Source of the DNA: Ornithinimicrobium sediminis | Lineage (GTDB): Bacteria > Actinomycetota > Actinomycetes > Actinomycetales > Dermatophilaceae | Length of the DNA stretch: 64,000 nt | Direction: 5' to 3' | Assembly: GCF_021272345.1 (NCBI RefSeq) | Contig: NZ_JAJSDQ010000001.1 | Coordinates: 62,001 to 126,000, forward strand | In this document: piece after piece, positions 1 to 64,000 of the stretch | Numbering within the stretch: the first letter of the stretch is position 1 | Layout: each line of letters starts with the position of its first letter | Position numbers and translations under genes: made by a program | The notes under the pieces: generated by a model | Database searches by the model: none | What the model was told of the DNA's origin: nothing | What the model saw: the letters and a program-made list of their open reading frames with translations, nothing else

Positions 1-98
1 CTGGACGCGCCGGTGATCAGGGCCGTGGCTCGTAAGTCCATGCCGCCAGTGTCGGCGACGCACCCTGCGGGCGAAGCACCGGGTGTCACCCCGGCCGC

Positions 99-497
99 TC
101 ACCAGGTCAGCCCGTGCCTGGCCAGCTCGCACTCCGCCTGGATCCGGTCCACCCCGCTCAGCGGGCGCTGGGGTGGCGGCGGCAGCCCCAGGGCCAGGCA
201 GCACTCGCACAGCACGTCGTCGTAGGCCAGGCTGATTGCCCGCAGCCGCTGGGCCTTGGCAGGCGGCTCGGAGCACTCGACGCGGCGGTACTCCCGCTCC
301 AGACGGTGCAGGTCTGCGACCAGCCGCTCGAGGCTCGGCCGCTCGCGTGGCAGCCCGGGCACCCGCTGGGCGCTGTCACCGGGGCGGGCGGCGCGGGTGG
401 GCCGTCGCGACCTCCGTGCCTGCATCACCTTGTCGCCGCCCCACATGATCACGGGGGACAGCAGGCACAGCCCCCAGATCGTCAACAGTGGGTCCAT
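99..497 (-). CDS. Hypothetical protein with N-terminal membrane segment
   Basis: 132 residues from the ATG at 497; an upstream in-frame ATG at 524 would add nine residues that do not look structured. The first 20 residues (MDPLLTIWGLCLLSPVIMWG) form a hydrophobic stretch that could be a signal anchor. It is followed by an Arg-rich linker and a helical, charged domain (residues about 50-115) containing a Cys-Glu-Cys-Cys cluster near residue 100. I do not recognise the family. The small size, membrane anchor and cytoplasmic helical tail fit an uncharacterised actinobacterial membrane protein. It is transcribed away from the deaminase gene at 615. Confidence 0.6.
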   Translation of the reverse strand: MDPLLTIWGLCLLSPVIMWGGDKVMQARRSRRPTRAARPGDSAQRVPGLPRERPSLERLVADLHRLEREYRRVECSEPPAKAQRLRAISLAYDDVLCECCLALGLPPPPQRPLSGVDRIQAECELARHGLTW

Positions 498-602
498 CAC
501 GGTGCTCCCTGGCCGACCCCGCACGACGGGGACTCCTCTGTCCCACGCGGGTCATCTCCATGATCCCCCGATGCAGGTGAGCCTGTCGAGACCGCCCGCG
601 AG

Positions 603-608
603 TAGCCT
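603..608 (+). promoter_or_regulatory. -10 element, leaderless deaminase transcript
   Basis: TAGCCT lies exactly six bases before the ATG at 615, the spacing seen for leaderless actinobacterial mRNAs. There is no Shine-Dalgarno sequence between them. No convincing -35 is seen. Confidence 0.5.
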
Positions 609-614
609 CGGCGT

Positions 615-1109
615 ATGGGTGCGGACGACCCGACGCAGCGCGACGCGCACTTCCTCGACCAGGCCATCTCGCTGGCGCGTGCCAACGTGCCCGACGGAGG
701 CGGCCCGTTCGGCGCCGTCGTGGTGGACCCTGCCCGCGGGATGCTGGCCTGGGGCGTCAACCGCGTCACGGCCACCTGTGACCCCACGGCACATGCTGAG
801 GTCGAGGCGCTCAGGGCTGCTGCTCACGAGGTCGGCGACTTCTCGCTGGCGGGGTGCACGCTCTACGCGTCGTGCGAGCCGTGCCCGATGTGCCTCGCCG
901 CGTCGCTGTGGGCCAGGGTCGACAGGGTCGTGTATGCCGCGGGGCGGCTCGACGCCGCGCGTGCGGGCTTCGACGACTCCAGCTTCCACCGTCTCCTGGT
1001 CACCGACGACTCCGCCGTCTGGCCGCTGGCGCGCCGACAGCTCACCCGCCCGCAGGCCGGCGCCCCTTTCGAGGACTGGACGCGCTTCGCCGGTGCAGTT
1101 CCGTACTGA
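615..1109 (+). CDS. Nucleoside/guanine deaminase family protein
   Basis: A 164-residue zinc-dependent deaminase of the cytidine/deoxycytidylate superfamily. The zinc and proton-shuttle motif is His60-Ala-Glu62, and the second zinc motif is Pro-Cys90-Pro-Met-Cys93. The overall layout (PDGGGPFGAVVV near residue 26, TLYASCEPCPMC, then VVYAAGR) resembles bacterial guanine deaminases and related purine/cytosine deaminases more than tRNA-editing TadA, which would be expected elsewhere on the chromosome. Likely role is cytosolic hydrolytic deamination of a purine or pyrimidine base in salvage; the exact substrate cannot be read from sequence. It converges with the rqlH gene 29 bases downstream. Confidence 0.85.
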   Translation: MGADDPTQRDAHFLDQAISLARANVPDGGGPFGAVVVDPARGMLAWGVNRVTATCDPTAHAEVEALRAAAHEVGDFSLAGCTLYASCEPCPMCLAASLWARVDRVVYAAGRLDAARAGFDDSSFHRLLVTDDSAVWPLARRQLTRPQAGAPFEDWTRFAGAVPY

Positions 1110-1138
1110 CGTGCGCGGCCGCTCGCCGTCCCACCTGC

Positions 1139-3229
1139 TCAGCCCTGCGTCGCGAGAGCCATCGGCAGCACCGCGGGAGCCCCGGCGCGGCGCAGCGCCC
1201 GGGCGGCCACCGTCATGGTCCACCGTGAGTCGACGAGGTCGTCGACCAGGAGCACCGGCCCGCGCACCGCGTCCATCTGTGCGGCCAGGTCGGGACCGAC
1301 GACCAGCCGGTCCCACACACCCGCCAGCCGGAAGGCGCTGTTGCCCCCCGACTCCCCCACCGGTCCGCCGTCGACCGGGTCGAGCGCACCCAGCAGCGGC
1401 AGCCGGCCGATCCGGCTGATCTGCTCGGCGAGCGAGCCGATCAGGACGGGTCGGGCGCGTGAGGGGACCGAGACGATGCCGACCGGTCGCTGCGCCCAGT
1501 CCCACTGGGCGAGCACCTGCACACAGGCACGCACCACGTCGTCGGGCACCGGGGCGTCCTCGCGCAGCAGGCCGCGCAGCCGTTGACCCCAGCCCAGGTC
1601 GCTCAGGCGTGCCAGCACCCTCCCGGGCTCGGCGACCTCCTCCGCCGGGATCCTGCCCTTGACGTCCACCCCCAGCCGCGGCATGCCAGTTGGCCAGGCG
1701 GCACGCGGGTCCAGTCGCACACCTACCCCGCCGAGGCGCTGCCGGGCGGTCTCCTGCGCCTGCTCCGGGATGTCGGTCGGGTAGAACGGACCGACGCAGA
1801 CGTCGCAGCGCCCGCACGGCTGCGCGCTCGGGTCGTCGAGGCACTCCTGCAGGAAGGCCATGCGACAGGTCGTGGCCGTCTCGTAGTCGAGCATGAGCTG
1901 CGCCTCCCGCTGCCGTGCCTCGGCCACCCGGGTGTAGCGCTCCCGGTCGTAGGTCCACGGCTGCCCGGTGGAGATCCAGCCCCCGGACACCTTGTCGACC
2001 GCGCCGTCGACGTCGAGCACCTTGAGCAGCAGCTCGAGCCGGGTGCGACGCACGTCCACCATCGTCTCCAGCGCCGGCGTGGACAGGGGCCGCCCTGCCT
2101 CGGCGAGGGCGGTCAGCACGGCGTCGGCATGGTCCTGGCGGGGCATCCCGGCCGTGGCGAAGTAGGACCAGATGTCGCGGTCCTCCGAGCCCGGCAGCAG
2201 GAGCACGTCGGCCCGTTCGGTGGCTCGTCCGGCACGCCCGACCTGCTGGTAGTAGGCCACCGGGGACGACGGCGCCCCCAGGTGCACCACGAAGCCCAGG
2301 TCAGGCTTGTCGAAGCCCATGCCGAGTGCGCTGGTCGCGACGAGCGCCTTGACGCGGTTGTGCCGCAGCGCCTCCTCCAGTCCCTGCCGCTCCTCGGGAT
2401 CGGTCCGACCGGTGTACGAGGCCACCTCGGCGCCCACGGAGCGCAACGCCTCGGCGACGTCCTCGGCGGCCGAGACGGTCAGACAGTAGATGATGCCGCT
2501 GCCGGGCAGGTCGTCGAGATGGGCGACCAGCCAGCCGATGCGCTGCTCAGGGGTCAGTCTCGGCAGCACCCCCAGTCGCAAGGAGGCCCTCGCGAGCGGC
2601 CCCCGGACGGTGCGCACGGCAGCACCCCCCACCCCGAGCTGCTCGGCGACGTCCTCCACCACGCGCGCGTTGGCGGTCGCGGTGGTGGCCAGCACCGGGG
2701 TGCCCTGGGGCAGCTCGCCCAGCAGCGAGCGGATGCGCCGGTAGTCGGGCCGGAAGTCGTGCCCCCAGTCGCTGATGCAGTGCGCCTCGTCGACGACGAG
2801 CAGCCCGCACCGTCTGGCCAGGTCGGGCAGCTGCTCGTCGCGGAAGCGTGGGTTGTTCAGCCGCTCCGGGCTGACGAGCAGGACGTCCACCTCGTCGGCG
2901 GCGAGTGCGGCCCGCACCTGGTCCCAGTCGGTCGCGTTGGCGGAGTTCATCGTCACCGCGCGCACCCCGGCACGCTCGGCAGCGGCGATCTGGTCGCGCA
3001 TGAGGGCCAGCAGCGGCGAGACGATCACGGTCGGCCCGGCCCCCTCCGCCCTGCGCAGCGCCGTCGCCACGAAGTAGACCGCGGACTTGCCCCACCCGGT
3101 CCGCTGCACGACCAGGACCCGCGACCGGTCGTCCACGAGCGCCTGCACCGCCTCGAACTGGCCGTCACGGAAGTCTGCGTCGTCCCGGCCGACGAGCGTG
3201 CGGAGTGCCTTCAGCGCTGCGTCTCTCAT
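1139..3229 (-). CDS. rqlH: RecQ-like DNA helicase RqlH with phosphoribosyltransferase-like C-domain
   Basis: 696 residues from ATG 3229; the upstream extension of the frame is not helicase-like. The RecA-like motor shows Walker A TGWGKS (44-49), DEAH (147-150) followed by CISDWGHDFR, and the GRAGR arginine-finger motif (331-335). A cysteine zinc module follows (Cys455, 463, 472, 475, 478). There is no HRDC domain; instead the last 40 residues carry a PRPP-binding-like motif (VLLVDDLVDSRWTMT, from about 659). This is the architecture described for Mycobacterium smegmatis RqlH (691 residues: ATPase, tetracysteine module, ComF/PRTase-like end). Expected activity is ATP-dependent 3'-5' translocation and duplex unwinding in recombination or repair. 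Whether the PRTase-like part binds anything is unknown. Confidence 0.92.
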   Translation of the reverse strand: MRDAALKALRTLVGRDDADFRDGQFEAVQALVDDRSRVLVVQRTGWGKSAVYFVATALRRAEGAGPTVIVSPLLALMRDQIAAAERAGVRAVTMNSANATDWDQVRAALAADEVDVLLVSPERLNNPRFRDEQLPDLARRCGLLVVDEAHCISDWGHDFRPDYRRIRSLLGELPQGTPVLATTATANARVVEDVAEQLGVGGAAVRTVRGPLARASLRLGVLPRLTPEQRIGWLVAHLDDLPGSGIIYCLTVSAAEDVAEALRSVGAEVASYTGRTDPEERQGLEEALRHNRVKALVATSALGMGFDKPDLGFVVHLGAPSSPVAYYQQVGRAGRATERADVLLLPGSEDRDIWSYFATAGMPRQDHADAVLTALAEAGRPLSTPALETMVDVRRTRLELLLKVLDVDGAVDKVSGGWISTGQPWTYDRERYTRVAEARQREAQLMLDYETATTCRMAFLQECLDDPSAQPCGRCDVCVGPFYPTDIPEQAQETARQRLGGVGVRLDPRAAWPTGMPRLGVDVKGRIPAEEVAEPGRVLARLSDLGWGQRLRGLLREDAPVPDDVVRACVQVLAQWDWAQRPVGIVSVPSRARPVLIGSLAEQISRIGRLPLLGALDPVDGGPVGESGGNSAFRLAGVWDRLVVGPDLAAQMDAVRGPVLLVDDLVDSRWTMTVAARALRRAGAPAVLPMALATQG

Positions 3230-3236
3230 GGGCCCC

Positions 3237-3242
3237 ACGCTA
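3237..3242 (-). promoter_or_regulatory. -10 element of rqlH
   Basis: On the minus strand TAGCGT stands seven bases before the ATG at 3229, predicting a leaderless rqlH mRNA. No LexA box is visible here, so rqlH is not obviously in the SOS regulon. Confidence 0.45.
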
Positions 3243-3331
3243 GGCGCTGTCACCGACGGACCCGTCCGCTCACGGCATACCTGTGGGTCGCCCGGCCGCT
3301 TCGGATGTCCTGGGGACCGGTGATGAGGCCC

Positions 3332-3337
3332 TAGGCT
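3332..3337 (+). promoter_or_regulatory. -10 element of the HAD/GH65 operon
   Basis: TAGGCT lies eight bases before the GTG at 3346, again consistent with a leaderless or nearly leaderless transcript. No Shine-Dalgarno sequence precedes this GTG, which supports the promoter reading. Confidence 0.45.
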
Positions 3338-3345
3338 GGTCAACC

Positions 3346-4056
3346 GTGAAGTGGGACGACTACGACGCTGCCCTGTTCGACCTCGACGGGGTGCTGACCC
3401 CGACCGCCGAGGTGCACATGCGCGCCTGGGCCCAGATGTTCGGTGAGTTCCTCGCCGGACACCCCGGCCAACCTGCCTACACCGACCAGGACTACTTCGA
3501 CCACGTCGACGGCAAGCCCCGCTACGAGGGCGTGGCCGACTTCCTCGCCTCCCGTGGGCTCGAGCTGCCGACGGGCGAGCCCGCTGACCCGCCGGACGCG
3601 GAGACGGTCTGCGGGCTCGGTAACCGCAAGAACGCGCTGTTCACCGCTGTGCTCGAGGAGGGCGGCATCGAGCCCTACCCCGGCTCGCTGCAGCTCGTCG
3701 ACCACCTGGAGACGATCGGCGTCGCGATGGCCGTGGTCTCCTCGTCCAAGAACGCCCCGGACGTCCTGCGCGTCGCCGGGATCGCCGACCGCTTCACCGT
3801 CGTCGTGCACGGCGGGGTCGCCGCCGAGCAGGGCCTGCCGGGCAAGCCTGCGCACGACACCTACACGTATGCCGCGCAGCAGCTCGGCGTCCCCACCACG
3901 GCCTGCGTCGTCTTCGAGGACGCCGTCTCCGGCGTCCAGGCCGGTGCAGCGGGTGACTTCGGTCTCGTCGTCGGCGTCGACCGCGGGGCCGGGCACGACA
4001 TCCTCACCTCGCACGGCGCCGAGGTCGTCGTGTCCGATCTCGCGGAGCTGATCTGA
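3346..4056 (+). CDS. Beta-phosphoglucomutase-like HAD hydrolase
   Basis: 236 residues from GTG 3346; the upstream frame has no family resemblance. The HAD nucleophile motif is FD12LD14GVLTP, followed by an alpha-helical cap. The second motif is VVSSSKN, then the motif III lysine in GKPAHDTY, and motif IV VFEDAVSGVQAG. This is the beta-phosphoglucomutase subgroup, which interconverts beta-glucose 1-phosphate and glucose 6-phosphate. One base separates its stop from the GH65 phosphorylase ATG, the same pairing as mycobacterial Rv3400-Rv3401. The pair would phosphorolyse a glucose disaccharide and feed the product into glycolysis. Confidence 0.88.
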   Translation: MKWDDYDAALFDLDGVLTPTAEVHMRAWAQMFGEFLAGHPGQPAYTDQDYFDHVDGKPRYEGVADFLASRGLELPTGEPADPPDAETVCGLGNRKNALFTAVLEEGGIEPYPGSLQLVDHLETIGVAMAVVSSSKNAPDVLRVAGIADRFTVVVHGGVAAEQGLPGKPAHDTYTYAAQQLGVPTTACVVFEDAVSGVQAGAAGDFGLVVGVDRGAGHDILTSHGAEVVVSDLAELI

Positions 4057-4057
4057 C

Positions 4058-6601
4058 ATGGGCCACAAGTACCCGTCACCCCACATCCCGCCCCCCTCGG
4101 TCGACCCGCTGGACCGCACCCGGTTCCCGGTCGACGAGTGGCGCCTCGTGGAGACCGCCTACAACCGCGACGACCTCGGGACGACCGAGACCCTGTTCAC
4201 CGTCGCCAACGGCTACTTCGGGATGCGCGGCAACCCGGAGGAGGGCCGGGACAGCCACAAGCACGGCACCTACGTCAACGGCTTCCACGAGACCTGGCCG
4301 ATCCGGCACGCGGAGGAGGCCTACGGGCTCGCCCGGGTGGGGCAGACCCTGGTCAACGCTCCTGACCCCAAGGTGCTCAAGGTCTACGTCGAGGACGAGC
4401 CGCTGCTGCTCGACATCGCCGACCTGGAGCGGTACGAGCGGGCGGTCGACTTCCGCGACGGCATCCTGCGCCGCGAGCTCGTCTGGTGCACCAGCGCCGG
4501 CAAACGGGTCAGGATCAGCACCACCCGGATGGCGAGCGCCCGGGCACGGCACCTGGCCGTGATGACCCTGGACATCGAGATGCTCGACGGCGACGCGCCG
4601 GTCGTGGTCTCCTCCCAGCTGCTCAACCGCCAGGACGGCGGCGACGAGTACCACGTGCGCGCCGCCGCCATGGGCGAGGGCGTCGACCCGCGCAGGGCGG
4701 AGGGCTTCGACCGCCGTGTCCTGGAGCCCCAGGTGCACGCGGCGGACGGGGACCGGCTGCTGCTCGGCTACCGCTGCTACGAGTCGCGCATGACGATCGC
4801 CGTGGCCGCCCACCACCGCATCGAGACCGACAACTACCTCACCGAGGAGCTGACGGCCGACGCCGACATGGCCAAGCACGTCTTCCACATCAACGCCAAG
4901 CAAGGCCGGCCCGTCCGGCTCGAGAAGCTCGTGGCCATCCACACCTCGCGCGGGGTGCCGGTGCGCGAGCTGGCCGACCGCTGCCGGCGCACCCTGGACC
5001 GCGCCGTCGGACGGGGTGTGGCGGCCCTGCACGAGGACCAGCGTGAGGAGCTCGACGAGTTCTGGCGGAACGCCGACGTCCGGATCGCCGGTCAGCCGGC
5101 CCTGCAGCAGGCCGTCCGCTGGAACCTCTTCCAGCTGGCCCAGGCGTCCATCCGGGCGGGGAGCCACGGCATCCCAGCCAAGGGCATGACCGGGTCGGGG
5201 TACGGCGGCCACTACTTCTGGGACACGGAGTGCTACGTGGTCCCCTTCCTGGTGTACACCAACCCTCAGGCGGCGCGGAACGCGCTGCGCTTCCGGCACA
5301 ACATGCTCGAGGCGGCCTGCGACCGTGCAGGGGAGCTGGCCCAGCACGGCGCGCTGTACCCCTGGCGCACCATCAACGGCAAGGAGGCCTCGGCCTACTT
5401 CGCCGCCGGCACGGCGCAGTACCACATCAACGCCGACGTCGTGTATGCCCTGATGAAGTACGTGCGGGCCACCGGCGACTGCGACTTCATGCTGCGTGAG
5501 GGCATCGACATCCTGGTGGAGACGGCCCGGCTCTGGGCAGACCTGGGCTTCTGGCGTGGCACCAACGGGGACTCGACCTTCCACATCCATGGCGTGACGG
5601 GTCCGGACGAGTACACGACGGTCGTCAACGACAACCTCTTCACCAACGTGATGGCGCAGTTCAACCTGCGTGTCGCCGCTCGTGCCGTCGACGAGTTCTC
5701 CCGCACCCGGCCGGAGGAGTTCGCCCGGGCCGCCGCCCGCACGGGCCTGAAGTCCGGGGAAGCCGAGGAGTGGCGCCTGGCCGCCGAGGGCATGTTCATC
5801 CCGTACCACGAGGAGCTCAAGGTCCACCCGCAGGACCTCCACTTCCTCGAGCGGGAGATGTGGGACCTCGACCACACCCCCAACCACAAGCGCCCGCTGC
5901 TCCTGCACTACCACCCGTTGGTCATCTACCGCTTCCAGGTGCTCAAGCAGACGGACGTGGTGCTGGCGATGTACATGGCCGGTGACCAGTTCTCCGCCGA
6001 GGAGAAGCGCGCCAACTTCGAGTACTACGACCCGATCACCACGGGTGACTCGACCCTGTCCGCCGTGGTCCAGTCCATCGTGGCCGCCGAGGTGGGCTAC
6101 TCCGAGCTGGCGCTGCGCTACTTCTACGCCGGCCTCTTCGTCGACCTCGACGACCGGCACGGCAACACCACCGACGGGGCGCACATCGCCTCGACCGGCG
6201 GGGTCTGGGCGGCCCTGGCCAGTGGGTTCGGCGGTATGCGTGACTACGACGCGCAGCTCACCTTCGACCCGCGGCTGCCGCAGGAGTGGGAGGGTCTGAC
6301 CTGGCGGATGCAGTGGCAGGGCTCACACCTCGAGATCACCGTGACGCAGGAGGAGATCTGCTTCCAGGTGCTCTCGGGCGAGAAGGTGCAGCTGTCGGTG
6401 CGGGGCGAGCCGCTGACGGTGGGCAGCGAACCGCTGTCCGTCCGGCTCTCGGGGCACGGTCCGCGCCGCACCGGTGTGCTGACGTTGGAGCCTCTGCTCG
6501 GCGAGCGCCGCCCGGACGGCAGCACCATCAGCGCGATCGTCCCCCACTCGTGGAACGGCGACCAGGGGCCGCACCACCCCGGGGTCTACCCCGGAGCGTG
6601 A
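4058..6601 (+). CDS. Glycoside hydrolase family 65 disaccharide phosphorylase
   Basis: 847 residues, a normal length for GH65 maltose, trehalose or kojibiose phosphorylases. The N-terminal beta-sandwich is followed by an (alpha/alpha)6 barrel. The catalytic general acid is Glu518 in GVTGPDEY, and the phosphate-binding loop is TTGDSTLSA near residue 665. GH65 phosphorylases use inorganic phosphate to split alpha-linked glucobioses into beta-glucose 1-phosphate and glucose. The beta-PGM-like gene immediately upstream supports phosphorylase rather than hydrolase activity. The substrate (trehalose, maltose, kojibiose, nigerose) cannot be chosen from sequence alone. No sugar transporter is adjacent, so the substrate may be internal. 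Confidence 0.9.
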   Translation: MGHKYPSPHIPPPSVDPLDRTRFPVDEWRLVETAYNRDDLGTTETLFTVANGYFGMRGNPEEGRDSHKHGTYVNGFHETWPIRHAEEAYGLARVGQTLVNAPDPKVLKVYVEDEPLLLDIADLERYERAVDFRDGILRRELVWCTSAGKRVRISTTRMASARARHLAVMTLDIEMLDGDAPVVVSSQLLNRQDGGDEYHVRAAAMGEGVDPRRAEGFDRRVLEPQVHAADGDRLLLGYRCYESRMTIAVAAHHRIETDNYLTEELTADADMAKHVFHINAKQGRPVRLEKLVAIHTSRGVPVRELADRCRRTLDRAVGRGVAALHEDQREELDEFWRNADVRIAGQPALQQAVRWNLFQLAQASIRAGSHGIPAKGMTGSGYGGHYFWDTECYVVPFLVYTNPQAARNALRFRHNMLEAACDRAGELAQHGALYPWRTINGKEASAYFAAGTAQYHINADVVYALMKYVRATGDCDFMLREGIDILVETARLWADLGFWRGTNGDSTFHIHGVTGPDEYTTVVNDNLFTNVMAQFNLRVAARAVDEFSRTRPEEFARAAARTGLKSGEAEEWRLAAEGMFIPYHEELKVHPQDLHFLEREMWDLDHTPNHKRPLLLHYHPLVIYRFQVLKQTDVVLAMYMAGDQFSAEEKRANFEYYDPITTGDSTLSAVVQSIVAAEVGYSELALRYFYAGLFVDLDDRHGNTTDGAHIASTGGVWAALASGFGGMRDYDAQLTFDPRLPQEWEGLTWRMQWQGSHLEITVTQEEICFQVLSGEKVQLSVRGEPLTVGSEPLSVRLSGHGPRRTGVLTLEPLLGERRPDGSTISAIVPHSWNGDQGPHHPGVYPGA

Positions 6602-6694
6602 GCACGGACCGGCAGGTCACGATCAGGCAACCATGTCGTCGCCCGGCAGCACCTCGGTTCCCCATCAGCGGGTTCCTGTGGTGCCATAGAGCGC

Positions 6695-7168
6695 ATGACC
6701 GAACCCACGGACAGCTCGGCCGCCGCCCCCCAGGGGGACGTGGCACTGCCCGCGCCAGCCGAGTCGGAGACCGACCGACTCGTGGCCCAGATCAGCGGAG
6801 CGGACGACCAGGTCGGCATGGCAGCCCTCTGGCGCGTCACGATGGGCTTGGAACACTGGTGGTTCATCGCGGTCGGCGAGCCGGGTGAGGAGTCGCCTGC
6901 TGCCGCGGAGATCGACGACCAGCTGATGCTCCTGAGCTTCACCGACAGCGAGCGAGCACGGCACTTCGCCGTGCAGCAGGGCATGATCGGCCCGCAGGAC
7001 CACCTCAGCGCCATCGCCCTGCGTCCGGACGAGGTCGTGGAGGCGGCCGAGGAGTACCTCGCCGCAGGCATCGCCGGCCTGATGTTCGACCCCCACATCA
7101 GTGGCTACTTCATCCCCTCCGGCCAGCTGCCGGTGGTGCACCAGGCCGTGACCAGCCCCTCCGAGTAG
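6695..7168 (+). CDS. Hypothetical protein (possibly SseB-like)
   Basis: 157 residues starting at ATG 6695. An acidic, Ala/Pro-rich N-terminus (1-30) precedes a compact alpha/beta domain with WWFIAVGEP, LMLLSFTDSERARHFA and GLMFDPHISGYFI segments. The alternation of a tryptophan-rich strand, a residue-swapping helix and a FDP..GYFI end is reminiscent of SseB-type domains, but I am not certain. No membrane segment or signal peptide is visible. It converges with the MmcQ-like gene with only four bases between the stop codons. Function unknown. Confidence 0.6.
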   Translation: MTEPTDSSAAAPQGDVALPAPAESETDRLVAQISGADDQVGMAALWRVTMGLEHWWFIAVGEPGEESPAAAEIDDQLMLLSFTDSERARHFAVQQGMIGPQDHLSAIALRPDEVVEAAEEYLAAGIAGLMFDPHISGYFIPSGQLPVVHQAVTSPSE

Positions 7169-7172
7169 CGGG

Positions 7173-7565
7173 TCACCTCCCGTCGAGGAGGGAGACCAGA
7201 CGCCGTGGCGCGGTGCGCCGGTACGAGTCCTCGAGGAGCTCGGCCACCTCGGTCCAGTCGGCGTCCTCGGTGAGGTCCAGACCGACCCACCCTGACGGAC
7301 CCAGGTAGGCCGGCACGAACGAGCGGCTCGCCTCCAGGAGCGCCTCTCGCTCCGACTCCTCCGGCAGCACCAGCACCGCCTGCCCGTGCTGCACCCACTC
7401 GTGGTCCACCCGCACCGCGCCGCCGTAGTAGGCGAACACCTTGCCCGTGTAGAACGTCGGCCGCCCGTGGGAGACCTTCTCCTTTGCCTCCGGGAGCGCC
7501 AGCGCCCGCTGCCGCACGCGCCGGAGCACCGGGTCTTCGTCGCTGAACATCCGCGGATGGGCCAC
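7173..7565 (-). CDS. MmcQ/YjbR family protein
   Basis: 130 residues, the usual size for this family of small CyaY-like-fold proteins, often called DNA-binding on structural grounds. Visible hallmarks are ALALPEAKEKVSHGRPTFYTGKVFAYYGG near the N-terminus and a SGWVGLDL segment followed by a C-terminal helix ending EDSYRRTAPRRL, which is the typical YjbR ending. No biochemical role is established for the family. Head-on neighbour of the unknown gene at 6695 and divergent from the YdeI-like gene at 7669. Confidence 0.8.
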   Translation of the reverse strand: MAHPRMFSDEDPVLRRVRQRALALPEAKEKVSHGRPTFYTGKVFAYYGGAVRVDHEWVQHGQAVLVLPEESEREALLEASRSFVPAYLGPSGWVGLDLTEDADWTEVAELLEDSYRRTAPRRLVSLLDGR

Positions 7566-7668
7566 GACAGCAGCCTAGACTCGGACGGTGACCTGGTGGC
7601 GGCACACCGACGCGGTGACGCGATGACCCCACCCCGCCGGCGCACCGCAGCGGACGACGCCCCCCCGG

Positions 7669-8247
7669 GTGCATCCGGAGACGCGCCAGGAGTGGCGCCA
7701 GTGGTTGGCCGAGCACCATGGCAGCGAGCGTGCCGCATGGCTGGTCTCGTGGCGCAGACCCACCGGCCGCGCGGCGGTCGGCTACGACGCGGCGGTCAGC
7801 GAGGCGCTCGCCTTCGGATGGGTGGACAGCGTCCAGCGCCGGGTGGACGAGCAACGCACCATGCTCTACTTCGCCCGCCGCTCGCCGGGCAGCGGCTGGT
7901 CCCGGCCGAACAAGCTCCGCATCGCTGCGCTGCAGCGGGACGGTCTGATGACGCCTGCGGGCCGGCGTGTGGTCGACGCCGCCGTCGCCGACGGCAGCTG
8001 GGCCATGCTGGACGACGTCGAGAACCTCCTCGTGCCCCCCGACCTGGCAGCGGCACTCGACGCCGTGCCCGGCGCCCGGGGCCACTGGTACCGCTTCCCG
8101 CCGTCTGCGCGCCGGGGGATCCTGGAGTGGATCGTGCAGGCCAGGCGTCCCGACACGCGAGCCCGGCGCATCGTGACCACCGCAGAGCAGGCCGGCCGCG
8201 GAGAACGAGCCAACCAGTGGACACCTCGGGACCAGCGGGGCGGCTGA
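7669..8247 (+). CDS. YdeI/OmpD-associated family protein
   Basis: 192 residues from GTG 7669; an in-frame TGA at 7624 rules out earlier starts. Family features are the WRQWLAEHH opening, AWLVSWRRPTGR, SEALAFGWVDSVQRRVDEQR and the YFARRSPGSGWSRPNK segment, all typical of the bacteriocin-protection/YdeI group. A C-terminal helical part contains the repeated basic residues usual for the family. The molecular function is not established; the E. coli namesake was linked to antimicrobial peptide resistance. It converges with the LysM gene 56 bases downstream. Confidence 0.8.
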   Translation: MHPETRQEWRQWLAEHHGSERAAWLVSWRRPTGRAAVGYDAAVSEALAFGWVDSVQRRVDEQRTMLYFARRSPGSGWSRPNKLRIAALQRDGLMTPAGRRVVDAAVADGSWAMLDDVENLLVPPDLAAALDAVPGARGHWYRFPPSARRGILEWIVQARRPDTRARRIVTTAEQAGRGERANQWTPRDQRGG

Positions 8248-8303
8248 CCTGTCCTGTCACCCGCGCCGACCAGGCGGCCTCAGTGCGGTGGCGTGCCGCG
8301 GCG

Positions 8304-8687
8304 TCAGCGACTCGGGATCACCAGGGTCTGCCCGGCCTGCACGTGCCCGGTGTTCATGCCGTTCGCGCGCTGGATCTGCACCATCGCACGGTCCGGCGTC
8401 AGGTCGGGCAGGTGCGTGACCGCGATCTCCGACAGCGTCTGACCAGGCTGCACGACGATCTCGCTGCCGGCGTCGGCAGGCAGGACCGTCAGCAGGACTG
8501 CGCCAGCAGCGACCACGAGCGCGAGCAGGACGCCCAGCGTCCTGGTGAGACGCCCCCGGCGCGTCAGGCGGAGGGACGGGGCCGCCTCGGTGTCCGGAGC
8601 GGCGGGGACGAGGCGAAGGTGCCCTCGACGAGGCTGACCGCCCCAGGGCTGGGCGGTGGGGTCCTGAAGGGCCGCTGCTGCGCTCAT
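8304..8687 (-). CDS. LysM-domain membrane protein divergent from lexA (ChiZ/DivS-like)
   Basis: 127 residues from ATG 8687, which has a strong GGAGGAGG ribosome site; earlier in-frame ATGs run through the lexA regulatory region. A basic cytoplasmic N-terminus (1-49) precedes one membrane segment (about 50-70, LGVLLALVVAAGAVLLTVL). An extracellular LysM domain (about 76-125: IVVQPGQTLSEIA ... IQRANGM ... VQAGQTLVIP) follows. Same topology and position as mycobacterial Rv2719c (ChiZ), an SOS-induced division inhibitor encoded divergently from lexA, and in the same locus as DivS of corynebacteria. By analogy it would bind peptidoglycan and delay septation after DNA damage. A LexA-box candidate sits 15 bases upstream of its start. 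Confidence 0.85.
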   Translation of the reverse strand: MSAAAALQDPTAQPWGGQPRRGHLRLVPAAPDTEAAPSLRLTRRGRLTRTLGVLLALVVAAGAVLLTVLPADAGSEIVVQPGQTLSEIAVTHLPDLTPDRAMVQIQRANGMNTGHVQAGQTLVIPSR

Positions 8688-8701
8688 CGTTCCTCCTCCG
8701 T

Positions 8702-8717
8702 TGGCACATGCGTTCGA
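8702..8717 (-). promoter_or_regulatory. Candidate LexA (SOS) box upstream of the LysM gene
   Basis: On the minus strand TCGAACGCATGTGCCA matches TCGAAC-N4-GTTCGA at 10 of 12 fixed positions, with the first half-site perfect. It lies 15-30 bases before the ATG at 8687, so bound LexA would block initiation or elongation. It is separate from the box at 8771, so each divergent gene has its own operator. Confidence 0.5.
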
Positions 8718-8770
8718 TCGCACGTCTGTCCACTTTGTAGCACGGATGTACGGCAATGTCGACACGCCGG

Positions 8771-8786
8771 TCGAACACATGTTTGT
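8771..8786 (+). promoter_or_regulatory. Candidate LexA (SOS) box of lexA
   Basis: TCGAACACATGTTTGT matches TCGAAC-N4-GTTCGA at 10 of 12 fixed positions, with a perfect first half-site. It overlaps the likely -35 (TTTGTC, 8782-8787), which suggests autorepression of lexA. Confidence 0.75.
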
Positions 8787-8811
8787 CCCGGGTGTCGCAA
8801 ACTCGTACGAT
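8782..8811 (+). promoter_or_regulatory. lexA promoter
   Basis: TTTGTC (8782-8787), an 18-base spacer and TACGAT (8806-8811) form a plausible sigma-70-type promoter. The predicted transcript has an untranslated leader of about 75 bases before ATG 8894. Confidence 0.55.
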
Positions 8812-8893
8812 GTCTTCACGACAGGTATTCGAGCAGGCACCACCGACAGACCTGCTGACCTGGGGTTGTGTGACCGAGAGGGGTTGGGAGTCG

Positions 8894-9616
8894 ATGGCCA
8901 AGGTCCATGAGCTGCCGGAGCGCGAGGGTGCGACCGAGCTGACTGCCCGTCAGCGGCGGGTGCTCGAGGTCATCCGCGACTCCGTCGACCAGCGGGGCTA
9001 CCCGCCCAGCCTGCGCGAGATCGGCGAGGCGGTGGGACTGACCTCCCCCTCCTCGGTGGCGCACCAGCTCAAGATGCTGGAGCGCAAGGGCTACCTGCGA
9101 CGTGACCCCCACCGGCCCCGGGCGATCGAGGTCGTGCTCCCGGGCGTGGGTGAAGGCGCACCGTCGGGCTACCGCCGTCACGTGGAGCCGGACACCGTCG
9201 ATGCCGGCCCCGACGAGACCGGCGTCGGCGACGAGCGGCCCGCTGCCTCCTACGTGCCCGTCGTCGGCCGGATCGCCGCCGGCGGACCCATCCTGGCCGA
9301 GCAGGCCATCGAGGACGTCTTCCCGCTGCCCAAGCAGATCGTCGGCGACGGCGACCTCTTCCTGCTGCGCGTCGTGGGCGACTCCATGGTGGACGCCGCC
9401 ATCTGCGACGGCGACTGGGTCGTCGTGCGGCGCCAGCCCACGGCCGACAACGGTGACATCGTCGCGGCGATGCTCGACAACGAGGCCACCGTGAAGACCT
9501 TCAAGCGCACGGCCACCAAGGTGTGGCTCATGCCCCACAACGAGGCCTACGACCCCATCGACGGCGAGGACGCGGTCATCCTCGGCAAGGTCACCGCGGT
9601 GCTGCGGCGGGTGTGA
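8894..9616 (+). CDS. lexA: LexA repressor
   Basis: 240 residues from ATG 8894 (GGGAG upstream); the frame is open further upstream but there overlaps the promoter and SOS box. The winged-helix DNA-binding domain is residues 15-80 ([38 protein letters not shown]). A linker of about 45 residues follows, then the S24 autoprotease domain. The cleavage site is Ala129-Gly130, with catalytic Ser164 (VGDSM) and Lys201 (ATVKTF). LexA represses SOS genes and self-cleaves when RecA filaments form on damaged DNA. Targets visible in this window are lexA itself, the divergent LysM gene and probably recA. Confidence 0.98.
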
Positions 9617-9665
9617 CCTCGGAGAGCATCCGGTCGCCCTACGGCCCCGGTCGACCGCCTGCCCC

Positions 9666-10529
9666 TCACGCCTGCAGGTCCACCGTCAGCCGTGGCAGCA
9701 CGTCCCCCAGCAGGGCGTCCAGGTGGACATCGGTCTCGCGGTGGCCGCGGGTGCCTCCACGGGTCACGACCGCCACCGGGACGCCCATGGCCGCGGCCCG
9801 GCGCACGAACCGGTAGCCGCTCATGACCTGCAGGGACGAGCCCAGGACCAGCAAGGACCGCGCCGACTCCACGAGCGCGAACGCCCGGTCGACCAGGGTC
9901 CGGTCGACGGCACCACCGAAGAACACCACGTCCGGCTTCAACCGGTCTCCCCCGCACTTCGGGCAGTGCACGAGGTGGAAGCCGGCCACCTGCGCCTCGC
10001 TGAGCACCACGTCGCCGTCGGGCCGCACCTCGTCGGTGTCCACCCGGAAGAGAGGGTTCGCAGCACGCAGCCAGGCGTGCATGAGCGCCCGCGGGTAGGT
10101 GCGTGAGCAGTCCAGACACACGACCCGCGCCAGGTTGCCGTGCAGCTCGAGGACGTCGGAGGCACCGGCGGCCTGGTGCAACCCGTCGACGTTCTGGGTG
10201 ACGAGCCCACGCAGGGCTCCGGCGGCCTGCCACGCCGCGACGGCCTCGTGGGAGGCGTTGGGCCGGGCGGCGGCGAACCGCTCCCATCCGGAGAAGGCCC
10301 GCGACCAGTAGCGTCGTCGGCCGTCCGCCGAGCCGAGGAACTCGGAGTACTGCATGGGCTGCACCCTCCGCCGGCCGTCCGGACCGCGGTAGTCGGGGAT
10401 GCCGGACGCGGTCGACATCCCGGCTCCGGTAAGGACGGTGACACCGCCCTGCTGCAGGAGCCCGCGCACTGCGGCATACCCCTGCTCGTCGACGGGGGTG
10501 CGAGGCGGAAGCGTGGTGACGCCGGTCAC
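9666..10529 (-). CDS. Sir2 family NAD-dependent protein deacylase
   Basis: 287 residues from GTG 10529. The NAD-binding motif GAGMSTASGIPDYRG occupies 35-49, TQNVDGLH 111-118, and the catalytic His130 is in LELHGN. Four zinc-binding cysteines (138, 141, 189, 192) are intact. The first Cys pair is followed by a long insertion typical of one class of actinobacterial sirtuins. Sirtuins remove acetyl or other acyl groups from lysines, consuming NAD. No Tyr/Arg desuccinylase pair is evident in the usual spot, so class III deacylase activity is not supported. It follows the response-regulator gene by 34 bases on the same strand and may be co-transcribed. Confidence 0.93.
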   Translation of the reverse strand: MTGVTTLPPRTPVDEQGYAAVRGLLQQGGVTVLTGAGMSTASGIPDYRGPDGRRRVQPMQYSEFLGSADGRRRYWSRAFSGWERFAAARPNASHEAVAAWQAAGALRGLVTQNVDGLHQAAGASDVLELHGNLARVVCLDCSRTYPRALMHAWLRAANPLFRVDTDEVRPDGDVVLSEAQVAGFHLVHCPKCGGDRLKPDVVFFGGAVDRTLVDRAFALVESARSLLVLGSSLQVMSGYRFVRRAAAMGVPVAVVTRGGTRGHRETDVHLDALLGDVLPRLTVDLQA

Positions 10530-10563
10530 GGGAACAGGGTAGGTCAGCCGGCCGACGGTCGCC

Positions 10564-11292
10564 TCAGGCCGCAGGCTTGAGCAGGTATCCGGAGCCGCGC
10601 TTGGTGTGGATCATCGGGTCGCGGTCCAGGTCGATCTTGCGGCGCAGGTAGGAGATGTAGAGCTCCACCACGGATGTCGACCCGGAGAAGTCGTAGGGCC
10701 ACACCCGGTCGAGGATCTGCGCCTTGGAGATGACGCGCCGGGGGTTGCGCATCATGAAGCGGAGCAGCTCGAACTCGGTCGCCGTCAGCGCGATCTCCAC
10801 GCCCTCGCGGAAGACCTCACGGGTCTCCTCGTCGAGCTCCAGGTCACCGACCCTCATGGTCGGTGGCACGCTCTCCTCGACCAGTCCCAGCCGGCGCACC
10901 TGGGCACGCAGACGCGCGATCACCTCCTCGACCGAGAACGGCTTGGTGACGTAGTCGTCGGCCGCGCTGGACAGACCCTGGGCCTCCGCGTCGCCACCCG
11001 CAGGGACCAGGAAGAGCAGGGGCAGGTCCAGCCCGTCGGTGTGCAGCTTGCGGGCGACGTCCCGCACCCGTACGTCGGTCAGCGAGGTGTCCAGGACGAC
11101 CAGGTCGGGTGCGAACTCGTGTGCTCGGCGCACGCCCTCGGCGCCGGTAGGGGCGCTCTGGACCTGCCAGCCCTCGTAGCGCAGGGCCTTGCTGATCAGC
11201 GCAGTGACAAAGGTCTCGCCCTCGATGACGAGGACGCGTAAGGGCCCCCCGTGGGCACAGGAACGGGCGGGCACTGCAGAGGGCGCGAGCAT
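10564..11292 (-). CDS. Orphan OmpR/PhoB-type response regulator with atypical receiver
   Basis: 242 residues. The N-terminal receiver (about 18-130) keeps the phosphoacceptor Asp68 (VVLDTS) and Lys117 (VTKPF). However, the usual Asp-Asp metal pair is Glu24-Gly25-Glu26, and the switch Thr/Ser is Val96 (LLFLVPAG). The C-terminal OmpR winged helix (about 145-240) looks intact: ALTATEFELLRFMMRNPRRVISKAQILDRVW, then VVELYISYLRRKID and the wing KRGSGYLL. No histidine kinase gene is adjacent. The DNA-binding half should work; phosphorylation-dependent switching is doubtful. A ribosome site and a -10-like TATCAT lie upstream. Confidence 0.9.
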   Translation of the reverse strand: MLAPSAVPARSCAHGGPLRVLVIEGETFVTALISKALRYEGWQVQSAPTGAEGVRRAHEFAPDLVVLDTSLTDVRVRDVARKLHTDGLDLPLLFLVPAGGDAEAQGLSSAADDYVTKPFSVEEVIARLRAQVRRLGLVEESVPPTMRVGDLELDEETREVFREGVEIALTATEFELLRFMMRNPRRVISKAQILDRVWPYDFSGSTSVVELYISYLRRKIDLDRDPMIHTKRGSGYLLKPAA

Positions 11293-11340
11293 GGTCGCAG
11301 GTGAACTCGTTCCTCCCCCGAGGACGGCTGGATCGGCGCC

Positions 11341-11346
11341 ATGATA
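11341..11346 (-). promoter_or_regulatory. -10 element of the response-regulator gene
   Basis: TATCAT on the minus strand matches the -10 consensus at five of six positions, 48 bases before the ATG at 11292. A GGAGGAAC-like ribosome site lies between them. No matching -35 was found. Confidence 0.4.
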
Positions 11347-11400
11347 CCCGTCGGTAGCTCCGGGCGCGCAGGTCAGCGAGCGTGTCTGCGGCGCAGCGGC

Positions 11401-12474
11401 TCAGCGCAGGACGGGGGTGCCGGCGCTGACGCCCCGGACAGCCTGGGCCGCCAGGTCGACGTCGTCCTCGTCGTTCCAGAGGTGGAAGGCGATGCGCACG
11501 GACCCGGCCCGCGAGGCCACGCGTGCTCCCGCAGACTCCAGGGCTGCGCTCACCCGGCCGTCCACGTCGGGCACCGTCACGACGGGGCGCTGCTGGGCCG
11601 GGAGCCCCAGACGCTCACGCAGCCCGTCGGCGAGGGCCACGTCGTGGTCGCGCACCTGGGTGACCGGGAGCGCGGCGAACAGCTCGCCCGCCGGCACCGC
11701 CCCCACCCAGGACAGCCAGGCCGGCGAGACGTCGAAGCGTCGGGCATCCTGCGCCAGGTGCATTTCGGGGCCGTAGACCGAGTCCCAGACCGACTCCCCG
11801 GCATACCACCCTGCGTCGACCGGCACGAGGCGGTCGGCCACCTCGGGCCGCACGGTGAGGTAGGCGGTCCCCCGCGGCTGGCAGAGCCACTTGTAGGCCG
11901 AGCAGACCGTCAGGTCGAACCGGTCGGCATCGACCGGCATCCACCCTGCCGCCTGCGTGACGTCACAGAAGGTCATCGCCCCGTGCCGCCTCGCTGCCTC
12001 GAGGACGGCGTCGAGGTCGACCAGACAGCCGCAGGCACTCTGCGCCAGGCTGAACACGACCAGGTCGGTGCCGGTCGTCACGGCACCAGCCAGCTTCTCG
12101 CGCGGCACCTGGCGCACCCGGACCCCCCGCGGTGCCTGCACCAGGAACGGGAAGACGACCGAGGTGAAGTCCTCCGCGATGACGACCACCTCGGCCCCGT
12201 CGGGCAGGGACGCGGCGACCATGCCGGCGAAGACGGAGGTCTGCGAACCGACCGCGACGTGCCCGCGCGGCACGCCGACCAGGCGAGCGTATGCCGCGCG
12301 GGCTGCGCTCACGGCGTGGTCGTAGGCCACCGGACATCCCTCGCCGGCCTGCCACTGCAGGAGAGCCTCCTGCATCACCTCGACGGTCCTGACGGTCGGC
12401 AGCCCCATGGTGGCCGCGTTCAGGTAGCCGCGGCTCGGAGCGAAGGCGGCGCGGGCGTCGGCGAGCTCCTGCAT
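11401..12474 (-). CDS. Class V aminotransferase-fold PLP enzyme
   Basis: 357 residues from ATG 12474; the longer open frame upstream runs through the AIM24 gene and is spurious. Fold-type I class V features are YLNAATMGLPT at the N-terminus, Asp171 (TFCDVTQAAGW) that contacts the pyridine nitrogen, and Schiff-base Lys195 in CSAYKWLCQPRGTAYL. It resembles the cysteine desulfurase/isopenicillin-N-epimerase-like group. There is no mobile catalytic Cys loop clearly visible, so desulfurase activity is not claimed. Substrate unknown. A perfect palindrome lies 32 bases upstream. Confidence 0.88.
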   Translation of the reverse strand: MQELADARAAFAPSRGYLNAATMGLPTVRTVEVMQEALLQWQAGEGCPVAYDHAVSAARAAYARLVGVPRGHVAVGSQTSVFAGMVAASLPDGAEVVVIAEDFTSVVFPFLVQAPRGVRVRQVPREKLAGAVTTGTDLVVFSLAQSACGCLVDLDAVLEAARRHGAMTFCDVTQAAGWMPVDADRFDLTVCSAYKWLCQPRGTAYLTVRPEVADRLVPVDAGWYAGESVWDSVYGPEMHLAQDARRFDVSPAWLSWVGAVPAGELFAALPVTQVRDHDVALADGLRERLGLPAQQRPVVTVPDVDGRVSAALESAGARVASRAGSVRIAFHLWNDEDDVDLAAQAVRGVSAGTPVLR

Positions 12475-12505
12475 ACCTCCACGATGACGCAGGCCAGGCG
12501 ATGAC

Positions 12506-12530
12506 ACAACGACACACTTCGTGTCGTTGT
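12506..12530. promoter_or_regulatory. Perfect 10-bp inverted repeat before the aminotransferase-fold gene
   Basis: ACAACGACAC, five spacer bases (ACTTC) and GTGTCGTTGT form an uninterrupted palindrome centred 44 bases upstream of the ATG at 12474. It has no T-tract on either side, so an operator for a dimeric repressor is more likely than an intrinsic terminator. The cognate regulator is not evident. Confidence 0.55.
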
Positions 12531-12547
12531 CCTCATGACGCGTTATG

Positions 12548-13264
12548 TCAGCTGAGCAACCCGCCCAGCCCCGACTGCTGCGAGGACTGCTGGTTGCCCT
12601 GCGGCACGTTCTCCGCAGGCTGGACGACGACATGGCCCTGGCCGGAGAACGCCATCTGGACCAGCTCGCCCGTGCCGCCACGCATGACCGAGCCCAGGCC
12701 CCCGGTGTCGATCTTGAGGTCCATGCGCACCCCCGCGGTCCAGAGCACCACGGCGTCCGCGTCGGCGAAGGTCGGAGCCGACGCGACGTCGAAGGCGACC
12801 GGCTCGCCCTTGGTCGTGATGGCGACGTAGCCGGTGCCGCGCAGCGAGACGTTGTAGAGGCCCCCCGTCGTCATCGCTCCGCGGGCCTGGATGCGGTGGA
12901 TGTCCCAGTCGATCGAGGAGGAGAAGGCCAGCACGGAGCGGCCGTTCACCGAGATCTCGTCGTTCTCCAGGTAGAGCACCTGGATCTCCGAGGCGTGGTC
13001 GGCCAGGAAGAGCTCTCCGGACCCTTCGCAGGTCATGACCGAGACGCCCTCACCGGTGACCTTCGACTTGATGAGCTTGTTCAGACCACCGGAACCCCGG
13101 TTGGTGAACCGGACATCCCCCTGGTAGGCAACCATCGTCCCGCCCCGTGCCAGCACGGGCCCGTAGGCCATCGAGACCTTCAGCAGCTTCTTGTTCTGGA
13201 GGACGAACGGGTCCGTGGACGGGTTCTCCTGGTGGTCGCGGAACAACGATCCGTGCAGCGTCAT
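12548..13264 (-). CDS. AIM24 family protein
   Basis: 238 residues from ATG 13264. The all-beta AIM24/TRAP-like fold is indicated by many short Gly-punctuated strands: LLKVSMAYGPVLARGGTMVAYQGDVRF, GEGVSVMTCEGSGELFLAD and FDVASAPTFADADAVVLWTAGVRMDLK. The C-terminus (GQGHVVVQPAENVPQ) is the family ending, followed by a Gln/Ser-rich tail. Bacterial AIM24 proteins have no settled function; the mitochondrial relative affects cristae organisation. It is divergent from the Pro-rich gene at 13359. Confidence 0.88.
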   Translation of the reverse strand: MTLHGSLFRDHQENPSTDPFVLQNKKLLKVSMAYGPVLARGGTMVAYQGDVRFTNRGSGGLNKLIKSKVTGEGVSVMTCEGSGELFLADHASEIQVLYLENDEISVNGRSVLAFSSSIDWDIHRIQARGAMTTGGLYNVSLRGTGYVAITTKGEPVAFDVASAPTFADADAVVLWTAGVRMDLKIDTGGLGSVMRGGTGELVQMAFSGQGHVVVQPAENVPQGNQQSSQQSGLGGLLS

Positions 13265-13302
13265 GGCGGCACATCCCCTTTCGTGTCGGCTGTGGGGGCC
13301 AC

Positions 13303-13308
13303 TATCCT
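13303..13308 (+). promoter_or_regulatory. -10 element for the Pro-rich protein gene
   Basis: TATCCT in the 94-base divergent gap, 50 bases before ATG 13359, which has its own GAGGAG ribosome site. No good -35 is seen. Confidence 0.35.
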
Positions 13309-13358
13309 CCGAAGAGGAGCGGGCGAACAGGCCCCTGATGCAGCGAGGAGCGACCGAC

Positions 13359-13787
13359 ATGGGATTTCTCGACAAGGCCAAGGCTGCTGCCACCGACCTG
13401 GCTCGTCAGGCCGACTCCGCGCTGACCCAGGCCACCCAGACCGGAGGTCAGGTCGAGACCGACCGTTACCTGCGCGACCTCGGGATCATCGCGTTCATGG
13501 AGCAGCAGGGCCGGGCCGTCGACGAGGACGCTCGCCGTCGCGCCCTGGACGCCCTGCGTGAGTTCGAGAGCCAGGGCCGGCTGGGCTCGCTGGCCCTGTC
13601 GAGCCCCCCGCCGCCGGCACCGGGCACCGTCGCGGCGCCGCCCCCACCGGGTGCCGCTGCGGCACCCCCGCCCCCGGGGGCCGGCACGGCACCCACCGAG
13701 CCCTCGCCGACCGGGTCCGGGCCCGACCAGGACGGGCCGCGCTCCGGCTACGGCACACCACCTCCTCCTCCGCCGCCCGGATTCTGA
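13359..13787 (+). CDS. Hypothetical protein with Pro-rich C-terminus
   Basis: 142 residues from ATG 13359 with GAGGAG upstream. The first 80 residues are helical and charged: MGFLDKAKAAATDLARQ at the start, RYLRDLGIIAFMEQQGR, then ARRRALDALREFESQGRLGSL. The last 60 residues are almost wholly Pro, Ala and Gly and end in repeated PPPPPP runs and Gly-Phe. No signal peptide. The short helical module followed by a proline tail resembles small actinobacterial proteins of unknown function encoded next to AIM24, with which it shares a divergent promoter region. Confidence 0.7.
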   Translation: MGFLDKAKAAATDLARQADSALTQATQTGGQVETDRYLRDLGIIAFMEQQGRAVDEDARRRALDALREFESQGRLGSLALSSPPPPAPGTVAAPPPPGAAAAPPPPGAGTAPTEPSPTGSGPDQDGPRSGYGTPPPPPPPGF

Positions 13788-13804
13788 TCCGCATCACCTC
13801 GGGT

Positions 13805-13810
13805 TATCCT
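13805..13810 (+). promoter_or_regulatory. -10 element of the LysR gene
   Basis: TATCCT stands seven bases before ATG 13818 with no ribosome site between, predicting a leaderless transcript. Confidence 0.5.
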
Positions 13811-13817
13811 TCGGGGT

Positions 13818-14741
13818 ATGTTCGATGCTGCCGGGCTGCGTGTCATGCGAGCGATCGCCGACGAGGGCAGCTTCACCGCTGCCGCCCACTCCTTGGGCTA
13901 CACCCAGCCCGCCATCTCGCAGATGGTGCGGAGGCTGGAGCAGCGGTCCGGCACCATCCTGGTCGAGCGCAACGGGCGCAGTGTCCGGCTGACCGAGGCC
14001 GGCGAGGTGCTGGCCCGCCATGCCGTCCACGTGCTGGCGGCGCTCGACAACGCCGAGGCGGAGGTGGCCGCCATCGCCGGCCTCCAGGCAGGTCGTGTGC
14101 GGCTCATGGCCTTCCCCTCCTCCTCCGCGACCCTGGTGCCCAAGGCGCTGGCCAAGGTCAAGGCCGACTACCCCGGCATCACGGTGCAGTTCTCGGAGGC
14201 TGAGCCTCCGGAGTCCCTGGCCGCGCTGCGCGAGGGCACCTGTGACCTCGCCGTGGCGTTCACCTACGACGGCACCGACGCGGGCCGGGGCGAGGACGAC
14301 CTGCAGGGCCTGGTGGTCCTCGACGTGCTCACCGACCCCGTCATGGTCGCCCTCCCGGCGGACCACCGGCTGGCAGGTGCCGAGGTCGTCGAGCTCGACG
14401 ACCTCGCGGACGAGCCGTGGATCGCCGGGTGTCCCCGGTGCCGAGGGCACCTGCTCTCCCTGGCGGGCAGCGCCGGCTTCCGTCCTGACGTGGCCTTCGA
14501 GACCGAGGACTACGTCGCTGTGCTCGGCCTGGTGGCAGCCGGCCTCGGGGTCGCCCTGGTGCCACGGCTGATCCTGCACTCGGTCACGCACCCCGACGTC
14601 GTGACCAGGCCGGTGCATCCTGGCTCCCGGCGGGCTGTCCAGGTCGTGACGACCCCCGACCTGCAGCGCGTGCCGGCGGTCAAGGCCACCCTCGACGCGC
14701 TGTGCGCCAGCGCCCGCGAGCTGGACACCGGCGACGCCTGA
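13818..14741 (+). CDS. LysR family transcriptional regulator
   Basis: 307 residues, standard for the family. The winged helix-turn-helix is at 1-60 (LRVMRAIADEGSFTAAAHSLGYTQPAISQMVRRLEQRSG), followed by the linker helix. A periplasmic-binding-protein-like effector domain runs from about 92 to 295. The effector domain has a Cys-Pro-Arg-Cys pair near residue 200 that could be redox- or metal-sensitive, though this is only a suggestion. No divergently transcribed target gene is present; the next gene converges. The regulon is therefore unknown. Confidence 0.93.
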   Translation: MFDAAGLRVMRAIADEGSFTAAAHSLGYTQPAISQMVRRLEQRSGTILVERNGRSVRLTEAGEVLARHAVHVLAALDNAEAEVAAIAGLQAGRVRLMAFPSSSATLVPKALAKVKADYPGITVQFSEAEPPESLAALREGTCDLAVAFTYDGTDAGRGEDDLQGLVVLDVLTDPVMVALPADHRLAGAEVVELDDLADEPWIAGCPRCRGHLLSLAGSAGFRPDVAFETEDYVAVLGLVAAGLGVALVPRLILHSVTHPDVVTRPVHPGSRRAVQVVTTPDLQRVPAVKATLDALCASARELDTGDA

Positions 14742-14762
14742 CCGCGCCCGCGTCGGACCGGA

Positions 14763-15227
14763 TCACCCCTGGCCGTGCCGGTGACCGTCGTGAGGTCCGT
14801 GATCGTCGTGATGCTCCTGGTCGTCGTGATGGTCGTGTCCGCCGTGATGCTGGTGCCCCGCGTGGTGCTCGTGACCGTCCTGCGGCCCGTCACCGTGCTC
14901 GTGCTCGTGCTCGGCCCCGCTCTGCATCTCCTCCTGCGCCTGTCCGGCGAACCGGGCCAGCTCCTCCCGCCGCTGCGCCGACGGCTCCTCCGAGGTGCCG
15001 AAGGTCGCACCCTCGGGCAGCTGGACGAGGTTGCCCCCCTCGGTGGCCGGCTCGCGCCGCTCTGTCCGAGCCCCCTTCCCGGCTGCCGACTCCGGCGCGT
15101 GTCGGCCCTCGCCGTGCACGACAGGCCCACCGGCCGGCCGTCCGATGTCCGTCCCGTCCTCGACGGACGGCTGTTGCGTGCTGTCCTGGTACTCCTGCGG
15201 CACGTCGCCGTCCTGCTGACCGGTCAT
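14763..15227 (-). CDS. Histidine-rich acidic protein, probable metal binder
   Basis: 154 residues from ATG 15227, preceded by AGGAGAGG. The first 100 residues are polar and look disordered, with a conserved-looking NLVQLPEGATFGTSEEPSAQRREELARFAGQ segment (about 75-105). The last 50 residues hold about 18 histidines in HEH, HHD and DHG patterns interspersed with Asp, Glu and Gly. Such tails bind nickel, zinc or cobalt in storage proteins and chaperones. No transporter or metalloenzyme gene is adjacent. The repeated His codons make the DNA a degenerate tandem repeat (about 14770-14920). Confidence 0.7.
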   Translation of the reverse strand: MTGQQDGDVPQEYQDSTQQPSVEDGTDIGRPAGGPVVHGEGRHAPESAAGKGARTERREPATEGGNLVQLPEGATFGTSEEPSAQRREELARFAGQAQEEMQSGAEHEHEHGDGPQDGHEHHAGHQHHGGHDHHDDQEHHDDHGPHDGHRHGQG

Positions 15228-15316
15228 GGGCCCGCCTCTCCTAGTCCGAGCCCGCCGGGTGGCCGAGCCCTCCTGTGTCACCTCAGCATCTTTGCCGTCT
15301 TTGGGCCAGCGCGCGC

Positions 15317-17692
15317 TCATCCACCCCGTGCGGCGACAGCCCACCCGTCGCCCGTCTCGACGACGGCGATGTCGCCGTCCAGGTCGGTGCGCAGGACCAC
15401 CGCACCGGACCTGCGCAGCAGCGACAGCGCACTCGGCGCCGGATGGCCGAACGTGTTGTCGGCTCCGACGCCGATCATCGCGACCCGGGCGGCCAACCCC
15501 TGCACCAGAGCGGCGTCCTGGTCTGCGGAGCCGTGGTGGGCCACCTTGAGGACGTCCACCCGCTGGCCGGCCAGGAGCCGCCGTAGCCGGCCGGCGGCGA
15601 GCTCTTCGATGTCACCGGTGAAGAGCACCCGCGTGCGGCCGACGTCGACGTCGAGCACGAGGCTCGCGTCGTTGGCGCCCACGGTGGCGCCGAGCCCGCC
15701 GTCCGGCCAGAGCACCCGCGCCCGGACACCACCCCACTGCAGGAGGTCTCCTGCCACGACCTCGTGCACCGGCACACCCGCAGCGGCCAGCAGCTCCCGC
15801 GTGCGGTCGGCCTGCACCGGTGGGTCCCGGACCGACGTGACGTAGGCCGCGCCCACCGGCACGGCCTGGACCACTCCGGACACCCCGCCGACGTGGTCGG
15901 CGTGGAAGTGGCTGAGGACCAGGCCGTCGAGCCGGCGCACCCCCAGTCGACGCAGACAGGCCATGACCAGCTCCGGGTCGGCCCCTGCGTCGACGAGCAC
16001 GGCGGACGAGGGCCCTGTCGGGACCACGAACGCGTCGCCCTGGCCGACGTCGCAGCCGGCCACCACCCATCCGCGCGGCGGCCATCCCGACGGGCCCGGC
16101 ACCGGCAGCAGCACGGCCGCGAACAGCAGCAGGGCCGACCCGGCGGCATACGGGTGGCGGGCGCACTCCCACCGCAGCCGCGGACCGGCGAGGAGCAGCA
16201 GCACCGTCAGGCCGGTCAGCAGCCAGGCACCGGCCGGACCGTCGACCCAGTCGACCTGTCCCATCGGCACGGTCGCGCAGACCCGGGCGATGCGCCCGAT
16301 CAGCCAGGCGGGCAGTGCACCGAGCCAGGCGACGAGGACGGCGCCGGGCAGCCACACCACCCCGACGACGGCCGCCGCGATGCCGGCGATCGTGGTGGGC
16401 GCCACCAACGGAGCGGCCAACAGGTTGGCGAGCACCGCGACGGTGCTGATGTTGCCCTGGAGCAGGACGATCACCGGCGCACACACGACCTGGGCAGCGA
16501 GGGGGATGGCGATGGCGTCACCCATCAGGGCGGCCCGGCGAGGCAACCGCCGGGCGATCGCATCACCCCAGGGGCGGGCGAAGACCACCAGGCCGAGGGT
16601 CGCCAGGGTCGACAGGGCGAAGCCGTAGGAGCGCGCCAGGGACGGGTCGACGCACAGCAGCACGACCACCGCGACGGCGAGCGCGGGCAGGCTCACCCGC
16701 CGCCGCGCCGCGCTCAGGGCGACGAGGCCCACGACCCCCATCGCCCCTGCTCTCAGGACACTGGGTTCGGGGCGGCACAGCACGACGAAGCCCACGAGCG
16801 CCACCAGGGCCAGCGGCGCGCGCCACCGGCGAGGCACCCCGGTCCAGCCGCAGAGCACGACGACCGCGCCGAGCACGATCGCCACGTTGCTGCCACTGAC
16901 CGCCGACAGGTGGCTCATGCCGGTGTCGAGCATCGCGTCGGTGAGCTCGGGAGGGGTGAGCGAGGTGTCACCGATGACCAGTCCGGGGATGAGACCCCGG
17001 GCGTCGACGGGCAGCGGGTCGACCGCCGCACGCAGCCGTTCCCGCGCCGGCTCGGCCCAGCGCACCGACGGTGAGGGCGGGGACAGGGTCGCCGGCCCGT
17101 CCTGCGGGGAGAACACGGCCACGATGTCCCCGCCGGGCTCCCGCGACGGGGACAGCCGCCCGACGGTGCCGACCTGGGCATGCCAGCGCACGTCCTCCCA
17201 TCCGGTGCCGGCCTCGGCAAGGACCAGGACGGGTGTGCGGGGGGTGCTTGTCCTCCCGCGGGCGGTGACCTGCTCGACGCGCAGCCGCAGCACGACCAGG
17301 TCGGCACGCTCGTCACTGTGCTGCACCACCCGCGGCTCGGTGAGCACCCGGCCGGTCACCTGCACGACGGCTCGCGTCTCCGCGAGCTCGAGGACGGGGC
17401 CGGCGCGGTCGATGCTGCCGTGACCCGCCGCGGCGAGCAGGACCAGCACGACGGTGACCGAGCCGAGCAGCACCTGCCCGCCCACCACGACCGCGGCCGG
17501 TCGCGCCAGCCTTCGCAGCGCCACGGCTGTGGCCGTGCCGACCACGACGGCGCCCCCGGCCCCGGCCAGCTGCCAGCGCGGTGGGTGAGGGAGCATCACG
17601 ACGGCGGCCGCCCACGCGACCAGCGCCGGGATGAGCAGGCGCAGGTCCAGGCGACGGCAGGCCTCCGGCGCACCGTCCGCCGGTGCGCTCAC
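15317..17692 (-). CDS. comEC: ComEC/Rec2 family DNA-uptake channel protein
   Basis: 791 residues from GTG 17692, which overlaps the comEA stop by four bases (GTGA). An N-terminal membrane domain of unknown function carries an extracellular OB-like segment. The Competence domain has multiple transmembrane helices (about 250-540). A C-terminal metallo-beta-lactamase domain has LSHFHADHVGG near 590-600. ComEC forms the inner-membrane channel for single-stranded DNA during transformation, and the beta-lactamase-like domain probably degrades the non-transported strand. comEC and comEA are common in actinobacteria even where transformation has not been shown. Confidence 0.93.
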   Translation of the reverse strand: MSAPADGAPEACRRLDLRLLIPALVAWAAAVVMLPHPPRWQLAGAGGAVVVGTATAVALRRLARPAAVVVGGQVLLGSVTVVLVLLAAAGHGSIDRAGPVLELAETRAVVQVTGRVLTEPRVVQHSDERADLVVLRLRVEQVTARGRTSTPRTPVLVLAEAGTGWEDVRWHAQVGTVGRLSPSREPGGDIVAVFSPQDGPATLSPPSPSVRWAEPARERLRAAVDPLPVDARGLIPGLVIGDTSLTPPELTDAMLDTGMSHLSAVSGSNVAIVLGAVVVLCGWTGVPRRWRAPLALVALVGFVVLCRPEPSVLRAGAMGVVGLVALSAARRRVSLPALAVAVVVLLCVDPSLARSYGFALSTLATLGLVVFARPWGDAIARRLPRRAALMGDAIAIPLAAQVVCAPVIVLLQGNISTVAVLANLLAAPLVAPTTIAGIAAAVVGVVWLPGAVLVAWLGALPAWLIGRIARVCATVPMGQVDWVDGPAGAWLLTGLTVLLLLAGPRLRWECARHPYAAGSALLLFAAVLLPVPGPSGWPPRGWVVAGCDVGQGDAFVVPTGPSSAVLVDAGADPELVMACLRRLGVRRLDGLVLSHFHADHVGGVSGVVQAVPVGAAYVTSVRDPPVQADRTRELLAAAGVPVHEVVAGDLLQWGGVRARVLWPDGGLGATVGANDASLVLDVDVGRTRVLFTGDIEELAAGRLRRLLAGQRVDVLKVAHHGSADQDAALVQGLAARVAMIGVGADNTFGHPAPSALSLLRRSGAVVLRTDLDGDIAVVETGDGWAVAARGG

Positions 17693-18579
17693 GGGCCTGC
17701 CGTGACGTGCGGTCGCAAGGTCTCCAGCGTCTTCGGACCGATCCCGCTGACCTCCACCAGCTCGTCCACCGAGGAGAACCGTCCGTGGTCGGCGCGCCAC
17801 TGCAGGATCGCCGCCGCCGTGACGGGGCCCACCCCCGGCAGCGACTCCAGCAGCCCCTGGTCTGCGCTGTTGAGGTCGACGACGGCGCTGACAGCCGCAC
17901 CGTCGGCACCGGCGGTGGACGGTGCACCCGGTGCCTGCAGCGCGGACGGCCCGGTCACCTCGTCCGGCGCCTCCTCCCCGTGCACGGGCACCCAGACCCG
18001 CTCCCCGTCGGCGACCACGCGAGCCAGGTTGAGGCGGCCGAGGTCGGCGTCCTCGCGCGGACCGCCGGCCCGGTCGACGACGTCCTGGACCCGCGCGCCG
18101 GGCCGCACCTCGACGACTCCCGGCTCGGTGACGGCACCGATGACGTGCACCACCAGGTCGGCCACCGCAGGTGTGGTTGCGGTGGGTGAGGTGTCCGTCG
18201 GGACGGCGGTGGCCCCGGTCCCTCCGGGGAGTGCGGGGTCCGTGGAGCCGCCCTCGGGTCGCGTGGGCGCCTCCTGCCCCCCAGCACCTCCGGTGGGCGC
18301 CGTCGTCGCGACCGGCACGGGGGTGGGAGCCGCGGTCCGCTCGGCCCAGGCGACCCGGACCCCGAGCACGACAGCCACGGCGACCAGCACCGCCACCAGG
18401 CCTCCCACCGCCGCCGACGGCACCCGGACCTGAGCCGAGCGCAGCGCGGCCGGTAGGCGCAGGAGGGGCACCCCCTCACGGCGTCGGTGCCGGCCCTCGG
18501 GCACCTCACCGTCGACCTCGCCCGGGCCGACCCCGAGAGCCCCCAGCAGGCGCTCCATCCGGTCCTCGCCGTGTGCCAT
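17689..18579 (-). CDS. comEA: ComEA-like helix-hairpin-helix DNA-binding protein
   Basis: 296 residues. A cytoplasmic N-terminus with Arg-rich patch (30-55), one membrane segment (about 57-78) and a Pro/Thr/Ala-rich external linker (80-140) come first. An SLBB domain (141-200: LVVHVIGAVTEPGVVEVRPGARV) and a double helix-hairpin-helix (234-293: VDLNSADQGLLESLPGVGPVTAAAI, then VSGIGPKTLETLRP) follow. ComEA binds incoming double-stranded DNA outside the membrane and hands it to ComEC. Its stop codon overlaps the comEC start, so the two proteins are translated together. Confidence 0.92.
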   Translation of the reverse strand: MAHGEDRMERLLGALGVGPGEVDGEVPEGRHRRREGVPLLRLPAALRSAQVRVPSAAVGGLVAVLVAVAVVLGVRVAWAERTAAPTPVPVATTAPTGGAGGQEAPTRPEGGSTDPALPGGTGATAVPTDTSPTATTPAVADLVVHVIGAVTEPGVVEVRPGARVQDVVDRAGGPREDADLGRLNLARVVADGERVWVPVHGEEAPDEVTGPSALQAPGAPSTAGADGAAVSAVVDLNSADQGLLESLPGVGPVTAAAILQWRADHGRFSSVDELVEVSGIGPKTLETLRPHVTAGP

Positions 18580-18684
18580 GACCGCACGCTAGGAACCCTC
18601 AGGACCCGGCAGCCTCGAGCGGGTCGAGCCTGTGGACGTGACGGCTCAGGCGCCGCGGTTGTGGAGGATCGAACGGGTGACCGG

Positions 18685-19548
18685 CTACGCGGGCGACACG
18701 ACGACCGCCACGGTGCCTGGTCCGGTGTGCACCGAGAGCACCGCGTCGAGCTCGACCAGCTGGACCTCGCAGTCCGCTAGGGCCGCCGCCAGCCGGTCGG
18801 TGACCTCTGCGGCACGCTCGGCGAAGCCGAGGTGGTGCACCGCCACGGACACGTCGCGGCCCTGCTCCCGCAGCTCGCGTGCAGTCTGCACAGCCTGGGC
18901 CTCCAGCCTGGCCAGGGCCTTCCCGCGGGTGCGCACCTTCTCCCAGGGCTGCACCTGGCCGTCGCTGACCTGCAGCAGCGGCTTGATGGACAGGGCGCCA
19001 CCGACCAGTGCCTGGGCGGCGCCGACCCGCCCGCCACGCCGGAGGTACTCCAAGGTGTCGACGTAGAACCAGGCGCAGGCCTGCGCGGCCCGGCGACGCA
19101 CCACGTCGACCACCTCCTGGACCGTGCTCCCGGCGGCTGCGGCGTCGGCCCCCGAGCGCACGGCATACCCCATGGCCATCCCCAGGGTCCGGCTGTCCAC
19201 CACCGTGACCCGCAACTCACCGGCCATCGTGGCCGCAGCGAGCTCTGCCGCCTCCAGGGTGCCGCTGATCCGGGAGGACAGGTGCACCGAGACGAGGTGG
19301 TCGGCCCCACGCCGGGCGGCGATCTCTCGGTAGTGCTGCACGAGCTCTCCGGGCGAGGGCCTGGACGTGCTCACCGTCTCCTTGCCCCGTCGCAGGAGCT
19401 CGGCGACCTCGCCGGGGGTGATGTCGACGCCCTCGGCGAAGGTGCGGCCACCGACGACCACGTGCAGCGGCACCACCTCGACCCCGTGCTCCTGCGCCAT
19501 CGAGGCAGGCAGGCACGCGGTCGAGTCGGTGACGACGACAGTGCTCAC
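18685..19548 (-). CDS. DegV family fatty-acid-binding protein
   Basis: 287 residues from GTG 19548, 16 bases after the leuS stop on the same strand, so probably co-transcribed with leuS. The DegV fold shows VVTDSTACLP (3-14), SRPSPGELVQHYREI, VSVHLSSRISGTLEAAELAA and the LGMAMGYAVRSGADAAAAG segment. The C-terminal half has the LRRGGRVGAAQALVGGALSIKPLLQVSDGQV signature. DegV/FakB proteins bind a fatty acid for phosphorylation by FakA in Firmicutes. No FakA-like kinase is visible here, so the partner is unknown. Confidence 0.9.
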   Translation of the reverse strand: MSTVVVTDSTACLPASMAQEHGVEVVPLHVVVGGRTFAEGVDITPGEVAELLRRGKETVSTSRPSPGELVQHYREIAARRGADHLVSVHLSSRISGTLEAAELAAATMAGELRVTVVDSRTLGMAMGYAVRSGADAAAAGSTVQEVVDVVRRRAAQACAWFYVDTLEYLRRGGRVGAAQALVGGALSIKPLLQVSDGQVQPWEKVRTRGKALARLEAQAVQTARELREQGRDVSVAVHHLGFAERAAEVTDRLAAALADCEVQLVELDAVLSVHTGPGTVAVVVSPA

Positions 19549-19564
19549 GGCAGGGTCCCCTCCC

Positions 19565-22495
<2,931 letters not shown>

Positions 22496-22534
22496 CAGCT
22501 CGTCCTTGCTCGTCTGGCGGGCGGGTGCGTGCAC

Positions 22535-22560
22535 AAAAAAGCCCCTCGGTGCCCGAGGGG
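22535..22560 (-). terminator. Rho-independent terminator in the leuS leader
   Basis: On the minus strand CCCCTCGG-GCA-CCGAGGGG, an 8-bp GC-rich stem with a three-base loop, is followed by C and six T residues. It sits only 40 bases before the leuS ATG and about 160 bases after the rpsT stop. That position favours conditional attenuation of leuS over simple termination of rpsT. Confidence 0.85.
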
Positions 22561-22561
22561 T

Positions 22562-22596
22562 CAGCCGCGCTGGGTGGTGCGTCGTCAGCGCGGCTG
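22562..22596 (-). promoter_or_regulatory. Upstream hairpin of the leuS attenuator
   Basis: On the minus strand CAGCCGCGCTG (22586-22596) pairs perfectly with CAGCGCGGCTG (22562-22572), giving an 11-bp stem with a 13-base loop. Its 5' arm contains the last codons and most of the stop codon of the leader ORF. Its 3' arm abuts the terminator. Ribosome position on the leader ORF would therefore control whether this hairpin forms. Confidence 0.7.
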
Positions 22597-22629
22597 CGTA
22601 AGAAGGAGCTGCACGCAGGCCGGAGTCAT
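22585..22629 (-). CDS. Leucine-rich leader peptide for leuS attenuation
   Basis: A 14-codon [17 protein letters not shown] then TGA. Codons 8-10 are CTC CTT CTT; CTT is a rare leucine codon in a genome this GC-rich. An in-frame ATG three codons earlier (22638) overlaps the -10, so 22629 is preferred. No ribosome site is needed if the transcript starts at this ATG. Slow decoding at the Leu codons would report charged tRNA-Leu levels. Classic leader peptides of leu and ilv operons have the same design. This is inference from sequence; no homologue was searched. Confidence 0.7.
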
Positions 22630-22636
22630 GTGCGTC

Positions 22637-22642
22637 ATCGTA
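22637..22642 (-). promoter_or_regulatory. -10 element of the leuS leader transcript
   Basis: TACGAT on the minus strand, seven bases before the leader ATG at 22629. This is the spacing expected for a leaderless start in actinobacteria. No clear -35 is present. It implies leuS has a promoter of its own downstream of rpsT. Confidence 0.55.
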
Positions 22643-22719
22643 GCGCAGAGGGCGCCCTCCCCCGGTGGGGTGGACGCCCTCGCAGCGTGGCCGGCCCGAG
22701 CCGGCGAGCCCGGCTGCGC

Positions 22720-22983
22720 TCAGCCGAGCTCGGCGGCCTGCTTGGCCATCGCGGACTTCTTGTTGGCCGCCTGGTTCTTGTGCAGGACACCCTTGGTCAC
22801 GGCCTTGTCCAGCTTGCGGGAGGCGTCGCGCAGCGCCTGCTGCGTGGCCTCGGCGTCTCCGCTGGAGTGGGCGGTCTTGAACTTGCGGATCCAGGTGCGC
22901 AGCTCCGACTTGTGCGCACGGTTGCGCTCGGTGCGCTTGGCGTTGGTCTTGACGCGCTTGATCTGGGACTTGATGTTTGCCAC
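22720..22983 (-). CDS. rpsT: 30S ribosomal protein S20
   Basis: 87 residues from GTG 22983, with AGGAAG eight bases upstream. Typical S20 sequence: [20 protein letters not shown] at the start, then [16 protein letters not shown] and a C-terminal [19 protein letters not shown]. This basic three-helix protein binds 16S rRNA in the 30S body. Length and composition are normal. It is transcribed alone, between holA and leuS. Confidence 0.98.
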
Positions 22984-23128
22984 GAAGTGTCTTCCTGCTC
23001 GGTCGGTAGGTGTGTGTCGTTGAGGGCGACAGTCGCGGGACTCGGGACCGGGCGTGGGGCACCCTGCAAAGAGTCTCGCGGTGGTGATGCTGCATGCGCG
23101 CACGACCTGAGCGCGCACGCAAGGAGCA

Positions 23129-23158
23129 ACGTTACCGCCCCGCAGGCACCGGACCCAA
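23129..23158 (-). promoter_or_regulatory. Possible rpsT promoter
   Basis: Minus strand TTGGGT (23153-23158), an 18-base spacer and TAACGT (23129-23134). It would give an untranslated leader of about 140 bases before rpsT, which is long enough for the translational feedback known for S20 in other bacteria. The rest of the 177-base gap shows nothing I recognise. Confidence 0.35.
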
Positions 23159-23160
23159 AC

Positions 23161-24147
23161 TCAGCGGCTGCGCCGCTCCCGGCAGATGACCGTGACCGCG
23201 CGCTCCACGGCGTACTCCGGGGACCTGGGGACGGTCAGGGCGTTGCGCAGGCCACCCTTGACGTCGACGTCCGCCGCCGCCACGGCCTCGATGGCACGGC
23301 CGAGGCGGTCACCGTCCCAGCCCTGCGCCACCCGGCGCGCCTGGTCCACCTGCCAGGGCGCGATGCCGAGGTCCTTGGCCACGCTGCTCGCACTGGCCCG
23401 CCCGGCCGCGCCGACCCGGCCCACCTGGCGCAGCTGCATGGCCAGGACCGCGATGATCGGCACCGGGTCGAGGCCGCCGGTCATCGCGTGCCGCAGCAGC
23501 CGCAGCGCCTCGGCCTCGTCGCCGGAGAGGGCCGCCTCGGCCACCTTGAACCCCGTCGTCTCGACCTTCTCGCCGTAGTAGGTCTCCACCTGGGTCACCG
23601 TCACGACGCCGGTGGTGTCGCGCACCAGCTGGGCGCACGCGGTCGCGAGCTCGCGCACGTCCTTGCCGACCGCCTGGACCAGGGCCAGCGCCGCCTCCTT
23701 CTCGACCCGCCGCCGGGCCGTGCGGAACTCCTCGACCACGAAGGCCGTCTTGTCGGCCTCGGACCTGATGGCCTTGGCCTCGATGACCCGGGCGCCGCCC
23801 TTGCGCAAGGCGTCGAGGACACGCTTGCCGCGGTTGCCGCTCTTGTGACGCACGACGAGGTGGATGCCCTCCGCGGGCCGGTCGAGGAGCTGCAGCACGT
23901 CCTCCAGCAGGGGGTCGTCGGCCTCGTCGAGGTCGTGGACGACGATGACCGAGCCGCCGCCGAAGAGCGAGGGGCTCGCGTGCACACCCAGGTCCCCCGG
24001 GGCGTAGGTCGCGGCGTAGAGACGCACGACCTCGGTGTCCGGCTCGTGCTCGCGCACCAGGCTCACGATGCTGTCGACGGCACGGTCGGCCAGCACCTCC
24101 TCCGGTCCGGTGACCAGGGTGTATGCCGGGGGTACGGGGGTGCTCAC
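23161..24147 (-). CDS. holA: DNA polymerase III subunit delta
   Basis: 328 residues from GTG 24147, overlapping the dinG stop by four bases. The AAA+-like clamp-loader delta fold is seen in PPAYTLVTGPEEVLADRAVDSI (start), the SLFGGGSVIVVHDLDEAD segment near 60, and VVRHKSGNRGKRVLDAL. The collar-domain helices include PVPIIAVLAMQLRQVGR. Delta opens the sliding clamp in the replisome; as expected it lacks a functional Walker A. It is translationally coupled to dinG. Confidence 0.93.
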   Translation of the reverse strand: MSTPVPPAYTLVTGPEEVLADRAVDSIVSLVREHEPDTEVVRLYAATYAPGDLGVHASPSLFGGGSVIVVHDLDEADDPLLEDVLQLLDRPAEGIHLVVRHKSGNRGKRVLDALRKGGARVIEAKAIRSEADKTAFVVEEFRTARRRVEKEAALALVQAVGKDVRELATACAQLVRDTTGVVTVTQVETYYGEKVETTGFKVAEAALSGDEAEALRLLRHAMTGGLDPVPIIAVLAMQLRQVGRVGAAGRASASSVAKDLGIAPWQVDQARRVAQGWDGDRLGRAIEAVAAADVDVKGGLRNALTVPRSPEYAVERAVTVICRERRSR

Positions 24148-26336
24148 GACGCACCCGCCACGAGCCCGAGCTGGTTGATGCGGGTGGTCACCAGGTCGGG
24201 GGCCAGCTCGAGGTGGTCCGCGAGCTCCTCGACGCTCACCCCGGACTCCAGCCCGTCACGCAGCTCGGCATCCTGCTCGTCGGTCCAGGCGTGCCCGCCG
24301 GTCACCGCGGTGCGGGGCGAGCGGGCGACCGGCGGCGGCCCGGCCGCGGGGCGGCTCGTGGGGTGCTGCACCGGGACCGGTGGCGGAGCCGTCTGGTCCA
24401 GACGGCGCAGTGCGCCCAGCACGAGCTCGCGGTCCGTCGTGGGCCAGAAGGGCGGGAGCGAGCGCTGCAGGAAGCCTGCGTAGCGAGCGGTCATCATGCG
24501 CGAGTCGAGGAACGCCACGACCCCCCGGTCGTCACTGCGTCGCACGAGACGACCGGCCCCCTGGGCCAGGCGCAGCGCGGCGTGGGTGGCCGAGACGGCC
24601 ATGAAGCCGTTGCCGCCGCGGCGGCCGACGGCCTCCGTGCGCGCCGACGACAGCGGGTCGTCGGGTCGGGGGAAGGGGATGCGGTCGATGAGCACCAGCT
24701 GACAGGCCGAGCCCGGCACGTCGACGCCCTGCCACAGCGACAGGGTGCCGAAGAGGCAGGTGCCGGCGTCCTCCGCGAACTGGCGGACCAGGGTGGGGGT
24801 CTGGTCGTCGCCCTGGCACAGCACGGTGATGCCGGTGTCCTGCAGCCGTGTGCGCAGCTGCTCCGCGGCAGCCTCGGCCGCGCGTCGCGAGCTGAACAGC
24901 CCGAGGGTGCGGCCGCCGGCTGCACGCACCAGCGCCTCGATCTCGTCGAAGACCTGGGGTGCGGCCCCGTCACGCCCCGGCGCAGGCAGGTGCGCTGCGA
25001 CATACGCGATGGCCTGCCGGGGGTAGTCGAAGGGGCTGCCGACGTCGAGCCCCTGCCACCGTGGGGCGTCCTCGCCCAGCAGACCCAGGGTGGCGGCGAC
25101 GGCGTCGAACGAGCCGCCGAGCTCCAGGGTCGCCGAGGTGAGCACCACCGTGCGGTCGCCGAAGATCTTCTCGCGCAGCAGCAGCGCGACACTCATCGGT
25201 GCGACGCGCAGCACCGCCCCGCGCCGGGGGTCCTGGGACACCCACGCGACGTCCAGCTCGCGCTCGGCCAGCACGCGCTCGGCGGTCGTGAACAGCTCGT
25301 CGACCGCCGCCCGCGCCACCTGCCGCGCGCCGTCGCCGGCCTCCTTGGCCTCCCCCTTCAGCTCGCTCTGCAGACCGCGGGCGGCGTCACGCACGGCGGC
25401 GAGCACCGTCGCCAGCCGTTCCGGCAGGCCGTTGGCCAACCGGCCCTCGGGCAGCTGGTCGAGCACGTCCTGCAGGTCCTGAGCGGCGTCGGAGAGCTGG
25501 TCGGTGTCGGCGTACCGAGCGGCCCGCTTGCCCGCCGCGGTCACGGTCGTCGCCGTCAGCTCGTCGGTGACCGTGGAGGTCACCCGGTCGGTCAGCTCGT
25601 GCGCCTCGTCGATGACGAGCAGGTCGTGGTCGGGCAGCATCTGCCGGCCCTCGAAGGAGTCGATGGCCATGAACGCGTGGTTGGTCACGATCACGTCGAC
25701 CTCCCGTGCGGCCTCCCTGGTCTGCTCGACGAAGCACTCGCCCGCCAGCGGACAGCGGGAGCCCAGGCACTCCCGTGCGCTCACGGAGACCTGTCGCCAG
25801 GCCCGGTTGCTCACCCCCGGCACGAGCTCGTCACGGTCGCCCGACTCGGTGACCTCCGACCACTCCCGCAGCCGGAGGATCTCCCCCCCGAGCCGGGACC
25901 GGTCGGCGTCGACAGCGCCGACGGACAGCAGGCTGTCCTCGTCCTCGTCCGGGAACCCGCCGACCAGCTTGTGCTTGCACAGGTAGTTGGCTCGACCCTT
26001 GACCAGCGCGAACGTGGGTCGCCGACCCATCGGCCCGCGCAGCGCGTCGGCGATCCGCGGCAGGTCGCGGTCGATGATCTGGGCCTGCAGCGCCAGGGTC
26101 GCGGTGGCCACGACGACCGGCTTCCCGGTGGCCATGGCGTGGGCGACCGCCGGCACCAGGTAGGCCAAGGACTTGCCGGTGCCCGTGCCTGCCTGCACCA
26201 GCAGGTGCTCCTCGTGCTGCACCGCGTCGCGCACGGCCTCGGCCATCTGCACCTGGCCCGGCCGCTGCGTGCCGCCGACGGCCTCGACAGCAGCCTCGAG
26301 CAGGACGTCGAGATCAGGGGCGATGGTGGTGGGCAC
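24144..26336 (-). CDS. dinG: DinG/XPD-like ATP-dependent helicase with C-terminal HTH-like tail
   Basis: 730 residues from GTG 26336. Walker A AGTGTGKS spans 49-56, and the DEAH box 243-246. Four cysteines (120, 190, 195, 201) are spaced like the 4Fe-4S cluster of XPD/DinG helicases. Motifs V-VI (LSLWQGVDVPGSACQLVLIDRIPFP; QGAGRLVRRSDDRG) are intact. These are 5'-3' helicases acting on R-loops, D-loops and G-quadruplexes. The last 50 residues (WTDEQDAELRDGLESG, then VEELADHLEL and RINQLGLV) look like an added helix-turn-helix. No LexA box is evident upstream, so SOS control as in E. coli is not supported. Confidence 0.92.
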   Translation of the reverse strand: MPTTIAPDLDVLLEAAVEAVGGTQRPGQVQMAEAVRDAVQHEEHLLVQAGTGTGKSLAYLVPAVAHAMATGKPVVVATATLALQAQIIDRDLPRIADALRGPMGRRPTFALVKGRANYLCKHKLVGGFPDEDEDSLLSVGAVDADRSRLGGEILRLREWSEVTESGDRDELVPGVSNRAWRQVSVSARECLGSRCPLAGECFVEQTREAAREVDVIVTNHAFMAIDSFEGRQMLPDHDLLVIDEAHELTDRVTSTVTDELTATTVTAAGKRAARYADTDQLSDAAQDLQDVLDQLPEGRLANGLPERLATVLAAVRDAARGLQSELKGEAKEAGDGARQVARAAVDELFTTAERVLAERELDVAWVSQDPRRGAVLRVAPMSVALLLREKIFGDRTVVLTSATLELGGSFDAVAATLGLLGEDAPRWQGLDVGSPFDYPRQAIAYVAAHLPAPGRDGAAPQVFDEIEALVRAAGGRTLGLFSSRRAAEAAAEQLRTRLQDTGITVLCQGDDQTPTLVRQFAEDAGTCLFGTLSLWQGVDVPGSACQLVLIDRIPFPRPDDPLSSARTEAVGRRGGNGFMAVSATHAALRLAQGAGRLVRRSDDRGVVAFLDSRMMTARYAGFLQRSLPPFWPTTDRELVLGALRRLDQTAPPPVPVQHPTSRPAAGPPPVARSPRTAVTGGHAWTDEQDAELRDGLESGVSVEELADHLELAPDLVTTRINQLGLVAGAS

Positions 26337-26342
26337 GTGCCC

Positions 26343-26348
26343 AGGGTA
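26343..26348 (-). promoter_or_regulatory. -10 element of dinG
   Basis: TACCCT on the minus strand, six bases before the GTG at 26336, which has no ribosome site. Predicts a leaderless dinG-holA mRNA. Confidence 0.5.
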
Positions 26349-26479
26349 TGCGCTGGCGCTGCCACACCCTGGTCCCCTGTGGACGTCCACACCAGGCCCG
26401 TAGGGCACGCGGCGGGTGTGCACGGGCGTGCTGTGGACGAGCTCTGCGCCGGTCACCACCCTCCTGTCACCATCCGCCG

Positions 26480-29400
26480 ATGAGACTGCTGCTGACTCTC
26501 ACCGACGGCCGGCGCGCGGAGCACGTGGAGGTCGTCACGCAGGCACCCTGTGCCTGGTCCGAGGTCGCAGCCGTGCTGCCGCGGGGGTGGCCCGCCGACC
26601 CGCGTTCGTATGCCGTCGCCACGCCTTCCGGCTCGCCGGACCCGGTGCCGGCGGACGCGGTCGTCGGTCGGCCGCCCCTGCTGCACGGGTCCACCCTGCG
26701 CCTCACCGCCGCACGGACACGGCCCAGGGAGGAGCCCACCCGCTCCCCTGCCGAGGTCAGGGTGGTGGAGGGACCCGACTGCGGCGCCTGCGTGCCGCTT
26801 CCGGCAGGTGGCAAGGTGAGCATCGGGCGGGACCCCTCGTGCGGGCTCGTCGTCGCCGACGAGGCGCTGTCCCGCCACGACTGCACGGTGCTGGCGACCC
26901 GCGCGGGCGTCGTGGTCACCGACACGGGGTCGACCAACGGCGCCGTGATCAGCGACGTCACCGGTGAGAGAAGGGTCACCTCGCAGACCCCCTGGTCCCC
27001 CGGCGAGCGCCTCCACATCGGTGGCAGCGTGCTCGAGCTGGTGCACGACCCTGCCGTGCCCCTGCACCGGGTGCCCGACGGAGAGGGCCGTCTGGTGGTG
27101 ACCCCGGTGCCGTGGGGGCGGTCCTCACCGCGGACGGTGGACGTGCGTCTGCCGCCCCCTCCGGAGCAGCCCGTGGTCACCGCCCCACCGGTACTGGGGT
27201 GGCTGCTGCCGCTGCTGGTCTCCCTCGGGCTGGCAGTGGTGCTGCGCATGCCGCTGCTGGTCCTCTTCGGTCTCATGGCGCCGGCGATGGCGCTGGGCAG
27301 CCACCTCGGGGAGCGGCGGCAGCGGCGCACGGAGCACGCACGGGCGTGCTCGCGGCATGCGGAGGTCCTGCGCGAGCGACGGGCGCAGGTGTCGCGTGCG
27401 GTGGCCGCGGAGGTGGACCTCGCCCGCGCCGGCCACCCCGACCTCGCCCGCTGGTGGGTCACCGTGCGCGAGGACCCCTGCCGCCCGCTGTGGTCCCGCT
27501 CCTCGACCGGACGCGACGACGAGGGCCACGACGGTCGGCCCCACCGTGGGCTGCCGGACGAGGACCGGCGACCCCGGCTCGTCGTGCGGCTCGGGCGCGG
27601 TGAGGAGCCGACCTCGGTGCGGCTCGACGACGTGCCGGTCGTCGGCCGCGACGTCCCCGTGCTGCTGGAGTGGTCCGGCGTGCTCGGCCTCGTCGGGCCC
27701 GTGGAGCACACCCGGGCCCTGGCCCGCAGCCTGCTGACGCAGGTGCTCCTGGCCTACGACCCCGCGACGCTCAGGCTCGTCCTGCCCCGGGCAGACGCGG
27801 AGTGGGAGTGGCTGGCATGGGCACCCCACCTGCGCGACCGGCGGCAGCACACCGCACTGGTGCTCGACGAACGCCTGGCCGACGCGCCGCCGGGGCATGG
27901 CCCTGGCGCGGCGTCGCCTGCCGTGCCGGCCGCTGCCGCGCTCGGGCTACGCCTGGCGGCCACCTCCGACGCCCTGGGCCGCGTCGACCACCTCGTGGAG
28001 GTCGTCGACGCCTGGACCGCGGTGCTGCACGTCGGCGCCCTCGGAAGACCGTTCTCCCCGGACCTGCTGACCGCAGCGCGCGCGGCCAGGACCGTGCGGC
28101 GGACCGCCGCATGGACCACCGTGGCCGCCGCGGAAGGTGGCCCGCAGACCGAGCTGCCGGACGAGGTCACCCTGCCCCGGGTGCTGCCCGAGGCGGCCGA
28201 CGCGGCGTCCCTGCGCCGACGATGGCGGGAGGCACCGCGGAGCACCCGGTGCGTCCTGGGCCTCGGACCGGCGGGTCCGGTCGCGGTGGACCTGGCGGTC
28301 GACGGCCCCCACGCCCTGGTGGCGGGCACCACCGGAGCGGGCAAGTCGGAGCTGCTCCGCACCCTGGTCACCTCGCTCGCGGTGGTCAACCGGCCGGACG
28401 AGCTCGTCATGGTGCTCGTGGACTACAAGGGCGGGTCGGCCTTCGCGGACTGCGCGGCCCTGCCGCACTGCGTCGGGCTGGTGACCGACCTCGACCCGCA
28501 TCTGGCCGACCGCGCGCTGACCTCGCTGGGGGCGGAGCTGAAGCGTCGCGAGCGGCTGTTGGCCGACGTGGGCGCCCGCGACCTCACCGGCTACCGTGCC
28601 ACCGACCCGGAGACCGGCCTGCCCCGGCTCGTCATCGTCATCGACGAGTTCCGTGCCCTGGCCGAGGAGCTGCCCGGCTTCGTCGACGGACTGGTCCGCA
28701 TCGCGGCGCTGGGGCGGTCCCTGGGGATCCACCTGGTCCTCGCGACCCAGCGACCGGCCGGGATCGTCTCCGCCGACGTGCGCGCCAACATGAACCTGCG
28801 CATCGCCCTGCGGCTGCGCGACACCTCCGACTCGCTGGACGTCCTCGACTCCCCCTCCGCGGCCGCGCTGCCGGAAGGGGTGCCGGGCCGCGCCCTGTTG
28901 CGCACCGGGGCAGAGGCCCCTCGCCTGGTGCAGGTCGCCAGGGTGGCCGGGCCTGCAGGTGAGACCGACCCGGCGCGGGGCCCCAGGGTCCGGCCGGTCC
29001 CGGGTCCCTGGGTCGAGGAGGAGGTCGACGAGCTCTCGACCGACGGCTCGACGCCGGGGCTTCTCCCGTTGGTCGTCACGGCCGTCACCGAGGCCGCCTC
29101 GGCGCTGAGCGCTGCGGCTCCTGCGTCCCCGTGGCTGCCGCCCCTGCCAACGGTGCTGACGGCGGCCGAGGTGCCGGATGCGCAGGTGCCGGATGCGGAG
29201 ACGCCCGTGCCAGGACGCGCGCGGCCCTTCGCGGTGCCCTGGGGCCTGCTCGACCTGCCCAGCGAGCAGCGGCAGGCACCGGCCTGCTGGGACCCGGTGC
29301 AGGAGAGCCATCTCGCCGTCGTGGGCGCGCCCGGCGCCGGCGCCACGACGCTCGTGCGGACCGTGCTGGGCGGGCTCCTCCAGCGGCACGACCCCGGCCG

Positions 29401-30721
29401 GCTGCACCTCTACTGCTTCGACAGCGGCTCGGGCCTGACCGTCCTCGGAGCCGCACCGCACACCGGCGCGCTGGTCACGCCGGAGGAGCCGGCGCGCACC
29501 GCCCGTGTCCTGGCCAGGCTGGTCGCGACCCTCCAGGAGCGCCGGCAGGCACTGGCCGCGGCCGGGCTCACCTCGTACGCCGAGCAGTCCGCAGGTCCCG
29601 ACCCGTGGCCGCTCCTGGTGTGGGTGGTCGACGGGTGGGGCAGGTTCGCCGGCGCCCAGGCCGAGCAGGGCCGCGGCTCCGGCCTGGAGGCCGCCCTGCG
29701 TCTGCTGGCCGAGGGACCGGCCGTCGGCATCGTCGCGGTCGTCACCGGTGACCGCACGCTCCTGACCGGGCGGGTGTCCGCCTTGCTGCCGTGCGTGTGG
29801 GCACTGCGCCTCGCCGACCCGACCGACCTCATGCTCGCGGGGCTGCGGCGCGAGCAGATCCCCGACACCATGCCACCGGGGCGGGCCGTCCGCACCCGGG
29901 ACGGGGTCACTGCGCAGGTCGCCGTGCCGGGTGACGACCCGGCCGGGGCGTCGCAGGTGGCTGCCCTCGCCGCAACGGTCGACAGCATCGTCCACCGTGC
30001 CACCGCCGTGCCCGCCGACCGGCGTCCGTGGCGCGTGGTCGAGCTGCCCACCCGGTGCACCCTGCAGGAGCTCACCGGGAGCCGTCCGCCCGGCGCCGCG
30101 TGCGGTGGCGAGCCGCTGCTCGGGCTGGGTGGTGACGAGGGCGGCCCTACCGTCCTGGCACTCTCCCCCGAGCGCGGGGACGCGGCGCTGGTGCTCGGAC
30201 CACCGGGCAGCGGCCGGAGCACCGTCCTGGACACGCTCGCGGAGGAGCTGCGCCGATCGGGGCACCGCGTGGTGCGGGTCGCTCCGGGCCGGGCTGCCGC
30301 CGACCTGGCGGACGAGCTCGCCGGCAGGCCCGGCCCCTGCGTGCTCGTCGACGACGCCGAGCAGCTCACGGACACCGCCGTCGAGGAGGTGGTCCTGCGC
30401 TGGGCCGCCTCGCTCACCAGCGGCAGCGCCGCACATGCGGGGGCGCGGGCACCCGGCCCCAGGGGGCCTGGCCCGGGCGGGCCCGGCGCGCTGGTCGTCG
30501 CTGCAGAGACCGAGCGGGCGGTCACGGCCTACCGCGGCCTCGTGCCGCTCACGGCCCGCTCGCGCACCGGGGTGGTCCTGCAGCCGCGGGGCTCCGGGGA
30601 CGGCGGGCCGCTGGGCGTGTCCGTGCCCACCGGTGGGCCGGCCGTGCCCGGACGGGGTGTGCTCGTGCATCGCGGCACCTGCGAGCCGGTGCAGGTGGCG
30701 CTGCCCGGGGTGACACCGTGA
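26480..30721 (+). CDS. FHA-FtsK/SpoIIIE ATPase, EssC/EccC-like
   Basis: 1413 residues from ATG 26480. An N-terminal ubiquitin-like region (1-80) precedes an FHA domain (about 93-190) with phospho-Thr-binding signatures GR116-117, SRH131-133 and NG153-154. Two membrane helices follow (about 240-277). Three FtsK-type ATPase modules come next. The first has an intact Walker A GTTGAGKS (about 616-624) and a Walker B ending in DE. The second has GAPGAGATT (949-957), lacking the Lys. The third has GPPGSGRST (1240-1248), with Arg for Lys. This is the domain plan of the type VII secretion motor EssC/EccC, where only the first module is usually active. No WXG100 substrate or other secretion gene is adjacent. 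Confidence 0.88.
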   Translation: MRLLLTLTDGRRAEHVEVVTQAPCAWSEVAAVLPRGWPADPRSYAVATPSGSPDPVPADAVVGRPPLLHGSTLRLTAARTRPREEPTRSPAEVRVVEGPDCGACVPLPAGGKVSIGRDPSCGLVVADEALSRHDCTVLATRAGVVVTDTGSTNGAVISDVTGERRVTSQTPWSPGERLHIGGSVLELVHDPAVPLHRVPDGEGRLVVTPVPWGRSSPRTVDVRLPPPPEQPVVTAPPVLGWLLPLLVSLGLAVVLRMPLLVLFGLMAPAMALGSHLGERRQRRTEHARACSRHAEVLRERRAQVSRAVAAEVDLARAGHPDLARWWVTVREDPCRPLWSRSSTGRDDEGHDGRPHRGLPDEDRRPRLVVRLGRGEEPTSVRLDDVPVVGRDVPVLLEWSGVLGLVGPVEHTRALARSLLTQVLLAYDPATLRLVLPRADAEWEWLAWAPHLRDRRQHTALVLDERLADAPPGHGPGAASPAVPAAAALGLRLAATSDALGRVDHLVEVVDAWTAVLHVGALGRPFSPDLLTAARAARTVRRTAAWTTVAAAEGGPQTELPDEVTLPRVLPEAADAASLRRRWREAPRSTRCVLGLGPAGPVAVDLAVDGPHALVAGTTGAGKSELLRTLVTSLAVVNRPDELVMVLVDYKGGSAFADCAALPHCVGLVTDLDPHLADRALTSLGAELKRRERLLADVGARDLTGYRATDPETGLPRLVIVIDEFRALAEELPGFVDGLVRIAALGRSLGIHLVLATQRPAGIVSADVRANMNLRIALRLRDTSDSLDVLDSPSAAALPEGVPGRALLRTGAEAPRLVQVARVAGPAGETDPARGPRVRPVPGPWVEEEVDELSTDGSTPGLLPLVVTAVTEAASALSAAAPASPWLPPLPTVLTAAEVPDAQVPDAETPVPGRARPFAVPWGLLDLPSEQRQAPACWDPVQESHLAVVGAPGAGATTLVRTVLGGLLQRHDPGRLHLYCFDSGSGLTVLGAAPHTGALVTPEEPARTARVLARLVATLQERRQALAAAGLTSYAEQSAGPDPWPLLVWVVDGWGRFAGAQAEQGRGSGLEAALRLLAEGPAVGIVAVVTGDRTLLTGRVSALLPCVWALRLADPTDLMLAGLRREQIPDTMPPGRAVRTRDGVTAQVAVPGDDPAGASQVAALAATVDSIVHRATAVPADRRPWRVVELPTRCTLQELTGSRPPGAACGGEPLLGLGGDEGGPTVLALSPERGDAALVLGPPGSGRSTVLDTLAEELRRSGHRVVRVAPGRAAADLADELAGRPGPCVLVDDAEQLTDTAVEEVVLRWAASLTSGSAAHAGARAPGPRGPGPGGPGALVVAAETERAVTAYRGLVPLTARSRTGVVLQPRGSGDGGPLGVSVPTGGPAVPGRGVLVHRGTCEPVQVALPGVTP

Positions 30722-30738
30722 CCAGCCGAAGCCCCTGG

Positions 30739-31125
30739 TCAGTCGTCCAGCCGGCCCATCCCGATCGTCGCCACGATCGTGGTCACGGCACCGACGAGCA
30801 CCGCCGCTGCCACCAGGGTCGGCGCGAACTGGAACATCGCGATCCCCAGAGGCACCAGCAGCCCGTTGGCGGCGATCGCCGGCGCCTGCGCCCGGGGGTG
30901 GCGGGTCCACAGCCCGTAGGCCACGTAGCCCAGGCCGACCACGAAGACCAGCATCGTGACGATCGACATGATCACGACGACCGGGTCGCTGCCCTGCCCC
31001 TGCAGCAGCTCCAGCAGGTAGAACACGGCGAAACCGGTGATCGCCAGGGCCTCGGCCCCCACGATCGCCGCGGCGACCCGTCCGAAGGTCGTCTGGCGCG
31101 GGGTCGGGGAGGCCGGTGTGCTCAC
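30739..31125 (-). CDS. Small integral membrane protein
   Basis: 128 residues from GTG 31125. Four hydrophobic segments are visible at roughly 18-42, 52-74, 78-97 and 101-122, with a short basic loop (TRHPRAQAPA) between the second and third. There is no signal peptide and no known motif. Similar four-helix proteins of unknown function are common in actinobacteria. It converges with the FtsK-like gene and is divergent from the CFA-type methyltransferase gene at 31179, with which it may share the 53-base promoter region. Confidence 0.75.
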   Translation of the reverse strand: MSTPASPTPRQTTFGRVAAAIVGAEALAITGFAVFYLLELLQGQGSDPVVVIMSIVTMLVFVVGLGYVAYGLWTRHPRAQAPAIAANGLLVPLGIAMFQFAPTLVAAAVLVGAVTTIVATIGMGRLDD

Positions 31126-31165
31126 GACACAGCAGGCTAGTCGCGTGAGCGTCAGGTTCACCGCA

Positions 31166-31171
31166 TACCCT
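31166..31171 (+). promoter_or_regulatory. -10 element of the CFA-synthase operon
   Basis: TACCCT lies seven bases before the GTG at 31179, with no ribosome site between them. Predicts a leaderless transcript. Confidence 0.5.
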
Positions 31172-31178
31172 GAGCCGC

Positions 31179-32498
31179 GTGACCGTCGCATCAACCCTCG
31201 CCGACCTCGTCAGCCCCCTCACCGGCGGATCTCTGCCGTGCCACGTCACCGCGTGGGACGGCAGCAGCGCCGGACCCGTCGACGCACCGCGCGTGCGCAT
31301 CACCTCCCCCAACGCCCTGCGTCGCCTGCTGTGGCACCCCGGCGAGCTGGGCGCGGCCCAGGCCTTCGTCACCGGCGAGGTCGAGGTCGAGGGCGACCTG
31401 GGCGACGGGCTGCGCGAGGTGCGGCGCATCCTCGCGGAGCGGGGCGTCACCTCGCTGCGCCCTACGCCGGCGCTGCTCGCCCGGGGGGCGAAGGCAGCCA
31501 AGGACCTCGGCGTGCTGGGCGCCCGTCCCGAGCCGCCGGCCTCCCAGGCCAGGCTCGGCGGGAGGCTGCACTCCCTGCGCCGGGACCGCTCGGCGATCAG
31601 CCACCACTACGACCTGTCCAACGACTTCTACGAGACCATCCTCGACGAGCAGATGGCCTACTCCTGCGCCTACGTCACCGACCCCTCGGTCGACCTCGTG
31701 CGTGGCGGTGAGACCCCGGCGTACACGTTGGAGGACGCCCAGCGCGACAAGCTGGACCTCGTCTGCCGCAAGGTCGGCCTGGACCAGCGCCGTGGCATGC
31801 GCCTGGTCGACGTCGGCTGCGGCTGGGGCTCCCTGTCGCTGCACGCGGCGCGCGTCTACGGAGCCCAGGTGCTGGGTGTCACCATCTCGCGCGAGCAGCA
31901 GGCGTTCGTGCAGAAGCGCGCCGCCGAGCTGGGCGTCGCCGACCTGGTGGAGATCCGCCTGCAGGACTACCGGGAGGTGCCGGAGACCGGCTTCGACGCG
32001 GTCACCTCCATCGAGATGGGCGAGCACGTCGGCGACGTCAACTACCCGACGTATGCCGCGACGCTGCACCGTCTCGCCGCCCCCGGGGCGCGGGTCCTCG
32101 TGCAGCAGATGTCCCGCCCGGGCAAGAACCCCGGCGGGGGGCCCTTCATCGAGTCCTTCATCGCCCCCGACATGAGCATGCGCCCGCTCGGGGCCACCGT
32201 GCAGCTGCTGGAGAAGGGCGGCCTGGAGGTCCGCGACGTGCACGCGCTGCGGGAGCACTACGTGTGGACCGTGCGTGCCTGGGAGGAGCGCTTCCGGCAG
32301 CGCCGCGACCACCTGGTGCAGCTGGTCGGCGAGGAGGTCTGCCGCGTCTGGGAGCTCTACCTCGCCGGCGGCGCCCTCACCTTCGAGCAGGGCCGCATGG
32401 GCGTCGACCAGATCCTCCTGGTCCGCCGCCACGACGAGGGCCCCAGCGGCCTTCCCAACGCCCGGCCGACCACCTGGTCCGCCGTGAAGGAGTCCTGA
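31179..32498 (+). CDS. Cyclopropane-fatty-acyl-phospholipid synthase family methyltransferase
   Basis: 439 residues. A N-terminal lipid-binding region is followed by HYDLSNDFYETIL (about 147-160) and MAYSCAYVTD, both signatures of the CFA family. The S-adenosylmethionine motif is RLVDVGCGWGSLSLHA (about 208-223), and the conserved SIEMGEHVG follows. The enzyme adds a methylene or methyl carbon from SAM to double bonds of phospholipid acyl chains. The 1-base overlap with a DUF1295 membrane protein matches the mycobacterial ufaA1-Rv0446c pair, linked to tuberculostearic acid. No FAD-dependent reductase partner is nearby, so cyclopropane versus 10-methyl product is undecided. Confidence 0.9.
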   Translation: MTVASTLADLVSPLTGGSLPCHVTAWDGSSAGPVDAPRVRITSPNALRRLLWHPGELGAAQAFVTGEVEVEGDLGDGLREVRRILAERGVTSLRPTPALLARGAKAAKDLGVLGARPEPPASQARLGGRLHSLRRDRSAISHHYDLSNDFYETILDEQMAYSCAYVTDPSVDLVRGGETPAYTLEDAQRDKLDLVCRKVGLDQRRGMRLVDVGCGWGSLSLHAARVYGAQVLGVTISREQQAFVQKRAAELGVADLVEIRLQDYREVPETGFDAVTSIEMGEHVGDVNYPTYAATLHRLAAPGARVLVQQMSRPGKNPGGGPFIESFIAPDMSMRPLGATVQLLEKGGLEVRDVHALREHYVWTVRAWEERFRQRRDHLVQLVGEEVCRVWELYLAGGALTFEQGRMGVDQILLVRRHDEGPSGLPNARPTTWSAVKES

Positions 32499-33286
32499 TG
32501 GACTGGTCCGGCTTCCTGTTCGTCAGCGGGCTCAGCCTGCTCGCCCTCGCCCTCATGCAGGCTCTGACCTGGGTGTGGTCCCGCAAGGTCGGCAAGCTCG
32601 CGGTGGTCGACGTCGTCTGGGGCGCCGGCTTCGTGGTCGTCGGTGTCGTGGCCCTGGCCGCGGGGTCGGGTGACCTCACCCGTCGCGTGCTCCTGGCCGC
32701 CCTCGTCGCGGTGTGGGGCCTGCGCCTGTCCTGGCACATCTACCGGCGCTCCCAGGGCAAGGGCGAGGACCCGCGCTACACCGAGCTCTACGGTGAGAAG
32801 GGACCCCTCGAGGCCGCGCTGCGCGTGTTCGGCGTCCAGGGCCTGCTGCAGTGGGTCATCTCGATGCCGCTGCAGGCCTCCGCGGCGGCGGACGCGACCG
32901 AGGGGCTGTGGTGGGTCGTGCTGCTGCTCGGCGTCGCCGTCTGGGCCACCGGGCTGTTCTTCGAGGCGGTCGGCGACGCCCAGCTCGCCCGTTTCAAGGC
33001 CGACCCGGACAACAAGGGCAAGGTGATGGACCAGGGGCTGTGGGCCTGGACCCGTCACCCCAACTACTTCGGCGACGCCTGCGTGTGGTGGGGTCTGTGG
33101 CTCATCGCGCTCTCCGCCGCGACCTGGGGCACGGCGTGGACCGTCATCGCTCCGCTGGCGATGACGCACTTCCTGCGCAACGTCTCCGGGGCCAGGCTGC
33201 TCGAGAAGTCGATGTCGCAGCGTCCCGCGTTCCAGGAGTACATGCAGCGCACCGCCTACTTCTTCCCCCGCCCGCCCAGGACCTGA
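32498..33286 (+). CDS. DUF1295 membrane protein, steroid-5-alpha-reductase-like
   Basis: 262 residues from ATG 32498, overlapping the previous stop by one base (TGATG). About six or seven transmembrane helices are visible. The C-terminal catalytic-like region WTRHPNYFGDACVWWGLWL (about 185-205) and a GARLLEKSMSQRPAFQEYMQRTAYFFP ending are characteristic of DUF1295 and related NADPH-dependent membrane reductases and methyltransferases. Role in fatty-acid modification is inferred from coupling to the CFA-type gene; it could supply the reducing step that turns a methylene into a methyl branch. Confidence 0.85.
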   Translation: MDWSGFLFVSGLSLLALALMQALTWVWSRKVGKLAVVDVVWGAGFVVVGVVALAAGSGDLTRRVLLAALVAVWGLRLSWHIYRRSQGKGEDPRYTELYGEKGPLEAALRVFGVQGLLQWVISMPLQASAAADATEGLWWVVLLLGVAVWATGLFFEAVGDAQLARFKADPDNKGKVMDQGLWAWTRHPNYFGDACVWWGLWLIALSAATWGTAWTVIAPLAMTHFLRNVSGARLLEKSMSQRPAFQEYMQRTAYFFPRPPRT

Positions 33287-33307
33287 CGCAGCACCCCGAC
33301 GCTCGGG

Positions 33308-33901
33308 CTACCAGCCTCGAGGGTTGCCGGAGGGGATGCGGTCACGCACCAGCCGCCCGGCCATGAGCGGTGCCGGGTAGGGCAGCGTCGTGCTGCGGTA
33401 GGTGTCCAGATGCTCATCCCCCCAGGACGCGAACGCGTCCTCCACGGCCTGGGCGTACGCCTGCAGCACCACCGCCCCCTCGGGCGGCTCGACCGCCCGG
33501 TGCTCCTCGTCGGCGACATACGTGAACACGTGGTCGACGTCCGAGGCCACCTCGTCCACGCACGTCGTGACCTCCACCCGTGCGTAGCGCAGCTCGCGCC
33601 GGTCCAGCAGCGCCAGCTCCTCGGACGTGACGGGGATGACCACGCCGTTGGGCGGCTCCGCGCCCCCACCCGTCGCGGGCTCGACGTTGAGCACCAGCAC
33701 GGCAGGCGGCACCCAGCCGTCGTGCTCCCGGGCGAAGGTCTTCTCGGACCGCACGTTGTCCCGCGCGGTGGAGAAACGGCGACGCCAGCCGACGAGCCGA
33801 GCGGGCCGGGGCTGCCTGACCGGCCGTCCCAGGGTGCGGGCCGCGCTCGACGCGTCGACCAGGGACCCGTAGGCAAACACCCCCACCCGTCCCCCGGTCA
33901 T
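33308..33901 (-). CDS. Gamma-glutamylcyclotransferase-like (AIG2/GGCT) protein
   Basis: 197 residues from ATG 33901. The nucleotide-like turn VFAYGSLVDASSA (7-20) is the GGCT/AIG2 hallmark, and the catalytic acid of the fold is plausibly one of the Glu residues in SEELALLDRRELRYARVEV. A C-terminal extension has basic and Pro residues (TLPYPAPLMAGRLVRD). Such enzymes release 5-oxoproline from gamma-glutamyl peptides, but the family is catalytically diverse, and the substrate here is not known. It lies directly downstream of miaB on the same strand, separated by 46 bases. Confidence 0.7.
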   Translation of the reverse strand: MTGGRVGVFAYGSLVDASSAARTLGRPVRQPRPARLVGWRRRFSTARDNVRSEKTFAREHDGWVPPAVLVLNVEPATGGGAEPPNGVVIPVTSEELALLDRRELRYARVEVTTCVDEVASDVDHVFTYVADEEHRAVEPPEGAVVLQAYAQAVEDAFASWGDEHLDTYRSTTLPYPAPLMAGRLVRDRIPSGNPRGW

Positions 33902-33947
33902 CGTCCCGACGTCCGTCCCGGCGTCGCGGTCGGTCGTGGTGTCGGGG

Positions 33948-35492
33948 TCACGGTGCGACCGCGCAGGCAGGTGCGGCGACCGGAGCTGCGGCCGGTCGGC
34001 CGACCGACGGCATCCCCAGGCTGACGGCGGGCTTGGCGGACCCGGCCGGTGCGTCGCCTCCCTGCAGCGCCTCCCAGGCGTGGCCCCCGGCGGTGCGGCG
34101 CACGGCATACACCCCGCCCTCGAGCCCGGAGTCAGCGACGAGATGGTGCGGGGCACCGTAGGTGACGGCAACGGTGACCATGTCACCGGGCCGCGGCACC
34201 TCGGCGCCCTCGGGCACCGCGAAGTGGACCAGCCGGTTGTCCCTGGCCCGCCCCGACAGTCGCTGGGTCTCGGCATCCTTGCGTCCCTCACCGGGCGCCA
34301 CGAGCACCTCGAGCTCGCGACCCTCCTGGGTGCGGTTCTCGGCCCAGGAGACCTCCTCCTGCAGGGCGACGAGCCGCTCGAACCTCTCCTGGACCACGGC
34401 CTTGGGCACCTGGTGGTCCATCTCCGCGGCCGGGGTGCCGGGGCGGATGGAGTACTGGAACGTGAACGCGCTGGAGAAGCGGCTGGCGCGCACCACGTCG
34501 AGCGTGTCCTGGAAGTCCTGCTCGGTCTCCCCCGGGAACCCGACGATGATGTCGGTGGTCACGGCCGCGTCGGGGATCTGCTCCCTGACCTGGTCGATGA
34601 TCCGCAGGAACCGTGCACTGCGGTAGGACCGGCGCATGTCCTTGAGCACCTTGTCCGACCCGGACTGCAGGGGCATGTGCAGGCTGGGCATGACGTTGGG
34701 GGTCTCGGCCATCGCGGTGATGACGTCCTCGGTGAAGGCTGCCGGGTGCGGGCTGGTGAAGCGCACCCGCTCCAGCCCCTCGACCTCGCCACACGCACGC
34801 AGCAGCTTGCCGAAGGCCAGCCGGTCGCCGAACTCGACGCCGTAGGTGTTGACGTTCTGCCCCAGCAGCGTGACCTCCACGACACCCTGGGCCACGAGCG
34901 CCTCGACCTCGGCGAGGATCTCTCCCGGTCGGCGGTCCCGCTCCTTGCCACGCAGGGCGGGCACGATGCAGAACGTGCAGGTGTTGTTGCAGCCCACGCT
35001 GATCGAGACCCAGCCGCTGTAGGCGGAGTCCCGCCGGGTCGGCAAGGTGGAGGGGAAGGTCTCCAGCGCCTCCAGGATCTCGACCTCGGCCGCCTCGTTG
35101 TGCCGGGCGCGGTCGAGGAGGGCGGGCAGGGAGCCGATGTTGTGGGTGCCGAACACGACGTCGACCCACGGGGCGCGCTCGACGATGGTCGAACGGTCCT
35201 TCTGCGCCAGGCAGCCGCCGACGGCGATCTGCATGTCCGGGTTCGCGAGCTTGGCCGGACGCAGCTGGCCCAGGTTGCCGTAGAGCTTGTTGGCGGCGTT
35301 CTCCCGGACGGCACAGGTGTTGAAGACGACCACGTCGGCGTGCTCGGGCCGTCGGTCCACGGGCAGGCCGGACAGGTCGACGTAGCCTGCCGTCTCCAGC
35401 AGGCCGGAGAGTCGCTCGGAGTCGTGGACGTTCATCTGGCACCCGTGGGTGCGCACGTCATAGGTCTTCGGGGTCGCAGTCGCCGTGTCCAT
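33948..35492 (-). CDS. miaB: tRNA-2-methylthio-N6-isopentenyladenosine synthase
   Basis: 514 residues from ATG 35492; the open frame upstream is the shadow of the TSUP gene. The N-terminal MTTase domain opens [16 protein letters not shown], with first-cluster cysteines in [15 protein letters not shown] and VGGCLAQ. The radical-SAM motif CNNTCTFC follows ([14 protein letters not shown]), then a C-terminal TRAM domain (near 380-445). MiaB installs a methylthio group at position 37 of tRNAs reading U-initiated codons. A non-standard C-terminal extension of about 50 residues is Ala/Pro-rich. Confidence 0.97.
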
Positions 35493-35524
35493 CGCGCCTC
35501 CCAGGGTAACCGGGAGGTCGGGTG

Positions 35525-36274
35525 TCACAGACCGCCGAGGCCTCGGCCCAGGGTGATCACGGCACCGACGACGGCGATGGTGACCGCGGCGCGCCGGGCG
35601 GCGCGCAGGCCGACCCAGCGCGAGGCGACACCGCCCAGCAGCACCCCGACGGGCACGCTCACTGCGACGAGCAGCCAGGCGGCCCACGGCAGCCCGGCGT
35701 CGAGCGGGATGGCTCCCACGGCGGCCTTGCTCACCAGCGCAGCCAGGTTGGCCAGCAGGAAGATGGGCTGCAGCGTGGCCGCGAAGGACCGCTGGCCCCA
35801 GTCGGTGGCGAGCGCGTAGACGGTCATGGCAGGGCCCGCGATGCCGGCCGTGGCGTTCATGAAGCCACCCGCCGCCCCTGCGGTGAGCGCCGCACCCGTG
35901 CCGTGGACCCTGACGCGGGGTCCGACGGTCATCGACCACGCCAGCGCCAGCAGCATCGTGCTGCCGACGAGCACGTCGAGCCAGGAGGCGTCCAGCACCA
36001 GGATGACCAGCGCCCCGACGACGGAGCCGACCACCATCAGAGGGGCGATCCCGGCGAAGCGCCCCCAGTCCACGTCGCCGCGCAGGACGACCAGGATGAG
36101 CAGGGCGGTGAGCACCGCCGCGACGTTGCTCGCCGCGACACCCGTCGCGGCCCCGAGGAGCACGGTCAGGGACGGAGCCACCACCATGCCCATCCCCATG
36201 CCCGCGATGCGCTGCAGGGCCGAGCCGACCAGCAGGGCGAGGGCCATCGCGAGGAGCACCGGCACACTCACCAC
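35525..36274 (-). CDS. TSUP family membrane transporter
   Basis: 249 residues with about eight transmembrane helices. The two symmetric family repeats are visible: [20 protein letters not shown] near the N-terminus and [23 protein letters not shown] at about 132-155. TSUP (TauE/SafE) proteins move sulfite, sulfoacetate or related anions. No sulfur-metabolism gene is next to it, so the substrate is open. It is upstream of miaB on the same strand but separated by 32 bases, and could be in the same transcript. Confidence 0.85.
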
Positions 36275-36320
36275 GGCGTCCTCTCCGTCCCGGCCACCCG
36301 CACACCGTAGCCCTCGGGGT

Positions 36321-36326
36321 TAGGCT
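36321..36326 (+). promoter_or_regulatory. -10 element for the DUF5709 gene
   Basis: TAGGCT in the 82-base divergent gap, 30 bases before the ATG at 36357, which has GAAGGAG as ribosome site. Confidence 0.35.
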
Positions 36327-36356
36327 CGGCAGGACGCGACGAAGGAGTGATGGCAG

Positions 36357-36860
36357 ATGAGCGACCAGCCCGGCCGTGAGTCCATGAGCGACGACCTGAC
36401 GACCTACAGCGTGGACGACGAGGACCAGCTGCAGCCGGAGGACACCCTCATCCCGGGTGAGGACCCCGTCGAGGCGGGCTACGACGCCCCGGACCGGCTG
36501 CGCGGCTCGCTGGCCTTCGGGGTCACCGCGGACGAGCAGGCCCAGGAGGAGACCATCGAGCAGCGGATCCGGCAGGAGGTGCCCGACCCCGACACGGCCT
36601 ACGGAGCCCCCGACAACGAGAGCGGTCTGGACGAGCCGGAGATGGCCGGTGGCGACGACCCGGACGCGATCCCCGCCGAGCGTGACTTCGTGGGCGACGG
36701 TGCCTACGACGTGGGTCGCCTCGTCGCGCCGGACGGCGGCGCCGAGTCCGACTCCGAGAGCGAGGCGTACGCCGAGGAGCTCCCGCGGGGCCGGCGCCAG
36801 TCACCCGAGCAGGCCGCGATGCACTACACCGAGAGCGACGACCAGGACGTCGAGGACTGA
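36357..36860 (+). CDS. DUF5709 family acidic protein
   Basis: 167 residues, strongly acidic. The DUF5709 core is clear: [18 protein letters not shown] (about 15-32), [30 protein letters not shown], and [24 protein letters not shown]. The C-terminus has [14 protein letters not shown]. No signal peptide and no catalytic motif; the protein is probably cytosolic and partly disordered. Function unknown. Its stop is two bases before the alcohol dehydrogenase GTG, so translation is likely coupled. Confidence 0.88.
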
Positions 36861-36862
36861 CC

Positions 36863-37873
36863 GTGCGCGTCAGCGTGCTGACGGCTCCGGGTGCGGTCTC
36901 GCTCGTCGAGCGGCCCGAGCCGGAGCCGGCCGCTGACGAGGTGCTCGTGCGGGTCGGCTCGGTCGGCATCTGTGGCTCGGACGTCCACTACTACGACCAC
37001 GGGCGGATCGGCCCGTATGTGGTGCGCGGGCCGCTGGTGCTGGGGCACGAGGCCTCCGGCGTCGTCACCGCCGTGGGGGCGGGGGTCGACGCGGCCCGCG
37101 TCGGCCAGCGCGTGGCGGTCGAGCCGGGTGTCCCCTGTCGCCGCTGCGACCAGTGCAAGCACGGTCGCTACAACCTGTGCCCGGACGTGCGGTTCATGGC
37201 GACGCCCCCGGTCGACGGCGCCTTCGCCGAGCTCGTCACCGTGCCGGCCGACTTCGCCCACCCGGTGCCCGACCACCTCTCCGACGACGCGGCCGCGCTC
37301 GTCGAGCCGCTGTCCGTCGGGGTGTGGGCCTGTCGCAAGGCGGCGGTCGGCGTGGGCAGCAGGGTGCTGGTCTGCGGGGCCGGCCCGGTCGGCCTGCTCA
37401 CCGTGCAGGTGGCCCGCGCCCAGGGCGCGACGGAGGTCGTCTGCACCGACATCTCGCCCGAGCGACTGGCGATGGCAGGCGCCTGCGGGGCGACCCGCAC
37501 CGTGGACGTCACCGCCGGCGCCGGCACGCTCACCGGGCTCGAGGTGGACGCGGCCATCGAGTGCTCGGGGGCGGCATCGTCGGTCCTGACGGCCCTGCAC
37601 GCGGTGCGCCCCGCCGGCACGGTGGTGCTGGTCGGCATGGGCAGTGACGAGGTGGCCGTGCCACTGAGCCTGCTGCAGCACCGCGAGATCGTCCTCACGG
37701 GCACGTTCCGCTACGCCAACACCTACCCCGCCGCCATCGCTCTGGCCGCCGGCGGCGCCATCTCCCTGGACGAGCTCGTCACGGGCCGCTTCGGCCTCGC
37801 CCAGGTGGAGGAGGCTCTGCGCAGCACCCGCGCCCCGGGCACGGTCAAGAGCATCGTCCGTCCCGGCGAATGA
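36863..37873 (+). CDS. Zinc-dependent alcohol/polyol dehydrogenase
   Basis: 336 residues of the medium-chain dehydrogenase family, sorbitol/xylitol dehydrogenase branch. The catalytic zinc site is GICGSDVHYYDHG, with GHEASGVV. The structural zinc cysteines are in CRRCDQCKHGRYNLC (about 93-107). The nucleotide-binding GAGPVGLLTVQVARAQGA is at 172-189, followed by an acidic residue after strand two (CTDIS), which favours NAD. Likely oxidises a polyol, threitol or similar; the substrate is uncertain. Coupled to the DUF5709 gene upstream. Confidence 0.88.
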   Translation: MRVSVLTAPGAVSLVERPEPEPAADEVLVRVGSVGICGSDVHYYDHGRIGPYVVRGPLVLGHEASGVVTAVGAGVDAARVGQRVAVEPGVPCRRCDQCKHGRYNLCPDVRFMATPPVDGAFAELVTVPADFAHPVPDHLSDDAAALVEPLSVGVWACRKAAVGVGSRVLVCGAGPVGLLTVQVARAQGATEVVCTDISPERLAMAGACGATRTVDVTAGAGTLTGLEVDAAIECSGAASSVLTALHAVRPAGTVVLVGMGSDEVAVPLSLLQHREIVLTGTFRYANTYPAAIALAAGGAISLDELVTGRFGLAQVEEALRSTRAPGTVKSIVRPGE

Positions 37874-37924
37874 GCCACCCTCCTCCAGAGGCTCGGTCCC
37901 TCCGCGACTCAGTCCGTCCGCAGC

Positions 37925-38656
37925 TCAGTCGCGACGGTGCTCCTCGGCCTGCAGCAACGCGTCGCGGATGACCTCGTAGGACAGACCGGCGGAGTACCCC
38001 TTGCGGGCCAGGAACCCGGCCAGCCGGCGGGTCTGCACCTCCCGGTCCAGGCCGTGCATGGTCCGCAACCGCCTGGCGACCAGCGCCTCGGCGCTGGCCC
38101 GCTCGTGCTCGGGCTGCACCTCCTGAAGGACGCGTTCGGCGACCTCGTCGGGGACACCCTTCTGGCGCAGCTCGTGCCGCAGCGCCGGAGTCGCCAGGCC
38201 CTTCGTCTCGCGGCGTGAGCGGACGAACATCTCCGCATAGCTCTCGTCGTCGACCAGACCGACCTCGGTCATCCGGTCCAGGACGCGCTGCGCCACCTCT
38301 TCCTCACAGCCGCGCCCACGTAGCTTGTCGGCGAGCTGCTTGCGGGTGCGCGGGCCCACGGAGAGCTGGCGCAGCACGATCTGCCGGGCCAGCTGCTCGG
38401 GGTCGGCAGCCGCCGCACCCGCACCGGCGTCCGAGCCCTCCGTGGCCGCTGCAGACCGGGAGCGCGACCTCGCCGGCGCGATGCCGGGACCCTCGGTCGC
38501 CGGCAGGTCCTCAGCACTGCCGCCACCAGGAGCCCTGGCCGCACGCTCGGCGGCGGCCAGGGCCTCCCGTGCGGCGGCGAGCCGACGGGCGTCCGGGGTG
38601 TCGGACGTATCTGGGGTATCGGACGTGTCTGGGGTGTCTGGGGTCGGGAAGGCCAT
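37925..38656 (-). CDS. recX: RecX regulator of RecA
   Basis: 243 residues starting five bases after the recA stop. The C-terminal 140 residues form the three tandem three-helix RecX repeats: ILRQLSVGPRTRKQLADKLRGRG-like start, EEVAQRVLDRMTEVGLVDDESYAEMFV, LRQKGVPDEVAERVLQEV, and YSAGLSYEVIRDALLQ. RecX modulates RecA filaments in SOS and recombination. The N-terminal 95 residues are unusual: an initial TPDTSDTPDTSDTPD repeat followed by an Ala/Arg/Ser-rich low-complexity stretch, probably a disordered tail. Confidence 0.95.
   Translation of the reverse strand: MAFPTPDTPDTSDTPDTSDTPDARRLAAAREALAAAERAARAPGGGSAEDLPATEGPGIAPARSRSRSAAATEGSDAGAGAAAADPEQLARQIVLRQLSVGPRTRKQLADKLRGRGCEEEVAQRVLDRMTEVGLVDDESYAEMFVRSRRETKGLATPALRHELRQKGVPDEVAERVLQEVQPEHERASAEALVARRLRTMHGLDREVQTRRLAGFLARKGYSAGLSYEVIRDALLQAEEHRRD
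38595..38639. repeat. 18-bp tandem repeat in the recX 5' end
   Basis: Two and a half copies of an 18-base unit (GGGGTGTCGGACGTATCT and variants), read on the minus strand as the (TPDTSD) peptide repeat of RecX. In-frame and a multiple of three, so slippage would change only tail length. Confidence 0.8.
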
Positions 38657-38661
38657 CGGGC

Positions 38662-39741
<1,080 letters not shown>

Positions 39742-39926
39742 CTGCTGCTCCTTCACTGACGTGGGTGGGCGCGCCTACCTTCGACCGACCCTGGTGTCGA
39801 CCCCTCCGCGGAGGCGCCTCATCCCTTGCCAGTCAGACGCTAGGTGCCGCCACCGACAGACCACTGCGACCACGGTGAGGTGTGGACGACGAGCCCGCTC
39901 CAGCAGCACCTGTGGACCACCCTAGG

Positions 39927-39942
39927 TCGAAAGTGTGTACGA
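39927..39942 (-). promoter_or_regulatory. Candidate LexA (SOS) box of recA
   Basis: On the minus strand TCGTACACACTTTCGA matches TCGAAC-N4-GTTCGA at 10 of 12 fixed positions. It is about 186 bases upstream of the recA ATG; a -10-like TAGGGT (39919-39924) follows, giving a long untranslated leader. The rest of that 230-base gap shows no gene. Confidence 0.55.
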
Positions 39943-39971
39943 CACGCTGAGGGCAGCGGCGACACGCCGCG

Positions 39972-41102
39972 TCAGTCGTCGTGCACCGTCAGGAGGTAGT
40001 CGTCGTCCTCGTCGCTCCAGTCCAGCTCGACGGCGCCCTCGGCCTGGGCTGCCTTGCAGAACTGCAGGAAGGAGCGGTAGCCCAGCTTCTTCTCGCTGAA
40101 CCCCGGCTGGGCCAGGCGCACCTGGTTCTTCAGGCCCGACAGGCCCACCGGGTCACCGTCCGCGGCCAGGTCGGCCACCACGTCGCGCAGCAGCCCGAAC
40201 GCGTGCGACCGGTCCCCCACCTCGGGCAGCAGGATCTCCGGGTCCCCCTTGGCCGGTCCCGTCGCGAGCTCGATGACCCCTCTGGTCGACAGGTGCTCCA
40301 GGAGCTCCCCGAAGGCCCGGAACCCGTGGGTGGTCTCGGTGAACGTGGGGTCCTTGCGCAGCAGGGTGCGCTTGAGCACGGACGCGGTCACCGCCCCACC
40401 GGAGGACTGCTGCAGGCCTGCGACCGTCTGCGCCACCAGCACCGCGATGTCCTGCTGCTCGCGAGGGGGCTCCTCCGCCTCCTCGGGCACCACCGGCTGC
40501 TCGACGACCTGCGCGGCGGGGCTCTCGCTCTGTCCCTGGCGAGCCGCGGCAGCCTTGTCGTCCCCGCCACGTCCCTTGCGGCCCCGGCCGGAGGCGGCAC
40601 TGCGCTTGCGCGCGGCCTCGGTGGCGGGCTCCACGCCCTCCAGGTCGTCGTAGAACAGGAACTCGTCGCAGGCGGGCGGCAGCATGGCCGAGGTCGAGTC
40701 CCGCACCCCGAAGCCGATGACGCGCTTGTTGAGCTCCCGCAGCTTGTGCACGAGCGGGGTGAAGTCACTGTCCCCGGTGCAGATGACGAACGTCGAGATG
40801 TAGTCGCGCACGAAGGCGAGCTCGATGGCGTCGACGGCCATCTTGATGTCGGCGGCGTTCTTGCGGGACGCGCCCATCCGCTGGGGCATCTCGATGAGCT
40901 CGACGTGCGAGCGGGTGAGCATGCGGCGGTCCTCGTCGAAGTAGGACCAGTCGGCGTACGCCCGGCGGACCACGACCCGCCCGCGCTCGGCGAGGGCGTC
41001 GCTCACCGGCCGAAGGTCGAAGGGGTTGCCGAGGTGGTCCCGCGCCCCCAGGGCGAGGTTCTCGTAGTCGAGGAACAGGGCGATGCGGTCTTCGTCATCC
41101 AC
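39972..41102 (-). CDS. NYN-domain protein with two OST-HTH/LOTUS domains
   Basis: 376 residues from GTG 41102. An N-terminal NYN (PIN-like) nuclease domain (about 6-150) has acidic residues in FLDYENLALG, ADIKMAVDA and CTGDSDFTPLV. A charged linker (about 155-225, GRGRKGRGG and Pro/Glu-rich) leads to two OST-HTH (LOTUS) domains, about 225-290 (LKRTLLRKDPTFTETTHGFRAFGELLE) and 300-372 (LKNQVRLAQPGFSEKKLGYRSFLQFC). LOTUS domains bind RNA or RNA helicases, and NYN domains cleave RNA. A role in RNA turnover is likely but unproven. Confidence 0.88.
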   Translation of the reverse strand: MDDEDRIALFLDYENLALGARDHLGNPFDLRPVSDALAERGRVVVRRAYADWSYFDEDRRMLTRSHVELIEMPQRMGASRKNAADIKMAVDAIELAFVRDYISTFVICTGDSDFTPLVHKLRELNKRVIGFGVRDSTSAMLPPACDEFLFYDDLEGVEPATEAARKRSAASGRGRKGRGGDDKAAAARQGQSESPAAQVVEQPVVPEEAEEPPREQQDIAVLVAQTVAGLQQSSGGAVTASVLKRTLLRKDPTFTETTHGFRAFGELLEHLSTRGVIELATGPAKGDPEILLPEVGDRSHAFGLLRDVVADLAADGDPVGLSGLKNQVRLAQPGFSEKKLGYRSFLQFCKAAQAEGAVELDWSDEDDDYLLTVHDD

Positions 41103-41109
41103 GGCCCCG

Positions 41110-41115
41110 AGACTA
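41110..41115 (-). promoter_or_regulatory. -10 element of the NYN-LOTUS gene
   Basis: TAGTCT on the minus strand is seven bases before the GTG at 41102. Predicts a leaderless transcript, divergent from the MOSC gene. Confidence 0.5.
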
Positions 41116-41150
41116 CGCGTCGACCCGGCGTCCGCGTGCCACGATGGGGT

Positions 41151-41738
41151 ATGCCGTCCGCTGCCTCCTCGTCCGCCGACCGGCCGACGGTCTTCCGTGC
41201 CGGCCTGGTCCGTGCGGTCAGCAGGGACGACCGCCACCGCTTCAGCAAGCAGCCGCGGGCCGAGATCCGGCTGGTGGCGGGGCACGGGGTGGACGGTGAC
41301 GCCCACGCGGGCACCACCGTGCAGCACCTGCACCCCCGCCGCCGGCACCCCGAGCGGCCGAACCTGCGCCAGGTCCACCTGCTCGACGAGGAGTTCCTGC
41401 TGGAGGCCGCCGCCCACGGCTTCGCGCTCGGGCCCGGCGACCTCGGAGAGAACGTGCTGACTTCCGGCATACGGCTGCGCGACCTGCCGGAGGGCACCCA
41501 CCTCACCCTGGGCGGCACGGCCACGGTCCGCGTCACCGGCCTGCGCAACCCGTGCCGGCAGATCGACGACCTCCGCCCCGGGCTGCTGCGCCTGGCCGTG
41601 GGCCGCGACGCCGACGGTGCGGTCGTGCGCCGGGTGGGGGTCATGGCCGTCGTCACGACATCAGGGCCGGTCGCTGCCGGCCGGCCGATCACGGTGCGCC
41701 TGCCGGCGGCGCCGCACCGCCCGCTGCAGCAGGTCTGA
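41151..41738 (+). CDS. MOSC domain-containing protein
   Basis: 195 residues from ATG 41151. MOSC features: GHGVDGDAHAGTTVQH (about 43-58), RQVHLLDEEF, the LGPGDLGENVLTSGI loop, and the conserved Cys in VTGLRNPCRQIDD. MOSC domains bind molybdenum cofactor or carry sulfur; the invariant cysteine is present. The substrate is unknown; YiiM-like proteins handle N-hydroxylated bases. No FAD- or ferredoxin-domain is fused. Confidence 0.88.
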   Translation: MPSAASSSADRPTVFRAGLVRAVSRDDRHRFSKQPRAEIRLVAGHGVDGDAHAGTTVQHLHPRRRHPERPNLRQVHLLDEEFLLEAAAHGFALGPGDLGENVLTSGIRLRDLPEGTHLTLGGTATVRVTGLRNPCRQIDDLRPGLLRLAVGRDADGAVVRRVGVMAVVTTSGPVAAGRPITVRLPAAPHRPLQQV

Positions 41739-41745
41739 GCTGCCG

Positions 41746-42984
41746 TCAGACGACAGTGAGCGCAGCGGCGGCCAGCACCATCGCCATCAGCCCCGCGGTG
41801 ACCCCCAGGCCGAAGCGCCGCCCCCCGGCGGTGAACGCCAGCACGGACTTCACCACGCTGCTCGCGGCCAGGAGGGCCACGAGCCCCCAGCTCGCACTGC
41901 TCACCGAGAGGCTGCCGGTCGCGGCCAGCTGGGTCACCGTCGCCGCCGCTCCGTGCAGCTCCACCATGGCGGCGAGCGCTGCCGCCGCCAGCGCACCCCC
42001 GTCCCCCACGAGCTCCTGCAGCCACCCGGAAAGGAGCAGCACCACCGTGATCACCGCCCCCAGCGCCAGGGCGTGGCTCACCTTGAAGGCGTGCTCGGGG
42101 ACACCGCCCTGGCTGCCGTGACGGTCCGTCCCGGCCAGCCTGAACAGCCCGACCAGGGCGGCACCCAGGAGCACGACGCAGGCGCCGAGCAGCGTGGGCC
42201 ACGCCTCGGCGAGGAGCTCGGGCGCGCCGGCGCCGACCACGGCGACGAAGAGCAGCAGCGAGGCGAGGTTGGCCAGCAGGGCGGCGGCGACGGCGGGGCG
42301 CAGGAGCGCCGGTGCCTCCTTGGACTGCTGCCCGAAGCCGGCCACCGCGGCCGTCGAGGACGCGAACCCGGCGAAGAAGCCGGCCAGCGGCAGGCCGCGC
42401 CGGGCACCGACCATCCGCAGCGCGACATGCCCTGCGGCGCCGACACCCATGACCAGCACGACGAACCTCCACACCGCCGAGGGGTTGAGCACCCCCCACG
42501 GGTCGACGGTGCGGTCGGGCAGCAGGGGCAGCACCACCAGGGCGGCGCCGGCCAGCAGGAGCAGGTCGTGGACCTCGTCGGTGCTGAGCACCTCACGGCT
42601 GAACCGGTGCAACCTGCCCCGGAGGGCCAGCAGCACGGCGACGACCACACCCAGGCCGGCGGCGAGGGCCGGCTCCTCCATCGCCAGCACACCGAGCAGG
42701 AAGCTGATCAGGATCGCGATCTCGCTGGTGAGACCCGGGTCGTCCTCCGCGGTGCGCAGGTAGCTGACGACGGCCAGCACCCCGACCGCCAGCCCGGTGG
42801 TGAGCAGCGGGATGTCACCCAGCAGGTAGGCCAGGGCGCCGGCGAGGGTGATGAAGGAGAAGGTGCGCACCCCGGCCGCCCGGTCGACACCGTCGCGCTT
42901 GCGACGTTCCCGCTCCAGGCCGATGAGCAGGCCGACGCCGAGCGCGGTCACCAGTCCGGAGATCGTCTCTGCTGTCACCTCCAT
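41746..42984 (-). CDS. MgtC/SapB N-domain and DUF4010 membrane protein
   Basis: 412 residues, about twelve transmembrane helices. The N-terminal MgtC-like half has LVTALGVGLLIGLERERRKR (the GLERE motif, about 10-29) and GVRTFSFITLAGALAYLLG. The DUF4010 half carries GFFAGFASSTAAVAGFG (about 202-218). The family is widespread with no assigned substrate; MgtC itself is a virulence factor affecting phosphate and Mg2+ homeostasis. Converges with the MOSC gene, with seven bases between stops. Confidence 0.85.
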   Translation of the reverse strand: MEVTAETISGLVTALGVGLLIGLERERRKRDGVDRAAGVRTFSFITLAGALAYLLGDIPLLTTGLAVGVLAVVSYLRTAEDDPGLTSEIAILISFLLGVLAMEEPALAAGLGVVVAVLLALRGRLHRFSREVLSTDEVHDLLLLAGAALVVLPLLPDRTVDPWGVLNPSAVWRFVVLVMGVGAAGHVALRMVGARRGLPLAGFFAGFASSTAAVAGFGQQSKEAPALLRPAVAAALLANLASLLLFVAVVGAGAPELLAEAWPTLLGACVVLLGAALVGLFRLAGTDRHGSQGGVPEHAFKVSHALALGAVITVVLLLSGWLQELVGDGGALAAAALAAMVELHGAAATVTQLAATGSLSVSSASWGLVALLAASSVVKSVLAFTAGGRRFGLGVTAGLMAMVLAAAALTVV

Positions 42985-43030
42985 CTGCCCATCCCACCAC
43001 GCAGCGGGGGTCGGTGGGGTGAGACGGCTC

Positions 43031-43885
43031 TCATGAGAGCAGGAGCCGTTCGATGCGTCGCGCCGCGCCGAGCACGCCGACGAGACCCATCACCACGAGG
43101 TAGGCCACGTGGACGAGCAGTCCCGGGCCGACGTCACCCAGCATCAGGGCGCGTTCCAGGGCGACGCCGTGGTAGAGCGGCGTCCACGCCACGACCGCAC
43201 GGACCGCATCGGGGTAGGCCGCCAGCGGGTAGAAGGTCGCCGAGAAGAGGAAGAGGGGCTGGATGGCCAGCGTGACGTAGTCGAAGTCGGTCCAGGAGCG
43301 CATGTAGGTCGTCGCCCACATGCCGACGGCGGCGAAGGCGAAGCCGATGAGCACCGCCCCGGGCAGCGCCAGCAGCGCCCACCAGGAGGTCACGACACCC
43401 GCGGCCGCCGCGACGAGCAGGAACGCCGTCGAGTAGAGCGTGCCGCGCATCAGGGCCCAGGTGATCTCACCGACCGCGACGTCGCGCGGACCGAGCGGGG
43501 TCGCCAGCACGGAGTCGTAGAGCCGGGCGAACTTCAGCTTGAAGAACACGTTGAACGTGGAGTCGAAGATGGCACCGTTCATGGCCGAGGCGGCCAGCAG
43601 CGCGGGCGCGACGAACACGGCGTACGGCACCTGCTCACCCGCGTCGGTGGTCACGGTCTGCAGGAGGGCACCGAGGCCGATGCCGAGGCTGAACAGGTAG
43701 AACACCGGCTCCACGAAGCCCGACAGCAGCAGGACCCAGCCGCGCCGGAACGCCAGGACGTTGCGTTCGACCAGGATGCGGGCCATGCCGGCGCCGGCCG
43801 GGACGGGCAGGGCCCGTGCCACCACCGACACGGCGCGCGGCGTCGTCCCCGTCGAGGGCGCCGGCCGGCCGGCACCCGACGTCAT
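43031..43885 (-). CDS. ABC-2 type exporter permease (second)
   Basis: 284 residues from ATG 43885, overlapping the previous permease stop by four bases (ATGA). Six membrane helices and the NodJ/ABC-2 pattern are visible: VERNVLAFRRGWVLLLSGFVEPVFYLFSLGIGLGALL at 36-72, then FVAPALLAASAMNGAIFDSTFNVFFKLK. The PLFLFSATFYPLAAYP segment near 215 is the family's conserved loop. It belongs to the NodJ branch. Partners are the other permease and the ATPase in the same operon. Confidence 0.9.
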   Translation of the reverse strand: MTSGAGRPAPSTGTTPRAVSVVARALPVPAGAGMARILVERNVLAFRRGWVLLLSGFVEPVFYLFSLGIGLGALLQTVTTDAGEQVPYAVFVAPALLAASAMNGAIFDSTFNVFFKLKFARLYDSVLATPLGPRDVAVGEITWALMRGTLYSTAFLLVAAAAGVVTSWWALLALPGAVLIGFAFAAVGMWATTYMRSWTDFDYVTLAIQPLFLFSATFYPLAAYPDAVRAVVAWTPLYHGVALERALMLGDVGPGLLVHVAYLVVMGLVGVLGAARRIERLLLS

Positions 43886-44682
43886 ACGACCAGCCTCCTG
43901 CGGAAGGCCCGCAGCGCCCACACCGACGACAGCATCACCAGGAGCACGAGGTATGCCGTGTGCAGGGCGACGGCGCCCCAGTCCGGGGCGCCCAGGGCCA
44001 GGTCGCGCGACACCTCCACCCCGTGCCACAGGGGCGTGACCCAGGCGACCGGCTGCAGCACCGCGGGCAGCTGGTCGACCGGGAAGAACGTGCCGGAGAA
44101 GAGGAACAGGGGCGTCATGACGAACCGGAAGAGCACGGTGTAGCCGAGCTCGACGTTGTCGCGGAGCATCGCGGAGAGGGCGAAGCACGGCACGCTGAAC
44201 GCCATGCCGGTCAGCACGACGACCGGGACGGCGGCGACCACCCACCACGAGACCCAGGCCCCGAACAGGGCACCGACCAGCACGAACACCACCGTGGCCA
44301 TGCTCACCGACACCGTGACGTAGAGCAGGTGGCCGAGCAGCACGTCCCCGACCCCCAACGGCGTGGCGAGCATGGCGTGGTAGCCCATGTTCCAGCGGAT
44401 CGCCCCGGTGACGGAGTAGGTCGACTCGCTCATCGCGCTCCACATGGCCTGCGCGGCCAGGATGCCGGGCACGACGAACTGCAGGTACGGCACGCCACCG
44501 ACCCCACCGGTCCGCTCGTCGACAAGGTCTCCCAGGACCACCCCCATGGAGACCAGGAACAGCACCGGCAGCAGGAACCGGCTGATCAGGTTGCCCTTCC
44601 AGGTGCGCAGGTAGAGCAGCCACCACATCTCGAAGGCCGGTGCCCACCGGGCACTCGGCATCCCTCGGCCCACGGTCGCCAT
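43882..44682 (-). CDS. ABC-2 type exporter permease (first)
   Basis: 266 residues. Membrane topology mirrors the downstream permease: WWLLYLRTWKGNLISRFLLPVLFLVSMGVVLGDLV, then VPYLQFVVPGILAAQAMWSAMSESTY and the FLFSGTFFPVDQLP motif. It is a NodJ-like paralogue rather than an identical copy. The start overlaps the ATPase stop by one base (TGATG). A heterodimeric permease is likely. Confidence 0.9.
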   Translation of the reverse strand: MATVGRGMPSARWAPAFEMWWLLYLRTWKGNLISRFLLPVLFLVSMGVVLGDLVDERTGGVGGVPYLQFVVPGILAAQAMWSAMSESTYSVTGAIRWNMGYHAMLATPLGVGDVLLGHLLYVTVSVSMATVVFVLVGALFGAWVSWWVVAAVPVVVLTGMAFSVPCFALSAMLRDNVELGYTVLFRFVMTPLFLFSGTFFPVDQLPAVLQPVAWVTPLWHGVEVSRDLALGAPDWGAVALHTAYLVLLVMLSSVWALRAFRRRLVV

Positions 44683-45608
44683 CAGTCGACCAACGTCCGG
44701 CCGGTCAGATGCAGGAAGACGTCCTCGAGGGTGGCCCGACGCACCAGCGAGGACAGCGGCCGCACCCCGCGCCGGTGCACCTCGGCAGCGGCCTCGTCCC
44801 CGTCGGCGGCGTAGACCAGCAGCCGGTCGGGCAGCACCTCGACGCGCTCCCCCACTCCGTCGACGGCGGCGGCATGCCCCGAGAGGTCGTCCTCGACGAA
44901 CCGCAGCTCGAGGACCTCACGGGTGGCGTGCCGCTGGATGAGCTCACGCGGTGAGCCCTCGGCGACGATGGCGCCGTGGTCCATCACCACGAGCCGGTCA
45001 CACAGCTGCTCCGCCTCGTCCATGTAGTGGGTGGTGAGCACGAGGGTCACCCCTGAGCGCTTGAGCCGGAACAGCCGGTCCCACAGCACGTGCCGCGCCT
45101 GCGGGTCCAGCCCGGTCGTCGGCTCGTCGAGGAGCAGCATCTCGGGGTTGTTCACCAGCGAGCGCGCGATGGTGAGCCGGCGCTTCATGCCCCCCGACAG
45201 CGGCTCGACCCGCGAGTCGGCACGCTCGCTGAGCTGGGCGAAGTCGAGCAGCTCGGCGGCCCGTCGGCGCACCTCGGCGCGGCTCAGCCCGAAGTAGCGC
45301 CCGTAGATGCGGATGTTCTCGGCGACCGTCAGCTCCTCGTCGAGGGTGTCCCGCTGCGGCACGACGCCCAGCCGAGCCCGGATCGAGGGACCGTCGGTGG
45401 CCGGGTCGAGGCCGAACAGCCGCAGCGTGCCCCCGCTCGGCGGCGACACGGCCGCGACCATGCGCATCGTCGAGGACTTGCCCGCCCCGTTGGGCCCGAG
45501 GAAGCCGAACGCCTCCCCGCGGTGGACCGTCACGTCGATCCCGTCGACGGCGGTGAAGTCGCCGAACTCCTTGCGCAGGCCGCGCGCCTCGACCAACGCC
45601 TCGTCCAC
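44682..45608 (-). CDS. ABC-2 exporter ATPase
   Basis: 308 residues from GTG 45608, chosen because a -10 lies six bases upstream; a longer start at 45644 is possible. Walker [11 protein letters not shown] (about 39-48), signature [10 protein letters not shown] (about 135), Walker [14 protein letters not shown] and H-loop [11 protein letters not shown] are intact, and the NodI/DrrA-type C-terminal domain follows. It energises export by the two downstream permeases. The substrate (polysaccharide, lipid or drug) cannot be told from these genes. Confidence 0.93.
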
Positions 45609-45614
45609 ACCGGC

Positions 45615-45620
45615 ACTGTA
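45615..45620 (-). promoter_or_regulatory. -10 element of the ABC-2 exporter operon
   Basis: TACAGT on the minus strand, six bases before the GTG at 45608. It predicts a leaderless mRNA and settles the start choice. Confidence 0.5.
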
Positions 45621-45683
45621 TGCCGCAGCGCCGACAGTCCCCACCGGTCACCACCGGTTTACGTGACGTCAGGCATCCACCCC

Positions 45684-45689
45684 TACACT
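45684..45689 (+). promoter_or_regulatory. Possible -10 element of ask
   Basis: TACACT about 95 bases before ATG 45786, with a weak TTTACG-like element upstream. The intervening leader shows no riboswitch or terminator structure that I can recognise. Confidence 0.35.
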
Positions 45690-45785
45690 GAACCGCCATA
45701 CGCGCGGGTCCGACAGCGGTGTCGGCTGCCCGCGCTGCTGCATACCCGCTCGCTCCTGCCCCCGACCGTCGGAGACCTCGTCCCC

Positions 45786-48163
<2,378 letters not shown>

Positions 48164-48251
48164 CCCGCCGGGGGCAGCGCCTGGGCATTCATCTGGTCCG
48201 TCCGCCGCCCGGTCGGAGCCTGGCCAGGCGAGCTCCTGCGCCGCGACCGGC

Positions 48252-48476
48252 TCAGCGGCGAGGCGAGCCCTGGTCCGCCAGCCGGCGGCGCTCCTCGGGG
48301 ATGCGCAGGTCGTCGCACAAGGCCGTCCAGACCTGGCGCACGGGCACACCGGCCTCGATGGCCTCCGCGGCCGTGCGGTCCCCCAGGGCGTGCAGGACGT
48401 GGGAGGCAGCCACGGAGCGGCCGTAGGGCCCCCCGAACTCCTGCTCCATCAACGCCCAGAACTGGCTCAACCGCAT
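48252..48476 (-). CDS. DUF3046 family protein
   Basis: 74 residues from ATG 48476. The typical DUF3046 sequence is present: MRLSQFWALMEQEFGGPYGRSVAASHVLHALGDR, GVPVRQVWTALCDDLRIPEER and a basic tail. This small helical family is confined to actinobacteria, and in mycobacteria it is next to recA-recX (Rv2738c). Here the recA-recX pair is about nine kilobases away. Function unknown. Confidence 0.9.
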   Translation of the reverse strand: MRLSQFWALMEQEFGGPYGRSVAASHVLHALGDRTAAEAIEAGVPVRQVWTALCDDLRIPEERRRLADQGSPRR

Positions 48477-48482
48477 GGCTCC

Positions 48483-48488
48483 ACGCTA
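48483..48488 (-). promoter_or_regulatory. -10 element of the DUF3046 gene
   Basis: TAGCGT on the minus strand, six bases before the ATG at 48476, the usual leaderless spacing. The rest of the 141-base gap up to 48618 is GGT-rich low-complexity sequence with no gene. Confidence 0.5.
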
Positions 48489-48617
48489 CCCCGGCCGTGT
48501 CGGTGGCCCCGGACGTGCCTGTGGTCCGGCCGGTGGGGCCGCCGGGTGTGGCGGTGCCCGGTGACGCTGGTGGTGGTGACGACGGCGGTGAGGTCGTGGT
48601 GGTGGGCGTCGCGCCCG

Positions 48618-49541
48618 TCAGCCCCCGGCCCACCAGACCGTCACCAGGATGACCGGCATCGAGAGCATCGTCGTCAGGAAGATGGCGTCGCGCGACTGTG
48701 CGACGCCGCGTCCGTAGGTCACCGCGAGGATGAACACGTTCTGGGCGGTCGGCAAGGCCGCCATCACCGTCGCGGCCACGACCCAGGTCTCGGACAGGCC
48801 GAGCACCTGACGCGCGACGAGGGCAGTGGTCAGCGGCATCACGAGCAGCTTGGCCGCGACGATGAGAGCCAGCTCCGGCCCGGTGCCGTCGGCTCCCGGC
48901 AGCGGCGAGAGCCGCAGCGAGACCCCGAAGGCGAGCAGCATCCCGGGGATCGCCAGCCCGGCCAGCAGCTCCAACGGGTCCAGTACGAGCGCCGGCACGG
49001 TGACACCGGTGATCGCCACGACCAGACCGAGGACGGACGCGATGGTGAGCGGGTTGGTCAGCGGCCCCAGCGCCCTGCGCCAACCGGCCGTGTGCCGCCC
49101 CGAGGTGAGGTCGAGCGCCGCCAGCCACACCGGCTGCAGCAGGAGCAGCTGCAGCAGCAGGATCGGTGCAGCGATGGCGGCGTCGCCGAGCACGTAGGCG
49201 GCGATGGGCACCCCGAGGTTGTTGGAGTTGACGTAGGACGCGCTCATCGCCCCCATGACCAGGTGGCCGGGCCCCCGCCGCCAGACCAGGCGCGCGGTCA
49301 CGACATACACCACGGTCGTGAGCACGACCCCGGCGAAGGTGGCCACGAGGAAGCCGGAGAAGATCTCCCGCACGTCCGCGTCGGCGATGATGACGAAGAG
49401 CAGCGCCGGGGAGCCGACCCAGAAGGTGAGCTTGGCCAGCATCCGCTGCTCCGCCTCGGCGAACAGGCCGGTGTGCGCGAGCAGCCAGCCGACCGCGACG
49501 ACCGCCGCGATCAGCGCGAAGCCCTGCAGGACGGCGATCAC
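48618..49541 (-). CDS. AEC family (auxin efflux carrier-type) transporter
   Basis: 307 residues from GTG 49541. Ten membrane helices in two repeats with the cross-over segments AMSASYVNSNNLGVPIAAYVLGD (about 96-118) and TVMAALPTAQNVFILAVTYG (about 250-270), both AEC hallmarks. Family members include malate and other carboxylate carriers. No dicarboxylate metabolism genes flank it, so the substrate is not inferred. It follows the ABC pair by 46 bases on the same strand. Confidence 0.88.
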   Translation of the reverse strand: MIAVLQGFALIAAVVAVGWLLAHTGLFAEAEQRMLAKLTFWVGSPALLFVIIADADVREIFSGFLVATFAGVVLTTVVYVVTARLVWRRGPGHLVMGAMSASYVNSNNLGVPIAAYVLGDAAIAAPILLLQLLLLQPVWLAALDLTSGRHTAGWRRALGPLTNPLTIASVLGLVVAITGVTVPALVLDPLELLAGLAIPGMLLAFGVSLRLSPLPGADGTGPELALIVAAKLLVMPLTTALVARQVLGLSETWVVAATVMAALPTAQNVFILAVTYGRGVAQSRDAIFLTTMLSMPVILVTVWWAGG

Positions 49542-49587
49542 CCCACGGAGTATCCACGGTGCGGGGCCACTCCGTGGGGTGTGGACG

Positions 49588-51552
49588 TCAGGACGTCCAG
49601 GCCCGCCACAGTGCGGCGTACTCGCCACCCGCGTCCATCAGCTCGTCGTGGCTGCCGAGCTCGATGATCCGCCCGTCCTGCACGACCGCGATCCGGTCGG
49701 CGTCGTGCGCCGTGTGGAGCCGGTGCGCGATCGCGACCACGGTGCGGCCGGTCAGCAGCGAGCTCATCGACCCCTCGAGGTGACGGGCCGTGTGCGGGTC
49801 GATCAGCGACGTCGCCTCGTCCAGCACGAGCGTGTGCGGGTCGGCCAGGATGAGCCGGGCCAGCGCGATCTGCTGGGCCTGCGCCGGGGTCAACGGCTGG
49901 TTGCCCGACCCCAGGCGCGTGTCGAGGCCGTCGGGCAGCTGGGACACCCAGCCCCACGCGTCGACCGTCTGCAGCGCGGTGACGACGGCGTCGTCCGACG
50001 AGCCGTCCCGCGCCAGCACGACGTTGTCGCGCACCGAGCCACGGAACACGTGGTGCTCCTGCGTCACCAGGGCGACCTCCGTGCGCAGCACGTCGAGCGG
50101 CAGGTCGGTGAGCTCCACACCGCCGACCTGGGCCGACCCGCTGCGGGGGGCATGGATGCCCGACAGCAGCCGGCCCAGCGTCGACTTGCCCGACCCGGAG
50201 GGACCGACCACGGCCAGCCGCTCCCCGGTGCGCAGGTCGAGGTCGATGCCGTGCAGCACGTCCTGGCCCTCGCGGTACGCGTAGCGCAGCTCACGACCGA
50301 CGAGGCGCCGGCCCTGAGGCCGCTCCTCGCCCGGCGTGCGGTCCGGAGGCACCTCGGCGATGCCCAGCAGCCGGGTGGTGGACGCCACCCCGACCTGCAG
50401 CTCGTCGATGGTGCCGACCAGCCGGTCGAACGGCCCGTAGAACGTCTCGATGTAGAGCATCGCCGTGGTCAGCTGCCCCAGGCTCACCCAGCCCTGGACG
50501 TAGCCGACGGCCCCGACGCCCAGGGTGATGACCCGCGGCAGGCTGAAGGCCATGTCCATCACCAGGAAGAGCACGTTGCGCAGCGTCAGGCCGTAGCGCT
50601 CCGCCTGGGAGGACACCGCGATGTCCTCGTCGGAGACCCGCCTCCGCTCCCGCTGCAGCCCGAAGGCCTCCACCGTGCGGGCGCCCTCGACCGTCTCGGT
50701 GAGGGTCGTGTTGATGCGGGAGTAGGTCGCACCCTCGGTCAGGTAGGCCGCCGGAGCATCCCGCAGGTAGGCGCGGACCTGGAACACCGAGAGGGCCACC
50801 ATGACGAGCGTGGGCACCGCGAGCACCCAGCTGTTGAACAGCATCGCGACGATGGTCAGCACCACCGTGACGGTGCCGATGACGAACTCGGGCAGCGCCC
50901 AGCGCACGCTCTGGCTCATGGCCCCCACGTCACGGGTGACGCGGGTGACCAGGTCACCGGTGCTCGCGCTCTCGACCTTGCCCAGCGGCAGCCGCAGCAC
51001 CGCGCGGATGACGTGCTCACGTGCCTCCGCGAGCACGCCGTGCCCGAGCCGCGCTGCCAGCCACTTGGCCAGGTAGGTCGTCACGGCCTGCGCGACCAGC
51101 ACCAGGGTCACCAGCACCACGAAGCGGGTGAGGGTGTCCTGCGGCACCTGGCCCTCGGTGTCCACCGCGACGTCGACGAGGTCGCCGAGGAGCAGCGGCA
51201 CCGCCAGCCCGGTGACGGCCGCGAGCGCGTTGGCGAGGATGACCAGTGTCATCAGGCCCTTGCGTCTGCCGAGCAGGTCGCGCACGTAGGTCACCACGGT
51301 GCGCGGTGGCGCGACGGGCAGCCCCCGCTCGGGGTTCTGCGAGGAGGCCAGGTGCTCCTGGGCGCGGCGGCGGCGCACGTGGTGCCGCTGCCACAGCGCA
51401 CGGTTGCGCTGCCGCCAGCCCAGCCCGGTGGGCACGTCGAGCGTGGCCGGCACGGCCGGCTCGCGCGTGCCCGGGTCACGCCAGGTGTCCGCGGAGTCGC
51501 CGAGGACCCCGCCGGTCACGGGTGGGCCGTCCATCTGGTCGACGGTGGTCAT
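49588..51552 (-). CDS. Heterodimeric ABC exporter half, catalytic nucleotide site
   Basis: 654 residues: an N-terminal Arg-rich cytoplasmic segment (about 45-70), six membrane helices (about 100-390) and a nucleotide-binding domain. The Walker A GPSGSGKST (about 449-457) and Walker B LVLDEAT (about 575) are normal, and the H-loop is IAHRL. The signature, normally LSGGQ, is LTPAQ (about 550). It therefore needs the partner's LSGGQ to complete the active site. The stop overlaps nothing; the start overlaps the partner's stop by four bases (ATGA), so the two are co-translated. Confidence 0.92.
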   Translation of the reverse strand: MTTVDQMDGPPVTGGVLGDSADTWRDPGTREPAVPATLDVPTGLGWRQRNRALWQRHHVRRRRAQEHLASSQNPERGLPVAPPRTVVTYVRDLLGRRKGLMTLVILANALAAVTGLAVPLLLGDLVDVAVDTEGQVPQDTLTRFVVLVTLVLVAQAVTTYLAKWLAARLGHGVLAEAREHVIRAVLRLPLGKVESASTGDLVTRVTRDVGAMSQSVRWALPEFVIGTVTVVLTIVAMLFNSWVLAVPTLVMVALSVFQVRAYLRDAPAAYLTEGATYSRINTTLTETVEGARTVEAFGLQRERRRVSDEDIAVSSQAERYGLTLRNVLFLVMDMAFSLPRVITLGVGAVGYVQGWVSLGQLTTAMLYIETFYGPFDRLVGTIDELQVGVASTTRLLGIAEVPPDRTPGEERPQGRRLVGRELRYAYREGQDVLHGIDLDLRTGERLAVVGPSGSGKSTLGRLLSGIHAPRSGSAQVGGVELTDLPLDVLRTEVALVTQEHHVFRGSVRDNVVLARDGSSDDAVVTALQTVDAWGWVSQLPDGLDTRLGSGNQPLTPAQAQQIALARLILADPHTLVLDEATSLIDPHTARHLEGSMSSLLTGRTVVAIAHRLHTAHDADRIAVVQDGRIIELGSHDELMDAGGEYAALWRAWTS

Positions 51553-53486
51553 GGGGTCCTCCTTCCTTCGCGCTCTGCGGAGTCGTGCGGTGTCGTCGTG
51601 CGTATGCCGTGCGCCCGGGCCGGCGTCGCACCCTCGTCCTGCTCGCCGCGCAGGACGACCCGGCGGTAGCTGGGGCAGCGGGCCACGAGGTCGTCATGGG
51701 TGCCGACGGCCGCCACTCGGCCCTCGGAGACGAAGGCGACCTCGTCGGCGTGGTGCAGGAGCAGCGGCGAGGCCGTCATGACCACGGTCGTGCGGCCCTG
51801 CCTGGCCCGCGGAAGCCGCTCGGCGATCCGCGCCTCCGTGTGGGCGTCGACCGCCGAGGTCGGCTCCACCAGCACGAGCACCTCGGGGTCCGCCGCCACC
51901 GCACGGGCCAGCACGAGACGCTGCCGCTGGCCGCCGGACAGCCCGCGGCCGCGCTCGTCGAGCACGCCCTGCCAGCCGCCTGGCAGCACGTCGTAGACGT
52001 CCTCGGCCGACGCGGCATGCATGGCCTCCTCGGCCTGCTGCCGGCTCAGCCGGCCGTGCGGGTCGAGCGCCTCCTGCAGGGTGCCGCCGAAGACATAGGC
52101 TCCGGTGTCGCTGACCAGGATGGTGCGCCGCACCTGCTCGATCGGCAGGTCACGCAGGTCCACCCCGCCCAGCAGCACCCCCCAGGGCTCCTCGGCCCGG
52201 GCGGAGTCGCGCTCCAGCAGGTCGCGCCGTTGCTGCTCCGCCGCCCGGCGAGCCTTGCGCGCCGCCCTTCCGGACAGGTCGTCACCGCCGTCGAGCGGCG
52301 CCGGGTCGACCCCGCCGGGGAGGTAGCGGCCCAGCCGGTCGGCCAGCGCCGCGCTCTCCTCCGGGTCACCGCTGACGACCATCGTCAGCAGCCCGGGTCG
52401 CACCAGCAGCCCGGACCGGGCGTCGTAGAGCTCGGCCCGCTCGGGCACGCTCCGGTAGGACGCCGGGGGCCACGGCTCAGGCTGGCCGAGCACGGCGACG
52501 GCCTTGCGGGCCGAGACCAGCGCCCGAGTGACCTTCTGGGCGAACTCGAAGAACACCCGGATCGGCTGGACGAGGAAGAGCGCATAGCCGAGGAAGGTGA
52601 TCAGCTCCCCCACGGAGAGCCGTCCCTCCTGCACCTCGCGGACGCCGAGCCACATCAGGGCCACGATGAACAACCCGGAGAAGAGCACCCCGACGGCCTC
52701 GACCAGGGCTGCCCAGCCACCGGCGCGCACCCCGGCCACCCGCACGCTCTGGGACTGCCTGGCGTAGTTGTTGCCGAAGATGCGCTCGCCGCCGATGCCG
52801 CGCAGGATGCGCAGCCCTGCCACGATGTCGGTGGCCATGGACGTCAGCTCGGAGTCGCGGGAACGCTCCCGTGTCTGCGCGCGCCCCATCGGGCGCAGCA
52901 GCGGGGTCGAGGTGAGCACGAGCAGCGGCGCCACCAGCAGCACGACCAGCCCCAGCGGCGGCGAGATCTGCAGCACGATGACCGCGACGACGAGGTAGGC
53001 CACCAGGTTGCCGACCGCGCGCGAGACGATCTCCATGAAGCCACCGAACTGGTCCCCGTCGCTGCCGGAGACACTCAGGACCTCGCCGGTGGGGCTGCGG
53101 CGGGTCAGCACGTGACCGAGCTGGACGGTCTTCTGCCCGACGAGCATGGTGGTGCCGTAGAGCGCCACGAGCCAGGACCGCACGACCACCGTGTGGTAGA
53201 ACACGCCGCTGCCGGCCCCCAGGAAGGTCACCAGCAGGAGCACGCCGGTCCAGGCCAGGGTGCGGGACGCGTCGCCGGCCACGATGCCCTCGTCGACCGC
53301 ACGGCCGAACACCCACGGGGTCAGTGCGGTCGGCAGCATCCAGAGCACGCTGAAGGCCGAGGCGGCCAGCATCAGGTCGCCCTGCTGCCGGACCATCCAC
53401 CAGAGCAGGCGGAGGGGTGAGCGCGCGTCAGGGCGGTGCGTGGCGTCCTCGGTGAACGCAGAGAAGGGTGGTGGGAAGTCGCGCAT
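51549..53486 (-). CDS. Heterodimeric ABC exporter half, degenerate nucleotide site
   Basis: 645 residues, six membrane helices then a nucleotide domain. It has a normal signature LSGGQRQRL (about 512) but a destroyed Walker A (VSGDPEESAA near 371 instead of GxxGxGKS), a Walker B with Val in place of the Asp (LVLVEP, about 535) and no H-loop His (TASPLLL). It is thus the donor of the signature for one working site while its own ATP pocket should not hydrolyse. An unusual charged insertion (about 395-430) follows the Walker A region. Confidence 0.92.
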   Translation of the reverse strand: MRDFPPPFSAFTEDATHRPDARSPLRLLWWMVRQQGDLMLAASAFSVLWMLPTALTPWVFGRAVDEGIVAGDASRTLAWTGVLLLVTFLGAGSGVFYHTVVVRSWLVALYGTTMLVGQKTVQLGHVLTRRSPTGEVLSVSGSDGDQFGGFMEIVSRAVGNLVAYLVVAVIVLQISPPLGLVVLLVAPLLVLTSTPLLRPMGRAQTRERSRDSELTSMATDIVAGLRILRGIGGERIFGNNYARQSQSVRVAGVRAGGWAALVEAVGVLFSGLFIVALMWLGVREVQEGRLSVGELITFLGYALFLVQPIRVFFEFAQKVTRALVSARKAVAVLGQPEPWPPASYRSVPERAELYDARSGLLVRPGLLTMVVSGDPEESAALADRLGRYLPGGVDPAPLDGGDDLSGRAARKARRAAEQQRRDLLERDSARAEEPWGVLLGGVDLRDLPIEQVRRTILVSDTGAYVFGGTLQEALDPHGRLSRQQAEEAMHAASAEDVYDVLPGGWQGVLDERGRGLSGGQRQRLVLARAVAADPEVLVLVEPTSAVDAHTEARIAERLPRARQGRTTVVMTASPLLLHHADEVAFVSEGRVAAVGTHDDLVARCPSYRRVVLRGEQDEGATPARAHGIRTTTPHDSAEREGRRTP

Positions 53487-53640
53487 AACCCATCAAGACT
53501 AGGTCGCTGATCCGACAGTCCACCACGGGTTTTCGGCGTGCCCCGGCGCGCACGGCACGGGCCCCTGTCGGCGGGAGGTGAGAGGATGTCGCCAGACCGA
53601 GAGCCTGACGCGCAACACTGTCGAGAGTGGAGGACCTCCC

Positions 53641-53853
53641 GTGCTGACACGACCCCCCCAGCCCGAGCTGGCCTGGTGGCAGAAGGCGCTGGTCGCCGCC
53701 AAGGTCTGGCGGCCGCCGCACCGGACGCTGCACCACATGACGAAGGAGGCGGAGCGGCCCGTCCCACCGCCGGTGACCGGCGCCTACGGCAACACGGTGG
53801 TCACCGAGCAGCGTCCGCGCCTGGTCCCCCAGCGTGAGGACCGACAGCGCTGA
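53641..53853 (+). CDS. Small hypothetical protein coupled to lhr
   Basis: 70 residues from GTG 53641 with GGAGG seven bases upstream, a strong signal. Sequence starts VLTRPPQPELAWWQKALVAAKVW and contains WRPPHRTLHHMTKEAERPVPPP. Basic, Pro-rich, without a membrane segment. I do not recognise it. Its stop TGA (53851-53853) overlaps the probable CTG start of lhr, so it may mainly serve translational coupling, or be a small partner protein. Confidence 0.65.
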   Translation: MLTRPPQPELAWWQKALVAAKVWRPPHRTLHHMTKEAERPVPPPVTGAYGNTVVTEQRPRLVPQREDRQR

Positions 53854-56800
53854 ACGACGTCCTCGGACGCTTCTCCGCCCCGACCCGGGCGTGGTTCACC
53901 GCGTCCTTCCCGGGCCCCACCGAGGCGCAGCTGGGCGCGTGGGACGCCATCAGCAGCGGCGACCACACCCTCGTCGTGGCGCCGACCGGGTCCGGCAAGA
54001 CCCTGTCCGCCTTCCTGTGGGCGCTGGACCGCATCTGGGCCGCACCCCGACCCTCCGACCACGAGCGCGGCCGTTGCCGGGTCCTCTACGTCTCCCCGCT
54101 CAAGGCGCTCGCGGTCGACGTCGAGCGCAACCTGAGGTCGCCCCTCGTCGGCATCCGTCATGCGGCCACCCGCCTCGGAGGGTCCGTCCCGGACGTCGGC
54201 GTGGCCGTCCGCTCCGGGGACACCCCGGCCTCGGAGCGACGGGCGTTCGCCAAGCACGGCGCAGACGTGCTCATCACCACTCCCGAGTCGCTCTTCCTGC
54301 TGCTCACCTCGGCAGCACGCTCGGCGCTCACAGGCGTCGAGACCGTCATCGTCGACGAGGTCCACGCCGTGGCCGGCACCAAGCGCGGTGCCCACCTGGC
54401 CGTGACCCTCGACCGCCTCGACGCCCTGCTGGAGCGACCTGCCCAGCGCATCGGACTGTCCGCCACGGTGCGGCCGGTCGAGGAGGTCGGCCGCTACCTC
54501 ACCGGCGGGCGTCCTGTCACGGTCGTGCAGCCGCCCTCGACCAAGCGCTGGGACCTGCAGGTCGTCGTGCCCGTGCCGGACATGACCGACCCGGGCAGCG
54601 CCGCCCTCGCTCCGGAGGAGCCACCCGCACCGGACGACGTCGCCGAGGCAGCAGCCCCGACGGAGGAGCCCGGCAGCGACGACGGGTTCGTGGTCGGGCA
54701 GGGCCCCGTGCTGCCCGACCTGGACGACGCCGACGGCGGCTGGATGCCCGCCCCCGACCCGGCCGAGCGAGCCTCGATCTGGCCGCACGTGGAGCACCGG
54801 GTCGTCGACCACGTCGCCGCGCAGACCTCCACCCTCGTCTTCGCCAACTCCCGCCGCCTCGCCGAGCGGCTGACCAGCAGGATCAACGAGATCTGGGACG
54901 AGCAGCACCCCGCCGAGGCCGACCCCGACGGGTCCGGCCCCGGGGTCGCCGTCACCCCCGCTCGCCCACCGGCACAGGTGATGGCCCAGTCCGGCTCCGC
55001 CCGGGGCGCTGCACCGGTGCTGGCACGGGCGCACCACGGGTCGGTGAGCAAGGAGCACCGCGCGCAGATCGAGGACGCGCTGAAGTCCGGCACCCTGCCC
55101 GCCGTGGTCGCGACCAGCTCGTTGGAGCTCGGCATCGACATGGGTGCGGTCGACCTCGTCGTGCAGGTCGAGTCGCCGCCGAGCGTGGCCAGCGGGCTGC
55201 AGCGGGTCGGCCGCGCGGGTCACCAGGTGGGGGCGGTGTCACGGGGGGTCTTCCTGCCCAAGCACCGGGGCGACCTCGTGCAGACGGCGGTCGTCGTCGA
55301 GCGGATGCGCAGCGGCGACATCGAGCGTCTGCACGTGCCCACCAACCCGTTGGACGTGCTCGCCCAGCAGGTCGTGGCGATGGTCGCGATGGACGACTGG
55401 ACCGTCGGCGAGCTGCACGAGCTGGTCCGTCGCTCGGCGCCCTACGCCTCCCTGCCCCGGCCGCTGCTCGAGGCGACGCTCGACATGCTCGCCGGTCGCT
55501 ACCCGGGCGAGGACTTCGCCGACCTGCGTCCGCGCATCGTCTGGGACCGCATCACCGACACCCTCTCGGCGCGTCGCGGTGCGCAGCTCCTCGCCGTCAC
55601 CAGCGGAGGCACCATCCCCGACCGTGGGCTGTATGCCGTGATGCTGGCCACCGGGGACGGCCCCGGCCGACGCGTGGGCGAGCTGGACGAGGAGATGGTC
55701 TACGAGTCCCGGGTCGGCGACGTCTTCACCCTCGGCACGACGTCCTGGCGCATCGAGGACATCACCCACGACCAGGTGCTGGTCACCCCGGCGCCCGGCC
55801 AGATCGGCCGGCTGCCGTTCTGGAAGGGCGACAGCCCCGGCCGCCCCGCGGAGCTCGGACGGGCGGTGGGCCGGTTCGTCCGGGAGACCTCCGCTGCTCC
55901 CCGGGACACCGCCCACGCCACCCTGCGGGAGCGCGGGCTCGACGAGTGGGCCGCCGACAACCTGCTGGACTACCTCACCGAGCAGCGCGAGGCGACCGGG
56001 CAGCTCCCCGACGACCGCACGGTCGTGGTCGAGCGCTTCCGCGACGAGATCGGTGACTGGCGGGTCGTGGTGCACTCCCCCTACGGCACCCCGGTGCACG
56101 CTCCGTGGGCCCTGTGCCTGGCGGCGCGGATGCGCGAGCGCTACGGCGCCGACGTGCAGGCCATGGCGGCCGACGACGGCATCGTCCTGCGCCTGCCGGA
56201 CCTCGGGGACGACACCGACACGGCGTCCGCGGCCACCTTCGACGCCGACCTGGCGGCGATGCTGACGCTGGACCCCGACGAGGTCGAGGACCTCGTGACG
56301 ACGGAGATCGGCGGCTCCGCGCTCTTCGCCGCGCGCTTCCGCGAGTGCGCGGCCCGTGCCCTGCTGCTCCCGCGGCGCAAGCCCGGCCGGCGCCAGCCCT
56401 TGTGGCAGCAGCGCCAGCGCTCGGCCCAGCTGCTGGAGGTGGCCGCCCGCTACCCCACCTTCCCGATCGTGCTGGAGGCGGTGCGCGAGGTCGTCCAGGA
56501 CGTCTACGACGTCGGGGCGCTGCGTCAGGTGATGCGCGGGCTGGCGGACCGCTCGGTCCGGATGGTGTCGGTGCACACCCAGACCGCGTCGCCCTTCGCG
56601 CGCTCCCTGCTCATGGGCTACATCGCCCAGTTCCTCTACGAGGGTGACTCCCCGCTGGCCGAGCGGCGCGCTGCCGCCCTCTCCCTGGACCCGACACTGC
56701 TGGCCGAGCTGCTCGGCCGCGGCGAGGGGGCCTCGCTGCGCGACCTGCTCGACCCCGAGGTGGTGGCGCGCACCGAGGCCGAGCTGCAGCGGCTGGTCCC

Positions 56801-58634
56801 CGAGCGCGCCTGCCGTGACCGGCACGAGGTCCTCGACCTGCTGCGCACCCTCGGCCCGCTGTCGACGGCCGAGGTCACCGAGCGGACCGTGGCGGAGGCC
56901 CGGGCCGAGGTGGGCACGTGGCTGGCCACCCTGGCCGAGCAACGGCAGGTGATCGACGTCCGCGTCGCGGGTGAGCAGCGGTGGGCCGACGCCCAGGACG
57001 CCGCACGGCTGCGGGACGCCCTGGGGGCCGCTCTGCCCCCCGGCGTGGCCGGGACCTTCCTCGAGCCGGTGGAGGACCCGATCGGCGACCTGGTGGTGCG
57101 GTATGCCCGCACCCACACCCCGTTCCGCCCCGAGGCACTGGCCGGTCGGCTCGGGCTCGGCCCGGCGGTGGTCCGGGACGCCGTGCGCCGGCTGGTGAGT
57201 GCCGGTCGTCTCGTCGAGGGAGCGCTGCGCCCCCTCGACGGTGCCGCGGGCGAGCCGTCGAGCCCCGACCTCTGCGACGCCGACGTGCTCCGGATGCTGC
57301 GCCGGCGCTCCCTGGCGGCGCTGCGCCAGGAGGTCGAGCCGGTCGCCCAGACGACCTACGCCCGCTTCCTGCCGCAGTGGCAGTCGGTGGGCGGGCTGCG
57401 TGGCGTCGACGGGGTGCACCGTGCGGTCGAGCAGCTGGCGGGCGCCCGGGTGCCGGCCAGCGCCCTGGAGTCCCTGGTGCTGCCGGCACGGGTCCGCGAC
57501 TACCGGCCGGCCCTGCTCGACGAGCTGATGACCGGGGGCGAGGTGCTCTGGCAGGGCCACGGGTCGCTGCCCGGGGACGACGGCTGGGTGTCACTGCATC
57601 TCGCCGAGACCGCACACCTCACCCTGGCCGCGCCCGACCGGGTCGACGACGACACCGCGCTGCGGGTGCTGGGCCTGCTCGAGCAGGGGGGAGCCTTCTT
57701 CTTCCGCGCGCTGTCCGACACCGTGGGGACGGTCGACGGCCTCGTGGACGACCAGACGCTCCTGCGCACCCTGTGGGACCTGGTCTGGACGGGGCACCTC
57801 ACCGGTGACACGGTCGCCCCGCTGCGCGCGCTGCTGTCCGGAGGTCGCACAGCGCACCGGACCCGTCCCAGGGGCGCACGGTCCACCCGCTGGTCACGCT
57901 CGTCGGTGGCGCTGGCCTCCCGGCCCGCTCGCCCGTCGATGCCGGCGCGCGGTGGGCCACCCACCGGGGTCGGGCGCTGGTCGGTGCTGCCGGCGCCGGA
58001 GGACGACCCGACCGTGCGCGCCCTCGCGACCGCGGAGCAGCTCCTCGACCGATACGGCGTGCTGACCCGGGGCAGTGTCGTGGCCGAGGGCATCCCGGGA
58101 GGGTATGCCGGCGTCTACCGCATCCTGGCGGGTGCGGAGGAGGCCGGGCGGGTGCGCCGCGGCTACTTCGTGGAGCACCTGGGAGCGGCGCAGTTCGGCA
58201 CCACCGGCGCCGTCGACCGCCTCCGCGCGCTCGGCGAGGACCGCCGCGGTGAGACGCCCGAGGTGCACGTGCTCGCGGCCACCGACCCCGCCAGCCCCTA
58301 CGGCGCTGCGGTGCCGTGGTCCGAGCAGCCCGCCGACGTGGAGGGCTCGCACCGCCCCGGTCGCAAGGCCGGAGCGCTCGTCGTGCTGGCCGACGGCGTG
58401 CTCGTGGCCTACCTGGAGCGCGGCGGCCGCACCGCCCTGACCTGGACCGACGACCCCGAGGCGCTCCAGCCGGCCGCACATGCCCTGGCCGACCAGGTGC
58501 GGCACCGGGCCCTGGCAGCGCTCACGGTGCACCGCATCGACGGACGCCCGGCCCTGGGCGACCACCCTTTCGCGGCCGCGCTCGAGACGGCGGGCTTCCA
58601 CACCGCACCGCAGGGGCTGCGACTGCGTCGGTGA
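53850..58634 (+). CDS. lhr: Lhr family large helicase
   Basis: 1594 residues if translation starts at CTG 53850. The only canonical start, GTG 53976, would cut inside the Q-motif region and leave the Walker A at residue 2. An in-frame stop at 53835 excludes starts further upstream. Walker A APTGSGKT is at 44-51 and DEVH at about 168. GRAGHQ and the winged-helix and beta-barrel modules of Lhr-core follow, then the long C-terminal domain conserved in actinobacteria. Lhr is a 3'-5' translocase prefering RNA:DNA hybrids and is induced by DNA damage in mycobacteria. nei lies 900 bases downstream. Confidence 0.95.
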   Translation: MNDVLGRFSAPTRAWFTASFPGPTEAQLGAWDAISSGDHTLVVAPTGSGKTLSAFLWALDRIWAAPRPSDHERGRCRVLYVSPLKALAVDVERNLRSPLVGIRHAATRLGGSVPDVGVAVRSGDTPASERRAFAKHGADVLITTPESLFLLLTSAARSALTGVETVIVDEVHAVAGTKRGAHLAVTLDRLDALLERPAQRIGLSATVRPVEEVGRYLTGGRPVTVVQPPSTKRWDLQVVVPVPDMTDPGSAALAPEEPPAPDDVAEAAAPTEEPGSDDGFVVGQGPVLPDLDDADGGWMPAPDPAERASIWPHVEHRVVDHVAAQTSTLVFANSRRLAERLTSRINEIWDEQHPAEADPDGSGPGVAVTPARPPAQVMAQSGSARGAAPVLARAHHGSVSKEHRAQIEDALKSGTLPAVVATSSLELGIDMGAVDLVVQVESPPSVASGLQRVGRAGHQVGAVSRGVFLPKHRGDLVQTAVVVERMRSGDIERLHVPTNPLDVLAQQVVAMVAMDDWTVGELHELVRRSAPYASLPRPLLEATLDMLAGRYPGEDFADLRPRIVWDRITDTLSARRGAQLLAVTSGGTIPDRGLYAVMLATGDGPGRRVGELDEEMVYESRVGDVFTLGTTSWRIEDITHDQVLVTPAPGQIGRLPFWKGDSPGRPAELGRAVGRFVRETSAAPRDTAHATLRERGLDEWAADNLLDYLTEQREATGQLPDDRTVVVERFRDEIGDWRVVVHSPYGTPVHAPWALCLAARMRERYGADVQAMAADDGIVLRLPDLGDDTDTASAATFDADLAAMLTLDPDEVEDLVTTEIGGSALFAARFRECAARALLLPRRKPGRRQPLWQQRQRSAQLLEVAARYPTFPIVLEAVREVVQDVYDVGALRQVMRGLADRSVRMVSVHTQTASPFARSLLMGYIAQFLYEGDSPLAERRAAALSLDPTLLAELLGRGEGASLRDLLDPEVVARTEAELQRLVPERACRDRHEVLDLLRTLGPLSTAEVTERTVAEARAEVGTWLATLAEQRQVIDVRVAGEQRWADAQDAARLRDALGAALPPGVAGTFLEPVEDPIGDLVVRYARTHTPFRPEALAGRLGLGPAVVRDAVRRLVSAGRLVEGALRPLDGAAGEPSSPDLCDADVLRMLRRRSLAALRQEVEPVAQTTYARFLPQWQSVGGLRGVDGVHRAVEQLAGARVPASALESLVLPARVRDYRPALLDELMTGGEVLWQGHGSLPGDDGWVSLHLAETAHLTLAAPDRVDDDTALRVLGLLEQGGAFFFRALSDTVGTVDGLVDDQTLLRTLWDLVWTGHLTGDTVAPLRALLSGGRTAHRTRPRGARSTRWSRSSVALASRPARPSMPARGGPPTGVGRWSVLPAPEDDPTVRALATAEQLLDRYGVLTRGSVVAEGIPGGYAGVYRILAGAEEAGRVRRGYFVEHLGAAQFGTTGAVDRLRALGEDRRGETPEVHVLAATDPASPYGAAVPWSEQPADVEGSHRPGRKAGALVVLADGVLVAYLERGGRTALTWTDDPEALQPAAHALADQVRHRALAALTVHRIDGRPALGDHPFAAALETAGFHTAPQGLRLRR

Positions 58635-58690
58635 GGTCCGCAGAGCCTGCGCGCGACGGCTGGACCGAGGACGCGGAGTCCTCCGACTGC

Positions 58691-59446
58691 TCAGGTCCCG
58701 CGCAGCACGTCGACGTGGACATGGTCGAGGTGGCGCAGGACCTCGTCGGCCGGGGCCGGGGCGTCGTACGAGCGCCAGCCCCGGCCCGAGCCCCGGACCC
58801 CCCAGTAGCGGTCGTCCCAGATGACGTACTGGATGTGCAGGTCCTCGGCATGCGCAACCAGCCAGTGCGCCAGCACCCACCCCTCGCGGCGGCTCTCCTC
58901 GCTCACCGGCCGGAAGAAGACGTCGACCGCGCGGCCGTCGTAGTGGGTGGACTCCGCACCGTGGCCGCTGTCCACCCCACCGGGGGCGAAGCCCCCGAGG
59001 CTCAGCTCCCCGAACACCTCGCCCATGGCCTCGAGGACCCCCTCCGCACGCGGCGTCAGCCCCGAGTCCCCCGGCTCCTCGCGCGGCAGCGCCGGGTCCT
59101 GCCGGGCGCGGCAGGAGAGCACGGGTCCGGCGTCGTCGGAGGGTCCGTCGGCCAGCAGGTCCAGGACCTGCGGCGGCACGTCCTCGGTGTCAGGGCCCTC
59201 CTGGCCGCGTGCGGCCAGCGCGACAGCGGTCGTGGCCCGCTGCGCCTGCTCGGTGCTCAGGGGGGTCCGGCTGTCGTCCGTCCGGACGGTGCACTCCGCG
59301 GTGACCCGTGCTCCCAGCTCGGCAGCCTGCTCGGCGATGACGGGCCCTGCCAGCACCAGGCCGGCCGCCGTCGCCCCCAGCACGGCGACCACCGGCAGCC
59401 GGGACGCACCGGTGCCCCCGCGTCTGCCCTCCGGTGTCGTCGCCAT
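58691..59446 (-). CDS. Secreted or membrane-anchored protein with M15-like peptidase motifs
   Basis: 251 residues from ATG 59446. One N-terminal membrane segment (about 18-38, LPVVAVLGATAAGLVLAGPVIA) precedes an external domain. The C-terminal part has STHYDGRAVDVFF (His and Asp spaced six apart, about 172) and HLDHVHVDV (HxH, about 242), the two zinc motifs of M15-type D,D-peptidases. The second is followed by only a few residues. A role in cell-wall maintenance is plausible. It interrupts the lhr-nei neighbourhood found in other actinobacteria. Confidence 0.7.
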   Translation of the reverse strand: MATTPEGRRGGTGASRLPVVAVLGATAAGLVLAGPVIAEQAAELGARVTAECTVRTDDSRTPLSTEQAQRATTAVALAARGQEGPDTEDVPPQVLDLLADGPSDDAGPVLSCRARQDPALPREEPGDSGLTPRAEGVLEAMGEVFGELSLGGFAPGGVDSGHGAESTHYDGRAVDVFFRPVSEESRREGWVLAHWLVAHAEDLHIQYVIWDDRYWGVRGSGRGWRSYDAPAPADEVLRHLDHVHVDVLRGT

Positions 59447-59555
59447 CGTGTGGAGTACGACGCACCGGCACCCGTGGTTTGTTCCGCGGCGCCCTCTCCG
59501 GGCGTCGCCTACCGTGGTGGTATGCCGCCCGCACGAGGTCCCGAGGAGCCGAGCC

Positions 59556-60416
59556 GTGCCCGAGGGTGACGCCGTCTGGCGGACGGCCCGTCGGCTCCAC
59601 CGCGGGCTGGCCGGGCAGGTGCTGCTCGGGTCGGACCTGCGCGTGCCCCGCCTGGCCACCACGGACCTCGGCGGGCGACGCACCCTGGAGGTCGTGCCGC
59701 GCGGCAAGCACCTGCTGCATCGTGTCGAAGGCGGGCTGACCCTGCACAGCCACCTGCGCATGGAGGGCAGCTGGAGGGTGCACCGCGGTGCGCGTCCGAC
59801 GGCAGCCGCCGGCCGGCATACGGTCCGCGCCGTCCTGTGGACCGACGGGCAGGTGGCGGTCGGCGACAGCCTGGGGATGCTCGACCTGGTGCGCACCGCC
59901 GAGGAGCACCGGGTCGTCGGCCACCTGGGGCCCGACCTGCTGGACCCGGGCTTCGACCGTGCGCAGGCCCTGGCCAACCTGACGCGCGAGCCGGGCCGCA
60001 CCGTCACCGAGGCGCTGCTCGACCAGCGCAACCTCGCCGGCATCGGCACGATCTTCGCGAGCGAGCCGCTCTTCCTGCACGGCGTCCACCCCTGGGCGAG
60101 CGTGGCCGAAGTCGGTCCGGACACGGTGGCGGAGCTGGTGGACACCGCACGGCGCCTCCTGGTGACCAGCTGCCGCGTGGGGCGGACGACCATCACAGGG
60201 CGCACCGACCTGGTCGACGACGCGTGGGTGCACGGTCGGGTCGGGCTGCCCTGCAAGCGGTGTGGCGACACGGTGCGGGTGGCCCCCATCGGCGCGCAGC
60301 CGCAGCAGCGGGTGGTCTTCTCCTGCCCCACGTGCCAGGGCGGGCGGGCACCGACCGACGACGGCGGGCGACAGCTGCCGCTGGGCTACGGACGCGGTGA
60401 CCACCTCCGCCGCTGA
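59556..60416 (+). CDS. nei: Endonuclease VIII (Nei/Fpg family DNA glycosylase)
   Basis: 286 residues from GTG 59556. Catalytic Pro2 and Glu3 are in the start VPEGDAVWRTARRL; the H2TH helix is around EALLDQRNLAGIGTIFASEPLFL (about 150-172). The C-terminal zinc finger CKRCGDTVRVAPIG, FSCPTC (about 232-262) is intact. Nei removes oxidised pyrimidines and nicks abasic sites by beta,delta-elimination. In mycobacteria nei follows lhr; here one unrelated gene on the other strand separates them. Confidence 0.93.
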   Translation: MPEGDAVWRTARRLHRGLAGQVLLGSDLRVPRLATTDLGGRRTLEVVPRGKHLLHRVEGGLTLHSHLRMEGSWRVHRGARPTAAAGRHTVRAVLWTDGQVAVGDSLGMLDLVRTAEEHRVVGHLGPDLLDPGFDRAQALANLTREPGRTVTEALLDQRNLAGIGTIFASEPLFLHGVHPWASVAEVGPDTVAELVDTARRLLVTSCRVGRTTITGRTDLVDDAWVHGRVGLPCKRCGDTVRVAPIGAQPQQRVVFSCPTCQGGRAPTDDGGRQLPLGYGRGDHLRR

Positions 60417-60458
60417 GCGAGGTTCGTCTCCCGCGGCCGGGTGTGGTCGACTGGTCGT

Positions 60459-61784
60459 GTGCAGACCTCCGACCCGTACACCCCTGCCCCTGACGTCCGG
60501 CTGTCCCACCCGGAGTGGACGCGCGACGCAGTGATCTACCAGATCAACCAGCGGCACTTCACTGCCGAGGGCACCTTCGCCGCCGCCGAGGCGCACCTGC
60601 CCCGGCTCAAGGAGCTCGGCGTCGACATCCTGTGGCTGATGCCGGTCACCCCGATCGGTGAGCTGAACCGCAAGGGGGTGCTGGGCAGCCCGTACGCCGT
60701 CAAGGACTACCTGGCCGTCAACCCCGAGTTCGGCACCCTGGAGGACCTGCGGCACTTCGTCGCTGCCGCCCACGAGCTCGGCATGAAGGTCATCCTGGAC
60801 TGGGTGGCCAACCACACGGCCTGGGACAACCACCTAGCCACCGAGCACCCGGAGTGGTACGCCCGGGACTACAAGGGCGACTTCCGGCCCACGCCCTGGT
60901 GGGACTGGGACGACGTCATCGACCTGGACTACGACCAGCCGGGGCTGCGTCGCTACATGACCGAGGCGATGACCTACTGGGTGCGCGAGGCCGACGTCGA
61001 CGGCTACCGGTGCGACGTCGCGGGCTACGTGCCGACGGACTTCTGGGAGCACGCCCGCACCGAGCTGGAGAAGGTCAAGCCGGTCTTCCTGCTGGCCGAG
61101 TGGGAGGCCCGCGACCTGCACGTCGCCGCGTTCGACGCGACCTACGCGTGGTCCTGGAACGACACCCTGCACAAGATCGCGCAGGGCAAGGCGGACACCG
61201 AGGCGCTCAAGGTCTACTACGCGTGGAACGAGCGCGCCTACCCACGCGACATCATGCGGATGCTCTTCGTGTCCAACCACGACCACAACGCCTGGGACGG
61301 CACCGAGTACGAGCAGTTCGGCGAGATGCGCGAGGCCGCGATCGTCCTGTCGGTGGTCAGCGAGGGGATCCCGCTCATCTACAGCGGCCAGGAGGCCGGC
61401 AACGACCGGCGCCTGGTGTTCTTCGACAAGGACCGGATCGAGTGGCGCCAGGACCCGCAGGGCGAGCTCTACCGCAGCCTCTTCGCGCTCAAGAAGGCGC
61501 ATCCCGCCCTGTGGAACGCTGCCTGGGGCGCGCGCATGGTGCGGGTCCCCAACGACGTGGAGAGCCGGGTGATCAGCTTCGTGCGTGCCCACGACGGCGA
61601 CGAGAGCGAGGACGCCGTGTTCGGGGCCTTCAACCTCAGTGGCCAGGAGGTCACCGTCACCCTCGCCGGCGGGCCTGCCCAGGACCGCGCCTACACGGAC
61701 CCGTGGTCCGGAGCACCGGTGGACTACCGCGAGGGTGCGACGCTGGCCCTGCCTGCCTGGGGCTACGTGGTCGCGACGACCTGA
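60459..61784 (+). CDS. Alpha-amylase family (GH13) enzyme
   Basis: 441 residues from GTG 60459. Barrel motifs: VDILWLMPVTPIG near 45, DWVANHTAWD (region I), GYRCDVAG (region II with nucleophile Asp, about 187), LLAEWE (region III acid Glu, about 213) and VSNHDHNAWDG (region IV). The C-terminal beta-domain is short. The length is below that of most secreted amylases, and there is no signal peptide, so it is cytosolic. Substrate specificity (maltogenic, cyclomaltodextrinase-like, or glycosyl transferase) is not decidable. Converges with clgR two bases downstream. Confidence 0.9.
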   Translation: MQTSDPYTPAPDVRLSHPEWTRDAVIYQINQRHFTAEGTFAAAEAHLPRLKELGVDILWLMPVTPIGELNRKGVLGSPYAVKDYLAVNPEFGTLEDLRHFVAAAHELGMKVILDWVANHTAWDNHLATEHPEWYARDYKGDFRPTPWWDWDDVIDLDYDQPGLRRYMTEAMTYWVREADVDGYRCDVAGYVPTDFWEHARTELEKVKPVFLLAEWEARDLHVAAFDATYAWSWNDTLHKIAQGKADTEALKVYYAWNERAYPRDIMRMLFVSNHDHNAWDGTEYEQFGEMREAAIVLSVVSEGIPLIYSGQEAGNDRRLVFFDKDRIEWRQDPQGELYRSLFALKKAHPALWNAAWGARMVRVPNDVESRVISFVRAHDGDESEDAVFGAFNLSGQEVTVTLAGGPAQDRAYTDPWSGAPVDYREGATLALPAWGYVVATT

Positions 61785-61785
61785 G

Positions 61786-62127
61786 TCAGGCGGCGGAGTG
61801 CACCGCGGTGCGCTCGCCTCGGGCGATCGCACCGTGGTGGATCGGCTTGGCCAGGCCCTCGGTGAGCATGGCGGTGACCTGGCGCTCGGCGGCCTCGGCC
61901 AGGCTCACCCGGTCGGCGACGTCGCTGAGCATCTGGGCCATCGGCAGGTCGAGCGCCTTGCAGATGGAGGCCAGCAGCTCGGAGGAGGCCTCCTTCTCAC
62001 CGCGCTCCACCTCCGAGAGGTAGCCCAGCGAGACGGAGGCGCTGGCGGACACCTCGCGCAGGGTGCGGCCCTGGTCCTGGCGCTTCTCGCGCAGGACGTC
62101 GCCCAGCTCTCGTCGAAGCAGAACCAT
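61786..62127 (-). CDS. clgR: ClgR-like XRE family regulator
   Basis: 113 residues from ATG 62127 with AAGGAGG upstream. XRE helix-turn-helix at about 14-70 (LREKRQDQGRTLREVSASASVSLGYLSEVERGEKEAS). A C-terminal helix with the ClgR-type ending GAIARGERTAVHSAA, which ends in small hydrophobic residues like ClpP-degraded proteins. ClgR activates clp protease genes and others under stress in actinobacteria. Order rimO, pgsA, cinA, clgR is as in other members of the phylum. Confidence 0.9.
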   Translation of the reverse strand: MVLLRRELGDVLREKRQDQGRTLREVSASASVSLGYLSEVERGEKEASSELLASICKALDLPMAQMLSDVADRVSLAEAAERQVTAMLTEGLAKPIHHGAIARGERTAVHSAA

Positions 62128-62218
62128 CGCCGAACCCTCCTTCGCGCGTCACGGCGTCAACACCTCGTCGGCACTTCGTGGGGTCCACCGTACCGTGACT
62201 GCCTGACAAGGCGCTGAC

Positions 62219-62725
62219 TCAGCCCCCCGTGACCGCCTCCAGGAGCAGGCCCAGGACGTGGTCGACCGTCGCGACCCGGATGTCGGACCGTGTGCCGTGC
62301 AGGGACAACACCCGGTGCCGGTCCACTTCTTCCCCGTCGGGCAGCAGCCCGTGCACCGCGACGTGCACCGTGCCGGGGGGATGGCCCTCGCTGGGCTCCG
62401 GACCGGCGACCCCGGTGGTCGCCACCGCCCAGTCGGCCCCCAGCGAGGTCCGCGCCCCCACGGCCATCAGGCGCGCTGTCTGCTCCGAGACGGCGCCGTG
62501 CTCGGCGAGCACCGCTGCAGGCACGCGGAGCAGCGCCTGCTTGGTCGCCACGGCGTAGGCCACCACCCCACCGAGCATCACGGCACTCGCTCCGGGCACT
62601 GCGGTGACGGTGGCTGCCACCAGCCCGCCGGTGAGCGACTCCGCGGTCGCCAGCGTCTGGCCGCGCACCTGCAGCGCGGTGACCACCCTGGCCGCCCGAC
62701 CCGGGTCGACCACCAGGTCGCTCAT
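62219..62725 (-). CDS. CinA C-terminal domain nicotinamide-nucleotide amidase
   Basis: 168 residues from ATG 62725, overlapping the pgsA stop (ATGA). Single CinA-C domain: TLATAESLTGGLVAATVTAVPGAS (about 25-48), GGVVAYAVATKQALL, and the GVAGPEPSEGHPPGTVHVAV block (about 117-136). This domain deamidates nicotinamide mononucleotide; the N-terminal molybdopterin-binding-like half present in full CinA is absent. Coupled to pgsA. Confidence 0.92.
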   Translation of the reverse strand: MSDLVVDPGRAARVVTALQVRGQTLATAESLTGGLVAATVTAVPGASAVMLGGVVAYAVATKQALLRVPAAVLAEHGAVSEQTARLMAVGARTSLGADWAVATTGVAGPEPSEGHPPGTVHVAVHGLLPDGEEVDRHRVLSLHGTRSDIRVATVDHVLGLLLEAVTGG

Positions 62726-63303
62726 CGGTCCGAGGTGGCCTCGCGGTAGAGCCGCCAGGCCTTCACGACGTAGTCCAGACCTGTCACCACGGTGACCACC
62801 ACCGCGGCATACATCACCCACAGCCCCAGGGAGTGCAGCAGGCCGGTGAGCGGGAGGATGAGGAGCAGGAGCCCGAGGGCCTGCAGGAGCGTCTTGAGCT
62901 TGCCGCCCCGGCCGGCCGCCATCACGCCGTAGCGGATGACCACGAAACGCATCAGCGTGATGCCGACCTCCCGCACCAGGATCACGATGGTCACCCACCA
63001 CGGCAGCTCGCCGAGGGAGGACAGCCCGATGAGGGCCGCCCCCATGAGGGCCTTGTCGGCGATCGGGTCGGCGATCTTGCCGAAGTCGGTCACCAGCCCC
63101 TGGCGACGGGCGATGTCGCCGTCGAGCCAGTCGGTGGCCGTGGCGAGGGCGAACACCGCCGCGGCCCAGACGCGTATCGACGGGGACTCGCCCCCCTCGA
63201 CGAACAGCAGCCACAGGAAGACCGGCACCAGCACCAGGCGCAGCACGGTCAGGGCGTTGGGGATGTTCCAGGCGCTGCCCTGCGCGGCGGGGGGTGTCGT
63301 CAT
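62722..63303 (-). CDS. pgsA: CDP-diacylglycerol--glycerol-3-phosphate 3-phosphatidyltransferase
   Basis: 193 residues from ATG 63303, overlapping the rimO stop (ATGA). The CDP-alcohol phosphotransferase motif DG-x2-AR-x8-G-x3-D-x3-D is complete in [13 protein letters not shown]...[12 protein letters not shown] (about 57-83). Several membrane helices. It makes phosphatidylglycerol phosphate, a precursor of PG and cardiolipin. Start and stop overlaps show it is co-translated with rimO and the CinA-C gene. Confidence 0.94.
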
Positions 63304-64000
63304 CGACGGACCTCCTGTGCCAGGGGGGCCACCGGCGCTGCGGCGACCAGGTCGACCCCCTCGGTGGCCACGACCGTCGCCGCGACGACCTCCCCCACGC
63401 GCAGCAGCCCGGCGCCCTCCCCCACGAGCCGGGTCGTGCCGTCCACGTCGGGCCCCTGCTGCTCCGCGCGCCCCAGCACCGCGCCGTCCTCGTCGACCTC
63501 CTCGACCAGCACCGAGACCTGCTCGCCGACGCGCTCCTCGGCGCGCTGCGAGGTGAGCTCCTCGACCAGCGAGGTGAGCTCGGCGACCCGCTCGGCCACC
63601 ACCTCGGGGGCGTGCTTGCCGGTGTAGCCCTCGGCCTCCGTGCCGTCCTCGTCGGAGTAGCCGAACACGCCGACCACGTCGAGCCGGGCCTCCCCGAGGA
63701 AGGAGCGGAGCTCGGCGAGGTCGGTCTCGGTCTCACCCGGGAAGCCGACGATGACGTTGGAGCGGATGCCCGCCTGGGGCACCCGGGCGCGCACCTGCTC
63801 GAGCAGGGTCAGGAAGGAGGTGCGGTCGCCGAAGCGACGCATGCGCCGCAGCAGCGGCCCGGAGGCGTGCTGGAAGGAGATGTCGAAGTAGGGCACGACC
63901 CCCTGGGTGGACGCGATGGCGTCCAGCAGGTCGGGGCGGATCTCGGCCGGCTGGAGGTAGGACACGCGCACCCGTTCGATGCCCGGCACCGCGGCCAGCT
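63300..64000 (-). CDS. rimO: Ribosomal protein S12 methylthiotransferase, C-terminal part
   Basis: Partial: the gene enters from the right edge, and about 233 residues are visible. They comprise the end of the radical-SAM barrel ([20 protein letters not shown], then [15 protein letters not shown]) and the C-terminal TRAM domain (near [15 protein letters not shown]). RimO adds a methylthio group to an aspartate of ribosomal protein S12. The N-terminal Fe-S cysteines lie beyond the window. Confidence 0.93.

Follow-up and report, generated by a model that had tools for sequence, protein, structure and literature searches.

A leucine-codon leader with abutting hairpins ahead of leuS: a probable transcription attenuator in Ornithinimicrobium sediminis and other Actinobacteria

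The stretch analysed here, 64,000 nucleotides of Ornithinimicrobium sediminis (hereafter the window), carries on its minus strand a short leader upstream of leuS, the gene of leucyl-tRNA synthetase. With a probability of roughly three in four, this leader controls leuS as a ribosome-mediated transcription attenuator, with charged tRNA-Leu as the signal. The initial annotation of the window had proposed a Leu-codon attenuator at this place, and the comparison of loci supports the proposal: such a leader was found at 79 of 146 leuS loci. Leucine attenuation of leuS, in print found only for Streptomyces, is suggested to be a widespread actinobacterial device. The two hairpins of the leader touch without sharing bases, which raises the question of how a terminator can be disabled by a hairpin lying upstream of it.

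Layout and occurrence of the leader

All elements claimed for the layout were found, on the minus strand. The -10 element TACGAT (22637..22642) is part of an extended -10 promoter (TGCGCTACGATG) without a conserved -35 element. Seven bases 3' of it, the ATG at 22629 opens a leader ORF of 14 codons ending at 22585 (22585..22629), which is predicted to be leaderless and contains the control codons CTC CTT CTT (22600..22608), as read from the sequence. Segment 2 (CAGCCGCGCTG, 22586..22596) is the 5' arm of an 11-bp hairpin and covers the CAG, CCG and CGC codons and the TG of the stop codon; segment 3 (CAGCGCGGCTG, 22562..22572) is the 3' arm, and the inverted repeat of the two is perfect. A single A (22561), likewise read from the sequence, separates hairpin 2:3 from the terminator stem-loop (22542..22560), which has a GC-rich stem of 8 bp and a 3-nt loop (CCCCTCGG, 22560–22553, and CCGAGGGG, 22549–22542). 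The T6 tract of the intrinsic terminator (22535..22540) follows one C after the stem. The leuS ATG (22495–22493) lies 39 nt past the T tract, and a Shine-Dalgarno-like AAGGA was noted by eye at 22503..22507. The regulated gene, leuS (19565..22495), matches NCBIfam TIGR00396 with 869.8 bits (cut-off 548.4), and rpsT, upstream of the leader, matches NCBIfam TIGR00029.

A third helix, absent from the initial annotation, encloses the Leu codons. Its 5' arm is segment 1 (CGG, bulged C, CUGCGU; 22613..22622) and its 3' arm is ACGCAGCCG (22591..22599), which shares bases with segment 2. The duplex has -14.7 kcal/mol in the window (L001 in our numbering of loci). The leader RNA of the window (95 nt) folds with -40.9 kcal/mol, which was equalled by 2 of 200 dinucleotide shuffles (z -2.49). 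At gathering score, no Rfam family was found in the window or in 17 loci tested; a permissive threshold gave nine matches, all under the gathering scores and to families without an evident link.

Two side observations concern the region 5' of the leader. After rpsT, at 22648–22681, lies an imperfect hairpin (GAGGGCG..CGCCCTC) that has no T tract and reaches the leader promoter region; it is perhaps the terminator of rpsT. Moreover, an upstream in-frame ATG (22638–22636) overlaps the -10 element and lies 5' of the predicted transcript start.

The sequence TGCG stands directly before TANNNT in 62 of 78 leuS leaders, and no -35 element is conserved in these 78 (no position upstream of -6 exceeds 0.6 bits). 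The distance from the -10 element to the start codon was 6–7 nt in 106 and 9–10 nt in 20 of 126 unique leaders (from 144 leaders; 78 of the 126 came from leuS searches). Owing to this spacing of 6–10 nt, the transcript is expected to begin with the leader ORF or no more than a few bases from it. The leader transcript is predicted to be leaderless, with its start at or beside the ATG, and the leaderless start proposed earlier stands as a promoter-based prediction.

The leader was searched for in 146 actinobacterial leuS upstream regions, with a detector for TANNNT followed after 5–11 nt by an ATG or GTG ORF of 5–25 amino acids containing LL. It was positive in 78 of the 146 regions and in none of the 146 reverse complements; in five dinucleotide shuffles, it was positive in 2, 2, 0, 1 and 0 of 146. 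Together with L020, a leader with a single Leu codon that was added by hand, 79 loci in 15 of 27 sampled families carry the leader, and 67 do not by this count. The sample was weighted to the family of the window (41 loci, 37 positive), and the family table of leader counts was compiled by hand. L031 was dropped as a duplicate of L001. Genomes without a LeuS match at E 1e-30 were left out (49 of 118 and 37 of 99 in two samples), as were 16 listed LeuS matches, G019 and eight genomes with a distant LeuS.

A T-rich end was parsed in 71 of the 79 leaders. One of the 71, L072, has an ORF and a different structure; it is included in the 78 detector positives, the 71 parsed leaders and the family table and is absent from later counts. 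The eight unparsed leaders (L042, L045, L051, L066, L075, L082, L118 and L138) are absent from the ribosome-masking, junction, extension and footprint analyses, which comprise 70 leaders.

The first 30 leuS loci comprised that of the window, 28 further loci from its genus and one locus from a different genus of the family. The leader and both hairpins were present in 30 of 30; the Leu run was reduced to two codons in L008 and to one in L020. The initial annotation had made its proposal depend on the conservation of Leu codons and stems among relatives; both are conserved, and the stems covary. Typical leader peptides are MTTRCVLLLTQPR, MRAVRLLLSEPR and VRGLLLLIGPR. A DNA pattern made from the 3' half of the leader was found at 68 places in a named genome collection. 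LeuS follows directly downstream on the same strand at 65 of them; at the other three, the sequence ends within 140–344 nt and the downstream gene is out of range. The -10 element and the ORF were present at 66 of the 68 places. Named hosts of the leader are, among others, Ornithinimicrobium, Serinicoccus, Jiangella, Prauserella, Amycolatopsis, Actinophytocola, Kutzneria, Frankia, Isoptericola and Streptomyces oceani.

Several variants were seen. The single-Leu leaders L020 (MTTRCVLTQPR) and L036 (VASQQQRLIGPR) retain the first hairpin. The detector-negative loci L036 and L092 resemble a one-Leu variant and a damaged variant, respectively. The T tract is weak in most of L021–L029 (TTTCGT; TTTTGT in L026). 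The entry QEUR01000011.1 (L175), titled Acidobacteria bacterium, contains an Ornithinimicrobium-type leader (MSTRCVLLLIQPR) and LeuS, and its Acidobacteria label is probably wrong.

Hairpins, control codons and the proposed switch

Covariation was assessed in an alignment of 36 sequences, hand-picked for diversity and compact loops, with a structure string after L009. Across both hairpins, 91.2% of the cells were paired. The covariation of the stems, which the initial annotation had proposed as a check, was found: 10 of 17 pairs had changes on both sides, compared with a shuffled mean of 4.9 (0 of 500 shuffles as high) and 0–6 in slid controls, kinship being outside the shuffle model. The number of further pair types, a weak measure, was 18 versus 15.8 in shuffled alignments, with 46 of 500 shuffles reaching 18. 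In the first hairpin, the six outermost pairs (GCCGCG) were kept in 33 to 36 of the 36 sequences. The stop codon lies 5' of the hairpin in 9 of 70 leaders, and the GCCGCG pairs are kept there too, which argues for a constraint on the RNA and not on the Pro-Arg of the peptide.

The third helix is altered on both sides together in L005, L007, L011 and L018 (by eye). Its duplex energy was -8.07 kcal/mol in native and -7.06 kcal/mol in swapped combinations; 0 of 50 swaps reached the native value, the gain being only moderate. Swaps split by genus gave 2 of 200 within the genus and 2 of 200 outside, in a kind of test that kinship inflates. In 13 of 78 leaders, including L002, L004 and L016, the duplex did not attain a stability of -5 kcal/mol. 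Before segment 3 is made, a mean of 3.7 pairs of this helix is expected (8.2 in the window). In the full RNA the mean is 1.2 (2.3 in the window), because hairpin 2:3 wins. Pairing of segments 1 and 2 as a stable ribosome-free state was rejected, as folding favours 2:3 (0.95 on average, 0.90 in the window); according to the folding models, the third helix would at most compete with 2:3 transiently. Hence, untranslated RNA would not be shut off by the Leu-enclosing helix at equilibrium. A role of the Leu codons as an anti-Shine-Dalgarno sequence of leuS (cf. the LEU element of leuA) was considered by eye only and set aside.

The gap between hairpin 2:3 and the terminator was 0 nt in 41, 1 nt in 27 and 2 nt in 2 of 70 leaders; it was taken from minimum-energy folds with two helices required before the T-rich end, in which marginal pairs may turn a gap of 1 or 2 into 0. 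While the span of hairpin 2:3 varied from 27 to 77 nt, the gap stayed at 0–1 nt in 68 of the 70. In the unparsed leaders L042, L045, L051 and L066, the hairpins abut too, by eye. No extension of hairpin 2:3 into the following bases was found in 68 of 70 leaders, and one pair was found in two. An extension into the terminator with small bulges was rejected as well, since it comprised at most two pairs in 68 of 70 leaders, and three and four pairs in one leader each. The classical form, in which antiterminator and terminator exclude each other through shared bases, was not found in the leuS leaders, and we therefore class them as leader-peptide attenuators without a classical shared-strand switch. 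The earlier remark that the hairpins abut and that any exclusion would have to work without shared bases is borne out by these gaps. Judged from the sequences, what is new here is the first hairpin lying flush against the terminator without shared bases, an arrangement that is strictly kept, together with a helix around the Leu codons that may transiently compete with this hairpin. The strictness of the arrangement argues that contact between the helices matters.

The effect of ribosome position was modelled in 70 leaders by barring an assumed footprint from pairing; this footprint reached 12 nt upstream of the P-site codon and 12 nt beyond the first base of the A site. The mean probability of hairpin 2:3 was 0.95 in ribosome-free RNA; with the A site at the first Leu codon it was 0.92, at the last Leu codon 0.12 and at the stop codon 0.01. 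For the first Leu codon, the value depended on the reach assumed: 0.98 at 10 nt, 0.92 at 12 nt, 0.71 at 14 nt and 0.48 at 16 nt (in the window, 0.86 at 12 nt, 0.62 at 14 nt and 0.37 at 16 nt). The mean probability of the terminator helix, whose median dG was -13.4 kcal/mol, was 0.83 in free RNA and 0.97, 0.94 and 0.91 at the first Leu, last Leu and stop codon, respectively. In ribosome-free RNA, it was below 0.5 in 11 of 70 leaders, 0.99 in the window and 0.98 in the Streptomyces-type leader L032. Nearest-neighbour folding of the 70 leaders revealed no mutual exclusion of 2:3 and terminator by base-pairing energies. According to these models, formation of the first hairpin can depend on where the ribosome stands, as far as the uncertain footprint allows. 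It had been proposed that a ribosome stalled on the Leu codons frees the first hairpin. In the folding models this holds, depending on the footprint, for an A site at the first Leu codon; it fails on the last Leu codon, where the 5' arm is covered.

The last Leu codon was CTT in 72, CTC in 4 and CTG in 2 of 78 leuS leaders. In the coding parts of leuS (L001–L087), CTT accounted for 47 of 3915 Leu codons (1.2%) and CTG for 77%, which confirms the rarity of CTT that had been noted before. One tRNA reads both CTC and CTT in the usual scheme. That CTT is preferred to CTC therefore suggests either slow decoding by wobble or a constraint at the level of the RNA. The nucleotide after the last Leu codon was A in 64 of the 78 leaders. 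The resulting CUUA motif (22602–22599 in the window) is kept as nucleotides though the next residue varies (Thr, Ser, Ile, Met or Arg). The last Leu codon lies 3–5 nt from segment 2 in 68 of 70 leaders, and the first lies at 11–14 nt in 57 and at 16–17 nt in 10 of the 70. In the folding models, a ribosome on the last Leu codon blocks 2:3, so that this codon, both the rarest and the best conserved, fits badly as a sensor.

The proposed attenuator would work as follows. Transcription would start at the leader ATG, and a ribosome would load directly. With ample charged tRNA-Leu, the ribosome would reach the last Leu codon and the stop codon and cover segment 2; segment 3 would then stay single-stranded, the terminator would fold and transcription would end before leuS. 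When charged tRNA-Leu is scarce, the ribosome would presumably stall when its A site holds the first Leu codon; its leading edge would then lie at about the base of segment 2, so that hairpin 2:3 could form and leuS would be transcribed. Before segment 3 exists, segment 1 would pair with segment 2 and might delay 2:3. The weakest step is the last: with 2:3 flush against its 5' arm, the terminator may be unable to close its base inside the exit channel of RNA polymerase. We favour such a hindrance of the terminator because a stall at the first Leu codon would then raise leuS expression, because the distance at which the first Leu codon is placed nearly matches how far a ribosome reaches and because the adjacent hairpin of Corynebacterium glutamicum ilvBNC has been assigned an antiterminator role.

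The flush junction would also suit coaxial stacking, and the same sensor could thus act with the opposite sign. Hairpin 2:3 would stack on the terminator and aid termination, and a ribosome slowed at the last Leu codon would cover segment 2 and cause readthrough. This is unlikely, though the best of the alternatives. It would account for the last Leu codon being fixed as the rare CTT 3–5 nt before segment 2, and a ribosome at this codon does block 2:3 in the models (0.12). However, a ribosome at the stop codon blocks 2:3 likewise (0.01), which would mean readthrough in times of plenty, and runs of three or four Leu codons would stall the ribosome too far upstream. Moreover, the terminator is strong by itself (-13.4 kcal/mol, see above), and the role assigned to the adjacent hairpin of C. 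glutamicum ilvBNC is the opposite one.

Far less probable is an antiterminator that is independent of translation, in which, in the absence of a ribosome, the GAGGGG arm of the terminator is bound by the CU-rich Leu codons. This is the minimum-energy fold in some Ornithinimicrobium leaders, e.g. L009, L010, L013 and L017, and the 11 ribosome-free leaders with a terminator probability below 0.5 would fit it. However, the pairing is absent in the window and in L032, with their free terminators at 0.99 and 0.98, and it was rejected as a general switch since neither folds in this way. It would also work in the wrong sense, with expression without translation and termination on stalling. In the four leaders named, a pairing of the Leu codons with the 3' arm of the terminator can enclose the first hairpin; in RNA that is not translated, the terminator would be weakened by it.

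Slightly more improbable still is a chance ORF beside an ordinary terminator that belongs to rpsT or to a short RNA: rpsT lies directly upstream, and hairpins with a T tract would end any transcript, but the Leu codons are conserved, a conserved promoter lies right at the ORF, the leader stands before leuS in other families, and in L005, L007, L011, L012 and L014 the upstream sequence differs from the rpsT end of other members of the genus (by eye). The usual T-box domains need a longer leader than that of leuS. A T-box or another tRNA- or metabolite-binding riboswitch is hardly credible, even though tRNA synthetase genes of Firmicutes are mostly controlled by T-boxes according to the available part of PMC1262725, since Rfam at gathering score gave no family in the window, in six relatives or at the window's own locus, in line with the earlier view that leuS has no T-box here.

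The same design before other genes

A covariance model of the element was searched at E ≤ 0.01 regardless of the gene downstream. It matched in 177 of 296 genomes of a class sample and in 24 of 198 genomes of a phylum sample, and 40 matches were inspected. Of these places, 16 lay before cimA-like genes, two before ilvB, two before leuA, one at a contig end and 19 before leuS or unclear genes. NCBIfam named six of the non-leuS genes (three citramalate synthases, one acetolactate synthase and two isopropylmalate synthases); the others were named by N-terminal motif.

The control codons could be tested comparatively, by Ile codons replacing the Leu codons of leuS before a gene of isoleucine synthesis. 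From 91 genomes with cimA, 30 loci were taken (L335–L364), 28 of which were oriented. Adjacent Ile codons stood at the place of the Leu codons in 10 of the 28 loci and in 0 of 28 reverse complements, e.g. in MTLHLIIT and VTTTVIIT. The gap between hairpin and terminator in these leaders was 0 in nine and 1 in one. The last Ile codon was ATT in five and ATC in five, an even split which indicates that the rare-codon rule is not general. The -10 element of the cimA leaders (L295, L298, L300–L309, L325–L328 and 10 of L335–L364, Streptomyces-type included) is often CANNNT, e.g. TGTGGCACACTG. No report of a cimA leader was found in the titles and abstract starts that searches of one open-access library returned, one query being limited by whole-word matching.

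Before ilvB, a scan requiring TANNNT gave 0 of 8 loci, and a scan without the -10 condition gave leaders in all eight (seven Streptomyces-type loci and the window's own genome). Their codons are those of Leu, Val and Ile, e.g. ATT CTC GTA CTT. The gap was 0 in all eight of these loci, which were chosen by gene, and in both ilvB loci chosen by the RNA model. Both leuA loci chosen by the RNA model had Leu codons and a gap of 0. In the genome of the window, the covariance model found the leuS element with E 6.2e-17 and, in second place, a site before ilvB whose E of 0.12 is not significant alone. This ilvB leader (L365, also L238; contig C11, 286348–286468, minus strand) encodes MHTALVLIAPGRVSR, with CTC GTA CTT ATT and abutting hairpins.

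At the loci examined, the control codons appear to follow the function of the gene, which is the best evidence for the codons as a sensor. We propose tentatively, at somewhat worse than even odds, that leuS, leuA, ilvB and cimA share one portable actinobacterial attenuator, in which a leaderless peptide is combined with a necessarily flush hairpin that blocks the terminator by contact and not by competition for bases. If true, its switching principle would be distinct from that of shared-strand attenuators, and the citramalate route would have, in the isoleucine leader of cimA, a regulator not described before.

Comparison with known systems

In the classical trp, leu and his attenuators of Enterobacteria, a stalled ribosome selects among competing hairpins, as proposed here. 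Their antiterminator and terminator have a strand in common, unlike those of the leuS leaders. Leaders of Streptomyces trpS, found at 3 of 14 trpS loci examined (L226, L227 and L229), resemble the leader of the window: a tRNA synthetase gene is preceded by a leaderless peptide (MTTRTCTQLWWAA, MTSVPCRNWWRSS) with control codons, and by hairpins. They differ in that the hairpins are 18 nt apart in L226 and L227 and further apart in L229, and a strand of the first hairpin is complementary to the next 5' arm (by eye), which is shared-strand logic.

Attenuators of leuS were predicted in Streptomyces avermitilis and S. coelicolor by Seliverstov et al. 2005 (PMC1262725), and the sections available describe, as in the window, a leader ORF with Leu codons and antiterminator and terminator hairpins upstream of leuS. 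The prediction covers these two species; the text available never uses the word leaderless, and its Leucine section mentions no abutting junction. In S. lividans TK24, leuL2-leuS was described in 2021 from RNA-seq as leaderless with a terminator (PMC8079986, in the passages available). The peptide of leuL2 is MRAVRLLLSEPR, and, like the leader of the window, leuL2 has a Leu run followed by a hairpin and a U stretch. Seven Streptomyces-type leuS loci of our set encode MRAVRLLLSEPR or MRAVRLLLSGPR. The leader of the window differs from leuL2 in the first half of the peptide; leuL2 concerns one species, and the geometry of the antiterminator is absent from the passages available of its description (PMC8079986). 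The ending LLL-[ST]-x-P-R-stop upstream of leuS is common to both (LLLTQPR in the window, LLLSEPR in S. lividans), with further forms in other families. The initial annotation had regarded a leaderless leader peptide in front of leuS as a notable design; as a novelty it is preceded by the report on S. lividans in 2021 and by the attenuators predicted in 2005.

The ilvBNC operon of C. glutamicum is a close parallel, as far as the excerpt of PMC11857589 goes: it has a near-leaderless peptide with the codons CUU and GUA, an anti-antiterminator, an antiterminator and a terminator, and adjacent hairpins. Mutational analysis supports the terminator and the antiterminator, which have three nucleotides in common. 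Mutations that spared the terminator had moderate to weak effects, and most of the effect followed terminator stability. The shared nucleotides are the boundary trinucleotide GCC (PMC11857589), whereas in the leuS leaders hairpin 2:3 has no extension in 68 of 70. For ilvBNC of S. coelicolor, the substitution of possible control codons had no effect, as cited in the available part of PMC1262725. The ilvB-II, ilvB-OMG and ilvB motifs are similar in that their upstream ORFs, rich in branched-chain amino acid codons, have been proposed to work by attenuation (PMC10272879); they concern other genes and sequences, and no Rfam family was matched at gathering score here.

A rule of abutting hairpins for leuS was not found in the accessible parts of published descriptions of leuS leaders. 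Lopatovskaya et al. 2010 may treat leuS more widely. The element of the window belongs to an already known kind of leuS attenuator; what is new is its occurrence in many more families and the strict abutting arrangement of its hairpins.
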